This document shows, in pieces, positions 1-45,587 of a DNA stretch of 45,587 nucleotides. Each line of letters starts with the position of its first letter. The stretch's first letter is position 1. Source of the stretch: Pseudobutyrivibrio sp. (GTDB taxonomy: Bacteria; Bacillota; Clostridia; Lachnospirales; Lachnospiraceae). Made by a program: the position numbers and the translations under genes. The stretch is taken from assembly GCF_017471675.1 (NCBI RefSeq), contig NZ_JAFUSK010000049.1, positions 1-45,587 on the forward strand, written 5' to 3'. Below the pieces are notes generated by a model. It worked only from the letters and a program-made list of their open reading frames with translations. It was not told where the DNA came from and ran no database searches.

Positions 1-10
1 ATCGCAACAG

Positions 11-85
11 GGTGGGTAGAGGGGTTCGAACCCTCGACCTTCGGAACCACAATCCGACGCGCTAACCAGCTGTGCCACACCCACC
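11..85 (-). tRNA. tRNA-His (GTG)
   Basis: The minus strand folds into a cloverleaf. The anticodon arm TCGGA/TCCGA closes the loop TTGTGGT, giving anticodon GTG, and the T arm carries GGTTCGAAC. The extra 5' G at 85 faces C73 at position 11, the G-1:C73 pair that identifies tRNA-His. CCA is not encoded. It is the last of four tandem tRNAs. Confidence 0.96.
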
Positions 86-95
86 ATAAAATACA

Positions 96-169
<74 letters not shown>

Positions 170-194
170 ATATTCAACAACTTGGCAAATAAAA

Positions 195-265
195 AGCGGG
201 TGATGGGAATCGAACCCACGTATTCAGCTTGGAAGGCTGATGTTCTACCATTGAACCACACCCGC
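195..265 (-). tRNA. tRNA-Gly (TCC)
   Basis: A 71-nt cloverleaf, a usual length for tRNA-Gly. Acceptor GCGGGTG pairs with CACCCGC and the discriminator is T. The anticodon stem TCAGC/GCTGA closes loop CTTCCAA, giving anticodon TCC. CCA is not encoded. Confidence 0.96.
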
Positions 266-287
266 ATATTAATTATTTATTTCTAAG

Positions 288-362
288 TCGGGGTGACAGG
301 ATTCGAACCTGCGACCCCCTGGTCCCAAACCAGGTGCTCTAGCCAAACTGAGCCACACCCCG
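288..362 (-). tRNA. tRNA-Pro (TGG)
   Basis: Acceptor CGGGGTG pairs with CACCCCG and the discriminator is A. The anticodon stem CCTGG/CCAGG closes loop TTTGGGA, giving anticodon TGG. It is the first gene of the Pro-Gly-Arg-His tRNA operon, 46 bp downstream of the -10 box of the only good promoter nearby. Confidence 0.96.
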
Positions 363-407
363 CTAAGTGCTGTCCTGCGTTTCGTATCTGTCCCGCGAAC
401 AAAAAGA

Positions 408-436
408 AGTATATATTAGAACCGGCTTAATGTCAA
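408..436 (-). promoter_or_regulatory. Sigma-A promoter of the tRNA operon
   Basis: On the minus strand TTGACA (431-436) is separated by 17 bp from TATACT (408-413), close to the vegetative consensus. It points into tRNA-Pro. No other promoter-like sequence lies before the tRNA block. Confidence 0.8.
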
Positions 437-548
437 CAACTTTTTTGAAATTTAATTGTTAGAATTTAACATGAAATATCTGACATTCTAACAAATCACT
501 ATATGCCCAATTCAACAGGGCTCACAGCTATATAATACACACTTAAAT

Positions 549-586
549 ATACTAAAAATTCCTCCAGGCACTGGCATACCTGGAGG
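549..586 (-). terminator. Intrinsic terminator of the flavodoxin operon
   Basis: An 8-bp perfect stem CCTCCAGG/CCTGGAGG (561-568 with 579-586) is followed on the minus strand by AATTTTTAG. It lies about 80 bp beyond the flavodoxin stop codon. The AT-rich DNA from 437 to 548 shows no gene. Confidence 0.75.
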
Positions 587-668
587 CTGTAAAAGGAGTC
601 TAATAACTTCCCCAAGAAACCCGGTTAGAAACTCAGGGAAAGGAAATAAGCAAATTTAACAATAACAA

Positions 669-1100
669 TTAAATTGCAGCAAGAGCTTTACCTAATTCTT
701 TGCACTCTGCCTCTGCTGCTCCATCTGGAGCATCCTGGCAAATAACGCCCTCACCATTTACTACTGTTGCGCCTGCAGCTGTCATACGATCAACCCAATC
801 GCGCATCCACTGTCCATCTCCCCAGCCGTAAGAACCGAAAAGACCGATAGTCTTACCTGAAACAAAGCCCTCTAAATCTGCAACAAATGGCTCCATTTCA
901 CCTTCTTCGAGCACCTCTGCACCCATTGCAGGGCATCCTAAAGCAAAAGCCTTAGCAGATTTAAGCTCATCTATAGAAGCATCGCCAACATAAACTACGT
1001 TAGCCTCGCCGCCAGCCTCTGTTACACCAGCGCCGACTGCATTTGCCATACTCTCTGTATTTCCTGACTGTGACCAAAATACAACATTAACTTTACTCAT
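669..1100 (-). CDS. Flavodoxin
   Basis: A 143-aa short-chain flavodoxin, a cytoplasmic FMN-binding one-electron carrier that can replace ferredoxin when iron is short. The N-terminal phosphate-binding loop reads SQSGNTE (residues ~10-16). The second flavin-contacting loop is around FGSYGWGDGQW (~88-98), and the length is normal for the family. The ATG at 1100 has a GGAGAG ribosome site. It lies 24 bp downstream of a DUF3793 gene and shares its promoter and palindromic operator, which suggests metal- or redox-responsive control. Which partner enzyme it serves cannot be told from the sequence. Confidence 0.93.
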   Translation of the reverse strand: MSKVNVVFWSQSGNTESMANAVGAGVTEAGGEANVVYVGDASIDELKSAKAFALGCPAMGAEVLEEGEMEPFVADLEGFVSGKTIGLFGSYGWGDGQWMRDWVDRMTAAGATVVNGEGVICQDAPDGAAEAECKELGKALAAI

Positions 1101-1124
1101 GATTTTACTCTCCTTAAATAAAAA

Positions 1125-1739
1125 TCAAACTGCTACATCTGTAGCGCCTGTTGCATAGTACGAAACTATACTTTTAATCGAGTATCCTTTTGATACCATG
1201 CGAACCATGTCATCCTTTACAACATCAAACTTTTCAAATAACCCCTGTGCCTCAGCCACATCAGAATATACTTTCCAGTAGCCGGACAACAAGAAATTAT
1301 CTCCCCCATTTTTGATAAAGCCTTCCACATCACCAAGTGGGTATCCTAAGAACACACCCATTTCGTGAGGGAAATCCTTTCTACAATGAACATAGGCATC
1401 ATAGCGCTTTTGAAAATGTCTTAGACAATAGCCAAAAGCATCTGTCCTATATCCATATTTAACAAGAAAATCTCTAACCTCATCCTTTGAAAGATAACTC
1501 ATAAGCATGTCCCTGTTAAAGACTAAAAAGATTACCCGTTTCTTGTCATACACCAGGCGGTACCCCAACAGCCCGGAGTGTCTTAAGACCATTCTGACTT
1601 TATCCTCTAAGTCTTTAGGAACAATGAGAAGATTGGATGTCTTAAGTCCCGCGATTGTAGGTGCACACTGCAACACCAGCTGCAACTCTATTTTTCGCCT
1701 GTCCATGGAGCAGATCATCTCAAATACTTCTTCGCACAT
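1125..1739 (-). CDS. DUF3793 family protein
   Basis: A 204-aa cytoplasmic protein of the DUF3793 family, function unknown. Visible traits are Cys pairs near the N terminus (MCEEVFEMICSMD), a motif CLRHFQKRY in the middle and HEMGVFLGYPLGDVEGF near residues 125-140, the best-conserved stretch of this family as I know it. No signal peptide or membrane helix is seen. In Clostridia these genes often sit directly before a flavodoxin gene, as here, so a role in flavodoxin use or in iron-limited metabolism is inferred only from context. The ATG at 1739 follows an AGAGGACG ribosome site. Confidence 0.85.
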   Translation of the reverse strand: MCEEVFEMICSMDRRKIELQLVLQCAPTIAGLKTSNLLIVPKDLEDKVRMVLRHSGLLGYRLVYDKKRVIFLVFNRDMLMSYLSKDEVRDFLVKYGYRTDAFGYCLRHFQKRYDAYVHCRKDFPHEMGVFLGYPLGDVEGFIKNGGDNFLLSGYWKVYSDVAEAQGLFEKFDVVKDDMVRMVSKGYSIKSIVSYYATGATDVAV

Positions 1740-1758
1740 GTTATCGTCCTCTTTCTAG

Positions 1759-1774
1759 GTTAGCTCTTGCTAAC
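1759..1774. promoter_or_regulatory. Palindromic operator of the DUF3793-flavodoxin operon
   Basis: The sequence GTTAGC-TCTT-GCTAAC is a perfect 6+4+6 inverted repeat beginning 7 bp downstream of the -10 box, so it covers the expected transcription start. That position fits a repressor site. The TTAGC...GCTAA pattern and the flavodoxin gene hint at a Fur- or DtxR-type metal regulator, but no such gene is in the window. Confidence 0.65.
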
Positions 1775-1781
1775 TGTGGTT

Positions 1782-1810
1782 ATAATACTCTACCAAAAGT
1801 TCGATGTCAA
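1782..1810 (-). promoter_or_regulatory. Sigma-A promoter of the DUF3793-flavodoxin operon
   Basis: On the minus strand a perfect TTGACA (1805-1810), a 17-bp spacer and TATTAT (1782-1787) precede the DUF3793 start by about 40 bp. Confidence 0.82.
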
Positions 1811-1869
1811 CACTTTTTTCACAAATTTTTATTTAATGAGAAATTGTTTCGATAACAGCTAATCTGAAG

Positions 1870-2226
1870 CTATTCCAATATATGATTTAATCCCTGGGCA
1901 ATGATTGTTACTACATGTTCATCTGCAAGGCTATAGTATATCTGCTTGCCTTCACGGCGGCTTTTTACCAGCTTATTAGTACGAAGAATCTGAAGCTGAT
2001 GTGATATGGCAGATTGAGTCATATCAAGAGCTTCAGAAAGGTCGCATACGCAAAGCTCAGATTCAAATAACGCAAATAATATTCTTACTCTTGTGCTATC
2101 CCCAAAGACTTTGAAAAGCTCCGCAAGATCATACAATGCATCCTCATCTGGAAGCTCATCAAGTACTTTGTTTACCAATTCTGTATGTACACATTGCTCA
2201 TCGCAACACTGAGCATGTTTTTCCAT
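1870..2226 (-). CDS. ArsR/SmtB-family metal-sensing repressor (CadC-like)
   Basis: A 118-aa winged-helix repressor. The N terminus has Cys7, Cys8 and Cys12 with nearby His residues. The helix carries ELCVCDL, the CxC metal site of CadC-type Cd/Pb/Zn sensors, followed by the recognition helix MTQSAISHQLQILR and a wing ending GKQIYYSLAD. Metal binding is expected to release it from operators. It reads in the same direction as the downstream-numbered P-type ATPase and HMA genes, and an ArsR-type operator is present at 4961-4980, so it probably represses that cassette. AGGAGG precedes the ATG at 2226. Cadmium, zinc or lead as the inducer cannot be separated by sequence. Confidence 0.92.
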   Translation of the reverse strand: MEKHAQCCDEQCVHTELVNKVLDELPDEDALYDLAELFKVFGDSTRVRILFALFESELCVCDLSEALDMTQSAISHQLQILRTNKLVKSRREGKQIYYSLADEHVVTIIAQGLNHILE

Positions 2227-2244
2227 GTCTACCTCCTGAGTATA

Positions 2245-2331
2245 TCTCGCTTGTTACGCAAACAATAATAAATATTCTTTCGTCTACTGATGTCTCCTTC
2301 AGAAAATTTATTATTGTTTACTACAAGCTAT
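2245..2331 (-). repeat. Covarying hairpin element E1 (leader of the arsR-like gene)
   Basis: On the minus strand it begins ATAGCTTGTAGT and ends GCGTAACAAGCGAG. The ends pair (GCTTGT/ACAAGC). An inner 14-bp helix pairs AAACAATAATAAAT with ATTTATTATTGTTT around a ~32-nt apical loop. It stops about 8 nt before the AGGAGG of the repressor gene. The same basal consensus with a different inner helix occurs at 4493-4583 and 4599-4684. Confidence 0.75.
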
Positions 2332-2378
2332 CTTTACTCTTCTTAATCATTGCTTATTACGCCATCTAGCATCGCATG

Positions 2379-2563
2379 GGTGTTATCCAAGTGTTCCGTG
2401 CTCCCGCAAGCCATCTCCCATTTCAGTCAAGGTAACCTCCCTAAAGGGTCCCTCCTTAACTGAATGGGGGTCTCCGTTCCACTTCGGTCGTTGCTAAACA
2501 AAGGTCCACTGGACCTTTAGCAACCTCTTGCTCGCGCCTGCCATGGTTGAGTAAACACCCTTG
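2379..2563. repeat. Hairpin-rich non-coding segment between ATPase and repressor genes
   Basis: No gene is seen between 2332 and 2588. The segment holds an outer GGGTGTT/AACACCC inverted repeat and a hairpin at 2417-2467 (CCCATTTCAGT...ACTGAATGGG). It also holds a second hairpin at 2490-2524 with GTTGCTAAA/TTTAGCAAC arms and core AAGGTCCACTGGACCTT. That core also occurs in the repeat at 11936-12042, so this is probably a distant member of the same interspersed repeat family. Confidence 0.55.
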
Positions 2564-2588
2564 TCCTAGCTATACAGCTGTGTCTATT

Positions 2589-4460
2589 TTACACGTTATG
2601 CACACGTAGGGCGCGGATTGCGTTTAATACGGCAAGTACCATAACGCCTACGTCTGCAAAGATTGCAAGCCACATATTAGCAATACCTATTGCACCTAAG
2701 ATTAGGCAAGCTACCTTGATGCCTATTGCAAAATAGATGTTTTCGTATACTATGCGCATGCATTTCTTAGCGATATTTATGGCCTTGGCAATCTTCATTG
2801 GGTCGTCGTCCATAAGGACAACATCAGCTGCTTCTATGGCTGCATCAGAGCCTAATGCTCCCATGGCAATACCTATATCGGCCCTTGATAATACAGGGGC
2901 GTCGTTGATTCCATCCCCTACAAATATAAGCTGTTCATTTTCATTTTTGTCAGCAAGAAGCTCCTCCACCTTTGTAACCTTGTCAGCTGGAAGAAGCTGT
3001 GAATATACCTTATCTAAGCCTAAATCATTAGCAACGATTCCAGCTACCTTGTCACTGTCACCTGTAAGCATTACTGTTGCTCTTATTCCAGCCTGCTTCA
3101 TGGCTTTTATGGCAGACTTTGATGTTGGTTTAAGCTCATCTGATATCAGGATATAGCCTACATATTTGTCATCAAATGCAACATGAATAACAGTTCCTGC
3201 GGCAACCACCGTGGCAGGCTCTACACCTACATTTGCCATGAGCTTTTCATTACCTACATTTACTGTAGTATCTCCTACAATAGCCTTTATGCCATGACCA
3301 GATATCTCCTCTACATCAGACACGCGGCTGGTGTTAATTGGCTTACCATAGGCTTCCTTAAGGCTCTTTGATATAGGATGATTAGAGTAGACCTCAGCCA
3401 TTGCTGTCTTCTCTAGAAGCTCTTCCTTGGTAATACCTACTGGAACAATTTCTGTAACCTTAAATACACCCTTGGTAAGAGTACCTGTCTTATCCATGAC
3501 AGCAATCTTAGCCTTTGAAAGCATATCAAGATAGTTAGAGCCCTTTACGAGCACACCTTCCTTACTAGCTCCACCGATTCCTGCAAAGAATGTAAGAGGG
3601 ATGCTGATTACAAGAGCACATGGGCAGCTGATTACAAGGAAAGTAAGAGCTCTGTATACCCACTGTCCCCATCTTGGTTCTAGCCCTATAATCAGGCTGA
3701 CTACAGGTGGAAGTAAAGCCAGACCAACTGCGGCATAGCACACAACTGGAGTGTATATTCTTGCAAACTTTGAAATAAAGTTCTCCGGCTTCGATTTCTT
3801 AGATGAAGCATTCTCCACCAAATCAAGAATCTTAGATGCAGTAGACTCACCAAATTCCTTGGTAGTCTTAACCTTGATTACGCCAGACATATTGATACAG
3901 CCTGATATTACCTCGTCAGAAGGCTTTACGCTTCTAGGTACACTTTCACCTGTTAAGGCTGCTGTATCAAGGGTAGATGTGCCATCTACAACCACGCCAT
4001 CAATTGGAATCTTTTCTCCTGGTTGAACGATTATCTCGCTGCCAACCTCCACCTCGTCTGGATCAACCTTTGTAACCACGCCATCAATCATCACATTAGC
4101 AAAATCAGGTCTTATATCCATAAGAGCAGAGATGTTCCTGCGGCTCTTTCCCACCGCGTATGACTGGAAAAGCTCACCAATCTGATAGAACAGCATAACT
4201 GCCACACCCTCGGTGTACTCTCCAAGTGCCATAGCACCTACTGTTGCCACAGCCATAAGGAAATTTTCATCAAACACCTGCTTATTCATAATCCCCTTAA
4301 AGGCTTTTCGCAAGATGTCATAGCCTATTGTAAAATAGGGAAGTAAAAACAATATAAACCTGAGTATACTTTTTTCCTCAAGTGGTAACAGCAACAACAC
4401 AATCATCATAAGCGCTGCTGCAATTATTCTGTATAAAACCTTCTTTTGTTTCTTATTCAT
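2589..4460 (-). CDS. Zn2+/Cd2+/Co2+-type P1B ATPase efflux pump
   Basis: A 623-aa heavy-metal translocating ATPase, ZntA/CadA type, expected to export divalent soft metals across the cytoplasmic membrane. It shows the actuator motif TGES, the intramembrane metal site SCPCALVIS, the phosphorylation site DKTGTLTKG, the HP locus SNHPIS and the hinge GDGINDAP. Six to eight hydrophobic helices are visible. The N-terminal HMA domain usual for the family is absent; the separate HMA protein at 4699-4917 probably replaces it. The ATG at 4460 follows AGGAGAC, within a 12-bp sequence (GAGACYAACTAG) repeated more than twice. Expression is probably controlled by the CadC-like repressor and leader element E2. 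Confidence 0.93.
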   Translation of the reverse strand: MNKKQKKVLYRIIAAALMMIVLLLLPLEEKSILRFILFLLPYFTIGYDILRKAFKGIMNKQVFDENFLMAVATVGAMALGEYTEGVAVMLFYQIGELFQSYAVGKSRRNISALMDIRPDFANVMIDGVVTKVDPDEVEVGSEIIVQPGEKIPIDGVVVDGTSTLDTAALTGESVPRSVKPSDEVISGCINMSGVIKVKTTKEFGESTASKILDLVENASSKKSKPENFISKFARIYTPVVCYAAVGLALLPPVVSLIIGLEPRWGQWVYRALTFLVISCPCALVISIPLTFFAGIGGASKEGVLVKGSNYLDMLSKAKIAVMDKTGTLTKGVFKVTEIVPVGITKEELLEKTAMAEVYSNHPISKSLKEAYGKPINTSRVSDVEEISGHGIKAIVGDTTVNVGNEKLMANVGVEPATVVAAGTVIHVAFDDKYVGYILISDELKPTSKSAIKAMKQAGIRATVMLTGDSDKVAGIVANDLGLDKVYSQLLPADKVTKVEELLADKNENEQLIFVGDGINDAPVLSRADIGIAMGALGSDAAIEAADVVLMDDDPMKIAKAINIAKKCMRIVYENIYFAIGIKVACLILGAIGIANMWLAIFADVGVMVLAVLNAIRALRVHNV

Positions 4461-4492
4461 AATTGGTCTCCTAGTTAGTCTCCTAGTTGGTC

Positions 4493-4583
4493 TCTCGCTT
4501 GTTACGTTAACAAGAAAAATATTTCTACGCTCAACATAGAAAGTTTCGCTTAAGAAATATTTTCCTTGTCAACTACAAGCTAT
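4493..4583 (-). repeat. Covarying hairpin element E2 (leader of the P-type ATPase gene)
   Basis: The minus strand begins ATAGCTTGTAGT and ends ACGTAACAAGCGAG. The basal helix GCTTGT/ACAAGC matches E1. The inner helix pairs GACAAGGAAAATATTTC with GAAATATTTTTCTTGTT, a sequence unrelated to that of E1 but still complementary. It ends roughly 10 nt before the first of the repeated ribosome-site-like sequences before the ATPase start. Confidence 0.75.
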
Positions 4584-4598
4584 TTTCGCTGTGCATAG

Positions 4599-4684
4599 AT
4601 AGCCTGTAGCAGACAATTCTAAAAGAAATTAACCGAGACATTAGTCGAGTGTATTTTTTTAGGATTGTCTGTGTAACAGGCGAG
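4599..4684 (+). repeat. Covarying hairpin element E3 (inverted relative to E2)
   Basis: On the plus strand it begins ATAGCCTGTAGC and ends GTGTAACAGGCGAG. The basal helix is GCCTGT/ACAGGC, a compensatory change relative to GCTTGT/ACAAGC in E1 and E2. The inner helix pairs AGACAATTCTAAAA with TTTTTTTAGGATTGTCT. It ends 14 bp before the HMA gene stop codon and has no plus-strand gene downstream. Confidence 0.72.
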
Positions 4685-4698
4685 CCAATAAACAGAAC

Positions 4699-4917
4699 TT
4701 AGATAAAGATTTCGCAGTCGTCCTCAACCTTCTTACAATTAGCAAGAACCTCTGCCATAACAGCCTTAACATCAGCGCCTTCCTCAAACTCCACGTTCAT
4801 CTTAAGTGCCATGAAATTAACTGTGGCATCAGCTACACCAGCAGTATTCTTAGCTGCCTGCTCCATTTTGTTAGCATAGTTTGCACAATCAACATCAATC
4901 TTGTAAGTTTTCTTCAT
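4699..4917 (-). CDS. Small heavy-metal-associated (HMA) domain protein
   Basis: A 72-aa single-domain ferredoxin-like HMA protein that probably passes metal to the adjacent ATPase, which lacks its own HMA domain. The metal loop reads VDCANYANKME, so the usual second Cys of CxxC is Tyr. A CxxxxxxC pair and DCEIFI close the protein, which could supply further thiol ligands. The ATG at 4917 is preferred over an upstream ATG because GGAGG lies 8 nt before it. The gene has its own consensus promoter with an ArsR-type operator and is transcribed toward the ATPase, with elements E3 and E2 between them. Confidence 0.87.
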   Translation of the reverse strand: MKKTYKIDVDCANYANKMEQAAKNTAGVADATVNFMALKMNVEFEEGADVKAVMAEVLANCKKVEDDCEIFI

Positions 4918-4960
4918 AGTGATTTCCTCCGTCCCCAATGGGTTATTTTTTTAATTTTAT

Positions 4961-5019
4961 ATATGAGCATTTGTTCATATGTTTGATTAAAATATAAACC
5001 TGCAGACAAAATATGTCAA
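4961..5019 (-). promoter_or_regulatory. Promoter with ArsR/SmtB-type operator for the metal cassette
   Basis: On the minus strand TTGACA (5014-5019), a 17-bp spacer and TATATT (4991-4996) form a strong promoter. Just downstream, 4961-4980 holds an inverted repeat centred on ATGAGCA-TT-TGTTCAT, which matches the TGAACA...TGTTCA type of operator bound by SmtB/CzrA/CadC repressors. The repressor gene at 1870-2226 is the obvious candidate ligand. Confidence 0.8.
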
Positions 5020-5055
5020 CAGGTTTAATGATAAATAATATTAATAACCATTTAT

Positions 5056-5811
5056 TTGTTACTATTCACGGACATTCTAAAATTTTATACATGTGGATTT
5101 AGCTAAGGGGGAGCATAGTGCACTCTGGGGACTTGTTAATGAATCAACAGAATGAGCCCGCTAGAAGCATAAATCCGTCGCCCTAGACTATTGCACAATC
5201 GAAGAATTACTGATTTTCTAAATGCCACAACTCGCATCTTTTATTACACGTGTTCTTTCAAGGTTTGACAATTCTGTCGCAACTGTATGTATATCGCATA
5301 CACACTCAACCTAAAGAAATAGCAGTGGCAGCAATATTAGTATTAATTGCATGATTTTGGAATGAGCCTAGTAGAATCTTAAAGTAGTTTTTAAATGTTT
5401 TCGTATGGGCTGCCACGGACGGCAGCCCAAGGCTGATAGCGAAACGGACTGAGCTTGAAGCCGGTACGAAAAACATCCAAAAACTGCTTTTAATTCTACT
5501 TGGCGAATGTAATATGAATGCAATTAATACTAATATTGCTGTCACTGCTATTATTTAAACATAACAAGTGTATGCGATAGACATACAGTTGCTTCGAATA
5601 GTCAAAGCCGTGAAAGGACACGTGACGTATGCTCATTTGTGGCATTAAGAAAATCAGCAATTCTTCTCCAATGATGCAATAGTCTAGGGCGACGGATTTA
5701 CGCTTCTAGCGGGCTCACTTCATATAAGAACAGCAAGTCCCTAGAGTGCACTACGCTCCCCCTTAGCTAAATCCACATTCTATAAGAAAACATGTCCGTG
5801 AATAGTAACAA
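5056..5811. repeat. Giant 756-bp non-coding near-palindrome
   Basis: The two halves are reverse complements over at least eight blocks separated by segments that do not pair. The outermost 20 bp (5056-5075 with 5792-5811) are perfect. The next block (5091-5135 with about 5733-5777) has 2 mismatches in 45 bp. Further blocks are about 5154-5195/5675-5717, 5279-5303/5569-5593 (one mismatch), 5317-5352/5516-5554 and 5395-5405/5465-5476. The tip (5406-5464) carries two side hairpins, GGGCTGCC/GGCAGCCC at 5407-5428 and GGCT/AGCC at 5431-5462. The right end abuts the stop codon of the SGNH hydrolase. No credible ORF lies inside. Confidence 0.9.
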
Positions 5812-6513
5812 TTATTTTATAATATCATAGATATAATCAGCGATAATCTTGTAGCCTTCGGCGTCGAAATGGATTCCATCACGGTAGCGTTCTTCTTTGC
5901 CTACAGTAACGGAATATAAATCGATTACCTCTACCCCCTCTTCTGCCGCTACCTTTTCCACAATATCTCTAATCTTACCGGCCACTACCTTAGGCTGAAC
6001 CTGATATTCTGCAATATCAGAACCGTCTAACGAAAAGCAATATGGTGAAATCATTAGATATACTGTAGGGTTAGTGTCCAGATTCTTATAAGTTTGAACC
6101 AGGCTTTTAATGCCCTCTTCGTAAGATTTAGCATTCCAATTGTACGTCTTGGAATCGTTGGTGCCAAGCATGAGAAGAACGATATTTGGCTCTGATTCCA
6201 GTGATTTTTTGTACTGGGCTGAATCGATGTATGGCAAATCTCCATCAGCCGATGCGGTGGCATTTCTCAAACCAAAGTTGGATACAAGATGTGATGTACC
6301 AAGCTTTTTTTGAAGTTTGGCAGGGTAGGAATCCACCTCCCTGGTTTTAATCACTCCACTTCCGTATGTCAGGCTGTCTCCCACACAGGATACCCTGATT
6401 CGCTCATCATTTCCTCCGAAAAAACCAGAGTTAAAAAGTACAAAAAACACCAGCACTACTGCTGCAAGTAATATAACCATTTTTCTTTGAATTAATCCTT
6501 TTATTAGCTCCAT
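5812..6513 (-). CDS. Membrane-anchored SGNH/GDSL hydrolase
   Basis: A 233-aa esterase/lipase-like protein. One N-terminal hydrophobic helix (residues ~12-28) serves as an uncleaved anchor, which places the catalytic domain outside the cell. SGNH blocks are clear: VGDSLTYG with the nucleophile Ser (~residue 45), LGTNDSK with the block III Asn, and DGIHFDAEGY with the catalytic Asp and His near the C terminus. Such enzymes often remove acetyl groups from polysaccharides, which would suit the neighbouring carbohydrate genes, but the substrate is unknown. The ribosome site before the ATG at 6513 is weak, so an internal start near residue 12 is possible. Its stop codon touches the giant palindrome. 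Confidence 0.88.
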   Translation of the reverse strand: MELIKGLIQRKMVILLAAVVLVFFVLFNSGFFGGNDERIRVSCVGDSLTYGSGVIKTREVDSYPAKLQKKLGTSHLVSNFGLRNATASADGDLPYIDSAQYKKSLESEPNIVLLMLGTNDSKTYNWNAKSYEEGIKSLVQTYKNLDTNPTVYLMISPYCFSLDGSDIAEYQVQPKVVAGKIRDIVEKVAAEEGVEVIDLYSVTVGKEERYRDGIHFDAEGYKIIADYIYDIIK

Positions 6514-6536
6514 ATTCTATATACTATCACTTATAA

Positions 6537-6574
6537 ATAAAAACTAAAAGCCCGCGATAATAAATACCGCGGGC
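6537..6574 (-). terminator. Intrinsic terminator of the sugar transporter operon
   Basis: A GC-rich stem GCCCGCG/CGCGGGC (6550-6574) is followed on the minus strand by TTTTAGTTTTTATTT. It ends the operon whose last gene stops at 6610. Confidence 0.85.
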
Positions 6575-6609
6575 AAATCTAAGAGAATATGATGAAGATA
6601 TTAAACCTT

Positions 6610-7791
6610 CTATTTAATAGCATTCTTTCTATTATTCAAAATCTCAAAAACTACAGCGCCAAGAAGTACGACTCCCTTTACAACCTTCTGCCAGTTGGCA
6701 TCGATGCCCATGAGGGACATACCAAGGTTGATTACACCGATAAGTGTAGCACCGACAATCATTCCAAATACAGTACCGCTACCGCCATAAGCACTAACAC
6801 CACCAACTACGCAGGCTGAAATTGCATCCATCTCGTAGTTTGTACCAGCTGTAGAGTTTGCAGCTGAGAAACGTGACATTGTAAGGAATGCAGATATAAC
6901 TGTAAGCACTGCCATGTTAAGGTATGCAAGGAACATGATTTTCTTTGTGTCGATACCTGAAAGACGAGTTGCCTCTGCGTTACCGCCGATTGTGTAGAAG
7001 TAACGTCCTACATCTGTCTTAGATGTGATAAAGCTGTAGATAAGAACGATTACTGCCACCCAGATAAGTGCATAAGGAACACCACCTGCAAGTGAGAACT
7101 TATATGCAAATAACATAATTACAAAATCGATAAGAACGCATTTAACAATAACTGTAACTAGGCTGTCGGCAACATATCCCTTCTTAAGCTTTGTTGCACG
7201 GCTTCTAAAAAGAAGAAGTACAACAATAACTGAAGCAATAAGACCGATTACAATACTTGTCATATTGTACTGAACACCATTAATTCTTGGGCCACCAAAA
7301 AGGTCATTCATCTTGCCTGTGAACATTGCACAGAACTCCTTTGGAAGTGGGCTGATGTTAGATGCGCCATGCATTAAAGCTACGCCCCATCCACGAAGTG
7401 CAAGGAAACCTGCAAGTGTTGCAATCCATGGTGGAATATTGATGTAAGCAATTACAAATCCAAGTAGGCAACCGTAGATAACACCAATAAGAAGCATTAC
7501 AAGAATACCTACAGGAGTAGAAGCTCCATTTGTTACCATTACCTTAGCACCGATAACACCTACAAAGCAAACGAATGAACCGCAGGACAAATCGATGTTA
7601 CCACCAGTAAGCATACACATCAGCATACCTGTTGCAAGAACGTATACATAAGCGTTTTGTGTGATAAGTGCGTTAAACTGGCTTGGAAGAAGCATTGTAC
7701 CATTTGTCATCACATTGAAGAAGAGGACAACAAGGACCAGTACAATGAGCATTGTGTTTTCTTTGAATATTTTTAAAATTTTGTCTTTCAC
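6610..7791 (-). CDS. mmsB: Sugar ABC transporter permease (second paralogue)
   Basis: A 393-aa CUT2-family inner-membrane permease of the multiple-monosaccharide (GguB/MmsB) type, with about ten hydrophobic helices. The family signature ATGMLMCMLTGGNIDLSCGS lies near residues 53-72 and EMDAISACVVGGVSAYGGSGT near 320-340. It starts with GTG at 7791, chosen because AGGGAGG lies 10 nt upstream. It is the last gene of the operon and clearly paralogous to the preceding permease along its whole length. Two permeases could form a heterodimeric channel or widen substrate range; the sequence does not show which. The terminator lies about 35 bp beyond the stop. Confidence 0.92.
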   Translation of the reverse strand: MKDKILKIFKENTMLIVLVLVVLFFNVMTNGTMLLPSQFNALITQNAYVYVLATGMLMCMLTGGNIDLSCGSFVCFVGVIGAKVMVTNGASTPVGILVMLLIGVIYGCLLGFVIAYINIPPWIATLAGFLALRGWGVALMHGASNISPLPKEFCAMFTGKMNDLFGGPRINGVQYNMTSIVIGLIASVIVVLLLFRSRATKLKKGYVADSLVTVIVKCVLIDFVIMLFAYKFSLAGGVPYALIWVAVIVLIYSFITSKTDVGRYFYTIGGNAEATRLSGIDTKKIMFLAYLNMAVLTVISAFLTMSRFSAANSTAGTNYEMDAISACVVGGVSAYGGSGTVFGMIVGATLIGVINLGMSLMGIDANWQKVVKGVVLLGAVVFEILNNRKNAIK

Positions 7792-7809
7792 TTTTATGAT
7801 CCTCCCTTC

Positions 7810-8979
7810 CTACTTCTTTTCTCTCTTTGATACTACGTCAAAGATAACTGCTACAAGAAGTACAAGTCCCTTTACTACCTTTTGGTAGTTGGCGTCTACA
7901 CCCATGATTGACATACCCTGGTTGATAACACCCATCAGAAGGGCACCGATGATTGCTCCGAATACAGAACCTGTTCCGCCGTATGCACTTGCGCCACCAA
8001 TGAAGCAGGCACCGATTGCATCCATTTCATAGAACATACCATAAGTAGGCTGAGCACTTGCAGCTCTTGCTACAGTAAGGATACCAGCGATAGCTGTTAA
8101 GAATCCCATATTCGTATATGCAAAGAAGTAAACTTTCTTTGTGTTGATACCTGAAAGCTGTGTAGCCTTCTCATTTCCACCTACTGCATACAGGTAACGA
8201 CCCATTGTAGTTTTTGTGGTGAAGTAATGGTATGCAAGAACTACGATGATAATCCAGATAAGTGATGTAGGAATACCCTTGTAGCCTGCGAGCTTGTATG
8301 TAACAAAAAGGATTACTGCTGATATAAGTACAAGCTTAAGATAAAATCCTACAGCTGATGTTGTTGCATATCCTTTTCTTGATGCTGCAATTCTGTTTCT
8401 TAAGGAACCTATTACAAATATAGCAACTCCGATGATTCCTGCTAGCATACATGTAATATTGAGCCCATTTCCATGGAAGAAATCTGGAATGTAGCAATCA
8501 GCACCACCACCGAAAACATTAAGATATGTTGGGTTTGTGATAGAAACTGCATAACCATTAAGTACTACATTTGATAAACCTCTGAATGCGTACATACCTG
8601 CAAGTGTTGCAATAAATGGTGGGACATTTACATAAGCTACCCAAAAGGCCTGCCATGCACCAACTGCCACACCAACAAGAAGCATTACAAGTACTGTAAA
8701 CCATACATTCATTCCCTTGCTCATCATAACAGCGCCGATACCACCGATGAAGCACACTACCGAACCAACGGAAAGATCGATGTTACCACCTGTTAAGATA
8801 CAAAGCAGCATACCAGTTGCAAGAATGAATACGTATGCATTCTGTGAAAGCAGGTTGTTAATATTCTGTGGCAAAAGAATTGTTCCATTTGTTCCCACAT
8901 AGAATATTCCAATGATGACCACCAGGGCGATAACCATGGTGTATTTTTTGATGACTTCTGATAAATTGAATGAAACCAT
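7810..8979 (-). CDS. mmsB: Sugar ABC transporter permease (first paralogue)
   Basis: A 389-aa CUT2 permease with about ten membrane helices. It carries ATGMLLCILTGGNIDLSVGS near the first third and EMDAIGACFIGGASAYGGTGS near the last quarter, the same signatures as its paralogue downstream. I place the start at ATG 8979, with GGGAGAG upstream, rather than at 9012, which would overlap the end of the ATPase gene. It lies 14 bp after the ATPase gene and 18 bp before the second permease gene. Together with the ATPase and the ChvE-like protein it should import aldoses such as xylose, arabinose, galactose or glucose; the exact sugar is not determinable. Confidence 0.92.
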   Translation of the reverse strand: MVSFNLSEVIKKYTMVIALVVIIGIFYVGTNGTILLPQNINNLLSQNAYVFILATGMLLCILTGGNIDLSVGSVVCFIGGIGAVMMSKGMNVWFTVLVMLLVGVAVGAWQAFWVAYVNVPPFIATLAGMYAFRGLSNVVLNGYAVSITNPTYLNVFGGGADCYIPDFFHGNGLNITCMLAGIIGVAIFVIGSLRNRIAASRKGYATTSAVGFYLKLVLISAVILFVTYKLAGYKGIPTSLIWIIIVVLAYHYFTTKTTMGRYLYAVGGNEKATQLSGINTKKVYFFAYTNMGFLTAIAGILTVARAASAQPTYGMFYEMDAIGACFIGGASAYGGTGSVFGAIIGALLMGVINQGMSIMGVDANYQKVVKGLVLLVAVIFDVVSKREKK

Positions 8980-8993
8980 GTTTTCTCTCCCTT

Positions 8994-10520
8994 CTATGAT
9001 TTTAAGATGCATGACATGATGCTTTCCTGAGAGGCTTCCTCACCTGCCATCTCACCTACCATCTTGCCTTCATTCATAACGTATATACGGTCTGACATGC
9101 CAAGAACCTCTGGAAGCTCTGAGGAAATCATAATTACTGATTTTCCTGCTGCAACCAGGTCATTGATGATGCAATAAATCTCGTATTTAGCACCAACATC
9201 AATACCTCTCGTTGGCTCATCAAGAATAAGCACATCAGGATTTGCAAACATCCACTTAGCAAGAAGAACCTTCTGCTGGTTACCACCTGAAAGATTACCA
9301 ACATTCTGTTCAACTGTAGGACACTTTGTTTTAAGCTTATCCCTGTATTCCTCAGCAACCTGATATTCCTTATCCTGGTCAATTACATGCTTGCTGCAAA
9401 TCTCTGAAAGATTAGCAAGTGTTGTATTAATCTTAATAGGATTTGTAAGAACAAGTCCGTTGCCCTTTCTATCCTCTGTAACGTATGCAATCTTGTGCTT
9501 GATAGCATCCTTAATATTCTTAAGCTTAACCTCTTTGCCGTTAAGGATAAGCTGGCCTGAAATGTTAGTTCCATAAGCCTTACCAAAGATACTCATTGCA
9601 AGCTCGGTACGTCCTGCACCCATGAGACCTGCGATACCAACAACCTCGCCCTTGCGAACGTTCATTGATACACCATCAACCACCTTTCTTTCAGAAAACT
9701 GTGGATGATATACTGTCCAGTCCTTAACCTCCATTGCGATATCACCGATTTTCACATTTTCTCTCTTTGGGAATCGGTCTGTCATTTCACGACCAACCAT
9801 GCCCTTAATGATTCTATCTTCAGAGATATCATCAACGGTTTTATCAAGTGTTTCGATTGTAGAACCATCACGGATAACTGTAATATGGTCTGCTACATAA
9901 GATACTTCATTTAGCTTGTGAGAGATGATAATAGACGTCATACCCTCCTGCTTAAACTTAAGTAGCAAATCGAGAAGTGCCTTTGAATCAGTCTCGTTAA
10001 GAGATGATGTAGGCTCATCAAGAATAAGAAGCTTTGCATGTTTTGCAAGAGCCTTTGCGATTTCTACCAGCTGCTGTTTACCAACACCGATATCCTTTAT
10101 AAGAGTACGGCTACTTTCTGTTAAGCCAACCATTTTTAGGAACTTATCAGCCTCAGCGTATGTTTTATCCCAATCGATTGCCGATTTTCTTCCCTGCTCA
10201 TTGCCAAGGAACATATTCTCACCAATGGACATGTAAGGAATAAGTGCAAGCTCCTGATGTATGATTACGATTCCTTTTTCCTCGGAATCCTTTATTTTCT
10301 GGAACTGACAAACCTCACCATTGTATACGATGTCTCCTGTGTAAGAGCCGTATGGATAAATACCACTTAAAACGTTCATAAGAGTAGATTTTCCCGCACC
10401 ATTCTCACCTACAAGGGCATGAATCTCACCTTGCTCTACCTTAAGATTAACGTTATCAAGGGCCTTTACTCCAGGGAACTCTTTGGTGATGTTTTTCATC
10501 TCAAGTAATATATTTCCCAC
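8994..10520 (-). CDS. mmsA: Sugar ABC transporter ATP-binding protein
   Basis: A 508-aa CUT2 ATPase with two fused nucleotide-binding domains. The first has Walker [10 protein letters not shown] (~residue 38) and Walker [12 protein letters not shown]. The second has the degenerate Walker [10 protein letters not shown] usual for this family, signature LSGGNQQK and Walker [12 protein letters not shown]. It powers uptake through the two permeases encoded just downstream. The ATG at 10520 follows GGGAGG. The gap to the chvE gene (10521-10623) holds a hairpin that may reduce read-through, which would explain more binding protein than ATPase. Confidence 0.94.
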
Positions 10521-10587
10521 TTAAGTCTCCCTCCTTATAACTTAATACTTTGTTTAGCATCTTCAAGCTATTCTCTTCTTTAAAATA

Positions 10588-10606
10588 GGGCGAGCATTGC
10601 TCGCCC
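10588..10606 (-). terminator. Hairpin between binding-protein and ATPase genes
   Basis: Stem GGGCGAGC/GCTCGCCC, followed on the minus strand by the weak T run TATTTTAAAG, lies 18 bp beyond the chvE stop. In CUT2 operons such partial terminators or 3'-protecting stems often raise the binding-protein transcript relative to the rest. That role is inferred here. Confidence 0.6.
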
Positions 10607-10623
10607 CACTTAAATCTTTATTA

Positions 10624-11757
10624 TTACTTTAACTGATCCTCTGTGTAGTAACCAGAATCGATAAGTAATTCTTTGTAGTTGCTAGCATCTGCGAATACAG
10701 GGTCGCAAAGGTATGAAGGAATTACAGCATTACCATTGTTGTATGTCTCTGTATCGTTAACATCTACTTCTTCACCGTTAAGAATCTGACCTACCATCTT
10801 AACAACCTGTGAAGCAAGTGTACGTGTATCCTTGAATACTGACATAGACTGCTTTCCAGCGATCATGTTCTTTGTATTTTCAATATCGCAATCCTGACCT
10901 GTTACGATTGGATACTCGCCATTGTAGTTAGCTGCAAGAGCGTTCTCAACACCAAGTGCTGTAGAATCGTTTGAGCAGAGGCAGATGTCAAGGTCTGTTC
11001 CATCAGCATAGTAAGAAGAAAGGATATTCTCCATACGTGACTGTGCTGTCTCTGTAGCCCACTGTGCTGTAGCAACATCAGAGAACTCTGTCTGACCAGA
11101 CTTAACTGTGATTGTTCCATTGTCGATGTATGGCTGAAGAACATCCATAGCACCCTGATAGAAGAAACCTGCATTGTTGTCGCCTGGGTCACCAGCTGTG
11201 ATTTCCATTGTGAACTTTTCAGTTGTATCCTTGAGTTTTAATTCCTTCTCAATGTACTCGCCCTGAACTGTACCAACCTTGTAGTTATCGAATGTAGCGT
11301 AGTATGAAACAGCGTCTGTGTTCATAATCAAACGGTCATAAGCAATAACAGGGATACCAGCCTCAGAAGCCATATCCATTGCCTCACCAAGTGATGAAGC
11401 CTCGATAGCTGCAACTACAAGTACGTTGCATCCTGAGTTAATCATGTTCTCAATCTGAGAAATCTGTGTCTGCACATCATTTGAAGCATACTGAAGGTCT
11501 ACTGTGTAGCCAGCTGCCTCAAGCTCCTTCTGCATGTTAGCGCCATCCTGATTCCATCTCTGGAGATCCTTAGTAGGCATTGCAACGCCAACCTTTGTTC
11601 CACCTGCTGCACCACTTCCTGTGTCTGTAGACTCAGTAGCTGTGTCCCCACCTGTAGCAGCTCCTGTGTCTGTTGTCTCTGTGCTTGTGCCGCAGCCTAC
11701 AAACATTGAAGCTGCAAGAGCACCTGTTAATAGTACACTTAATAACTTTTTCTTCAT
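10624..11757 (-). CDS. chvE: ChvE-like sugar-binding lipoprotein
   Basis: A 377-aa extracellular substrate-binding lipoprotein for the CUT2 transporter. The signal peptide starts MKKKLLSVLLTGALAASMF and ends in a lipobox with Cys in FVGCGTST. A Thr/Gly/Ala-rich linker follows, then the type I periplasmic-binding fold starting KVGVAMPTKDLQRWNQDG. Typical ChvE-family segments include NSGCNVLVVAA and PVIAYDRLI. I choose ATG 11757, with GGGAGG upstream and a proper signal peptide, over a start 30 codons earlier. A strong terminator lies between it and the preceding binding-protein gene, so it probably has its own promoter, a likely target of the AraC-type regulator upstream. Confidence 0.93.
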   Translation of the reverse strand: MKKKLLSVLLTGALAASMFVGCGTSTETTDTGAATGGDTATESTDTGSGAAGGTKVGVAMPTKDLQRWNQDGANMQKELEAAGYTVDLQYASNDVQTQISQIENMINSGCNVLVVAAIEASSLGEAMDMASEAGIPVIAYDRLIMNTDAVSYYATFDNYKVGTVQGEYIEKELKLKDTTEKFTMEITAGDPGDNNAGFFYQGAMDVLQPYIDNGTITVKSGQTEFSDVATAQWATETAQSRMENILSSYYADGTDLDICLCSNDSTALGVENALAANYNGEYPIVTGQDCDIENTKNMIAGKQSMSVFKDTRTLASQVVKMVGQILNGEEVDVNDTETYNNGNAVIPSYLCDPVFADASNYKELLIDSGYYTEDQLK

Positions 11758-11872
11758 TTCTGAAAAACCTCCCTTTCGTTTAGGTGTGTTTGATACTAAA
11801 GATAATGTACCATTAAGAGGTCTAAAAATGGTTGCTACTTTCTTCACATTTTTGTCATACTTTTTTAGGACA

Positions 11873-11907
11873 CAAAAATAGGACTAGCACTTTTTTGTGC
11901 TAGTCCT
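11873..11907 (-). terminator. Terminator between the two binding-protein genes
   Basis: An 11-bp perfect stem AGGACTAGCAC/GTGCTAGTCCT (11880-11907), with ATTTTTG on its minus-strand 3' side, separates the sensing genes from the transporter operon. The remaining DNA from 11758 to 11872 must hold the chvE promoter, but I see no consensus -35/-10 pair. Confidence 0.82.
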
Positions 11908-11935
11908 GTTTTACAATCACAATTTTTTACTAATA

Positions 11936-12042
11936 CCCTCATCCGCCCCTGCGGGGCACCTTCTTCTCCGCTCTGCTCCGGTCGGCTCAAAGCAGAGGTC
12001 CACTGGACCTCTTTCGCCCCTAATTTAGGGGAAGGCTAAGGG
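11936..12042. repeat. Interspersed Lachnospiraceae-type hairpin repeat, long form
   Basis: It starts CCCTCATCCGCCCCTGCGGG and ends TTTAGGGGAAGGCTAAGGG, with an inner AGAGGTCCACTGGACCTCT palindrome. Related copies are at 14691-14750, 34044-34146, 36304-36381 and 37970-38020. It runs up to the stop codon of the binding-protein gene at 12044. Confidence 0.75.
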
Positions 12043-12043
12043 A

Positions 12044-13072
12044 TCATTCCACATTCATATACACATCCTCATGTGAATGAAATCCCCCGGCAATAATCAC
12101 ATCATCGATATTTTCTTTATTAACTGCCACTGGATCTATGGTGACATATGGCACATCAAAGGAGCCGTCACTTATGGTGGTATCCACTGATAGTGAATCC
12201 CCGGTGGCAAGCTTATATGAAAGCTCTGCTGCCTGTTTGGCAAGCTCACCTACAGGCTTGTACACAGTCATTAGCTGGGTGCCCTCCACTATGTGCTGGC
12301 ATGCTGGTAAATCCGCATCCTGGCCTACTACAGGGATGGCTCCAGCCAGCTGACTTACTGCAAGGGCTCTGATAACAGATGTTGCCACATCATCATTTCC
12401 ACACATGATTGCATCTGCCTGCCTTATTGTGTCCATGTTGTCGTATACATAGGCGCCACCAAGCTCAGCCTTCCAGCCGTCACAGTAATAGGTATCAATT
12501 ATCTCTACCCCATTTTCTCCTACTACAGAATCAAAGCCATCGCTTACAAGGGACACATTATTATCTGTATGTGGACCGCAAATCTTTACTACCTTTGTGG
12601 CGCCATTCTCTACTAAGGCTTCCCCTAGCATCTGGCCTACCATATTGTTATCAAAGGATATGTAAAGATCAGTGTTGGCATTTGGTATCAATCTATCATA
12701 GGAAACAACTGGAATATTATTTTCCTTGGCAAGTGCTACTGCATCACCTAGCACATTTCCATCTACAGGGATAATAACCAGGCAATCTACACCTTTATCC
12801 ACCAGATACTCTATCTGCTCTATCTGCTTATCCACATCACCGTTGGCATTTTGAACATTCACTGTAGCTCCAAGGCCTGAGGCTGTGTCCACAAACACAT
12901 CTCTGTCCTTTTCCCAGCGTTCAATTACAAATGAATCGAAGCACAAGCCTATTTCTATGCCTTCATTATCCTTGACACTTGGCTTATCTGCCGTGGCTTT
13001 CATACTGCCGCAGGAGCAAAAAACCAGGGTAGATGCTGCCACAAGCGATATTATTTTTGTAAATCCTCTCAT
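12044..13072 (-). CDS. Xylose-type sugar-binding lipoprotein of the sensing locus
   Basis: A 342-aa lipoprotein of the type I periplasmic-binding family, resembling XylF/ChvE. The signal peptide has its lipobox Cys in LVFCSCGSM. The mature part starts EIGLCFDSFVIERWEKDRD and contains DKQIEQIEYLVDKGVDCLVI, PVVSYDRLIP and AIMCGNDDVA. It follows the response-regulator gene by 19 bp and precedes the transporter operon after a terminator. It may feed the transporter as a second receptor or present sugar to the sensor; the position inside the two-component cluster favours sensing. The ATG at 13072 has AGGGGA 7 nt upstream. Confidence 0.87.
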   Translation of the reverse strand: MRGFTKIISLVAASTLVFCSCGSMKATADKPSVKDNEGIEIGLCFDSFVIERWEKDRDVFVDTASGLGATVNVQNANGDVDKQIEQIEYLVDKGVDCLVIIPVDGNVLGDAVALAKENNIPVVSYDRLIPNANTDLYISFDNNMVGQMLGEALVENGATKVVKICGPHTDNNVSLVSDGFDSVVGENGVEIIDTYYCDGWKAELGGAYVYDNMDTIRQADAIMCGNDDVATSVIRALAVSQLAGAIPVVGQDADLPACQHIVEGTQLMTVYKPVGELAKQAAELSYKLATGDSLSVDTTISDGSFDVPYVTIDPVAVNKENIDDVIIAGGFHSHEDVYMNVE

Positions 13073-13091
13073 ACATTATCCCCTTTTTATC

Positions 13092-14681
13092 TTATCCCTT
13101 TGCGTAATCAGTAGGTGTTTTTCCTGTATATTTCTTAAAGTTTCGTGAGAAATAATTAGGGTCCGAATATCCTACCTCAAGTGCAATTTCCTTCATGGAT
13201 TTATTTGTAGTCTTTAGCAGATTCTTGGCTGCCTCAATCCTAAGCTTAGTCAGATAATCAATGAAGTTTTCCCCTGTCTCTTCCTTGAACACCTTAGAAA
13301 AATAGTAGGAGCTTATGTTTACCACTCTGGAAACATCATCTAGTGTAAGCTCCTTCATGTAGTTTTCATCTATGTACTGCTTAGCCTTATTCACAGCACT
13401 CATGGATTGCTCTTCATGCTTGTTAGATACCCAAAATGCCGCAGCCTTTATCTTTTCTACAAACCATCTGCCTACATCGGATAAACCAGCCAGGCTAAGA
13501 AGCTCTGACAGATAATTAGATCTGCTTTGAAACTCGTACATTCTACCTGTCTTTTCGTATGCTAAATGCTCTGCCCATAATACAAACTCCAAGCATTTCA
13601 GCCTGATGCTGTCATTATCATGAGAATAATTCTCTTCCATCCATTCAAAGAAGGTCTGAGCCAGGGCTGTAGATTCGTTTACATTTCCAAGGGTGACCTC
13701 GTTAAACAAGCGTTTTTCCAAATCCATAGGATAATCTTCTTCATATCTGCAGGCCACAGGCATATCATCCACATGGGCCACATGGCTGGTGGTAGATATA
13801 AGCACTGAGTTGCTTTCCTCATAGGATTCACTCATTCGCTCTAGGGGCTTTACCGAACCAAAGCCGATTCGAAAATCCATATCAAATCGTTCTGAAAGCT
13901 TTCTGCAAAGGGCTCTGGCGTTTTCCACCACCTGATTTCTTTCATTATAAGAAAGAGTTGGCGAATCAGTAGGAATCAGAATTGGGATTTTGTTAGACAT
14001 AACAGCCCCCATGATTCCCTTAATATAATCCTCTGTGATGGTGTGGATTTCACGGTAAGCCTTCTGGGCTTGGATTGATACGGCTACAGCACTGGTCATG
14101 TAGTTGCCTACAAGCTCTCTACCAAACACCATACATGCCATGTAACCATATTCCGAATCAATGCCAAGAAGTGTCTTGTAGTTATCAATATCTTCCTTGA
14201 AATATTCCTTAAAAAGCAAATCCTGAATAAGACCATTTTCTATAATAGGAACAACTGTCTCAAGCTTCTCCCTAACCTGTAAATCGTTGCTACGTTTCCT
14301 TCGTTCTCCATCGATTTGATTCATGGCCTTGCCAAGCACATCAAGGATAGCTTCCCTGCTAACAGGCTTATTTAGATAATCAAGCACTCCGATAGAAATG
14401 GCATCCTTGGCATAATCGAATTTGTCATAGGCTGTCATTACGATGAACACCACATGGTTGTTAGTGCGCCTGATTTCCCTCATAGCTTCGATGCCGTTAA
14501 TTCCTGGCATTTGGATATCCATAAAGGCAATATCCGGCTGAAATTCTTCTGCAACCTCGATTACCTGACGGCCAGTTTTGGCTGTGCGGATGTCGCATTT
14601 GCTTCCGTATTCTTTTTCTATTATGAATTTAAGTGAATCGATGACGATGCCTTCGTCATCGGCTAGTAGTATTTTGTACAT
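13092..14681 (-). CDS. AraC-type two-component response regulator (YesN-like)
   Basis: A 529-aa cytoplasmic transcription regulator. The N-terminal receiver has acidic residues in LLADDEG, the phospho-acceptor Asp in AFMDIQMPG (~residue 55), Thr in VMTAYD and Lys in YLNKPVS. A long central region follows, then two AraC helix-turn-helix motifs (last ~100 residues: LTLDDVSRVVNISSYYFSKVFKEETG and MKEIALEVGYSDPNYFSRNFKKYTGKTP). Its partner is the kinase gene 70 bp upstream. The likely target is the chvE transport operon. The ribosome site GAGGG lies inside an interspersed repeat inserted between kinase and regulator genes. Confidence 0.94.
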   Translation of the reverse strand: MYKILLADDEGIVIDSLKFIIEKEYGSKCDIRTAKTGRQVIEVAEEFQPDIAFMDIQMPGINGIEAMREIRRTNNHVVFIVMTAYDKFDYAKDAISIGVLDYLNKPVSREAILDVLGKAMNQIDGERRKRSNDLQVREKLETVVPIIENGLIQDLLFKEYFKEDIDNYKTLLGIDSEYGYMACMVFGRELVGNYMTSAVAVSIQAQKAYREIHTITEDYIKGIMGAVMSNKIPILIPTDSPTLSYNERNQVVENARALCRKLSERFDMDFRIGFGSVKPLERMSESYEESNSVLISTTSHVAHVDDMPVACRYEEDYPMDLEKRLFNEVTLGNVNESTALAQTFFEWMEENYSHDNDSIRLKCLEFVLWAEHLAYEKTGRMYEFQSRSNYLSELLSLAGLSDVGRWFVEKIKAAAFWVSNKHEEQSMSAVNKAKQYIDENYMKELTLDDVSRVVNISSYYFSKVFKEETGENFIDYLTKLRIEAAKNLLKTTNKSMKEIALEVGYSDPNYFSRNFKKYTGKTPTDYAKG

Positions 14682-14690
14682 GTTTAAAAA

Positions 14691-14750
14691 CCCTCATCCG
14701 TCGACTGCGTCGACACCTTCCCCCTTACAAAAGGGGAAGGCTTCTTTTTT
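14691..14750. repeat. Interspersed hairpin repeat between kinase and regulator genes
   Basis: It begins CCCTCATCCGTCGACTGCGT and ends AAAAGGGGAAGGCTTC before a T run. It contains the stems GTCGAC-TGC-GTCGAC and CCTTCCCC/GGGGAAGG. On the minus strand its end supplies GATGAGGG, the probable ribosome site of the regulator gene. Confidence 0.78.
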
Positions 14751-14751
14751 A

Positions 14752-16227
14752 TCATTTTGGTAGATATAGGATGGTTTCGGTGCCTTTATCTTTTCCTTCT
14801 GATATGATATCAAGCACGTCGTCCCTTTCATAGAAAATATTTAACCTTTCTATGCAATTATTTAGACCAACTCCGTTGGAATCAGACTTGTTAGGATTGC
14901 TTACAAAGCTTCCATTTAGGATTTTATCTAAGGTTTCCTTTTCTATGCCTGCTCCGTTATCCTTCACACTAATACAAACGTAATCTCCCAGCTCATATAC
15001 AGATAGCTTTATCTTTTTAGCCCATTCTATATTGCGCAAGCCGTAGTTGATACTGTTTTCAACTATAGGCTGAAGTATCATGCTTGGGATTTTGATATCA
15101 AGCAGGCTTTCGTCTATCTCCTTTGTAAACTGGATTTCTCCAGCAAAACGAACATTTATTATGTAGATATATATATCAACCAGCTCAATTTCTTCCTTCA
15201 GGGTAACTACGTCCTTGTTTTTCTTAATATTGTATCTGAAGAAATCTGCCACACGCTGAATATAGTTACTGGTTCTGTCCGCCCCTTCCATCATGGCAAG
15301 CTGTGCACCTGCATTTAAGGTGTTAAACAGAAAATGAGGATTAATCTGAGACTGCAAATATTTAAGCTCCGCATCCTTTACATGGTTTTCCATAATAAGC
15401 TCGTTCTCCCTGAGCTTTCTTGTTGCTTCCATAGATTCTGTGAGCTTTGCAATATAATCCTTGATAGAGATAACCATCTTGTTAAAGGCACCTGTAACAA
15501 CTCCCACCTCATCATTACTTCTAACAGGTGGAAGTGGTACATCAAAATCTCCCTTGGATACACTATCCGCAGTAGCTGCAAGCCTGACAAGAGGACCTGC
15601 AATGGTAGATGCTATAAGCACAACAAACGCCAGATTGGCAAGACCAATGATAACTAATGTAATAATATTTAGCCGCTCTATTGTCTGCAAAGCCGCCATC
15701 ATAGCCCCATAAGATTTAGAGTTATTAACAAACTGCTTATTATTAAGACTATTAATACTACTTTCTATATAGCTAAATGTCCTTGTTGCCTCTTCGTAAA
15801 TGTTTTTGTATTTTTCTACATTACCTCCACGCTTACTTTCCACAGCCTGGTTGGTAAGCTCTAGGTAGTTTTGAGACATGTGCCTAATGTTGCGCTCCAT
15901 GACACGATTTTCATTGTCATCCTTGTTATCGTCTAAGGCTACTAGCATATCGCTATATTCCTGTTCTCGAATGTAATATTGCTCTAATGCATCGCTGGTC
16001 TTAGTATTCAGATAACCTTCTGTAGCATTTTGAAGGCTTTCCAATGCTGTATTAAGCTGATTCAAAGCATTGTTACTAGAATAAACAACGTCCAAGGAAT
16101 TAAGCACCCTTGTGGTACCAAGGTATAACATCATATTTACAAGAAAAAGCAATATAGTAGGCAAACAAAAAGCCATTATCATCTTTTTTCTTAAGGACAT
16201 GGATTTGATACTTTTTTTACTCACCAT
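14752..16227 (-). CDS. Sensor histidine kinase (YesM/LytS-like)
   Basis: A membrane kinase of about 491 aa. One transmembrane helix lies near the N terminus (MAFCLPTILLFLVNMMLYL) and a second around residues 190-210. Between them is an extracellular helical sensor of ~140 residues, followed by a HAMP linker. The phospho-acceptor motif is QSQINPHFLFNTLN, the N box ILQPIVENSINYGL and the G box VKDNGAGIEK, as in the YesM/LytS family. The start is placed at ATG 16227, or GTG at 16224, because AGGAGG lies just upstream; it overlaps the preceding gene by 11 bp. The membrane-anchored binding protein upstream is the likely ligand-sensing partner, and the next gene downstream encodes its response regulator. 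Confidence 0.92.
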   Translation of the reverse strand: MVSKKSIKSMSLRKKMIMAFCLPTILLFLVNMMLYLGTTRVLNSLDVVYSSNNALNQLNTALESLQNATEGYLNTKTSDALEQYYIREQEYSDMLVALDDNKDDNENRVMERNIRHMSQNYLELTNQAVESKRGGNVEKYKNIYEEATRTFSYIESSINSLNNKQFVNNSKSYGAMMAALQTIERLNIITLVIIGLANLAFVVLIASTIAGPLVRLAATADSVSKGDFDVPLPPVRSNDEVGVVTGAFNKMVISIKDYIAKLTESMEATRKLRENELIMENHVKDAELKYLQSQINPHFLFNTLNAGAQLAMMEGADRTSNYIQRVADFFRYNIKKNKDVVTLKEEIELVDIYIYIINVRFAGEIQFTKEIDESLLDIKIPSMILQPIVENSINYGLRNIEWAKKIKLSVYELGDYVCISVKDNGAGIEKETLDKILNGSFVSNPNKSDSNGVGLNNCIERLNIFYERDDVLDIISEGKDKGTETILYLPK

Positions 16228-17263
16228 CCACCTCCTGAAGCTCATCTGCTACATTGCTTGCATCAATCAGCTTAGCCTCTACACTGACATAATCAGAAAC
16301 ATTACCTGCCTCCTTATATTCAATAAAAGCCCCTGCTGCTGCCTGGCCCAGTGCCTTAGAATCCACATACACTGAGCTTGCAATAACCCTCTGTTTGATA
16401 CCTGTTAGGATGGTTGAGGATTTATCACTTCCGAAAAGTAATATTGAACCTACCTTATTGTAGTCAATCATAGCCTGATAAAATGAAGCTGTGGTCTTTT
16501 CATCAAGACAGATTACCACCGGTGCCAAATCGTTTTCCTTAAACATGTTCTGCACATATTCTTCTATGGCAAAAGGCCCTGTTTCTGTAATAGCTCTGGC
16601 TTCAAATTCTAAAGGAGCATTTACTATATCAGCCCCTGTAAGTGCTGTTTGGATATTGTTAATAAAAGCATTTTCATCAGCAACACTTACACTATCAGCC
16701 CCTAGCACCAATACCTTCTTTTGCTTTACAAGATTGTCCACAAGAGATGTGCCGTAAAGGCTTGCTATAGAATAGCTGTTAGCACCTATGTAACTGATTC
16801 TGCTTTCAGCTTCCACATCAGTACCTAAGGCAAATACCGGAATCCCCCTTTGACTTGCTCTGGCAAGCATTTTTGTAGTTTCTTCACTGTCATCCCCTTC
16901 TATAAAAATAGCATCGCAGTCCGACTCAATAGCCATCTCAATAAGCTCTGGCTTGCTATAGCTTTCATCAATAGACTGAGAAATCATGTCTATATAGACA
17001 CCATTCTCCTTACCGTATTCCTTTGCTGCTTCGTACACCTGCTTCCAAAAGGTTGAATCATCATCAGAAGAAATCATTACCACATAGGAATCGTACTCGT
17101 TGTAGGTAGTTTCTGCCATCAGTCCCACTGCTTCATCCATTCTCTGCTTGTACAAAACAGTGCTTACAATTGTAGCAATAAACATAAAAGCAACAGCGCA
17201 GCCTGCTGCAATAGCAAGCGCACTGTTGCTTCCTAATTTTCTTTTGCCCCCTAATAATCCCAT
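16217..17263 (-). CDS. Membrane-anchored sugar-binding sensor protein
   Basis: A 348-aa type I periplasmic-binding fold tethered by an uncleaved N-terminal helix (ALAIAAGCAVAFMFIATIVS, residues ~16-35), not by a lipid. Fold hallmarks are VVMISSDDDSTFWKQVYEAA, IDMISQS, DCDAIFIEGDD and GIPVFALGTD. It overlaps the kinase gene, so the two are translationally coupled. This arrangement resembles XylFII-LytS pairs of clostridia, in which a binding protein activates the kinase on sugar binding. The ligand here is unknown. It follows hisS by 20 bp, and the ribosome site is only TAGGG. Confidence 0.87.
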   Translation of the reverse strand: MGLLGGKRKLGSNSALAIAAGCAVAFMFIATIVSTVLYKQRMDEAVGLMAETTYNEYDSYVVMISSDDDSTFWKQVYEAAKEYGKENGVYIDMISQSIDESYSKPELIEMAIESDCDAIFIEGDDSEETTKMLARASQRGIPVFALGTDVEAESRISYIGANSYSIASLYGTSLVDNLVKQKKVLVLGADSVSVADENAFINNIQTALTGADIVNAPLEFEARAITETGPFAIEEYVQNMFKENDLAPVVICLDEKTTASFYQAMIDYNKVGSILLFGSDKSSTILTGIKQRVIASSVYVDSKALGQAAAGAFIEYKEAGNVSDYVSVEAKLIDASNVADELQEVDGE

Positions 17264-17283
17264 AACATTAACCCTACAATATC

Positions 17284-18543
17284 TTACCTATTGAAAAACT
17301 CTACGAATTCCTCATAGCCTTCTGCTGAAAGCTGCTCCTTCTGGAACTTCTTATTCTTGTTCATACGTACTACAAGAACTGTCTCACCATTTGCACGGGC
17401 TGCCTTAGCCTGCGCCATAACCTCTGTAAGCTTATCTGCTGGATACCCCTTCTCAACAAGATAAGCCACTTTCTTGTTAGCACCTGGCACCTTGAAGCCC
17501 TGCTCCATAAGAAGAAGGATAATACGCTCAAATCCAATTGAGAAACCACATGCAGGAGTGTTCTGACCTGTAAAGTTACCAATCATCTTATCGTAACGTC
17601 CACCGCCGCCGCAGCTTCCGCCAAACTCTGGAATAGCAATCTCAAAGATTGTACCTGTATAATAGCTCATTCCACGTACAAGTGTAGGATCAAATACAAG
17701 CTCAAACTCAGCTTCCTTAGTAGCATTAACAGCTGTTGCAATCTCACGCATCCAGTTAGCTACTTCTTCATCAAGGAACTCACCAAGCTTAGAAAGTAAA
17801 ATTTCCATGCCTGCAGCAACATCCTTAACATTATCAAGTGCGTCAAACAAATCTACATATTTATCGATAGATTCCTGTGGATAACCAGCCTCAAGAAGCT
17901 CCTTAGAAACTCCATCAAGACCAATCTTATCCATCTTATCAAGTGTAATGAAGATTGAATCGTAATCCTCCTCAGCAAAGCCTGCGTATGCAGCCATAGC
18001 CTTAAGGATACGACGCTCGTTAATACGGATTTCAAAATTCTTAAAACCGATGCGGCCAAGTGTAGTAGTGGTTGCAAGGATAAGCTCTATCTCTGCAAGG
18101 TTGCTAGGCTCGCCTAAAATATCGATATCACACTGAGTGAACTGACGATAACGACCACGCTGAGGTCTATCAGCTCTCCAAACAGAACCAATCTGAAGTG
18201 ACTTAAATGGTGAAGTAAGCTCGTTAGCATGGTTAGAATAGAAGCGGCAAAGAGGTACTGTAAGGTCGTATCTCATACCAAAATCTACAACATCCTCCTC
18301 AGTAGTAGCCTCTGGGATGTTAAGCTTCTCGCCACGCTTCATTACCTTGAAGATAAGCTTTTCGTTCTCGCCACCCTGCTTATTTGAAAGATTGCCAATA
18401 GACTCCATTGCTGGTGTCTCGATTGGTGTAAATCCAAATGAGCGATATGTCTCCTTAATAATAGAAGTAACATAATCTCTAACTTCCATTTCATAAGGAA
18501 GTATATCCTTCATTCCGTTAACTGGTTTCTTGTTTAAAGCCAT
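17284..18543 (-). CDS. hisS: Histidyl-tRNA synthetase
   Basis: A 419-aa class II aminoacyl-tRNA synthetase that charges tRNA-His in the cytoplasm. Visible signatures are the motif 1 region around GFTPIETPAMES, motif 2 FKSLQIGSVWRADRPQRGRYRQFTQCDIDI, the HisA motif LVRGMSYYTGTIFEI and motif 3 CGFSIGFERI, with a C-terminal anticodon-binding domain. Length is normal. AGAGAGG precedes the ATG at 18543. It overlaps hemZ by 10 bp and is probably co-transcribed with it. Confidence 0.97.
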   Translation of the reverse strand: MALNKKPVNGMKDILPYEMEVRDYVTSIIKETYRSFGFTPIETPAMESIGNLSNKQGGENEKLIFKVMKRGEKLNIPEATTEEDVVDFGMRYDLTVPLCRFYSNHANELTSPFKSLQIGSVWRADRPQRGRYRQFTQCDIDILGEPSNLAEIELILATTTTLGRIGFKNFEIRINERRILKAMAAYAGFAEEDYDSIFITLDKMDKIGLDGVSKELLEAGYPQESIDKYVDLFDALDNVKDVAAGMEILLSKLGEFLDEEVANWMREIATAVNATKEAEFELVFDPTLVRGMSYYTGTIFEIAIPEFGGSCGGGGRYDKMIGNFTGQNTPACGFSIGFERIILLLMEQGFKVPGANKKVAYLVEKGYPADKLTEVMAQAKAARANGETVLVVRMNKNKKFQKEQLSAEGYEEFVEFFNR

Positions 18544-19973
18544 TTTAAATCCTCTCTAAGTCTTTCTCTTTTTCTTTCTATCATTTCATCAATTCTGTCC
18601 ATGTAAAGCTGAACATCCTTGACATTCTCACATCTTGTAACTGTGGCACCATGGTCTGCAACAAACTTACATGAACAGCCTGCGCCAAGTGCCATTATAG
18701 TTTGTTTTTCTTCCATTATCAAGATATTATAGAGTCCTTCTTTGTCAGAAGTTGCATATCCTATGTTCTCAAGGTTAGCAGCCATGTTCTTTTGCCTGTA
18801 TAGATAGTAAGGCTTAAGGTTGAGCTTATTAGCTGTTTCAAGGCATGCATCCATGTGAGCCTGTGAGTTTTCGATTAAATAATCATCATAAGCTTCCTTA
18901 TCTATGTTAAGCCTTGCAGAATGCTTCAAAGCCAGTGAATGGACAGTCAGATTATCTGGGGACAGCTTTTCAATCTCTGATAATGTGTATCTTACATCTT
19001 CTATTGTCTCACCTGGAAGCCCAAGTATTAAATCCATATTGATATCATCAAAGCCAAGCTCCTTGGCCCAGCCATATACCCTGTAGATATCCTCCACCTT
19101 ATGGAATCTTCCTATTAAATCCAAAGTCTTTTGATTCATGGTCTGTGGATTAATAGAAATCCTGGTGATAGGATGATTCTTCATAATTTGAAGCTTCTCG
19201 TAGGTGATGGAATCTGGACGGCCTGCCTCGATAGTGTATTCCAGCAAATCTGTGGTGTTGAAATATCTATCAACCAGCTCTAAAAGCTTCTGTAAATGCT
19301 CTTCATCAAGGGATGTTGGGGTTCCCCCACCAATATAGATAGTGGTAAGCTTTTTATCCTTACATGCCTCAGCGGTAAATGCAATCTCCTTTTCAAGAGC
19401 ATTTAGATAATCATCTAATTTCTTCTTCCAAAGACCTATTGGATATGAAGTAAACGAACAGTAAAGGCAGGTGCTTGGGCAAAATGGAATTCCAATATAA
19501 ACAGAATACCCATTGTCATAATCAATTCCTGATAAAAGCTCATGCTCCTTGTGTGAAACCTGAAGGCTCAAGGCTATCTTTTCATCTGATGTAAGGTAGG
19601 TCTTTTTCATGTAATCAGCTACCTCTTCATCTGATGCGCCCTGTTCTATCATGCCAAGGCTAATTTTGGTAGGACGAATGCCTGTAAGTGTCCCCCAAGG
19701 CAAAGTCTTTCCTGTGCGCTTGCTTATGCTTTCATAAATAGCAAGCTTAAGACGATTCTTAGTATCAGGCCTGTTGGAATAATCTATCTCAACCTCCCTG
19801 CCATCTAATGTAAGCTTGTAGTCTGCGTATTTAACGTCCATGGTAAATAAGATGTCCTCATCAGTCGGTGCATCCGCAGTGCCGATGCGCACCTCCTGCT
19901 TAGGATAAAATGCCTTTACCAGGGAATAAATGTCGTATTCAAAATTATCTTCGTTTAACTTTACGTATATCAT
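18534..19973 (-). CDS. hemZ: Radical SAM coproporphyrinogen dehydrogenase-like HemZ
   Basis: A 479-aa radical SAM protein of the HemZ group, formally an oxygen-independent coproporphyrinogen III oxidase homologue. The iron-sulfur motif reads CPSTCLYC (~residue 165), with IYIGGGTPTSL following and the HemN-like stretch ITRISINPQTMN further on. Members of this group in Firmicutes are often annotated in haem synthesis although their real substrate is uncertain, and no other haem genes are here. Its N-terminal ~150 residues are the HemZ-specific extension. It overlaps hisS. The ribosome site before the ATG at 19973 is weak. The 52-bp-period array lies immediately upstream. Confidence 0.9.
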   Translation of the reverse strand: MIYVKLNEDNFEYDIYSLVKAFYPKQEVRIGTADAPTDEDILFTMDVKYADYKLTLDGREVEIDYSNRPDTKNRLKLAIYESISKRTGKTLPWGTLTGIRPTKISLGMIEQGASDEEVADYMKKTYLTSDEKIALSLQVSHKEHELLSGIDYDNGYSVYIGIPFCPSTCLYCSFTSYPIGLWKKKLDDYLNALEKEIAFTAEACKDKKLTTIYIGGGTPTSLDEEHLQKLLELVDRYFNTTDLLEYTIEAGRPDSITYEKLQIMKNHPITRISINPQTMNQKTLDLIGRFHKVEDIYRVYGWAKELGFDDINMDLILGLPGETIEDVRYTLSEIEKLSPDNLTVHSLALKHSARLNIDKEAYDDYLIENSQAHMDACLETANKLNLKPYYLYRQKNMAANLENIGYATSDKEGLYNILIMEEKQTIMALGAGCSCKFVADHGATVTRCENVKDVQLYMDRIDEMIERKRERLREDLKWL

Positions 19974-20000
19974 ATCTTTGTTCCTAATTATCTATGGAGC

Positions 20001-20350
20001 TTACTATCTGTGCATACTTTTTGTTATCAAGATAGTAGTGCTCTCTTGCACTTTTACTATCTGATTTTGATTTTCAATCTTAGATAGTAGTATGCTGTGG
20101 ACTTATTACTACCTATATTTGATTTTTTATAATGGATAGTAGTAATATTCATATTTCTTACTATCTAAATCATTTTTTCCTTCGCAGATAGTAAATGTTT
20201 GTCATTCAGCTACTACCTCAGCTCAAAATTTCTTACTAGATAGTAAATAATTGTTAAGTAACTACTATCTCAACTCTAATTGTCTTATCAGATAGTAGTT
20301 CTGTTCTTATTGGCTACTATCTAATATTAAATCTTTCTTTTAGATAGTAA
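20001..20350. repeat. Inverted-pair array 1: seven units, 52-bp period
   Basis: Seven units each consist of arm YTACTAYCT, a variable 19-nt loop (20 in the first), the complementary arm RGATAGTAR and a variable 15-nt linker. Left arms start at 20001, 20054, 20106, 20158, 20210, 20262 and 20314, so the spacing is 53 once and then 52 five times. Only the arms are conserved; loops are T-rich but differ. It fills most of the hemZ upstream region and contains no gene. Confidence 0.93.
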
Positions 20351-20360
20351 TTATAGGTTT

Positions 20361-20473
20361 TTGATTTTCATCAGAAAATCAAGAACCGGAGATTGACCAA
20401 TATTTTCTAAAAGAAAATATTGCTTGGCAAAGCCAAGTTCTTGTGGGCTTTTTCCTTAAGTAGCCCACAAGAA
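20361..20473. repeat. Cluster of four perfect hairpins, three directly abutting
   Basis: Perfect stems are TTGATTTTC/GAAAATCAA (20361-20382), CAATATTTTC/GAAAATATTG (20398-20422), CTTGGC/GCCAAG (20423-20437) and TTCTTGTGGGC/GCCCACAAGAA (20438-20473). The last three touch without a spacer. The end near 20473 lies 15 bp beyond the stop codon of the MBL-fold gene, so one stem may act as its terminator, but T runs are poor. Confidence 0.75.
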
Positions 20474-20488
20474 GTTATAGTTCTGATT

Positions 20489-21115
20489 TTAGCTCAAATA
20501 AGGATTGTATAATCGTTCTTCGCTAATTGTGGTTGGTTCGTTGTGGCCTGGGTAACAGATGGTGTCGTCATCCAACACTAGAAGCTTACTCTTAATGCTA
20601 CCTACCAACTGGCTCATAGAGCCGCCTGGGAAATCAGTGCGACCAACTGAACCTGCAAACAGTGTGTCCCCTGTAAACACAATGCCTTCTTTTTCAAAAT
20701 AGAAGCAGCAGCCACCTGGAGTGTGACCTGGTGTAAACAGACACTTTACCTTAAGTCCTGCCAGCTCTATTACTTCATCATCCTTTAGAAAGATATCTGC
20801 CCTGTATGTTTCGCTGCTTCCATACATATCTGCAGATAGATTGATAGATGGATTTTTAAGCTCGTCGGCGCAGGCCTCATGTGCGTATATCTTAATCCCG
20901 TATTCATCTGCAATGGTAGCAGCCTCACCAGCATGGTCAAAATGCCCATGAGTAAGAAGCACTGCCACAGGCTTAGTGCCAGTCTGTGCTACTGCAGACT
21001 TTACCCTATCTGCCGCAGAGCCTGGATCGATAATAATAGATTCTTTTGTTTCCTCATTAATAGCCAGATAGCAATTCTCCATCGCTGCTGGCAACATCAC
21101 TTTTGCTACTTTCAT
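20489..21115 (-). CDS. MBL-fold metallo-hydrolase (glyoxalase II-like)
   Basis: A 208-aa cytoplasmic metallo-beta-lactamase-fold enzyme, probably a thioester or similar hydrolase of the glyoxalase II/YcbL type. Metal ligands are seen in THGHFDHAG (~residue 57), the single His in FTPGHTPGG, Asp in FTGDTLF and His in CYPGHNEPT. The ATG at 21115 is chosen for its GGAGAGG ribosome site and because the protein aligns from MKVAKVML; an ATG at 21214 would extend into rel. It follows rel by 76 bp, a gap that holds a 10-bp hairpin. Confidence 0.92.
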   Translation of the reverse strand: MKVAKVMLPAAMENCYLAINEETKESIIIDPGSAADRVKSAVAQTGTKPVAVLLTHGHFDHAGEAATIADEYGIKIYAHEACADELKNPSINLSADMYGSSETYRADIFLKDDEVIELAGLKVKCLFTPGHTPGGCCFYFEKEGIVFTGDTLFAGSVGRTDFPGGSMSQLVGSIKSKLLVLDDDTICYPGHNEPTTISEERLYNPYLS

Positions 21116-21134
21116 ATTCCTCTCCAAAATAGTA

Positions 21135-21164
21135 GAACAGCTATCTACTTTGAAATAGCTGTTC
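21135..21164 (-). terminator. Hairpin between rel and the MBL-fold gene
   Basis: Stem GAACAGCTAT/ATAGCTGTTC with a 10-nt loop lies between the rel stop codon and the MBL ribosome site. There is no strong T run, so it may attenuate transcription or stabilise RNA rather than terminate. Confidence 0.5.
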
Positions 21165-21191
21165 CAACCGCCAAATTTATTAAGTTCTATA

Positions 21192-23495
21192 TTATCCTCT
21201 AGGGCGTTCAACATCTATGATTGATTCAACCTGCTTAATCTTCTCAACTAATGAGCGAAGCTGTTCACGGCTCTGGGTGCCGAACTTGATGGTGATTGTA
21301 GCAACGCCCTGCTTGCTGGTCTTAGAATGGATTGAATCGATATCGATTTCTCTTTCAGTAAAGATACGAGTAATATCTACAAGAAGTCCTGTACGATTGT
21401 TGCCGTAGATATTGATTTCTGTAAGATATACGCCGCCCTTCTTGCCTTCATCCTCAGAATCTGTAGCCCACTCTGCCTCGATTAATCTTTCCTTTTCAAA
21501 ATCAGGTAGGTTAATCATATTGATGCAGTCAGTACGGTGGATGGAAACACCACGACCTCTGGTTACGAAGCCAACGATTTCGTCACCTGGCACTGGATTA
21601 CAACACTTAGAGAAACGAACTGAAACATCATATATACCGCTTACTGTAATGCCGTTCTTAGATTTAGGCTTAATCTTTTCGTTGCCACCTGAATGCTCAG
21701 CAAGAACATCCTCATCGGTCATCTTAATAGGATGATCCTTCTGCCATTCAGAATACATTCTGTTAATGACAGCGCCTTCCTTGATAGCGCCCTGGCCTAC
21801 AGCTGCAAGACAATCATCCCAGCTGTGGAAGCCGTATTTATTCTTGATTAATTCCTGATATTTAGGCTTGTTTACCTCTCCAAGGTCTACTCCCTTTTGC
21901 TTAGCAGAACTGATGAGCAATTCCTTACCCTTAGCAATATTCTCATCCTTGGACTGGCTTCTGAACCACTGATTAATCTTGTTCTTAGCCTGTGAACTCT
22001 TAACAATGCTAAGCCAATCACGGCTAGGGCCGTTTGTGTTCTGAGAGGTGACGATTTCGATACGGTCACCATTTTGGATAACGTAATCAATTGGAACAAG
22101 CTTGCCATTAACCTTAGCACCAATCATGCGGTTACCTACAGCAGAATGGATGGCATAGGCAAAATCGATAGGTGTAGAGCCGTTAGGCAAATTCTTAACA
22201 TCTCCTGATGGAGTAAAACAAAATACTGTATCCGAAAACAGATTAAGGTCTGATTTAAGAAGGCTTGAAAACTCCTTATTATCGGAAATCTCCTGCTGCC
22301 ACTCAAGGATTTCACGAAGCCAGGAAAGCTTCTCTTCCTCGCCCATAACTGTAGAGCCTTCGCCGCTTTCCTTGTATTTCCAGTGGGCTGCGATACCGTA
22401 TTCACTGGTGCGGTGCATTTCATAGGTACGAATCTGTATCTCAAAAGGCGAACCGTTAGGACCGATAACAGTAGTATGTAAGGACTGATACATGTTAGGC
22501 TTAGGCATAGCAATGTAGTCCTTAAAACGTCCTGGAATTGGAGTGTACATCTCATGGATTACACCAAGGGCTGCATAACAATCCTTGATAGAATCAACAA
22601 TAATGCGCACTGCGAACAAATCATATATCTGATCGATGGTCTTATTCTGATTAACCATCTTCTTGTAAATGCTGAAGAAATGCTTAGCTCTTCCGTATAC
22701 CTCTGCATCAATATCAGCATCCTTGATATGCTTAGCCACATCATCTACTAAAGAATTAATATATTCGTTACGCTGATTCTTTCTGAGGGCAACCTTCTCC
22801 ACTAAATCGTAGTAGGCTTCTGGCTCAAGATACTTAAGTGATAAATCATCAAGCTCTATCTTAACCTTGCTGATACCAAGACGCTGTGCCAAAGGAGCGT
22901 AAATTTCCATGGTCTCCTTAGCCTTTTCCTTTTGCTTCTCAGGGCGCATATACTTAAGCGTGCGCATGTTATGAAGCCTATCTGCAAGCTTAATAAGGAT
23001 AACGCGAATATCCTTAGCCATAGCAAGAAACATCTTACGAAGGTTCTCAGCCTGGATTTCCACCTTATCCGCATCGTAATTCAATTGACCTAATTTGGTA
23101 ACGCCATCAACAAGCTCTGCTACTTCCTCAGAGAACTCTGTTGCTATTTCTTCCTTAGTATATATGGTGTCCTCCACCACATCATGAAGAAGCCCTGCAA
23201 CGATAGTCTCTTTATCAAGCTCAAGATCTGCAAGAATGATTGCAACGCAAAGAGGATGAATGATATAAGGCTCCCCAGACTTGCGAACCTGACCCTCATG
23301 AGCCTTGCTGGCAAGCTGATAGCCCTTTTCAATCATAGAGATATCAGTGTTAGGATGGTACTTGCGAACCCTATCGATAAGCTCACGGTAAAGCACATCA
23401 GGGTCAACAAAATCTTCCGTAGCGATGACACCATGTCCATCCATAGCAATCTTGTTCTCAAGCTGTTGTAAATCGGCCTGATTGTAATCTGACAT
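21192..23495 (-). CDS. rel: Bifunctional (p)ppGpp synthetase/hydrolase
   Basis: A 767-aa long RSH enzyme controlling the stringent response. The hydrolase domain is in the first ~200 residues (KAHEGQVRKSGEPYIIHP, HD motif in LLHDVVEDT, LIKLADRLHNMRTL). The synthetase domain follows (GRAKHFFSIYKKM, YDLFAVRIIV, GRFKDYIAMPKPNMYQSLHT). A TGS domain (FCFTPSGDVKNLPNGSTPIDFAYAIH) and a C-terminal ACT domain complete it. Both catalytic domains look intact. I choose ATG 23495, with GGTGG upstream, over an upstream in-frame ATG at 23567. It is divergent from the ABC-F gene. Confidence 0.96.
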   Translation of the reverse strand: MSDYNQADLQQLENKIAMDGHGVIATEDFVDPDVLYRELIDRVRKYHPNTDISMIEKGYQLASKAHEGQVRKSGEPYIIHPLCVAIILADLELDKETIVAGLLHDVVEDTIYTKEEIATEFSEEVAELVDGVTKLGQLNYDADKVEIQAENLRKMFLAMAKDIRVILIKLADRLHNMRTLKYMRPEKQKEKAKETMEIYAPLAQRLGISKVKIELDDLSLKYLEPEAYYDLVEKVALRKNQRNEYINSLVDDVAKHIKDADIDAEVYGRAKHFFSIYKKMVNQNKTIDQIYDLFAVRIIVDSIKDCYAALGVIHEMYTPIPGRFKDYIAMPKPNMYQSLHTTVIGPNGSPFEIQIRTYEMHRTSEYGIAAHWKYKESGEGSTVMGEEEKLSWLREILEWQQEISDNKEFSSLLKSDLNLFSDTVFCFTPSGDVKNLPNGSTPIDFAYAIHSAVGNRMIGAKVNGKLVPIDYVIQNGDRIEIVTSQNTNGPSRDWLSIVKSSQAKNKINQWFRSQSKDENIAKGKELLISSAKQKGVDLGEVNKPKYQELIKNKYGFHSWDDCLAAVGQGAIKEGAVINRMYSEWQKDHPIKMTDEDVLAEHSGGNEKIKPKSKNGITVSGIYDVSVRFSKCCNPVPGDEIVGFVTRGRGVSIHRTDCINMINLPDFEKERLIEAEWATDSEDEGKKGGVYLTEINIYGNNRTGLLVDITRIFTEREIDIDSIHSKTSKQGVATITIKFGTQSREQLRSLVEKIKQVESIIDVERPRG

Positions 23496-23661
23496 GATAT
23501 CACCACCTTTCCAAAAATTTTTATTAAATATTATATAATTTAACAGGGTAAAAAGCAATAATGCCATGCTGAAACTTTTGGCAAAATCTAGACATTTTTA
23601 TGTTTTTTTGATAAACTATTTCAGGTTTATTTTAATTGAGTTTTTGAAAGGACTATTTTTA

Positions 23662-25299
23662 ATGATTCAAGCAAATAATGTCACTCTTCGTTTTGGCAAG
23701 AAAGCCTTATTTGAAGAGGTTAATATCAAATTTACAGAGGGTAACTGCTACGGTATCATCGGTGCTAACGGCGCTGGTAAGTCTACATTCCTTAAGATTT
23801 TATCAGGTCAGCTTGAGCCTACCAGTGGTGAAATCACTATGAGCCCTGGCAACCGCCTTTCATTCTTAGAGCAGGACCACTTCAAGTATGATGAGTTCAC
23901 AGCTCTTGATACAGTTATCATGGGTAATCAGCGTCTTTACGATATCATGAAGGAAAAGGACGCTATATATATGAAGGAAGACTTCTCTGACGAGGATGGT
24001 ATCCGTGCTGCTGAGCTTGAGAGCGAGTTTGCAGAGATGGATGGTTGGAATGCAGAGTCAGATGCAGCTACACTTCTTAACGGACTTGGAGTTGATACAG
24101 AATTCCACTACACATTAATGAGCGAGCTTCCTGGTGCTCTTAAGGTCAAAATCCTTCTTGCACGTGCACTTTTCGGTTCACCAGATGTTCTTCTTCTTGA
24201 TGAGCCTACTAACCACTTGGATTTGGATGCTATTGCATGGCTTGAGGAGTTCCTTATTAACTTTGAGAACACAGTCATCGTTGTATCCCATGACCGTTAC
24301 TTCCTTAACAAGGTATGTACACAGATTGCAGATATTGATTACGGTAAGATTCAGCTTTACGCTGGTAACTATGATTTCTGGTATCAGTCATCACAGCTTA
24401 TTATTCAGCAGCGTAAGGAAGCTAACAAGAAGAAGGAAGAACAGATTAAGGAATTGCAGGAATTCATCCAGCGATTCTCTGCTAACGCTTCTAAGTCTAA
24501 GCAGGCTACATCTAGAAAGCGTGCATTAGAGAAGATTCAGCTTGATGACATCCGTCCTTCTAGCCGTAAGTACCCATACATCGATTTCAGACCAGCTCGT
24601 GAAATTGGTAACGAGGTTCTTTCAATCGAGAATCTTACAAAGACAATTGATGGAGAGCTTATTCTTGACCATCTTACATTTAATGTTGGTCGTGAAGATA
24701 AGATTGCTTTCGTTGGTTCTAACGAAAAGGCAAAGACAGTATTATTCCAGATTCTTGCTGGTGAGATGGAGCCAGACGAGGGAAGCTACAAGTGGGGCGT
24801 TACTACAAGCCAGTCTTACTTCCCTAAGGACAACACTAACATCTTTAATACAGACCTTCTCATTGTAGATTGGCTTACACAGTTCTCTGAGATTAAAGAT
24901 GCTACTTATGTACGTGGTTTCCTTGGCCGTATGCTTTTTGCAGGTGATGACGGTGCTAAGAAAATGAAGGTTTTATCCGGTGGTGAAAAGGTACGTGTTC
25001 TTCTTTCACGAATGATGATTGAAAACAGCAATGTGCTTATGCTTGACGAGCCTACTGACCACTTGGATATGGAGTCTATTACAGCCTTAAATACAGGACT
25101 TCAGAAGTTCTCAGGCGTAATCCTCTTCTCTTCTCGTGACCACGAAATCGTACAGACAACAGCTAACCGTATTATTGAGATTCTTCCAAATGGACAGATG
25201 ATTGATAAGATGACTACATATGATGAGTACCTTGAGTCAGATGAAATGGCTAGAAAGCGTACCGTACTAGAAATGTCTTCAAATGATTTAGATGACTAA
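23662..25299 (+). CDS. ABC-F ATPase (YbiT-like)
   Basis: A 545-aa soluble protein with two ABC domains and no membrane segment, of the ABC-F family that acts on the ribosome in translation or antibiotic protection. Domain 1 has Walker A GANGAGKST, signature LPGALK and Walker B LLLDEPTNHLD. A charged interdomain linker (~residues 245-305, KKKEEQIKELQEF) follows. Domain 2 has an altered P-loop GSNEKAKT in place of GxxGxGKS/T, then LSGGEKVR and LMLDEPTDHLD. The altered P-loop is, as I recall, a feature of the YbiT-like subgroup. The start at ATG 23662 has AAAGGA upstream; longer in-frame extensions lack a ribosome site. Confidence 0.93.
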   Translation: MIQANNVTLRFGKKALFEEVNIKFTEGNCYGIIGANGAGKSTFLKILSGQLEPTSGEITMSPGNRLSFLEQDHFKYDEFTALDTVIMGNQRLYDIMKEKDAIYMKEDFSDEDGIRAAELESEFAEMDGWNAESDAATLLNGLGVDTEFHYTLMSELPGALKVKILLARALFGSPDVLLLDEPTNHLDLDAIAWLEEFLINFENTVIVVSHDRYFLNKVCTQIADIDYGKIQLYAGNYDFWYQSSQLIIQQRKEANKKKEEQIKELQEFIQRFSANASKSKQATSRKRALEKIQLDDIRPSSRKYPYIDFRPAREIGNEVLSIENLTKTIDGELILDHLTFNVGREDKIAFVGSNEKAKTVLFQILAGEMEPDEGSYKWGVTTSQSYFPKDNTNIFNTDLLIVDWLTQFSEIKDATYVRGFLGRMLFAGDDGAKKMKVLSGGEKVRVLLSRMMIENSNVLMLDEPTDHLDMESITALNTGLQKFSGVILFSSRDHEIVQTTANRIIEILPNGQMIDKMTTYDEYLESDEMARKRTVLEMSSNDLDD

Positions 25300-25303
25300 A
25301 ATT

Positions 25304-25331
25304 AAAAGCCTTGCCAACCGGCAAGGCTTTT
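25304..25331. terminator. Bidirectional terminator after the ABC-F gene
   Basis: Stem AAAAGCCTTGCC/GGCAAGGCTTTT lies 5 bp past the ABC-F stop and directly before the end of the minus-strand small ORF. With A and T runs on both sides it can serve both genes. Confidence 0.88.
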
Positions 25332-25332
25332 A

Positions 25333-25464
25333 TTAATCTATGCACACAACCTTTAGTGCACAATTAGAAACAAATTCAGTGACAATCCCCTTATCTTTTA
25401 GCTCGAAAGCCTTTCTAATAACCTCGTCTACTGTACAGCAATTAATGATCTGTCCTACTACCAT
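25333..25464 (-). CDS. Small hypothetical protein (43 aa)
   Basis: A 43-codon ORF too short for most gene finders. It begins MVVGQIINCCTVDE and ends CALKVVCID. Evidence for expression is an AGGAGG ribosome site 8 nt before the ATG at 25464 and a terminator at its end. It contains four Cys in two groups (CC near residue 9 and two close to the C terminus), which could bind metal, but no family is recognised. It lies between the convergent ABC-F gene and the Nudix gene, with its own intergenic space (25465-25594). Confidence 0.6.
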   Translation of the reverse strand: MVVGQIINCCTVDEVIRKAFELKDKGIVTEFVSNCALKVVCID

Positions 25465-25594
25465 TTTTTCATACCTCCTAAATTTGTGTTTGTTTTTGTT
25501 TCTGAAAAGATAATACCATGTGATTTGTCACATAAGTGTCACACAGGATATATTAATGATTTTTGAGATTCACATTCAATTTCATATTCCAAAA

Positions 25595-26050
25595 TCATTC
25601 GGTAAAGTAGTCAATTAGATTATCGTCACAGTCATAAATTAACTTAACAGTAAAAAAGTCTTTATTTGTATTTAAAAGCTCCAGGAAAACTTTATCCCCC
25701 TCCCACAGGTTTAGCTCCAGCACTTTATCAATATCTACCCACTGCAGCTCGCCCTCATCACACTCCGCCTTCATCTCTCCAGTGAAATCATCACAAGTGT
25801 AAAGAAAAGTATGCTCTGTCACATCACCCATTACAAATGTAATAAATCCCCTGGCTGTGATTTCGCCAGCCATAAACCCAGTCTCCTCATATATCTCTCG
25901 CCTAATGCAATCCGCTGGTGACTCTCTTTCTTCCACATGTCCACCTACACCAATATACTTCCCCGCGTTAATATCATGCCCCTTCTTAGTGCGATGCAGC
26001 ATTAAATATTTATTATCCTTTATCAAATAGCACAGTGTTGTAAATGTCAT
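25595..26050 (-). CDS. Nudix hydrolase (MutT/8-oxo-dGTPase type)
   Basis: A 151-aa cytoplasmic pyrophosphohydrolase. The Nudix box is complete: GHVEERE, then seven residues, then REIYEETGF (residues ~37-59), giving the Mg-binding Glu residues. The N-terminal strand MTFTTLCYLIKDNKYLMLHRTKKG and length resemble MutT-like enzymes that clean oxidised nucleotides, though substrates in this family are diverse. The ATG at 26050 follows AGGAGAG. It is a single-gene unit at the edge of the repeat island. Confidence 0.92.
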   Translation of the reverse strand: MTFTTLCYLIKDNKYLMLHRTKKGHDINAGKYIGVGGHVEERESPADCIRREIYEETGFMAGEITARGFITFVMGDVTEHTFLYTCDDFTGEMKAECDEGELQWVDIDKVLELNLWEGDKVFLELLNTNKDFFTVKLIYDCDDNLIDYFTE

Positions 26051-26135
26051 GAGCTTCTCTCCTTTTCTTTCGCCTTAGCCTAATTATATCATCTTCGGCC
26101 ATTGTTTTGGCTCCCGCATTTCTTTTGCTTAACCA

Positions 26136-26175
26136 GGGTGACAGCCAGCGGCGGGGTGCGGTGGTTATGCCTATT
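26136..26175 (+). repeat. Island border element, copy a
   Basis: It starts GGGTGACAGCCAGCGGC and ends GGTGGTTATGCCTATT. It is the left border of array 2. Four related copies lie at 26509-26549, 27395-27431, 27702-27739 and 28184-28224, all in the same orientation. Confidence 0.85.
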
Positions 26176-26231
26176 GTTTTTGTTGTGGTTTTTGTATGGC
26201 TCTTCAACCGTTAGTTGTACTTTAGCCTTTT

Positions 26232-26487
26232 GAGTATGACTATATGAGGATTCTGATGTTGTCATACTTGAAAATTGTTGGATTGTGGCATTTTGTATAG
26301 TTTTAAGTATGACTTTTTGCTTATTTCTATGGTGTCATACTCTGAATGAAGATGAAGCGTACCTCCATCAGTCATTCTGCGTATATTTTCTTAGATTTCG
26401 CCAAAAGTCATACTTTAAAATACGATATCACCCTTGAATACCTTGATATGAAGTATGACTGAAGGATATAGCCACATTTGTCATACT
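26232..26487. repeat. Inverted-pair array 2: four units, 73-bp period
   Basis: The unit is AGTATGAC, a 20-nt variable loop, GTCATACT and a 37-nt variable linker. Right arms start at 26261, 26334, 26407 and 26480, exactly 73 bp apart. Left arms start at 26233, 26306 and 26452, with the third (near 26380) reduced to GTAT. The array sits between border elements a and b, in DNA without any gene. Confidence 0.92.
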
Positions 26488-26508
26488 TTATTTTTTCAGC
26501 ATTCAAAT

Positions 26509-26549
26509 GTGAACAGCCAGCGGCATGATGCGCGGTGGTTATGCCTATT
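26509..26549 (+). repeat. Island border element, copy b
   Basis: GTGAACAGCCAGCGGCATGA at the left and GCGCGGTGGTTATGCCTATT at the right. GGCAT and ATGCC within it can pair as a small hairpin. It closes array 2 and precedes the toxin-antitoxin-like pair. Confidence 0.87.
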
Positions 26550-26590
26550 ATCTTTTATGCCAGAGATAGCAAAATCTCTATGTATATCAG

Positions 26591-26618
26591 TTGTAAATTC
26601 ACGATACCGTGATATAAT
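26591..26618 (+). promoter_or_regulatory. Promoter and operator of the DUF4160/DUF2442 pair
   Basis: TTGTAA (26591-26596), a 16-bp spacer and a perfect TATAAT (26613-26618). The spacer contains the palindrome TCACG-ATAC-CGTGA (26599-26612). A repressor bound there would block the promoter, as in autoregulated toxin-antitoxin operons. Confidence 0.78.
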
Positions 26619-26637
26619 ATTGACAAGGAGTAATGTT

Positions 26638-26892
26638 ATGCCAGTTATATCAAGATTTAATGGTATTGTGATTAGAATGTATTTTCTTTCCAGTGAACAC
26701 AATCCACCACATATTCACGCTATTTACGGTGATCAGATTGCAGCTATTGATTTTCAAAAAAACGAAGTTATAGAAGGTGATTTACCTTTACGCGTACTTC
26801 AATTAGTACTTAAATGGACTTCTTTACACCGAAATGAATTACTGAAAATATGGGAGACACAAGAATTTGTAAAAATTCCCCCATTAGAATAG
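26638..26892 (+). CDS. DUF4160 protein, probable toxin-antitoxin component
   Basis: An 84-aa DUF4160 protein beginning MPVISRFNGIVIRMYFLSSE and carrying the family motif HNPPHIHAIYGD, rich in His. Family members are regularly paired with DUF2442 proteins and are suspected toxins; no activity is established that I can cite. The start at ATG 26638 has AAGGAG 8 nt upstream; the longer in-frame ORF running upstream covers array 2 and lacks a ribosome site. It is 9 bp from the partner gene and shares a promoter with a palindromic operator. Its AT-rich composition and the repeat island around it suggest a mobile origin. Confidence 0.87.
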   Translation: MPVISRFNGIVIRMYFLSSEHNPPHIHAIYGDQIAAIDFQKNEVIEGDLPLRVLQLVLKWTSLHRNELLKIWETQEFVKIPPLE

Positions 26893-26901
26893 GAGGCGTT
26901 T

Positions 26902-27339
26902 ATGTTTCATAAAATTAAAGATATTCAAGTCACTGATGATTATAAATTAAATGTCTTGTTCGTCGAAGGTCAACGAAAACTATACGATATTAAAGCACTT
27001 GCTGAAAAATATCCAATGTTCAATGAGCTAATTGCTAATTCCACTTTATTTAAAAGTGCAAAAATTGATATTGGTGGATACGGCATAGTATGGAATGATG
27101 AGCTAGATATTTCATGTGATGAACTATGGGAAAATGGTTTGAAAATTAATTCTCCTTTTGACGGACTTATGGCACTACGAGATGCCACTGAAATGTGGGG
27201 ATTAAACGAAAGTACCCTCAGGCATGCCATTATGTACGGAAAGTTCATTCTAGGAATTGATGTATGTAAATTTGGAAAACAATGGGTCATTTCATATGAA
27301 TCTATGAAAAGAGTATACGGTGAGCCAAAGGCTAGCTAA
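26902..27339 (+). CDS. DUF2442 protein with C-terminal DNA-binding domain, probable antitoxin
   Basis: A 145-aa protein. Residues 1-~85 form a DUF2442 domain (FHKIKDIQVTDDYKLNVLF through IVWNDELDISCDELWENG). Residues ~95-140 resemble a helix-turn-helix domain (LRDATEMWGLNESTLRHAI, then KFGKQWVISYESMKRVYG) found in many such antitoxin-like proteins. It probably binds the DUF4160 product and the TCACG...CGTGA operator upstream. AGGAGG lies 6 nt before the ATG at 26902, and an intrinsic terminator follows the stop. Confidence 0.85.
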   Translation: MFHKIKDIQVTDDYKLNVLFVEGQRKLYDIKALAEKYPMFNELIANSTLFKSAKIDIGGYGIVWNDELDISCDELWENGLKINSPFDGLMALRDATEMWGLNESTLRHAIMYGKFILGIDVCKFGKQWVISYESMKRVYGEPKAS

Positions 27340-27346
27340 TTTAAAC

Positions 27347-27389
27347 AATGCGGAATTACCTTCAAGTATGGCAATTCTGCATTTTTTAT
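27347..27389 (+). terminator. Terminator of the DUF4160/DUF2442 operon
   Basis: Stem AATGCGGAATT/AATTCTGCATT with one G-T pair is followed by a T-rich run. It lies 7 bp after the stop codon. Confidence 0.85.
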
Positions 27390-27394
27390 TTTTT

Positions 27395-27431
27395 CTAGCC
27401 AGCGGCACGATGCACGGTGGTTATGCCTATT
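27395..27431 (+). repeat. Island border element, copy c
   Basis: CTAGCCAGCGGCACGATG followed by CACGGTGGTTATGCCTATT. It opens the second repeat block, directly after the operon terminator. Confidence 0.87.
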
Positions 27432-27486
27432 TATATGTGTAGCTAAGGAATTGCGAAGTGATTAACTTATTAAGAGACCTGGCATA

Positions 27487-27681
27487 AACACGCAGATGGA
27501 TAGGCTTCGTTCTCGTGCGTGTATGGATTAGTTACTTATGACACGCACATGGGTGATTCTTGCTCTCCTGCGTGTCGGGATGGGACGCTTGTGACACGCA
27601 CACAGAAGACTATTGTTCTCCTGCGTGTATGAGGTAGCTGATTAGGACACGCATTGGGAATACTTTGGCTCTGGTGCGTGC
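27487..27681. repeat. Inverted-pair array 3: four units, 53-bp period
   Basis: Left arms ACACGCA start at 27488, 27541, 27594 and 27647; right arms TGCGTGT start at 27516, 27569, 27622 and 27675 (the last ends in C). Both series are exactly 53 bp apart. The loop is 21 nt and the linker 18 nt. The loop is not fully free: TTCTCC or a close variant precedes most right arms. The block lies between border elements c and d. Confidence 0.93.
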
Positions 27682-27701
27682 TTTTGCTTTTATTTTACAC
27701 T

Positions 27702-27739
27702 GGTGACAGAGGAATGGATGCGCGGGATGTATGCCTATT
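27702..27739 (+). repeat. Island border element, copy d (divergent)
   Basis: It starts GGTGACAGAGGAATGGATGC and ends GGGATGTATGCCTATT. It separates arrays 3 and 4 and is the least conserved copy with copy e. Confidence 0.75.
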
Positions 27740-27819
27740 TATAGGTATGTATGGGTTGGGTATCACTATAGAGATGAAGGACATAATAGGTGATGGAATA
27801 TGTGGTTTCTATAGCTTGT

Positions 27820-28167
27820 CGTGTCACAGAGGCAACGAGTTAATTGCATTTGTAATAGACTGTGTGACAGTAATCAGGTGAACTAGTGCAATTTCTGTCA
27901 CAGGCTGTACGTAATTATAATGTTTCTTTGAATCTGTGTGACAGGATTCGAGGATTTCGGACATGATTCTGTCACAGATGCAATGTTTTTTCTGAATTTG
28001 TGGCAATAGCTGTGACAGAGTTTTGATGTATTTGCTCTTGTTCTGTCACAGCATAAATGTATTTATGGGATTTGTAGATTTTTTTGTGACAGAAAATAGG
28101 TCTATGGATTGGATTTCTGTCACAATGTCGACGTAATTCAGAGATTTTCTGGGGTTTCTGTGACAGA
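27820..28167. repeat. Inverted-pair array 4: five units, 74-bp period
   Basis: Arms TGTCACA start at 27822, 27896, 27970, 28044 and 28118. Their complements TGTGACA start at 27863, 27937, 28011, 28085 and 28159. Both series repeat at exactly 74 bp. In the best units the arms extend to TCTGTCACAG and CTGTGACAGA. Spacer lengths alternate at about 32 and 22 nt, and both spacer types are variable. It lies between border elements d and e, with no gene. Confidence 0.93.
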
Positions 28168-28183
28168 ATCCATACATAAAGCA

Positions 28184-28224
28184 GGGCGACAGCTAGAGAA
28201 GGATGTGCAGGAGCTATGCCTATT
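28184..28224 (+). repeat. Island border element, copy e (divergent)
   Basis: It starts GGGCGACAGCTAGAGAAGG and ends GGAGCTATGCCTATT. It closes array 4 and ends about 20 bp before the terminator of the next minus-strand gene. Confidence 0.75.
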
Positions 28225-28242
28225 TTTATGCACATATAGCAA

Positions 28243-28262
28243 GAGCACCCCGAAGGGTGCTC
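28243..28262 (-). terminator. Hairpin after the Ala-rich secreted protein gene
   Basis: Stem GAGCACCC/GGGTGCTC with tetraloop CGAA lies 45 bp beyond the stop codon at 28308. The T run on the minus strand is poor, so termination is likely but not certain. Confidence 0.6.
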
Positions 28263-28307
28263 CGCCTATAAAGGAATTAGTATTGATATGAAAGTATCTT
28301 ATCAAGA

Positions 28308-30836
28308 TTAAGGTGTTGTAGTTTCCTCTGTCTCTGTAACTCTGATGTTGTTAACTTCTCTAACCTGACCATTTGCTGTATCTAGCTGGCTCTGCGCTGT
28401 GTTTTCCATAGTTGTTGCATCATACAATGCCTTGTCAGCATCAGATTTGTTTGTTGTAGCAGTCTCTACAGCCTTATCAGCAGTTTCGATTGCGTCTTCA
28501 TCTTCCTTAATTTGGCCATCAATATCCTCTAGAGCAGTTTCCTTAGTAGCCTTGTCTTTAGCTAAAATGTCGTTATCTGCCTTCTCTTTGTCAGCATCGT
28601 ATTCACCATCAGTATCTTCGCCATAACGCTCTTTAACCAATAAAGACCTTTCAAACTTAGCGTCATCGACTGCCTTAGTAGCTGCATCTACTTTTGCCTG
28701 CTGCTCAGCCTCTACTTTTGCCTTATTATCAAGAGCAGCATCTGTTGCCTCCTTTGCTTTTTCTACTGCTGTAGTCTTGGTTGCAACATCTTCTTGTTTT
28801 GTTTTAAAATCATTTGCATTGTTTGCTGAAGTAGTTGCTTTACTGTAAGCAGTATTATATGCTTTATTTAAAGCCTCTATTGCAGCAGCTGCAGCTTCTC
28901 CAGCAGTTGTTCCAACTTGCTCAGCTGTTTTGTAACCAGTTAGCTTTGAGACATCTGCTTCTGCAGCTGTTTTTCCATCCAAAGTTGCTGGAGTAGTAAT
29001 AACACCTGCTGTCTTTAAATTAGTTTGTGCAGTAGATAATGCCTCTTTTATAGAATCATCTACAGCAGCATCTGCTGAAGTACCAAGCTGTCCAAATGCG
29101 TCATTATAAGCCTTTACAGCTGTTGCATAATCTGCTATCGCTTGTTCAGCTGCTGTTTTAGCACTTTGGTATGCAGAATCAGCTGCCGCACGTTCTGCTC
29201 TAGCCAAAGCCTTGTCATCTACCTTACCATCAGATGCAACACCTGGTACGGCCTTATTCAATGCAGTTTCAGCTTCTGTAACTGCCTTTGCATCCTTAGT
29301 AGCTACTGCGTCAAGATACTGCTGGTATAGTTCTACAGCCTTATCTGTTTCAGTTCCATCATCTGCAATATATGCATCTGTTGAATCTTTCTTAGATTCA
29401 TCTATCTTGATTCCTGCTTCATAAGCCGCTTTGTATGTAACTTTCTCAATTGCTGTAACCAATGCATCTGTTGCAGTCTTAAGATCCTTTACAGTACCTA
29501 CATTTTCATCAACTACAGCATTTCCATCTGTATCTGTTTTTATCGAACCATCAGTTCCTTTTTCATATGCAAAAGCTTTCTCAGCCTCAGTTACAGCTGC
29601 AGTAGCTACCTTCATAGCATCAGCCATATCCTTTTTAGCTTTAGTCTCAGCCTGCTTTGCTTCGTCAATGGTTGCTTGAGCATCTGCAAGGTTCTTATCA
29701 CTTACAGCAATTTGATTATCAATCGCATCTATATAGCTCTGAGTAGCTGTCTTTTCAGCAACTGCAGCATCCTTTGCATTCTTTGCTGCTTCTGCTGCAA
29801 CCTGGGCAGCTTTTAATGCTGTATCCGCCTTATCAACTGCTTCTTGAGCTGCTTCCTTATTTTTCTGTGCAGCATCAAGTGTTTTTGTAGCCGAATCTAC
29901 AGCACTTGCTGCAGCATCTGCTGCTGCACTCTTGTTAGCTGCTGTAGGATGTGTTTTTGCTGTAGTTATTGCTGTTGCAGCTGCATCTACTAGCTTCTGT
30001 GTATCATCTACCGCTTTTTGTGTGGTTGTATTAGAACCTTTATCTCCTGCAATGGCATCTACTGCATCACTAACAGTTTTATTTGCTGACGCTAAACTAG
30101 AAACATTTGCTGCAGTTAAAGCTGCCTGTGCCTCTGTATTTGCAGTATTTGCAGTAGCTAAAGCCTTAGCTGCAGATTCAGTTGCAGCCTTTGCTGTATT
30201 GTATGCCTGCTCTGCTGCAGTTGCTCCAGGTACAGCTGCGCTTGAGCCACCGCTTGCTCCGCCTGAGCTGCCGCCAGAAGATGAACTAGAGCTGCTGCCT
30301 GCTGCCGTCTTTACGCCACCTGGGAGGATGTTCTCAGCTGGGAAGCCGCCGAGGGTACGGTGCTCCTTGATACCGTTTGTAGCGAAGTGCTGGTAGTAAG
30401 ATGCTGTGTTGTCGCCAAATGCTGCTGCAAGGTCAGGGTAAGCTGCCTTGTATGCATTTACATCAAAGTACTGGTTAATCTTACGGCCTTCGTTGATACC
30501 AAATGCCATGAAGTGCTGGAATAATTTGTCAGCGTCTGTTCCGAATACTGCTACTACGTCTGGATAGAGCTGAGCATAAAGCTTAGCATCAAAAATCTGG
30601 CGAAGTGGCGAATTAGCAAGGTCTTCAGCACTAGCTGCTCTACCTTCTTTCTTACCGAATGTGTTGTAGTGATTCTCCAAAGCCTTTGGAGTAGTTCCTA
30701 CTACTGCTACTACATCTGGGTTCTGCTTTGCATAGTAACTTGCATCAAATGCTGCAAATGCAGGCACTGATGTAGCAACTGTTGTTGCAGCAACTGTAGC
30801 TGCCATAAGTCGTACAAGTTTCTTGTTTCTAGTCAT
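28308..30836 (-). CDS. Secreted alanine-rich coiled-coil protein with N-terminal EGR-type repeats
   Basis: An 842-aa exported protein. A signal peptide ends at PAFA (~residue 28). Three ~45-residue repeats follow (residues ~29-165), each of the form FDA..YA..YPDV.A.FG...L..H....G..EGR. A Ser/Gly linker lies near 180-205. The remaining ~630 residues are rich in Ala, Lys, Thr, Asp and Glu, and look like a long coiled coil. No membrane helix, sortase motif or cell-wall domain is seen at the C terminus, which ends ETEETTTP. The role may be a surface fibre or adhesin; this is a guess. AGGAGGG precedes the ATG at 30836, and three palindromic sites lie just upstream. Confidence 0.83.
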   Translation of the reverse strand: MTRNKKLVRLMAATVAATTVATSVPAFAAFDASYYAKQNPDVVAVVGTTPKALENHYNTFGKKEGRAASAEDLANSPLRQIFDAKLYAQLYPDVVAVFGTDADKLFQHFMAFGINEGRKINQYFDVNAYKAAYPDLAAAFGDNTASYYQHFATNGIKEHRTLGGFPAENILPGGVKTAAGSSSSSSSGGSSGGASGGSSAAVPGATAAEQAYNTAKAATESAAKALATANTANTEAQAALTAANVSSLASANKTVSDAVDAIAGDKGSNTTTQKAVDDTQKLVDAAATAITTAKTHPTAANKSAAADAAASAVDSATKTLDAAQKNKEAAQEAVDKADTALKAAQVAAEAAKNAKDAAVAEKTATQSYIDAIDNQIAVSDKNLADAQATIDEAKQAETKAKKDMADAMKVATAAVTEAEKAFAYEKGTDGSIKTDTDGNAVVDENVGTVKDLKTATDALVTAIEKVTYKAAYEAGIKIDESKKDSTDAYIADDGTETDKAVELYQQYLDAVATKDAKAVTEAETALNKAVPGVASDGKVDDKALARAERAAADSAYQSAKTAAEQAIADYATAVKAYNDAFGQLGTSADAAVDDSIKEALSTAQTNLKTAGVITTPATLDGKTAAEADVSKLTGYKTAEQVGTTAGEAAAAAIEALNKAYNTAYSKATTSANNANDFKTKQEDVATKTTAVEKAKEATDAALDNKAKVEAEQQAKVDAATKAVDDAKFERSLLVKERYGEDTDGEYDADKEKADNDILAKDKATKETALEDIDGQIKEDEDAIETADKAVETATTNKSDADKALYDATTMENTAQSQLDTANGQVREVNNIRVTETEETTTP

Positions 30837-30886
30837 AGTGTAAAGTCCCTCCTGCTATTATTATTTCTCCCTCATGTAACCATTAA

Positions 30887-30971
30887 TACCACCGTTTGGT
30901 AGCACGAAAGAGTAAAATTTTTTCGCCACCGTTTGGTAGCATCTTTAAATGTACTATACCACTGTTTGGTA
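30887..30971. promoter_or_regulatory. Three repeated palindromic sites upstream of the secreted protein gene
   Basis: On the minus strand TGCTACCAAACRGTGG occurs three times (cores 30887-30901, 30924-30938, 30957-30971). Two copies form the palindrome TACCA-N5-TGGTA and the middle one is near-perfect. Centres are 37 and 33 bp apart. Their place between divergent genes suggests operators for the secreted protein gene, possibly bound by the XRE regulator encoded on the other side. Confidence 0.7.
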
Positions 30972-31086
30972 GCATTGTCTAGAGAAAATCAATTATTTAA
31001 CATATTTTTCACACTTTTAAGCCTTACATCACCTCTTTTACAGATAACTCAGCTATTAATATGTTAAACAACAGAAAGGAACAGCT

Positions 31087-31293
31087 ATGCTACTAAGACG
31101 CCTGGAAGATTTAAGAATAGACCACGACCTGACTCAACAGCAAGTTGCAGATATCCTATTCTGCAAGCGAGAGGTCTACAGAAGATATGAAAAAGGAATA
31201 AGGGAACTGCCACTATCCTACGCCATTATGCTTGCGGATTATTATCAGGTTTCTCTAGATTACCTTGTAGGCAGAACAGATAAAAAGAATTAA
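31087..31293 (+). CDS. XRE-family transcription regulator
   Basis: A 68-aa protein that is nearly only a Cro/CI helix-turn-helix domain. The helices read LEDLRIDHDLTQQQVADIL and REVYRRYEKGIRELPLSYAIMLADYYQVSLDYLVGRTD, the standard XRE pattern. It has no sensing domain. The ATG at 31087 follows AAAGGAA. It lies divergent from the secreted coiled-coil gene, with three palindromic sites between, so local control of that gene is plausible but unproven. A terminator follows. Confidence 0.92.
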   Translation: MLLRRLEDLRIDHDLTQQQVADILFCKREVYRRYEKGIRELPLSYAIMLADYYQVSLDYLVGRTDKKN

Positions 31294-31336
31294 GAGATGA
31301 TTTGAAATTTCACACAAATTCATCTCTTATTTTTTT
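31292..31336 (+). terminator. Terminator of the XRE regulator gene
   Basis: Stem AAGAGATGA/TCATCTCTT with a 19-nt loop, then ATTTTTTT. The stem begins at the stop codon. Confidence 0.87.
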
Positions 31337-31481
31337 GTGCAATTCGTGGAACTTGTGGTAAAATACAGGGTCAAGTCTTTTTCTCCCACCCCTATCTGCT
31401 ACAATATCTATGTTGCTTAACTGAGGGGATAAGGGGAGTAACTGAGTTTTGAAGAAAATTCAAAACAAGGAGAACAATGAA

Positions 31482-34037
31482 GTGAAGAAGAAGTTAAGAA
31501 AGGCATTGGCATTATCGGCTGCACTGGTATTTACGGTAATGTCATTTATAGCTTTTCCTGTGCTAGAGGTAAACGCAGCAGCAGTGACACCTGAAACAGG
31601 AAACATCTATTACATCAAAAACAAAAACAGCGGTCTTTATCTCACAGTAGAGAATGACTCGGCTACAGCTGGTGCCAATGTGGTTCAGGCAACTGGCACT
31701 GGTTCATTAGGACAAAGATGGATTCTTGAAAAGAATTCCTCTACAGGAAACTACAGAATCCACCCTGCCACAGATATGACCGGAGGCATATCGCTCGATG
31801 TGGCAAACGGTTCATCTGAAAACAAAACTAACATCCAGATTTGGAGCAACAATGGCTGCTCAGCTCAGAATTTTGCACTCAAGCCAGCAGATTCTAACCT
31901 GGGCTACTATATAGCTACAGAAGTAAGCGACTTCAATTCAGTGGTTGATGTAACAAGCGCCAAGACAACTACTGGCGCCAATGTACATCAATATGCAAAT
32001 ACTGGAGCAAATAATCAAATTTGGTATTTCGAGCAGGCTCCATGGCCTTCTAGCAACAGTTCAAGCAGTTCTAGTAATTCAAACACCTCATCAAGCAGCA
32101 GTTCATCAAGCACATCAACATCATCATTACAGACAGGTTACATTTCCGATGGTTGGTACTACATCAAAAACGTCAACAGCCAGAAATATGTAGAGGTAGC
32201 TGACGGCAAGGATGAAAACGGCGCCAACGTACAGCAATACCAAGGAAATGGTTATCCATGCCAAAGATGGTATGTAACTAATGTAGGTGATGGATATATT
32301 ACCCTGAAAACCGGTATGTCCAGCGGAAGAATGATGGATGTTACCGGAGGAAAAGCAACAGATGGAACTAATGTAGAGCTCTACAACGAAAATGGCAAAG
32401 ACCCTCAGAAATTCAAGCCTATAAAAACATCTACTGACGGAGTCTTTTGCCTTACAACAAAATGTTCAGGTGATAAGCAGGCTGTTGATGTATATGGTTG
32501 GTCTACAGCAAACAAGGGAAATATTAACACATGGACATATAACGGATTAGCTTGTCAACAATTTGTATTTGAAGCCATTAATACCAGCAGTTCTTCAAGC
32601 CAGAGCTCATCTGCAGCTTCAACTACAACAAGCTCATCACTTAGCACTGTATACCCTCAGCAGCAGCTCAATTTTGTAAATTGCAGTGATGGAAAATATG
32701 TAAATGACAATGGTACAAACGGTGGAGTTCTTACTTCAAATGGCACTAGTGCCACATCAAACAGATGGGTTCTTTCATATGTAAGTAGCGGTGTATATAG
32801 AATCATCAATGTTGCTACCGGCTATTGTTTCACACCATTTTCCAGCAGCGTAACATCTGGCAACGGTGTTGCCGCAGCCAAGGTGGCATCTGGCGACAAA
32901 TCTCAGTACTGGAAGATAGTTGCTGTAAAGAATGATGCTAATGGCATTGCCCTCAATTATAAGATTGTAAATTACAACAATTCAAATCTTGCACTAACAC
33001 TTTCTAATGGCAGCTATAAGCTGACAAATTATAATGGTTCTACCAGCCAGTGTTTCAGAATAAATTCCTCTGGAGTTGAAGGCTTTGCTGGATATTCAAA
33101 GGATATGTCAGGACGAGAAAAGGCATGTATTACAGGTGGTGTTTTTGGCCAGACTGTAACTGTTAATTCACTTAGTGACCTTCAAAAATATGCAGCCGGC
33201 TCTACACCTTACACTATCGTTATCGGTGCAAACATGTCACAGAATGCTCTTACAAAGGTAAACGTAGGAAGCAATAAGACATTTGTAGGCTCTTATAATG
33301 CCCACACACTAAACAATATACACTTTAGAAACATTCAGTCATCAGGTAATAACATCTACAAGAATATTACGTTTACACACTCTGTAAGCATTAACAATAA
33401 CGATGATATTCAGATGTATATTTCAGATGGAAATAATTTTTGGCTGGATCACTGCTCTTGGCCAGGACATGATATGAATAGAGATGCAAGCATTCATCAT
33501 AATGACACTGACAAGTTCCTCTATGTTGGACTTAAGGCAAACTTTGTTTCAGTTAATGATTGCTTCTTTGGTGGGCACAAATATGGATTAATTCTAGGAT
33601 ATCCTGGTGAAGACGGCCATGGTACATACACAGGCTACCCTTGCATGACCATAAGCAACTGCTACTTTAAGCAGACTCTCACCCGTGCGCCTGGATTGAT
33701 GCGCTATGGATATTTCCACTGCTATAACAACTATGTATACGATTTTGACTTAGGCTATACACCTTATACTGACTGCAATATCTATTCAGAGAAAAACTAC
33801 TTTGAAGCTGGCAGCCACAAGGGATGTGTTGTAAATGCAATGGATTATATAGGAAGATTCACAGATAGTGGTAGTGTATTATCTTGGGATATTTCTACAG
33901 CAAAGATTGCTGGAGCATCTAGCTTTAGACCTGGCAATAATTATGGGTACAGCACACGAGACCCACAATCTGCAAAGAATTGGGCTGTAAAATATGCTGG
34001 GGCACAGAGTGGTGCTTTGACATATTCTAGTAATTAA
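31482..34037 (+). CDS. Secreted pectate lyase with ricin-type lectin domains
   Basis: An 851-aa exported enzyme. The signal peptide ends near NAAAV. Two ricin B-like lectin domains (residues ~40-185 and ~225-370) carry QRW and QNF/QIW motifs; a third beta-trefoil-like domain covers ~390-535. Ser-rich linkers separate them. The catalytic part (~545-850) is a polysaccharide lyase family 1 beta-helix, with NFWLDHCSW and DKFLYVGLKANFVSVNDCFF corresponding to the family's conserved turns, and YHCYNNYVYDF nearby. It cleaves de-esterified pectin outside the cell. The GTG at 31482 is chosen because AAGGAG lies 9 nt upstream; a TTG at 31449 lacks a good site. No cell-wall anchor is visible. Confidence 0.92.
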   Translation: MKKKLRKALALSAALVFTVMSFIAFPVLEVNAAAVTPETGNIYYIKNKNSGLYLTVENDSATAGANVVQATGTGSLGQRWILEKNSSTGNYRIHPATDMTGGISLDVANGSSENKTNIQIWSNNGCSAQNFALKPADSNLGYYIATEVSDFNSVVDVTSAKTTTGANVHQYANTGANNQIWYFEQAPWPSSNSSSSSSNSNTSSSSSSSSTSTSSLQTGYISDGWYYIKNVNSQKYVEVADGKDENGANVQQYQGNGYPCQRWYVTNVGDGYITLKTGMSSGRMMDVTGGKATDGTNVELYNENGKDPQKFKPIKTSTDGVFCLTTKCSGDKQAVDVYGWSTANKGNINTWTYNGLACQQFVFEAINTSSSSSQSSSAASTTTSSSLSTVYPQQQLNFVNCSDGKYVNDNGTNGGVLTSNGTSATSNRWVLSYVSSGVYRIINVATGYCFTPFSSSVTSGNGVAAAKVASGDKSQYWKIVAVKNDANGIALNYKIVNYNNSNLALTLSNGSYKLTNYNGSTSQCFRINSSGVEGFAGYSKDMSGREKACITGGVFGQTVTVNSLSDLQKYAAGSTPYTIVIGANMSQNALTKVNVGSNKTFVGSYNAHTLNNIHFRNIQSSGNNIYKNITFTHSVSINNNDDIQMYISDGNNFWLDHCSWPGHDMNRDASIHHNDTDKFLYVGLKANFVSVNDCFFGGHKYGLILGYPGEDGHGTYTGYPCMTISNCYFKQTLTRAPGLMRYGYFHCYNNYVYDFDLGYTPYTDCNIYSEKNYFEAGSHKGCVVNAMDYIGRFTDSGSVLSWDISTAKIAGASSFRPGNNYGYSTRDPQSAKNWAVKYAGAQSGALTYSSN

Positions 34038-34043
34038 AAAAAG

Positions 34044-34146
34044 CCCCCTCATCAGTCAGCTGCGCTGACAGCTTCCCCCCAGGGGGGGAAGCCTTTTGAG
34101 GGGAAGCCTTTTGAGGGGAAGCCTTTTGAGGGGAAGGCTTTTTTTT
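34044..34146. repeat. Interspersed hairpin repeat with internal tandem 16-bp repeats
   Basis: It starts CCCCCTCATCAGTCAGCTGC and contains GTCAGC-TGC-GCTGAC and CTTCCCCCC/GGGGGGGAAG stems. Its end has three tandem copies of GAAGCCTTTTGAGGGG, then GGGGAAGGCTTTTTT. It lies between convergent lyase and chemoreceptor genes and can act as a two-way terminator. Confidence 0.85.
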
Positions 34147-35878
34147 AGGCTACAGTGCCTTCTATATTAAAGTAATTCATTTTATCATTTAGATTAACTG
34201 CTAAATCTCTAAGTTCATCGGCAGCCTGTGTAATAATTGCAAATGTTGCATTTAATTCCTGCATAGAAGCTGTTGTCTCTTCTGATGATGCTGCGTTCTG
34301 CTGAGAAATTGCAGAAAGCTCAGAAATAATATCATTAAAGCTCACCTTTAATCCATTTAATAGCTCTACCTTATCAGCGATAGTCTTTGTGCTAGAATCA
34401 ACGCTATTTACATTCTTAACCACATAATCCATATCAGACTTTGTTGAATTAAGCTGGCTGTTCTGCTGATTAAATGCTACGTTAAGCTTTTCAATAGTCT
34501 CAACACTCTTCTCTGACTCAGCAACAAGCTTTGCAACAATATCATTGATTGATACAGAAGCTTCCTTAGACTGAACTGCAAGAGAACCTATTTCTGTAGC
34601 AACTACCGCGAATCCTCTTCCTGCATCACCAGCACGGGCAGCTTCAATAGAAGCGTTAAGTGAAAGAAGATTTGTCTGGTCTGAAATAGATGTAATTGCG
34701 TTAGATGCTTCTGCAATATTCTTAACCGCATCATTTGTAGCCTGAATCTGAGTATGAATTTCTGCCATTGCAGCCATAACCTGCTCATTTTGCTGCATAA
34801 GCTCATTAATAGCATCAACAGTCTTGTTAGCATCCTGAAGCATCTCTGTAGCAGCCTTTGAAAGCTCTAATACGCTATCAGAAATATCCTCGATGCTTTC
34901 GCCCATCTCCAATGTATTGTTAAGAGAATTCTCAACACTTTCAGCCTGTGATACAGCGCCCTTGCTAATATCCTCAACAGCATTTGAAACCTGATCAGCA
35001 ACATGTAAAGCTGTATCAGCACTTGAAGCAAGATTTTCACCTGCATTTGTTACCTGGTCTGAAAGATCAATAGATGTCTTAATTACATCCTGGAGCTTAT
35101 CACGAAGCTCCGCTGAAGTCTCAGCAATAACACCAATCTCATCTGTTCTATCAAATGCATGATCTTCAATATAAAATGATAATTCACCATCCTCAAGCTT
35201 CTTAAGTCCAGCCACAATTTCATCTATAGCATTTGTGGATTTCACAATCATTCTATGACCTAAAATAAAAACTAATACAACGAAGAAGATGTAAACACCA
35301 ATCATAATTAGTCTTGCGTTAAGTAAAGCTGAGGCAACGGAATCTGTTTCGCGGCCTGCAAATATCATACCTACAACTGTTCCGTCAGTATTCTTAAGTG
35401 GAATATAGTATGCATACCACTTGCTATCACTACCATTAATATTAAAGTTAGTTGCGAGATAATCCTCACCACTTCCAACAACCTTAGCTACAACTTCTTC
35501 AGATGCCTGTGTACCTTCCATTCTCTGACCACTTTCATCTGTAAGTGATGTGATGTATCTAGTTTCCCCGTAGAAAATAGTGAAGCTTACACCAGTCTGC
35601 TCATGTAATTCATCTAACTGAGCCTGAAAATCATCATGTAGTGCATAGCTTCCTTTAAGAATCTTTCCTGAAGATGTTACTTCCCAGTCACCATCCCACT
35701 GGCTGTTAAGTGCACTCTGAAGGAACATAGCTGATGTATGTAATTCCTCTGAAAATGAATCAAAATATGCCTTCTTAACATAGCTCATTCCAATAATTGC
35801 AATTGTAGTAGACATTAATAATGCAAGTACAGCTGCAAACCATAATATCTGTCGAACTAGTTTCTTGTTCTTCTTCAT
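34145..35878 (-). CDS. Methyl-accepting chemotaxis protein with Cache sensor
   Basis: A 577-aa chemoreceptor. Transmembrane helix 1 lies at ~10-32 and helix 2 at ~188-208. The extracellular region between is a single Cache-type sensor ([17 protein letters not shown] and [23 protein letters not shown]). A HAMP domain (~210-265) and a long signalling coiled coil follow, with the conserved tip [20 protein letters not shown] and [15 protein letters not shown]. It should pass a small-molecule signal to CheA/CheW, so the cell is probably motile or once was; no che or flagellar genes are in the window. No C-terminal CheR tether is seen. The start at 35878 has GAAAGG upstream. Confidence 0.95.
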
Positions 35879-36106
35879 AATCTTACCTTTCTTAAAAACC
35901 CGTTCACAATTAATTCACAAAAACAAGCAAGATTATAAAGGGCAAATAATCAAATTGCAAGCAATATGTTATACTTTAATAATATTTATTAATATTGGAT
36001 ATTTTTATAATGTTATCAAACTATTCCTTAGTACATTTTGCACTTATAAATATAACGTGGGATTAATAAGAAAAAGAAAAAATCCGCAAAGAACCTATAT
36101 AATACG

Positions 36107-36133
36107 AAAGAGACGCCAGCGGAGCGTCTCTTT
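36107..36133 (+). promoter_or_regulatory. 10-bp hairpin in the leader of a small ORF
   Basis: Perfect stem AAAGAGACGC/GCGTCTCTTT with a 7-nt loop. It directly follows the promoter-like TATATAATACG and precedes the ribosome site of the 21-codon ORF at 36153. Without a T run it is more likely a leader structure or RNA stabiliser. The rest of 35879-36106 shows no gene. Confidence 0.55.
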
Positions 36134-36152
36134 CAAAAGGGAGAATAATGTT

Positions 36153-36218
36153 ATGAAAAAATTGTATCTCTTTCGAGATGAGTATATATTAACTGAAAAT
36201 TTTGTCAAAGTAGTGTAA
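36153..36218 (+). CDS. Possible 21-aa leader or small peptide
   Basis: A short ORF starting MKKLYLFRDEYI and ending FVKVV. AAAGGGAG lies 8-10 nt upstream, TATATAATACG could be the -10 region and a strong hairpin sits in the leader. No known family. It may be a small protein, a leader peptide for a lost gene, or chance; no plus-strand gene follows. Confidence 0.4.
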   Translation: MKKLYLFRDEYILTENFVKVV

Positions 36219-36303
36219 ATAGTGTGAATAGTCTGTGAAAAGTATTCCCGTTCAATACTCTCCAAAACAGCCACCTGCTTATACCAATTATTCAACGTAC
36301 ACT

Positions 36304-36381
36304 AGCTATGACAGCTTCCCCTTTAGTTGGTGTAAAACAAAGATCCACTGCATCTCTTTCACTAAAAGGAAGAAGCCTTCC
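36304..36381. repeat. Interspersed hairpin repeat, long form (decayed)
   Basis: It contains AGCTATGACAGCTTCCCCTT, the core AAAGATCCACTGCATCTCTT and AAAAGGAAGAAGCCTTCC, and so matches the plan of the copy at 11936-12042. It ends just before the pyruvate kinase stop codon. Confidence 0.62.
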
Positions 36382-36385
36382 GTAT

Positions 36386-37801
36386 TTACTGAATTGTCTC
36401 AACCTTGATTGTGTTTGTATTACCAACAGTACCATCGATAGGACCACCTGTAAGTACTACCATATCCCCGTTTTCGAGCTCAAGCATCTGCTGTACACGC
36501 TTTGTAGCATGGTAGAACATAACATCAAGTGACTTAAATTTATCAACAAGAACTGGTGTAACACCCCAGCTAAGAGCAAGTCTTAACCAAACCTTCTTAT
36601 CAGTTGTCATAGCAATAACATCTACTGGACAACGGAAACGGCTTACACGCTTTGCTGTGTAACCAGACATTGTGCAGGCAACGATAGCCTTAGCATTAAC
36701 ATCAATAGCCATAGAACATGTTGAATGGCAAACAGCATCTGCTGTAGAAGAAATTTCCATTTCTTCCTTGTGGAAACGTCCCTCGTAATTAATATCATTC
36801 TCAGTTGTTTCAGCAATTTCTGCCATTGTTGCAACTGCCTGTACTGGGTATTTACCCTGAGCACTCTCACCTGAAAGCATGATTGCACTAGTTCCATCAT
36901 ATACAGCATTAGCAACATCTGAAATCTCTGCACGTGTAGGACGTGGATTAGAAATCATAGACTCAAGCATCTCTGTAGCAGTAACTACACTCTTACCAAG
37001 TGCACGTGCTGTAGAAATAAGCTGCTTCTGAACTGCTGGAAGATTAACGAATGGAATCTCAACACCAAGGTCACCACGAGCAACCATGATACCATTAGCA
37101 ACTTCAAGGATTTCCTTAACGTTATCAACACCTGGCTGATTCTCGATCTTAGCGATAACAACGATATCCTTACCACCGTTCTCGTCAAGGAATGTTCTAA
37201 GTTCTATCATATCCTGCTTTGTTGAAACAAATGAAGCAGCGATAAAGTCAATGTCATTTTCGATACCGAATAAGATATCCTTCTTGTCCTGCTCTGAAAG
37301 GTATGGGCCAGACATAACCTTGTTAGGGAAGCTCATAGACTTCTTATTTGACATAGTACCGCCAGATGTACACTTTGTGATAACATCGTGACCCTTGATT
37401 TCTGTAACCTCAAAAAATACGATACCGTTACATACTGAAAGTGTATCACCAACAGATAAATCCTCATGTAGCTTCTTATGGCTAACTGATACACGTGTCT
37501 CATCACCTTCAACATCATCTGTTGTAAATGTGAATGTGTCACCTTCTTTAACTGTAACAGAACCATCCTTAAATGTACCAATACGATACTCAGGTCCCTT
37601 TGTATCAAGGAGAATAGCAATTGGAAGGTTAAGCTTCTTACGAACCTTCTTAACTAAGTCCATCTTCATACCCTGCTCCTCATGGTCGCCATGAGAGAAA
37701 TTCATACGGGCAACATTCATACCAGCCTTTGCCATTGCTGTAAGGGTTTCCTCGTTCATGGAAGCTGGTCCAATTGTACAAATAATCTTTGTCTTTCTCA
37801 T
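36386..37801 (-). CDS. pyk: Pyruvate kinase
   Basis: A 471-aa glycolytic enzyme that converts phosphoenolpyruvate and ADP to pyruvate and ATP. It starts with the typical MRKTKIICTIGPAS. It shows NFSHGDHEEQ, the active-site stretch DFIAASFVSTKQDM, IAKIENQPGVDN with the catalytic Lys, MVARGDLGVEIPF and ATEMLESMISNPRPTRAE, then DGTSAIMLSGESAQGKYP. It ends after the C domain and lacks the extra phosphohistidine domain found in some Firmicutes enzymes. AAGGAG precedes the ATG at 37801. It is probably monocistronic. Confidence 0.97.
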   Translation of the reverse strand: MRKTKIICTIGPASMNEETLTAMAKAGMNVARMNFSHGDHEEQGMKMDLVKKVRKKLNLPIAILLDTKGPEYRIGTFKDGSVTVKEGDTFTFTTDDVEGDETRVSVSHKKLHEDLSVGDTLSVCNGIVFFEVTEIKGHDVITKCTSGGTMSNKKSMSFPNKVMSGPYLSEQDKKDILFGIENDIDFIAASFVSTKQDMIELRTFLDENGGKDIVVIAKIENQPGVDNVKEILEVANGIMVARGDLGVEIPFVNLPAVQKQLISTARALGKSVVTATEMLESMISNPRPTRAEISDVANAVYDGTSAIMLSGESAQGKYPVQAVATMAEIAETTENDINYEGRFHKEEMEISSTADAVCHSTCSMAIDVNAKAIVACTMSGYTAKRVSRFRCPVDVIAMTTDKKVWLRLALSWGVTPVLVDKFKSLDVMFYHATKRVQQMLELENGDMVVLTGGPIDGTVGNTNTIKVETIQ

Positions 37802-37969
37802 TGTATAACTCCTTCTATATAAACAATAACTACTATAACTAAAATTTAACCCAATTTATATTAACACCAAATAGTGGGTTCGTAAACTAGAAAATAGAGA
37901 AAAATATTGGGAGAAAAAAATAAATGAAAAAAACATATACTTGGTATAACTTAGCATGCACTTAGCATA

Positions 37970-38020
37970 CCCTCATCAGTCAGCTGCGCTGACAGCTTCC
38001 CCCTACTAAAGGGGAAGCCT
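37970..38020. repeat. Interspersed hairpin repeat, short form
   Basis: It starts CCCTCATCAGTCAGCTGCGC and ends TACTAAAGGGGAAGCC. Stems are GTCAGC-TGC-GCTGAC and GCTTCCCC/GGGGAAGC. It is nearly identical in its first half to the copy at 34044-34146. Confidence 0.85.
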
Positions 38021-38054
38021 AAAAAAGGACTGTGGTCTAAAAAGACCACAGTCC
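38021..38054 (-). terminator. Intrinsic terminator of the GH43/LamG operon
   Basis: An 11-bp stem GGACTGTGGTC/GACCACAGTCC (38027-38054) is followed on the minus strand by TTTTTT. It lies 18 bp beyond the stop of the LamG gene. Confidence 0.92.
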
Positions 38055-38071
38055 GATTAATTAAATAGAAT

Positions 38072-40015
38072 TTATAGTTTTAGGATTCCAAGTTTGGCTA
38101 GGATTGCAAGAATTGCTGCACCTATAATAACTAAAGCTGCAATTATAACAACAACCGGGCTTGTTCCAGAAGACTGTCCGGCTTCTGGTGTTTGCTCATC
38201 TGAGATTGTTGTCTCTGATGTAGTATCATCTACTGTCTCCTCTGATTCATCTACCACATCATCAGAAGCTTCATCAACCACTTCATCCTCAACAATTGTC
38301 TCATCAGAATCTTCAGTCTTAGTATCTACCTTATCATTCTTAGGCTTTGTAGACTGGTTGCCGCCTGCTGCAGGAACCTGAGCATCAGGAATCTGTGCCT
38401 GAGCACCAGTATTGCCAGCGACAACTGGAGTAGTTGCTGCTGCACCTGAACCAGTGCTGCTTGAAGAGCCTGAGCCGCTGCTTGAGCTTGAACCACCACC
38501 TGAGCTTGAGCTTCCGCCTGAGCTTGAGCCACCGCTTGGTGCTGGTGTAACAGTCTCATCCTTAGCAACCTTTACTGCTGTAGAATAATCCATAGCAAAT
38601 CCATCGCTAACGGCTGTAACCCTTGCTGTAACAATAGCCTTTCCAACTGCAATTGCTTTAGCCTTGCCAGCTTCAAAGCTTACTGCTTCATCATTAGATG
38701 TATACTCTACCTTAACCATCTTTTCGATAGCATCTGGAAGAACGAATAATACCTGCTCCTCACCTGGCTTCATGGTTAATTCAACCTTTGATTCTGGAAT
38801 CATATCAAATGGGTCTTCGTACTCATCTGCTGGTGTAAGTGCCTTGATTGAGCTTTCAATGTGAAGTGTTGCATTGTCAATCTCATCGAAGGATGTTGCA
38901 GCCTTTGCTTCTGCAATAGCACTGCGAAGTCTATCTGCAGATTCCTCTGTCATAAATGAAAGGTCATAACCCTCAGCAGTTTCGATAAGTGCGTTTAATG
39001 CTGCTTTATCAAGTGCGTCAACTACAAGCTTAAGCTCTACATGTCCCTTTACACCATCAACCTTTACGTCAGCTGTAAGGGTAATGTCATGCTTCTTATC
39101 ATCGATAGTAACTACACCCTTATTTGAAATCACTGATTCATCAGATGACTTCCATGTAATGTTGCTTCCAAGAAGTGATGTAGGAAGTGAAAGGTCATAT
39201 CTAATCTGACCTGCCTCTGTGTTGCTGCCCCCTATTGCATCAAAACTACATGCCAGCTCTAAGCTACGCTGAACTCTGCTTTCTTTAAAAGCCTCTGCAA
39301 TTTCCTCAACAGTACCTTCGCTCATAGCCTTGTTGTAGATTTTGATGTCATCAACCTTTCCATCAAAGCATGCATCCCAATTGTTAGCACCAAAAAGGAT
39401 AGAATCGTTTTCACTTCCCAATGGATTGTTAGAGATGCCACTTACAACCTTTTCACCATCTACATACATGGTGATGTTACCATCAGTACCAACAAGTGCT
39501 ACCTGTGACCAAACACCGTTTGGAACTGTTGGATTACCTACTGTTGTCCAGCTCATTGGCTTGGCATTTCCAATAGTCTTTACTCCATCTGTTCTTCCCC
39601 AGAGCTTGTACTCCTGGTCTGCGCCATCACCTGAAAGTGCCAGCCAGTGCTCCTTATCATGGTAACCAAGTAACATCATTACCTGATTGTCAGCCTGAGA
39701 TTTGTCTGGGCAAACAGAAAATGTAATTGTAAAGTCGGTTCCATTAACCTTGTTTCCAAGATCCAAACCAAAATCGTTGAAATCCACAGCCTTGCCATTG
39801 ATTCCATCTACGTATGTTATTTCACCATTATAGGCTCCCATACCCTTTACAATAGCCTTGGCATCACCAATACCATCTTCAAAGTCATAGGATGCCACTA
39901 ACCCCTGGAACATATCAGCCTTTACAATACTTACTCCTACAAAAGGTGTAGCCAAAGCAAGTAAAGTGACGCCAGCTATCAGCCCATAAAATTTCTTTTT
40001 ATTTTTCATCATCAT
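38072..40015 (-). CDS. Membrane-anchored LamG/Ig-like surface protein
   Basis: A 647-aa exported protein. After a signal peptide (~1-33) comes a LamG/concanavalin-like domain (~36-240: LVASYDFEDGIGDAKAIV through GKVDDIKIYNKAM). A bacterial Ig-like domain (~255-345, ITWKSSDESVISNKGVV), a short helical FIVAR-like module and a second Ig-like domain (~410-490) follow. Then come a Ser/Gly linker, an acidic Thr/Glu/Asp stretch and a C-terminal membrane helix (VVVIIAALVIIGAAILAIL). There is no catalytic signature. It probably binds polysaccharide at the cell surface and works with the giant GH43 enzyme 11 bp upstream in the same operon. The start lies in ATGATG after AAGGAG. Confidence 0.86.
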   Translation of the reverse strand: MMMKNKKKFYGLIAGVTLLALATPFVGVSIVKADMFQGLVASYDFEDGIGDAKAIVKGMGAYNGEITYVDGINGKAVDFNDFGLDLGNKVNGTDFTITFSVCPDKSQADNQVMMLLGYHDKEHWLALSGDGADQEYKLWGRTDGVKTIGNAKPMSWTTVGNPTVPNGVWSQVALVGTDGNITMYVDGEKVVSGISNNPLGSENDSILFGANNWDACFDGKVDDIKIYNKAMSEGTVEEIAEAFKESRVQRSLELACSFDAIGGSNTEAGQIRYDLSLPTSLLGSNITWKSSDESVISNKGVVTIDDKKHDITLTADVKVDGVKGHVELKLVVDALDKAALNALIETAEGYDLSFMTEESADRLRSAIAEAKAATSFDEIDNATLHIESSIKALTPADEYEDPFDMIPESKVELTMKPGEEQVLFVLPDAIEKMVKVEYTSNDEAVSFEAGKAKAIAVGKAIVTARVTAVSDGFAMDYSTAVKVAKDETVTPAPSGGSSSGGSSSSGGGSSSSSGSGSSSSTGSGAAATTPVVAGNTGAQAQIPDAQVPAAGGNQSTKPKNDKVDTKTEDSDETIVEDEVVDEASDDVVDESEETVDDTTSETTISDEQTPEAGQSSGTSPVVVIIAALVIIGAAILAILAKLGILKL

Positions 40016-40026
40016 TCTCCTTGCTT

Positions 40027-43000
40027 CTAATCCTTGTAATCCTTGTCTACTACATTGATAACAATTGTTGCTTCGTATTCATTACCCATGTAAGAATATG
40101 TCACCTTAAGCTCCTTCTTGCCTGTAGCCGCTGTTACATCTACTGGAAGGTCAAGCTTAATACCGTCCTTGATTGTTACCTTGCTTCCGTTATCAAGAGT
40201 AGCTCTGATTCTGATATCATCAGCCTCAACTGTCTCGCCTACTGCATACATTCTTACTGTCTTGCGAACCTTTGCTGACTTGATAGTCTCTGCTGCAATC
40301 TGTCCGCCCTCAGCAATCTTTTCTGTATTGAAGCTTGCTGCATTCTTATCAGGTGTTTCTGTAAGGATGAGCTTGCCACCTACTGAAGCGATATAGAAGC
40401 CATGGTAAAGAGCACTTTCAAATGTTACGCCTCTACCATTTAATCCCTTGATTGTTCTGAAGGTCATAGCCTTTGCTTCATCTGTGGTTCCATTTACATC
40501 CTGTGAAAGAACAAGATTGTAGCTTCCATCAGATAAAGCCTTGCCAACTGTAAGGTACATACCTGGCTTGTAATTTGATTCAAGTGAAACAAGAGCTTCA
40601 TTGTTCTTATTAAGCTTGCCAGGATTGATTTCCCATTCAGCAGTTTCACCATCATATTTGCTGTCACAGCCAACCTTCTTTCCAGTCATTGGATAGTCGC
40701 TGTCGCTTAATGTGTTTTCAAACTCCTGAACGTAGATAGGATTCTTGTAGTAATCGTAAATCTTGCTTACTGTTCCTGTTAAACCTACTGCAGTCTTTTT
40801 GATGTATGGGATTGAGCCATCCTCATTTACCTTAAACTCCTCGCAGCAGGCAACTCTTCTGAATCCACTACCGTGTGGAAGACTTCCATCGTGGTAAACG
40901 AAATATGTGTGTCCCTTGAAATCAAATACTGCCATGTGGTTTGTGTTAGATGTAGCTGAAGGCTCCATAACAACGCCGCCGAAGGTCCATTCATTGTTAA
41001 GGAAATCTTCTAAGCTGTCACAATATGCATAAGCCATCTGCTCACGCCAATCGTAAGCGAAGAACATGTAGTAACGATCCTTGCCGTTTACGTTATGCTT
41101 ATAGTAATAAGGAGCTTCTGTATACTGATGTCCTGAAGGCATTCCCTTGATTACACCAACCTTGATATCAGCATTCTTCTTGTCAGATGCCTTCTCAACT
41201 GAAAGCTTATCCTCATCACCATCCTGATCCTTGATAGAAATCATGTCCTCGTTTAATTCGCAATTGAAGAAACGAACATTACCCCATCCAAGGATTCTAT
41301 GCTCTACTCCCTTTTCATCCTTCTCAATCCAGAAGGTTGGGTCGATATCTTCCCAAGTAGATACACCATTGTAGGTATCTACATTCTTAACAAGTGGATG
41401 TCCAATATCCTTAAAGCCACCTGTTGGTGAATCAGATACTGCAACACCGATGCACTTGCCACCGCCGTAGCTGCTCTTTGCCTCTGAGCAATAATAGAAG
41501 TAATACTTGTCACCGTACTTAACCACCTGACCAGCCCATGCACTGTTCTTATCCTGTACCCAGCTGATGTCAGAATCGTTAAGATATTCGCCCTCATACT
41601 TCCAATTCTTCATATCCTTTGAAGAATAGCATCTCCAATCAGGCATCTTGTAGCTTTCTGTTGTAGAAGTGTCGTGGCCAACGTAAGCATATACTGTATC
41701 ACCATCAACTAAGATAGATGGGTCACCACCGTAAAGCACATCACCATTTTCATCAAAGCCAAGCATTGGGTTGCCTGATTTACTCTTTTCTAATGTAACT
41801 TCCTCGGCATCCTCAAAATCATTCCAATCACTTCCAGTAAGTGCTGAATATTCATCAGCTGTTATTGGCATTACGTAACCATGACGATATTTAATCTTGT
41901 TGTATGAACCGAGCTTATCATCAGATACGAATTCAAAATCACCTGATGCCAAATCTGTAGTTACTACTGGATAGTAGCCCTGTCCTCTTGCAAATCTATC
42001 GATGAGCAAGCACCACTGATCCTTACCTTCTTCATTCTTCTCATTTAACTTGAAGATGATAGGTCCTTCTACTGCACCAACCTTTCCAGGTAATGTCTTA
42101 TCTAAGAACTTAGAACTGATATCTGTAAACTGACCAAGTACGTTGTCAGCAACGTCAATCTTGATTGAGCCGTTTGACTCGTTCTTTGTGTAACGATAGT
42201 ACTTGCCATCGTTACCCTTAATCATTGTTGAATCGATTACCTTAATTATCTTGCCACTCTTATCTCTTCCGCCCTCGTGATAAAGCTGTGGTTCTGTGAA
42301 ATGAACAAAGTCACGAGTCTTTGCATAGTAGATTGCATGGTTCTCATAATCCTGAGTAATCTTTTCATTTTCATCTACTTCAAGTGTTGTTGCAGACCAG
42401 TAAACAACGTACTCACCTGTTACATCGTCATAGACAAACTCTGGTGCCCATGTACATCCAGCATTTTCTGGAGCTATTTCTGCAAGCCATGGCTTAGACC
42501 AGTGAACTAAATCGTTTGATTCCCAAACAACAATGCTGTGGCTACCGTTGCTACCAGCCTGACCCCAGTCTCTGTTATGATAGATGCTAAGATCTGTAGA
42601 AATCATGTAGAACTTGTCTCCCTCTGGAGTACGAGCAATGTACATGTCTCTAAGTCCACTTTCACCGATTGTGCTTTCGATGATTGGATTGTTGTTGTTC
42701 AAATCCTCCCAGTTAAATCCATCCTTTGAAACTGAGAAGTAAACCTGCTCATCTGTAGCTGCCCCTTCTGTTCCTGTGAAATGAACGAATAGATATCCTA
42801 CATATTCATCAACAGCCTTTGGTGCAGCAACAACTGTACAATCGTAAGCCTTTGTTACTGATACATCATTCTTCTTAAAGGTCGCTGTAAGAGTTACCTT
42901 TGTGTCCTCAGACTGTCTTGTTACAACACCTGCTGGGGTGCTGTCATAACCCTTATTTGCCTTTACCTTTGTGCTGATTACTTTTTCATCAGATGATGAC

Positions 43001-45587
43001 CATGAAACAGATACTCCATTAATCTCATCTGGAAGGGAAATGTTACCCTTGATTTTGTTCATATCAGGAATCACGTAATTGTTTGCTACATATTCAACAT
43101 CACCGATTTCCTGTAAGCGTGCAACCTTACCTGCTGTGTAAAGTCGTGCTACATCATCTGCCTTGTAGGCTCTTTCGTATACCTTTACGTTGTCAAAATA
43201 TCCTCTGAAATAAGCATCTCCTGAGTAGAATGACTTGCCAAGGTAACCTAACAAATCCTCTCCTAATTCAGAAACCTTAACACCTGTGTTTTTGTTAACA
43301 CCGATAAGCTTGCCATCTCTGTAAAGTGACATCCTGTTTCCATCCATTACGATGGTGATGTTGATCCAGGTTCTTGATGTATTTGGATATTTAGCTGATG
43401 CCTCAACCTTCTTTTCGCCGCCACTGCTTTCTTTTGTAATAGCAAGCTTTTCAGCTGTTGGCATTGCTTTGTAGAATAAATACTTTGCATTATCCTGACC
43501 AACTGTAAATGTAAAGTAATTTCCTGTACGTGTAACCTCGTTTACATCGAAGGAAATAGTCATCTTATCTCTGCCATCAAAGAATCCCTTAGGGAATTCA
43601 AGATAAGCATTGTGACCACCAACTGATGTGTCACCGTCTAAGTAAAGAACCTTGCCGTAATCCTTGTCCTCTACTACCTGTCCCTTTACAACCTTACCAT
43701 CATTGCCATTTCCAGATGCATCCTTGATGGCGTTCTTTGTAAGACCATCGTTAAAGTCATACTGAAGAACTGGTTCAGCCTTTATCTCTTCACCTTCAAC
43801 TACAACATTTACCTTGAATTTATCTCCATCCTTGATGAAATCTGTATCACTAAGATTAAAGATTGGAAGTCCATCCTCATCAAATAGAACTGTCTTTACA
43901 TATGCATTTCTGCATGGGTCGTAAAGTGGGTCACCTGAATGAGTGGCATGTGTCTTTGATTCTCTTGCGTGATATACAATTACAAGATTTCCATTTTCAT
44001 CATAGGTAAATGAGTTGTGGCCAGGACCTGAAACCTCATCATCAAAGTCAGAGCTTGTAAGGATTGGATAAGGAAGCTTTGTCCAATTGTTAATATCAAG
44101 CAAATCTGCCTTTTCATCTGCATACATAAGACCTACGCAATATTCAGAACCTGTACCTGATGCAGAGAAGGTCATGTAAACCTTTCCATCCTTTTTGAAT
44201 ACTCCAGGTCCTTCGTTTACTTTATATCTAACAAGCTCCCAAGCAAATTCTGGCTTTGTAAGAAGCTTTGCCTTGCTTGTAAGCTGTGTAGGATTTTCAG
44301 GGTCTATGCTTGCGATGAATAAGTAGCTAAGTCCATCTGGGTTCTGAGAATTCTTTGTCTCGTCAGCCCAAATGAGATAGTGCTTTCCATCTGCCTCAAA
44401 ATATGTCATATCAAGTGACATTGCATTTAATACATTGTCACCGCTAACTGGCTTAACCAGCTCTGGCTCACCCCATTTGTCAGCATCTAACATGCTTTCC
44501 TTCTTAGGGTTACCTTCAAACTTAATCATAAATGGTCTGATGTTAAAGGTAGTGCCGTTTCCTGTGTTAAGACCTGCTGTTGCAACAAGATACCAGCTGT
44601 CGCCAATCTTGTGCATCTCTGGTGCCCAGATAAATCTGCCAAGAGATTTTGATGTGTTCTCATCCCAAACTGCAACCTCCTCAGCTGACTGAAGACCTGC
44701 AATTGTCTTTGCTCTTCTAAGAATGATTCTGTCGTAACCATCCTTGTCGCCGCTTCCTACCATTGGGTAAGATGCTGTGAAATAGTAGTATCCATCGTCC
44801 TTGTTATAAACAACATATGGATCTGCTCTTTCAGGAACAAGTGGGTCAGCTGCGTCTGTAAAGTTTCCAGAACCGCCAATCACACCTTCAAGTGTGTAGG
44901 TGCCAGGAAGCTCAAGGTCAACATTTTCAATGCTATCCTCTGTGAATCTAAGAGAATATTCCTTCTTTGTTCCATCTGAATACTCAGCCTTTACAGTGTT
45001 CTTCTTAATATACTTTGAAAGAATCTCTCTAAATTCTTCCTCTGAAGTAAGAGCATCTACCTTTATCTCATCTGTAGGAAGGCTTGAAAGAGATGTGTTA
45101 TAAGGATTGGTAAATTTCTCTGTAAGATTATCATATTCTGACTTAGTAAGTCCTAGAATACTTGTGCTTACAGCATCCTTTGGTGCAAGACTTTTTTCTT
45201 CAAAGCTGTAGCCTTCAATTAGCACTGCCTTGTCAAAGCTTTCCATATCCTTTGATGTTACAAGATATGTGCCATCATTTGTCTTCAGATAGATTTCATA
45301 TCTTTCATCAGTCATATCATATTTAGCCTCAATCTGCTTTACATTTGAAACAGATGAACCAGTAGATACTGATTTTTCATTCTTATATGAAATCAAATCA
45401 TCACTTTCGTATACAATCAGATTGCCAGAAGGGCCATCTGCTGCAACCATGTAAAAGCCCTCTCCATCTGCCTGTCTAAGTACAGTTGGACTCTGATATG
45501 CCTTGCTACCTAGGCTTGTGTACATAATAGGTTGATTCTTATGAAGTGCCTCAAAACTTCCATTCTTTTTAGCAGCAATCTTCATAC
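40027..45587 (-). CDS. Giant multi-domain GH43 arabinan/hemicellulose hydrolase (5'-partial)
   Basis: At least 1852 aa are present; the gene continues beyond the right edge, since no signal peptide follows the first in-window ATG. Domains from that point are: a propeller-like remnant (~1-130); GH43 no. 1 (~238-555; ERADPYVVY, AMSLDMTYF, VNEGPGVFK); LamG (~600-790); Ig-like (~800-920); GH43 no. 2 (~930-1230; GLRDMYIAR, VIDSTMIK, VEGPIIFK); GH43 no. 3 (~1285-1580; YGGDPSILV, EDIDPTFW, QYTEAPYYY); an AbfB/CBM42-like trefoil (~1640-1755); and a C-terminal Ig-like domain. Each GH43 shows Asp, Asp and Glu in the expected order, so all three may be active. Arabinan or arabinoxylan is the likely substrate. 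Confidence 0.9.
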   Translation of the reverse strand, partial: MKIAAKKNGSFEALHKNQPIMYTSLGSKAYQSPTVLRQADGEGFYMVAADGPSGNLIVYESDDLISYKNEKSVSTGSSVSNVKQIEAKYDMTDERYEIYLKTNDGTYLVTSKDMESFDKAVLIEGYSFEEKSLAPKDAVSTSILGLTKSEYDNLTEKFTNPYNTSLSSLPTDEIKVDALTSEEEFREILSKYIKKNTVKAEYSDGTKKEYSLRFTEDSIENVDLELPGTYTLEGVIGGSGNFTDAADPLVPERADPYVVYNKDDGYYYFTASYPMVGSGDKDGYDRIILRRAKTIAGLQSAEEVAVWDENTSKSLGRFIWAPEMHKIGDSWYLVATAGLNTGNGTTFNIRPFMIKFEGNPKKESMLDADKWGEPELVKPVSGDNVLNAMSLDMTYFEADGKHYLIWADETKNSQNPDGLSYLFIASIDPENPTQLTSKAKLLTKPEFAWELVRYKVNEGPGVFKKDGKVYMTFSASGTGSEYCVGLMYADEKADLLDINNWTKLPYPILTSSDFDDEVSGPGHNSFTYDENGNLVIVYHARESKTHATHSGDPLYDPCRNAYVKTVLFDEDGLPIFNLSDTDFIKDGDKFKVNVVVEGEEIKAEPVLQYDFNDGLTKNAIKDASGNGNDGKVVKGQVVEDKDYGKVLYLDGDTSVGGHNAYLEFPKGFFDGRDKMTISFDVNEVTRTGNYFTFTVGQDNAKYLFYKAMPTAEKLAITKESSGGEKKVEASAKYPNTSRTWINITIVMDGNRMSLYRDGKLIGVNKNTGVKVSELGEDLLGYLGKSFYSGDAYFRGYFDNVKVYERAYKADDVARLYTAGKVARLQEIGDVEYVANNYVIPDMNKIKGNISLPDEINGVSVSWSSSDEKVISTKVKANKGYDSTPAGVVTRQSEDTKVTLTATFKKNDVSVTKAYDCTVVAAPKAVDEYVGYLFVHFTGTEGAATDEQVYFSVSKDGFNWEDLNNNNPIIESTIGESGLRDMYIARTPEGDKFYMISTDLSIYHNRDWGQAGSNGSHSIVVWESNDLVHWSKPWLAEIAPENAGCTWAPEFVYDDVTGEYVVYWSATTLEVDENEKITQDYENHAIYYAKTRDFVHFTEPQLYHEGGRDKSGKIIKVIDSTMIKGNDGKYYRYTKNESNGSIKIDVADNVLGQFTDISSKFLDKTLPGKVGAVEGPIIFKLNEKNEEGKDQWCLLIDRFARGQGYYPVVTTDLASGDFEFVSDDKLGSYNKIKYRHGYVMPITADEYSALTGSDWNDFEDAEEVTLEKSKSGNPMLGFDENGDVLYGGDPSILVDGDTVYAYVGHDTSTTESYKMPDWRCYSSKDMKNWKYEGEYLNDSDISWVQDKNSAWAGQVVKYGDKYYFYYCSEAKSSYGGGKCIGVAVSDSPTGGFKDIGHPLVKNVDTYNGVSTWEDIDPTFWIEKDEKGVEHRILGWGNVRFFNCELNEDMISIKDQDGDEDKLSVEKASDKKNADIKVGVIKGMPSGHQYTEAPYYYKHNVNGKDRYYMFFAYDWREQMAYAYCDSLEDFLNNEWTFGGVVMEPSATSNTNHMAVFDFKGHTYFVYHDGSLPHGSGFRRVACCEEFKVNEDGSIPYIKKTAVGLTGTVSKIYDYYKNPIYVQEFENTLSDSDYPMTGKKVGCDSKYDGETAEWEINPGKLNKNNEALVSLESNYKPGMYLTVGKALSDGSYNLVLSQDVNGTTDEAKAMTFRTIKGLNGRGVTFESALYHGFYIASVGGKLILTETPDKNAASFNTEKIAEGGQIAAETIKSAKVRKTVRMYAVGETVEADDIRIRATLDNGSKVTIKDGIKLDLPVDVTAATGKKELKVTYSYMGNEYEATIVINVVDKDYKD

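Follow-up and report, generated by a model that had tools for sequence, protein, structure and literature searches.

Dispersed arrays of alternating inverted arms in Pseudobutyrivibrio as candidate phased DNA-binding sites with a REP-like layout

The window, a stretch of 45,587 nucleotides from a Pseudobutyrivibrio draft genome, contains four short arrays, named here A to D. Array A (20002-20349) has seven units of TACTAYCT-N19/20-AGRTAGTA at a period of 52 bp, and its arm is written TACTATCT in the naming used for family A. Array B (26233-26487) is built from AGTATGAC-N20-GTCATACT at a period of 73 bp. Array C (27488-27681) has four units of ACACGCA-N21-TGCGTGT with a period of 53 bp. In array D (27822-28165), TGTCACA and TGTGACA alternate at 41 and 33 bp, with a period of 74 bp. 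No strand is assigned to any of the four. Array A lies 28 bp before the start codon of a radical-SAM gene (18534-19973, minus strand) and downstream of a gene for a metallo-beta-lactamase-fold protein (20489-21214, minus strand). Between that gene and the array, and abutting the latter, is a palindromic repeat of ~128 bp (20352-20480, minus strand).

Arrays B, C, and D, together with a gene pair, are bounded by a 35-bp direct repeat ending TATGCCTATT, which is absent from the first-pass annotation of this DNA. There are five copies, all on the plus strand, at 26141-26175 (before array B), 26515-26549, 27397-27431, 27705-27739, and 28190-28224. The fifth lies close to a large gene (28308-30836, minus strand), ~85 bp away from its 3' end. 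The gene pair lies between arrays B and C. Its first gene encodes a DUF4160 protein of 84 aa (26638-26892, plus strand; Pfam E=1.3e-19) and its second a protein of 145 aa with DUF2442 and HTH_59 (26902-27339, plus strand; Pfam E=8.5e-11 and 8e-10). The pair is presumably toxin-antitoxin-like. Pieces of it also occur between arrays B and C at the loci L041 and L043. A single record of the phage database was matched, over the gene-pair stretch (Dulem virus 33, 70% match, 13% of the query), and a search of the plasmid database gave no match. The large gene, on the side of array D, appears by eye to be alanine-rich and surface-protein-like, and it has no Pfam match. A similar large gene at L008 (7638-10010) also adjoins an array, and the two genes share 86% identity along 580 bp of their 5' ends.

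Visual comparison suggests that the boundary repeat is similar to a degenerate array unit. The five copies at first resembled the recombination sites of integron-like cassettes. This candidate was set aside. Across 299 genomes, chosen at roughly one for each genus of the family, the motif matched in 5. These are the genome of the window, one genome of the same genus (L045, apparently in coding sequence), and three others with one match each.

A detector with no preset arm was used, which looks for 8-mer arms (at most one mismatch) and their reverse complements in regular alternation, with a constant period. The alternating inverted arms and the periods of 52, 73, 53, and 74 bp, as they had been described in the first-pass annotation, were recovered at all four arrays, with scores of 14 (A), 7 (B), 8 (C), and 10 (D). 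Shuffled sequence served as the control (50 dinucleotide shuffles amounting to 1,165,910 bases, ten for the window and ten for each of four other loci). A score of 4 was reached there in 25 places and was never exceeded, against 7-14 for the arrays. Real sequence outside the arrays holds a few matches with a score of 5, one of them at 29763 in the window's repetitive gene. The distance from left to right arm had been put at 28-30 bp in arrays A to C. It is indeed constant, with slightly different values: 27-28 bp in A, 28 bp in B, and 28 bp in C. Array D has two gaps, 41 and 33, and its arms are near-palindromic (TGTSACA).

The arrays are dispersed through the genus Pseudobutyrivibrio. Family-A pairs (TACTAYCT-N18..21-AGRTAGTA) occur 54 times in the genome of the window, against 0 for the reversed pattern. 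The stricter TACTATCT pattern is present in 12 of the 29 genomes of the genus, three of them with one pair each. When 84,980 species, each represented by a single genome, were searched with a three-arm family-A pattern, 27 stretches were found, all titled Pseudobutyrivibrio, and a scan of viral contigs for the family-A pattern found none. A second array with B arms is located on contig C34 of the same genome as the window; it too has boundary repeats on both sides, and the gene next to it resembles the neighbour of array D. Other genomes of the genus carry arrays with the same arms and periods. At L043 the order is E, B, gene pair, C, and D, and other loci of the genus have parts or rearrangements of this order.

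Further arm families with the same layout came from running the detector on stretches fetched for other purposes. These are TTACCACTG, ATGCATCC, and CACTTAA in the genome of the window and, elsewhere in the genus, TGACGCCTA (G008), TACTGCC (G022), and TACGTGA and TTTATCAA (G028). The AGTATCACTT arm family was found in G008 through the AGTAT pattern. At L187 a TTACCACTG array continues into a family-A array with the 52-bp phase kept. In 20 stretches of 17-20 kb from the genome of the window, chosen regardless of arrays, the detector found one array. In 20 stretches from three other genomes of the genus it gave three matches, one of them AT-rich and doubtful. A low-power sample of 372,960 bases from ten other genera of the family gave one match only, an ordinary 146-bp tandem palindromic repeat (L279 9658-10150). 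At L208 16258-16825 there is an AT-rich repeat with a period of 63, directly upstream of a gene that by eye is ParA-like, and this is possibly a partition or replication site.

Family-A arrays taken as matching form five sets (2-5 sequences each, matched by spacer similarity and neighbouring-frame lengths without a tree, one set being two arrays of one genome). Within these sets the identity is 95.1% for the arms (2160 comparisons), 84.9% for the five bases at the centre (687), 70.6% for the remaining inner spacer (1914), and 74.4% for the linkers (1932), with 38 gap cells, figures that are biased towards conserved arms where loci of other genomes were found by the arm pattern, as most were. 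Arrays B, C, and D were found through the boundary repeat and not by an arm pattern. Their arms are 87% (B) and 92% (C) identical and their spacers 60% and 61%, with family C aligned at differing unit numbers and in an uncertain register; for D, with two sequences, the values are 98.7% and 89.1%. Neutral drift of arms and period in related genomes had been named as what would speak against a selected, length-constrained element. In the relatives it is the spacers that drift and the arms that are conserved, together with the spacing, which supports such an element. Three related C arrays differ in length by whole 53-bp units, and some arrays (L058 and L134, for example) are near-perfect tandem repeats. 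Both would fit a functionless satellite formed by tandem duplication and subsequent decay. That origin is highly improbable, because arms and spacing are kept while spacers drift and because unrelated arm families have one geometry in common; families A, B, and C speak against it, barring gene conversion confined to the arms.

The shape of the family-A unit was taken from 34 de-duplicated arrays with 192 units, a set in which the same locus in different species is counted separately and from which units with more than three arm mismatches or no in-step neighbour were dropped. It reads Y-TACTAYCT-R, free bases, an A/T stretch, free bases, and Y-AGRTAGTA-R. All 148 units with a 19-base spacer have A or T at the dyad centre. 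The spacers had been described as not conserved. They are variable, as was said, but not unconstrained; the centre of family A is solely A/T, and where the spacer adjoins the arms it is mostly R/Y. Compared with the other spacer bases, the central 5 have a higher A/T content in 11 of 14 family/gap rows (0.73 against 0.41 in family C). The A/T-rich centre is missing in E, the first gap of D, and the second gap of W, and one row is empty.

The spacing between arms of the same orientation was collected over the range of 30-115 bp. In the 14 families other than A there are 250 such spacings, and 194 of them fall at 51-53 (98), 61-64 (8), or 71-74 bp (88). The remainder consists of 33 half-steps of 33/41 (family D), 4 double periods, and 19 spacings that fit none. 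These classes correspond to 5, 6, or 7 turns of DNA, with steps of about one B-DNA turn, so that the whole-turn periods of a phased site array are present in 194 of 250 spacings and in family A too. Vector strength over the spacings is broad, with 0.80 at 10.2-10.4 bp. Because the loci were picked by a period detector and the families possibly share ancestry, no probability is given for the helical steps. In family A the left arms are 52 or 53 bp apart in 227 of 267 cases. A smaller peak, one turn less, is found at 42 (4 left and 4 right, partly from related loci). The distances between facing arms are rigid as well, at 27-28 for the inner (268 of 286) and 25 for the outer one (226 of 250). 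Family G is anomalous, with left arms 61-62 and right arms 71-72 apart.

Phased DNA-binding sites were one of the two readings that had been proposed for these arrays. The conservation of arms and spacing across genomes, the period steps of one helical turn, and the A/T-only dyad centre support it for these predicted sites. The arrays are probably rows of phased, dyad-symmetric candidate binding sites for putative DNA-bending proteins, acting like REP/BIME. Each unit would be a dyad of two inverted half-sites of 8-10 bp, with an A/T-only centre at which a dimer would bend the DNA. As units repeat at whole helical turns (every 5, 6, or 7), successive dimers would share one face of the helix and could stack or wrap the DNA cooperatively. 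Proteins would be expected to bind the arrays, and different arm families may be read by different, perhaps paralogous, proteins. The stacked complex could mark where transcription units end and so form an architectural or topological boundary of the sort proposed for BIMEs, or could have a role in supercoiling. A broader form of this reading is tentative, a possibility on which doubt prevails. In it the arrays would be a chromosome-wide punctuation with one geometry (dyads with an A/T centre, 5-7 turns apart), half-site codes specific to each family, and a putative, undescribed family of architectural DNA-binding proteins that diversified along with these codes.

The arrays are mostly located 3' of open frames. 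Plain open reading frames were used for these counts. Of 34 family-A arrays, 30 have frames on both sides, and these are co-directional in 24 cases, convergent in 5, and divergent in 1. For the 22 arrays listed from the genome of the window, among which several of the AGTAT type score below the detector threshold, 19 have frames on both sides (14 co-directional, 4 convergent, and 1 divergent). Array B, between divergent genes, is an exception to this placement. Some arrays fill almost the entire gap between co-directional frames. The units are polar relative to transcription, with the central A-tract found on the sense strand in most of them. A cognate gene beside the arrays was also looked for; the frames that flank the 22 arrays share no obvious family by eye.

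The placement 3' of frames and the polarity of the A-tract follow transcription. Together with the nearly filled gaps, they would suit transcribed hairpins that act as RNA, whether as stabilisers of mRNA 3' ends, as protein-binding hairpins, or as processed guides of the TIGR type. Single units do fold as RNA hairpins, better than shuffles in four of six strand tests (z -3.4 to -4.1). If the arms act as RNA stems, their changes should pair. When partners were shuffled within family-A arrays, no arm position paired above chance (lowest p 0.13), and the reading of the arrays as processed hairpin RNAs, the other of the two first proposed, thus finds no support. The variable arm position 6 of family A has TA in 119 units, CA in 39, TG in 19, and CG in 9 (p=0.48). 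At the innermost spacer position the association is opposite to pairing (p=0.0001). On the sense strand of co-directional arrays A-C mismatches (42) exceed G-U pairs (19) overall; the excess is due to '--' arrays (33 against 9), and '++' arrays are even (9 against 10). Periods that step by the turn of B-DNA also speak against RNA.

A signal towards pairing does exist outside the arms. The second base outside family-A arms is complementary in 92 of 189 units against 67 expected, and 0 of 400 shuffles over all arrays were as high. The excess is weak when shuffled within arrays (94 against 86.6, p=0.06). In family E 12 of 15 are complementary (p=0.01), and family U has p=0.07. This outer-flank pairing leans towards a stem and counts slightly against DNA sites and slightly in favour of RNA. 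An Rfam search over 19900-28350 gave four sub-gathering matches and none that reached the gathering score of its family. The whole-genome check for Nop-domain proteins that had been suggested was run with PF01798 over the genome of the window (98% complete draft) and nothing passed the cut-off; the sole match has E=0.09, below the cut-off, and stops inside. The likeness to dual-spacer guide arrays that had been raised is therefore left unsupported by both searches. A function of the arrays as RNA is considered decidedly unlikely.

The reading of the arrays as phased DNA sites has its own difficulties, and these were counted against it. With several unrelated arms in a single genome, more than one binder would be required. 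The polarity that the units have relative to transcription would be superfluous in a symmetric site. The unequal arm spacing of family G, the position of array B between divergent genes, the rows without an A/T centre, the complementarity of the outer flanks, and the folding of units as hairpins were counted in the same way.

The arms could instead be phased sites for a transposase or recombinase, in non-autonomous mobile elements that are selected for mobility and not for the host. Two family-A arrays on contigs C29 and C79 of the genome of the window lie next to different frames; they show 85% identity along 310 bp that include the spacers, and this homology ends within ~10 bp of the outer arms. 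Between two family-G arrays the identity is 90% along 245 bp. Two B arrays have their arms and boundary repeats in common, and their neighbour genes are similar, with no mutual BLAST match at 1e-12. Palindromic repeats abut some of the arrays. These observations argue for mobility. However, a resident copy would drift, and the arms of matching arrays in different genomes are ~95% identical. By eye, the C29 and C79 edges show no common terminal motif or target duplication. The genome of the window has 0 matches to Y1_Tnp (PF01797), the one transposase profile searched. The array carriers G002, G003, G004, G008, G022, and G023 have none either. Matches are present in 10 of the 29 genomes of the genus, including five array carriers (G007, G009, G013, G024, and G028). 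Mobile elements are, on this evidence, an unlikely explanation for the arrays.

The ~128-bp repeat beside array A has 18 matches in its own genome, nine of them full-length, and the copy in the window is 95% identical to the query copy. It has three hairpins by eye and is MITE-like, and the copy in the window has no Rfam match above the gathering score. The repeat directly adjoins arrays at C19 (the window) and C79 and is no more than ~250 bp from arrays at C11, C7, and C44; at C15, C24, and C26 no array was detected nearby. Copies include G000 C11:1972-2099 and C79:13767-13893, and others are on C15, C4, C26, C24, C44, and C7. Two subtypes were seen, whose stems differ and yet still pair, and parts of the repeat occur alone as single palindromes. 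The family-G arrays at L192 (14558-14629) and L198 (10080-10141) start at the apex of its third hairpin, each beside a different half of the repeat, as if the junction arose at the hairpin tip. It looks like a MITE-like or structured-RNA repeat that is often near arrays.

No description of such arrays was found in the open-access literature searched, where the Pseudobutyrivibrio-group matches among those listed are general works. In CRISPR loci the repeats are direct, 20-40 bp long, and separated by unique spacers. Here the layout is different, with arms of 7-10 bp that alternate with their reverse complement, and it bears out the first-pass annotation, which had set CRISPR aside. The res sites of resolvases have inverted half-sites and sub-sites spaced by whole helical turns, with three sub-sites beside their own gene. 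The arrays here share the inverted half-sites and the whole-turn spacing, and differ in having ~3-8 units per array and many loci.

The reason for the existence of REP elements is still debated. They are hypothesised, in PMC3733652, to act in supercoiling, termination, or mRNA stability. The same source places REPs mostly between co-directional and convergent genes and describes a palindrome with a GTAG or CGTC tag at its base (PMC3733652). The arrays here are similarly placed, mostly between co-directional or convergent genes (24+5 of 30 and 14+4 of 19). Like REP elements and BIMEs, they have palindromic units in alternating orientation, are extragenic and lineage-specific, and occupy many loci per genome. 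Unlike those, their arms vary from array to array, their spacers are free save for the centre, and their spacing is fixed to ~1 bp at whole turns. Membership of the arrays in REP/BIME is thus partial.

REPINs, as described in PMC3116915, have inverted conserved arms around a less conserved spacer, are dispersed, and form tandem higher-order arrays. In these respects the arrays here are alike, with an inverted pair of arms around a less conserved spacer, dispersed loci, and tandem arrays. A REPIN/RAYT system was rejected, as PF01797, the profile used for a cognate RAYT, has 0 matches in the genome of the window. TIGR arrays have repeats that are conserved within a locus and differ between loci, with two spacers per unit, and some are palindromic stem-loop arrays; their units give 36-nt guides, have spacers of 8-12 nt and box C/D motifs, and lie beside Nop-domain Tas genes (PMC12045711). 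Locus-specific repeats and two spacers per unit are in common with the arrays here. TIGR-Tas was rejected, against these features, on periods of 52-74, longer spacers, and the lack of a Nop match past the cut-off in the genome of the window.

As judged from their sequence, the arrays have a REP-like layout with unrelated arm families and helical spacing, and in this combination they differ from REP, REPIN, TIGR, and CRISPR as described. A layout of this kind, in which the arms are unrelated and yet the spacing is in whole turns, points to DNA architecture as the selected property, and this in turn would bear on the debated purpose of REP-like elements.
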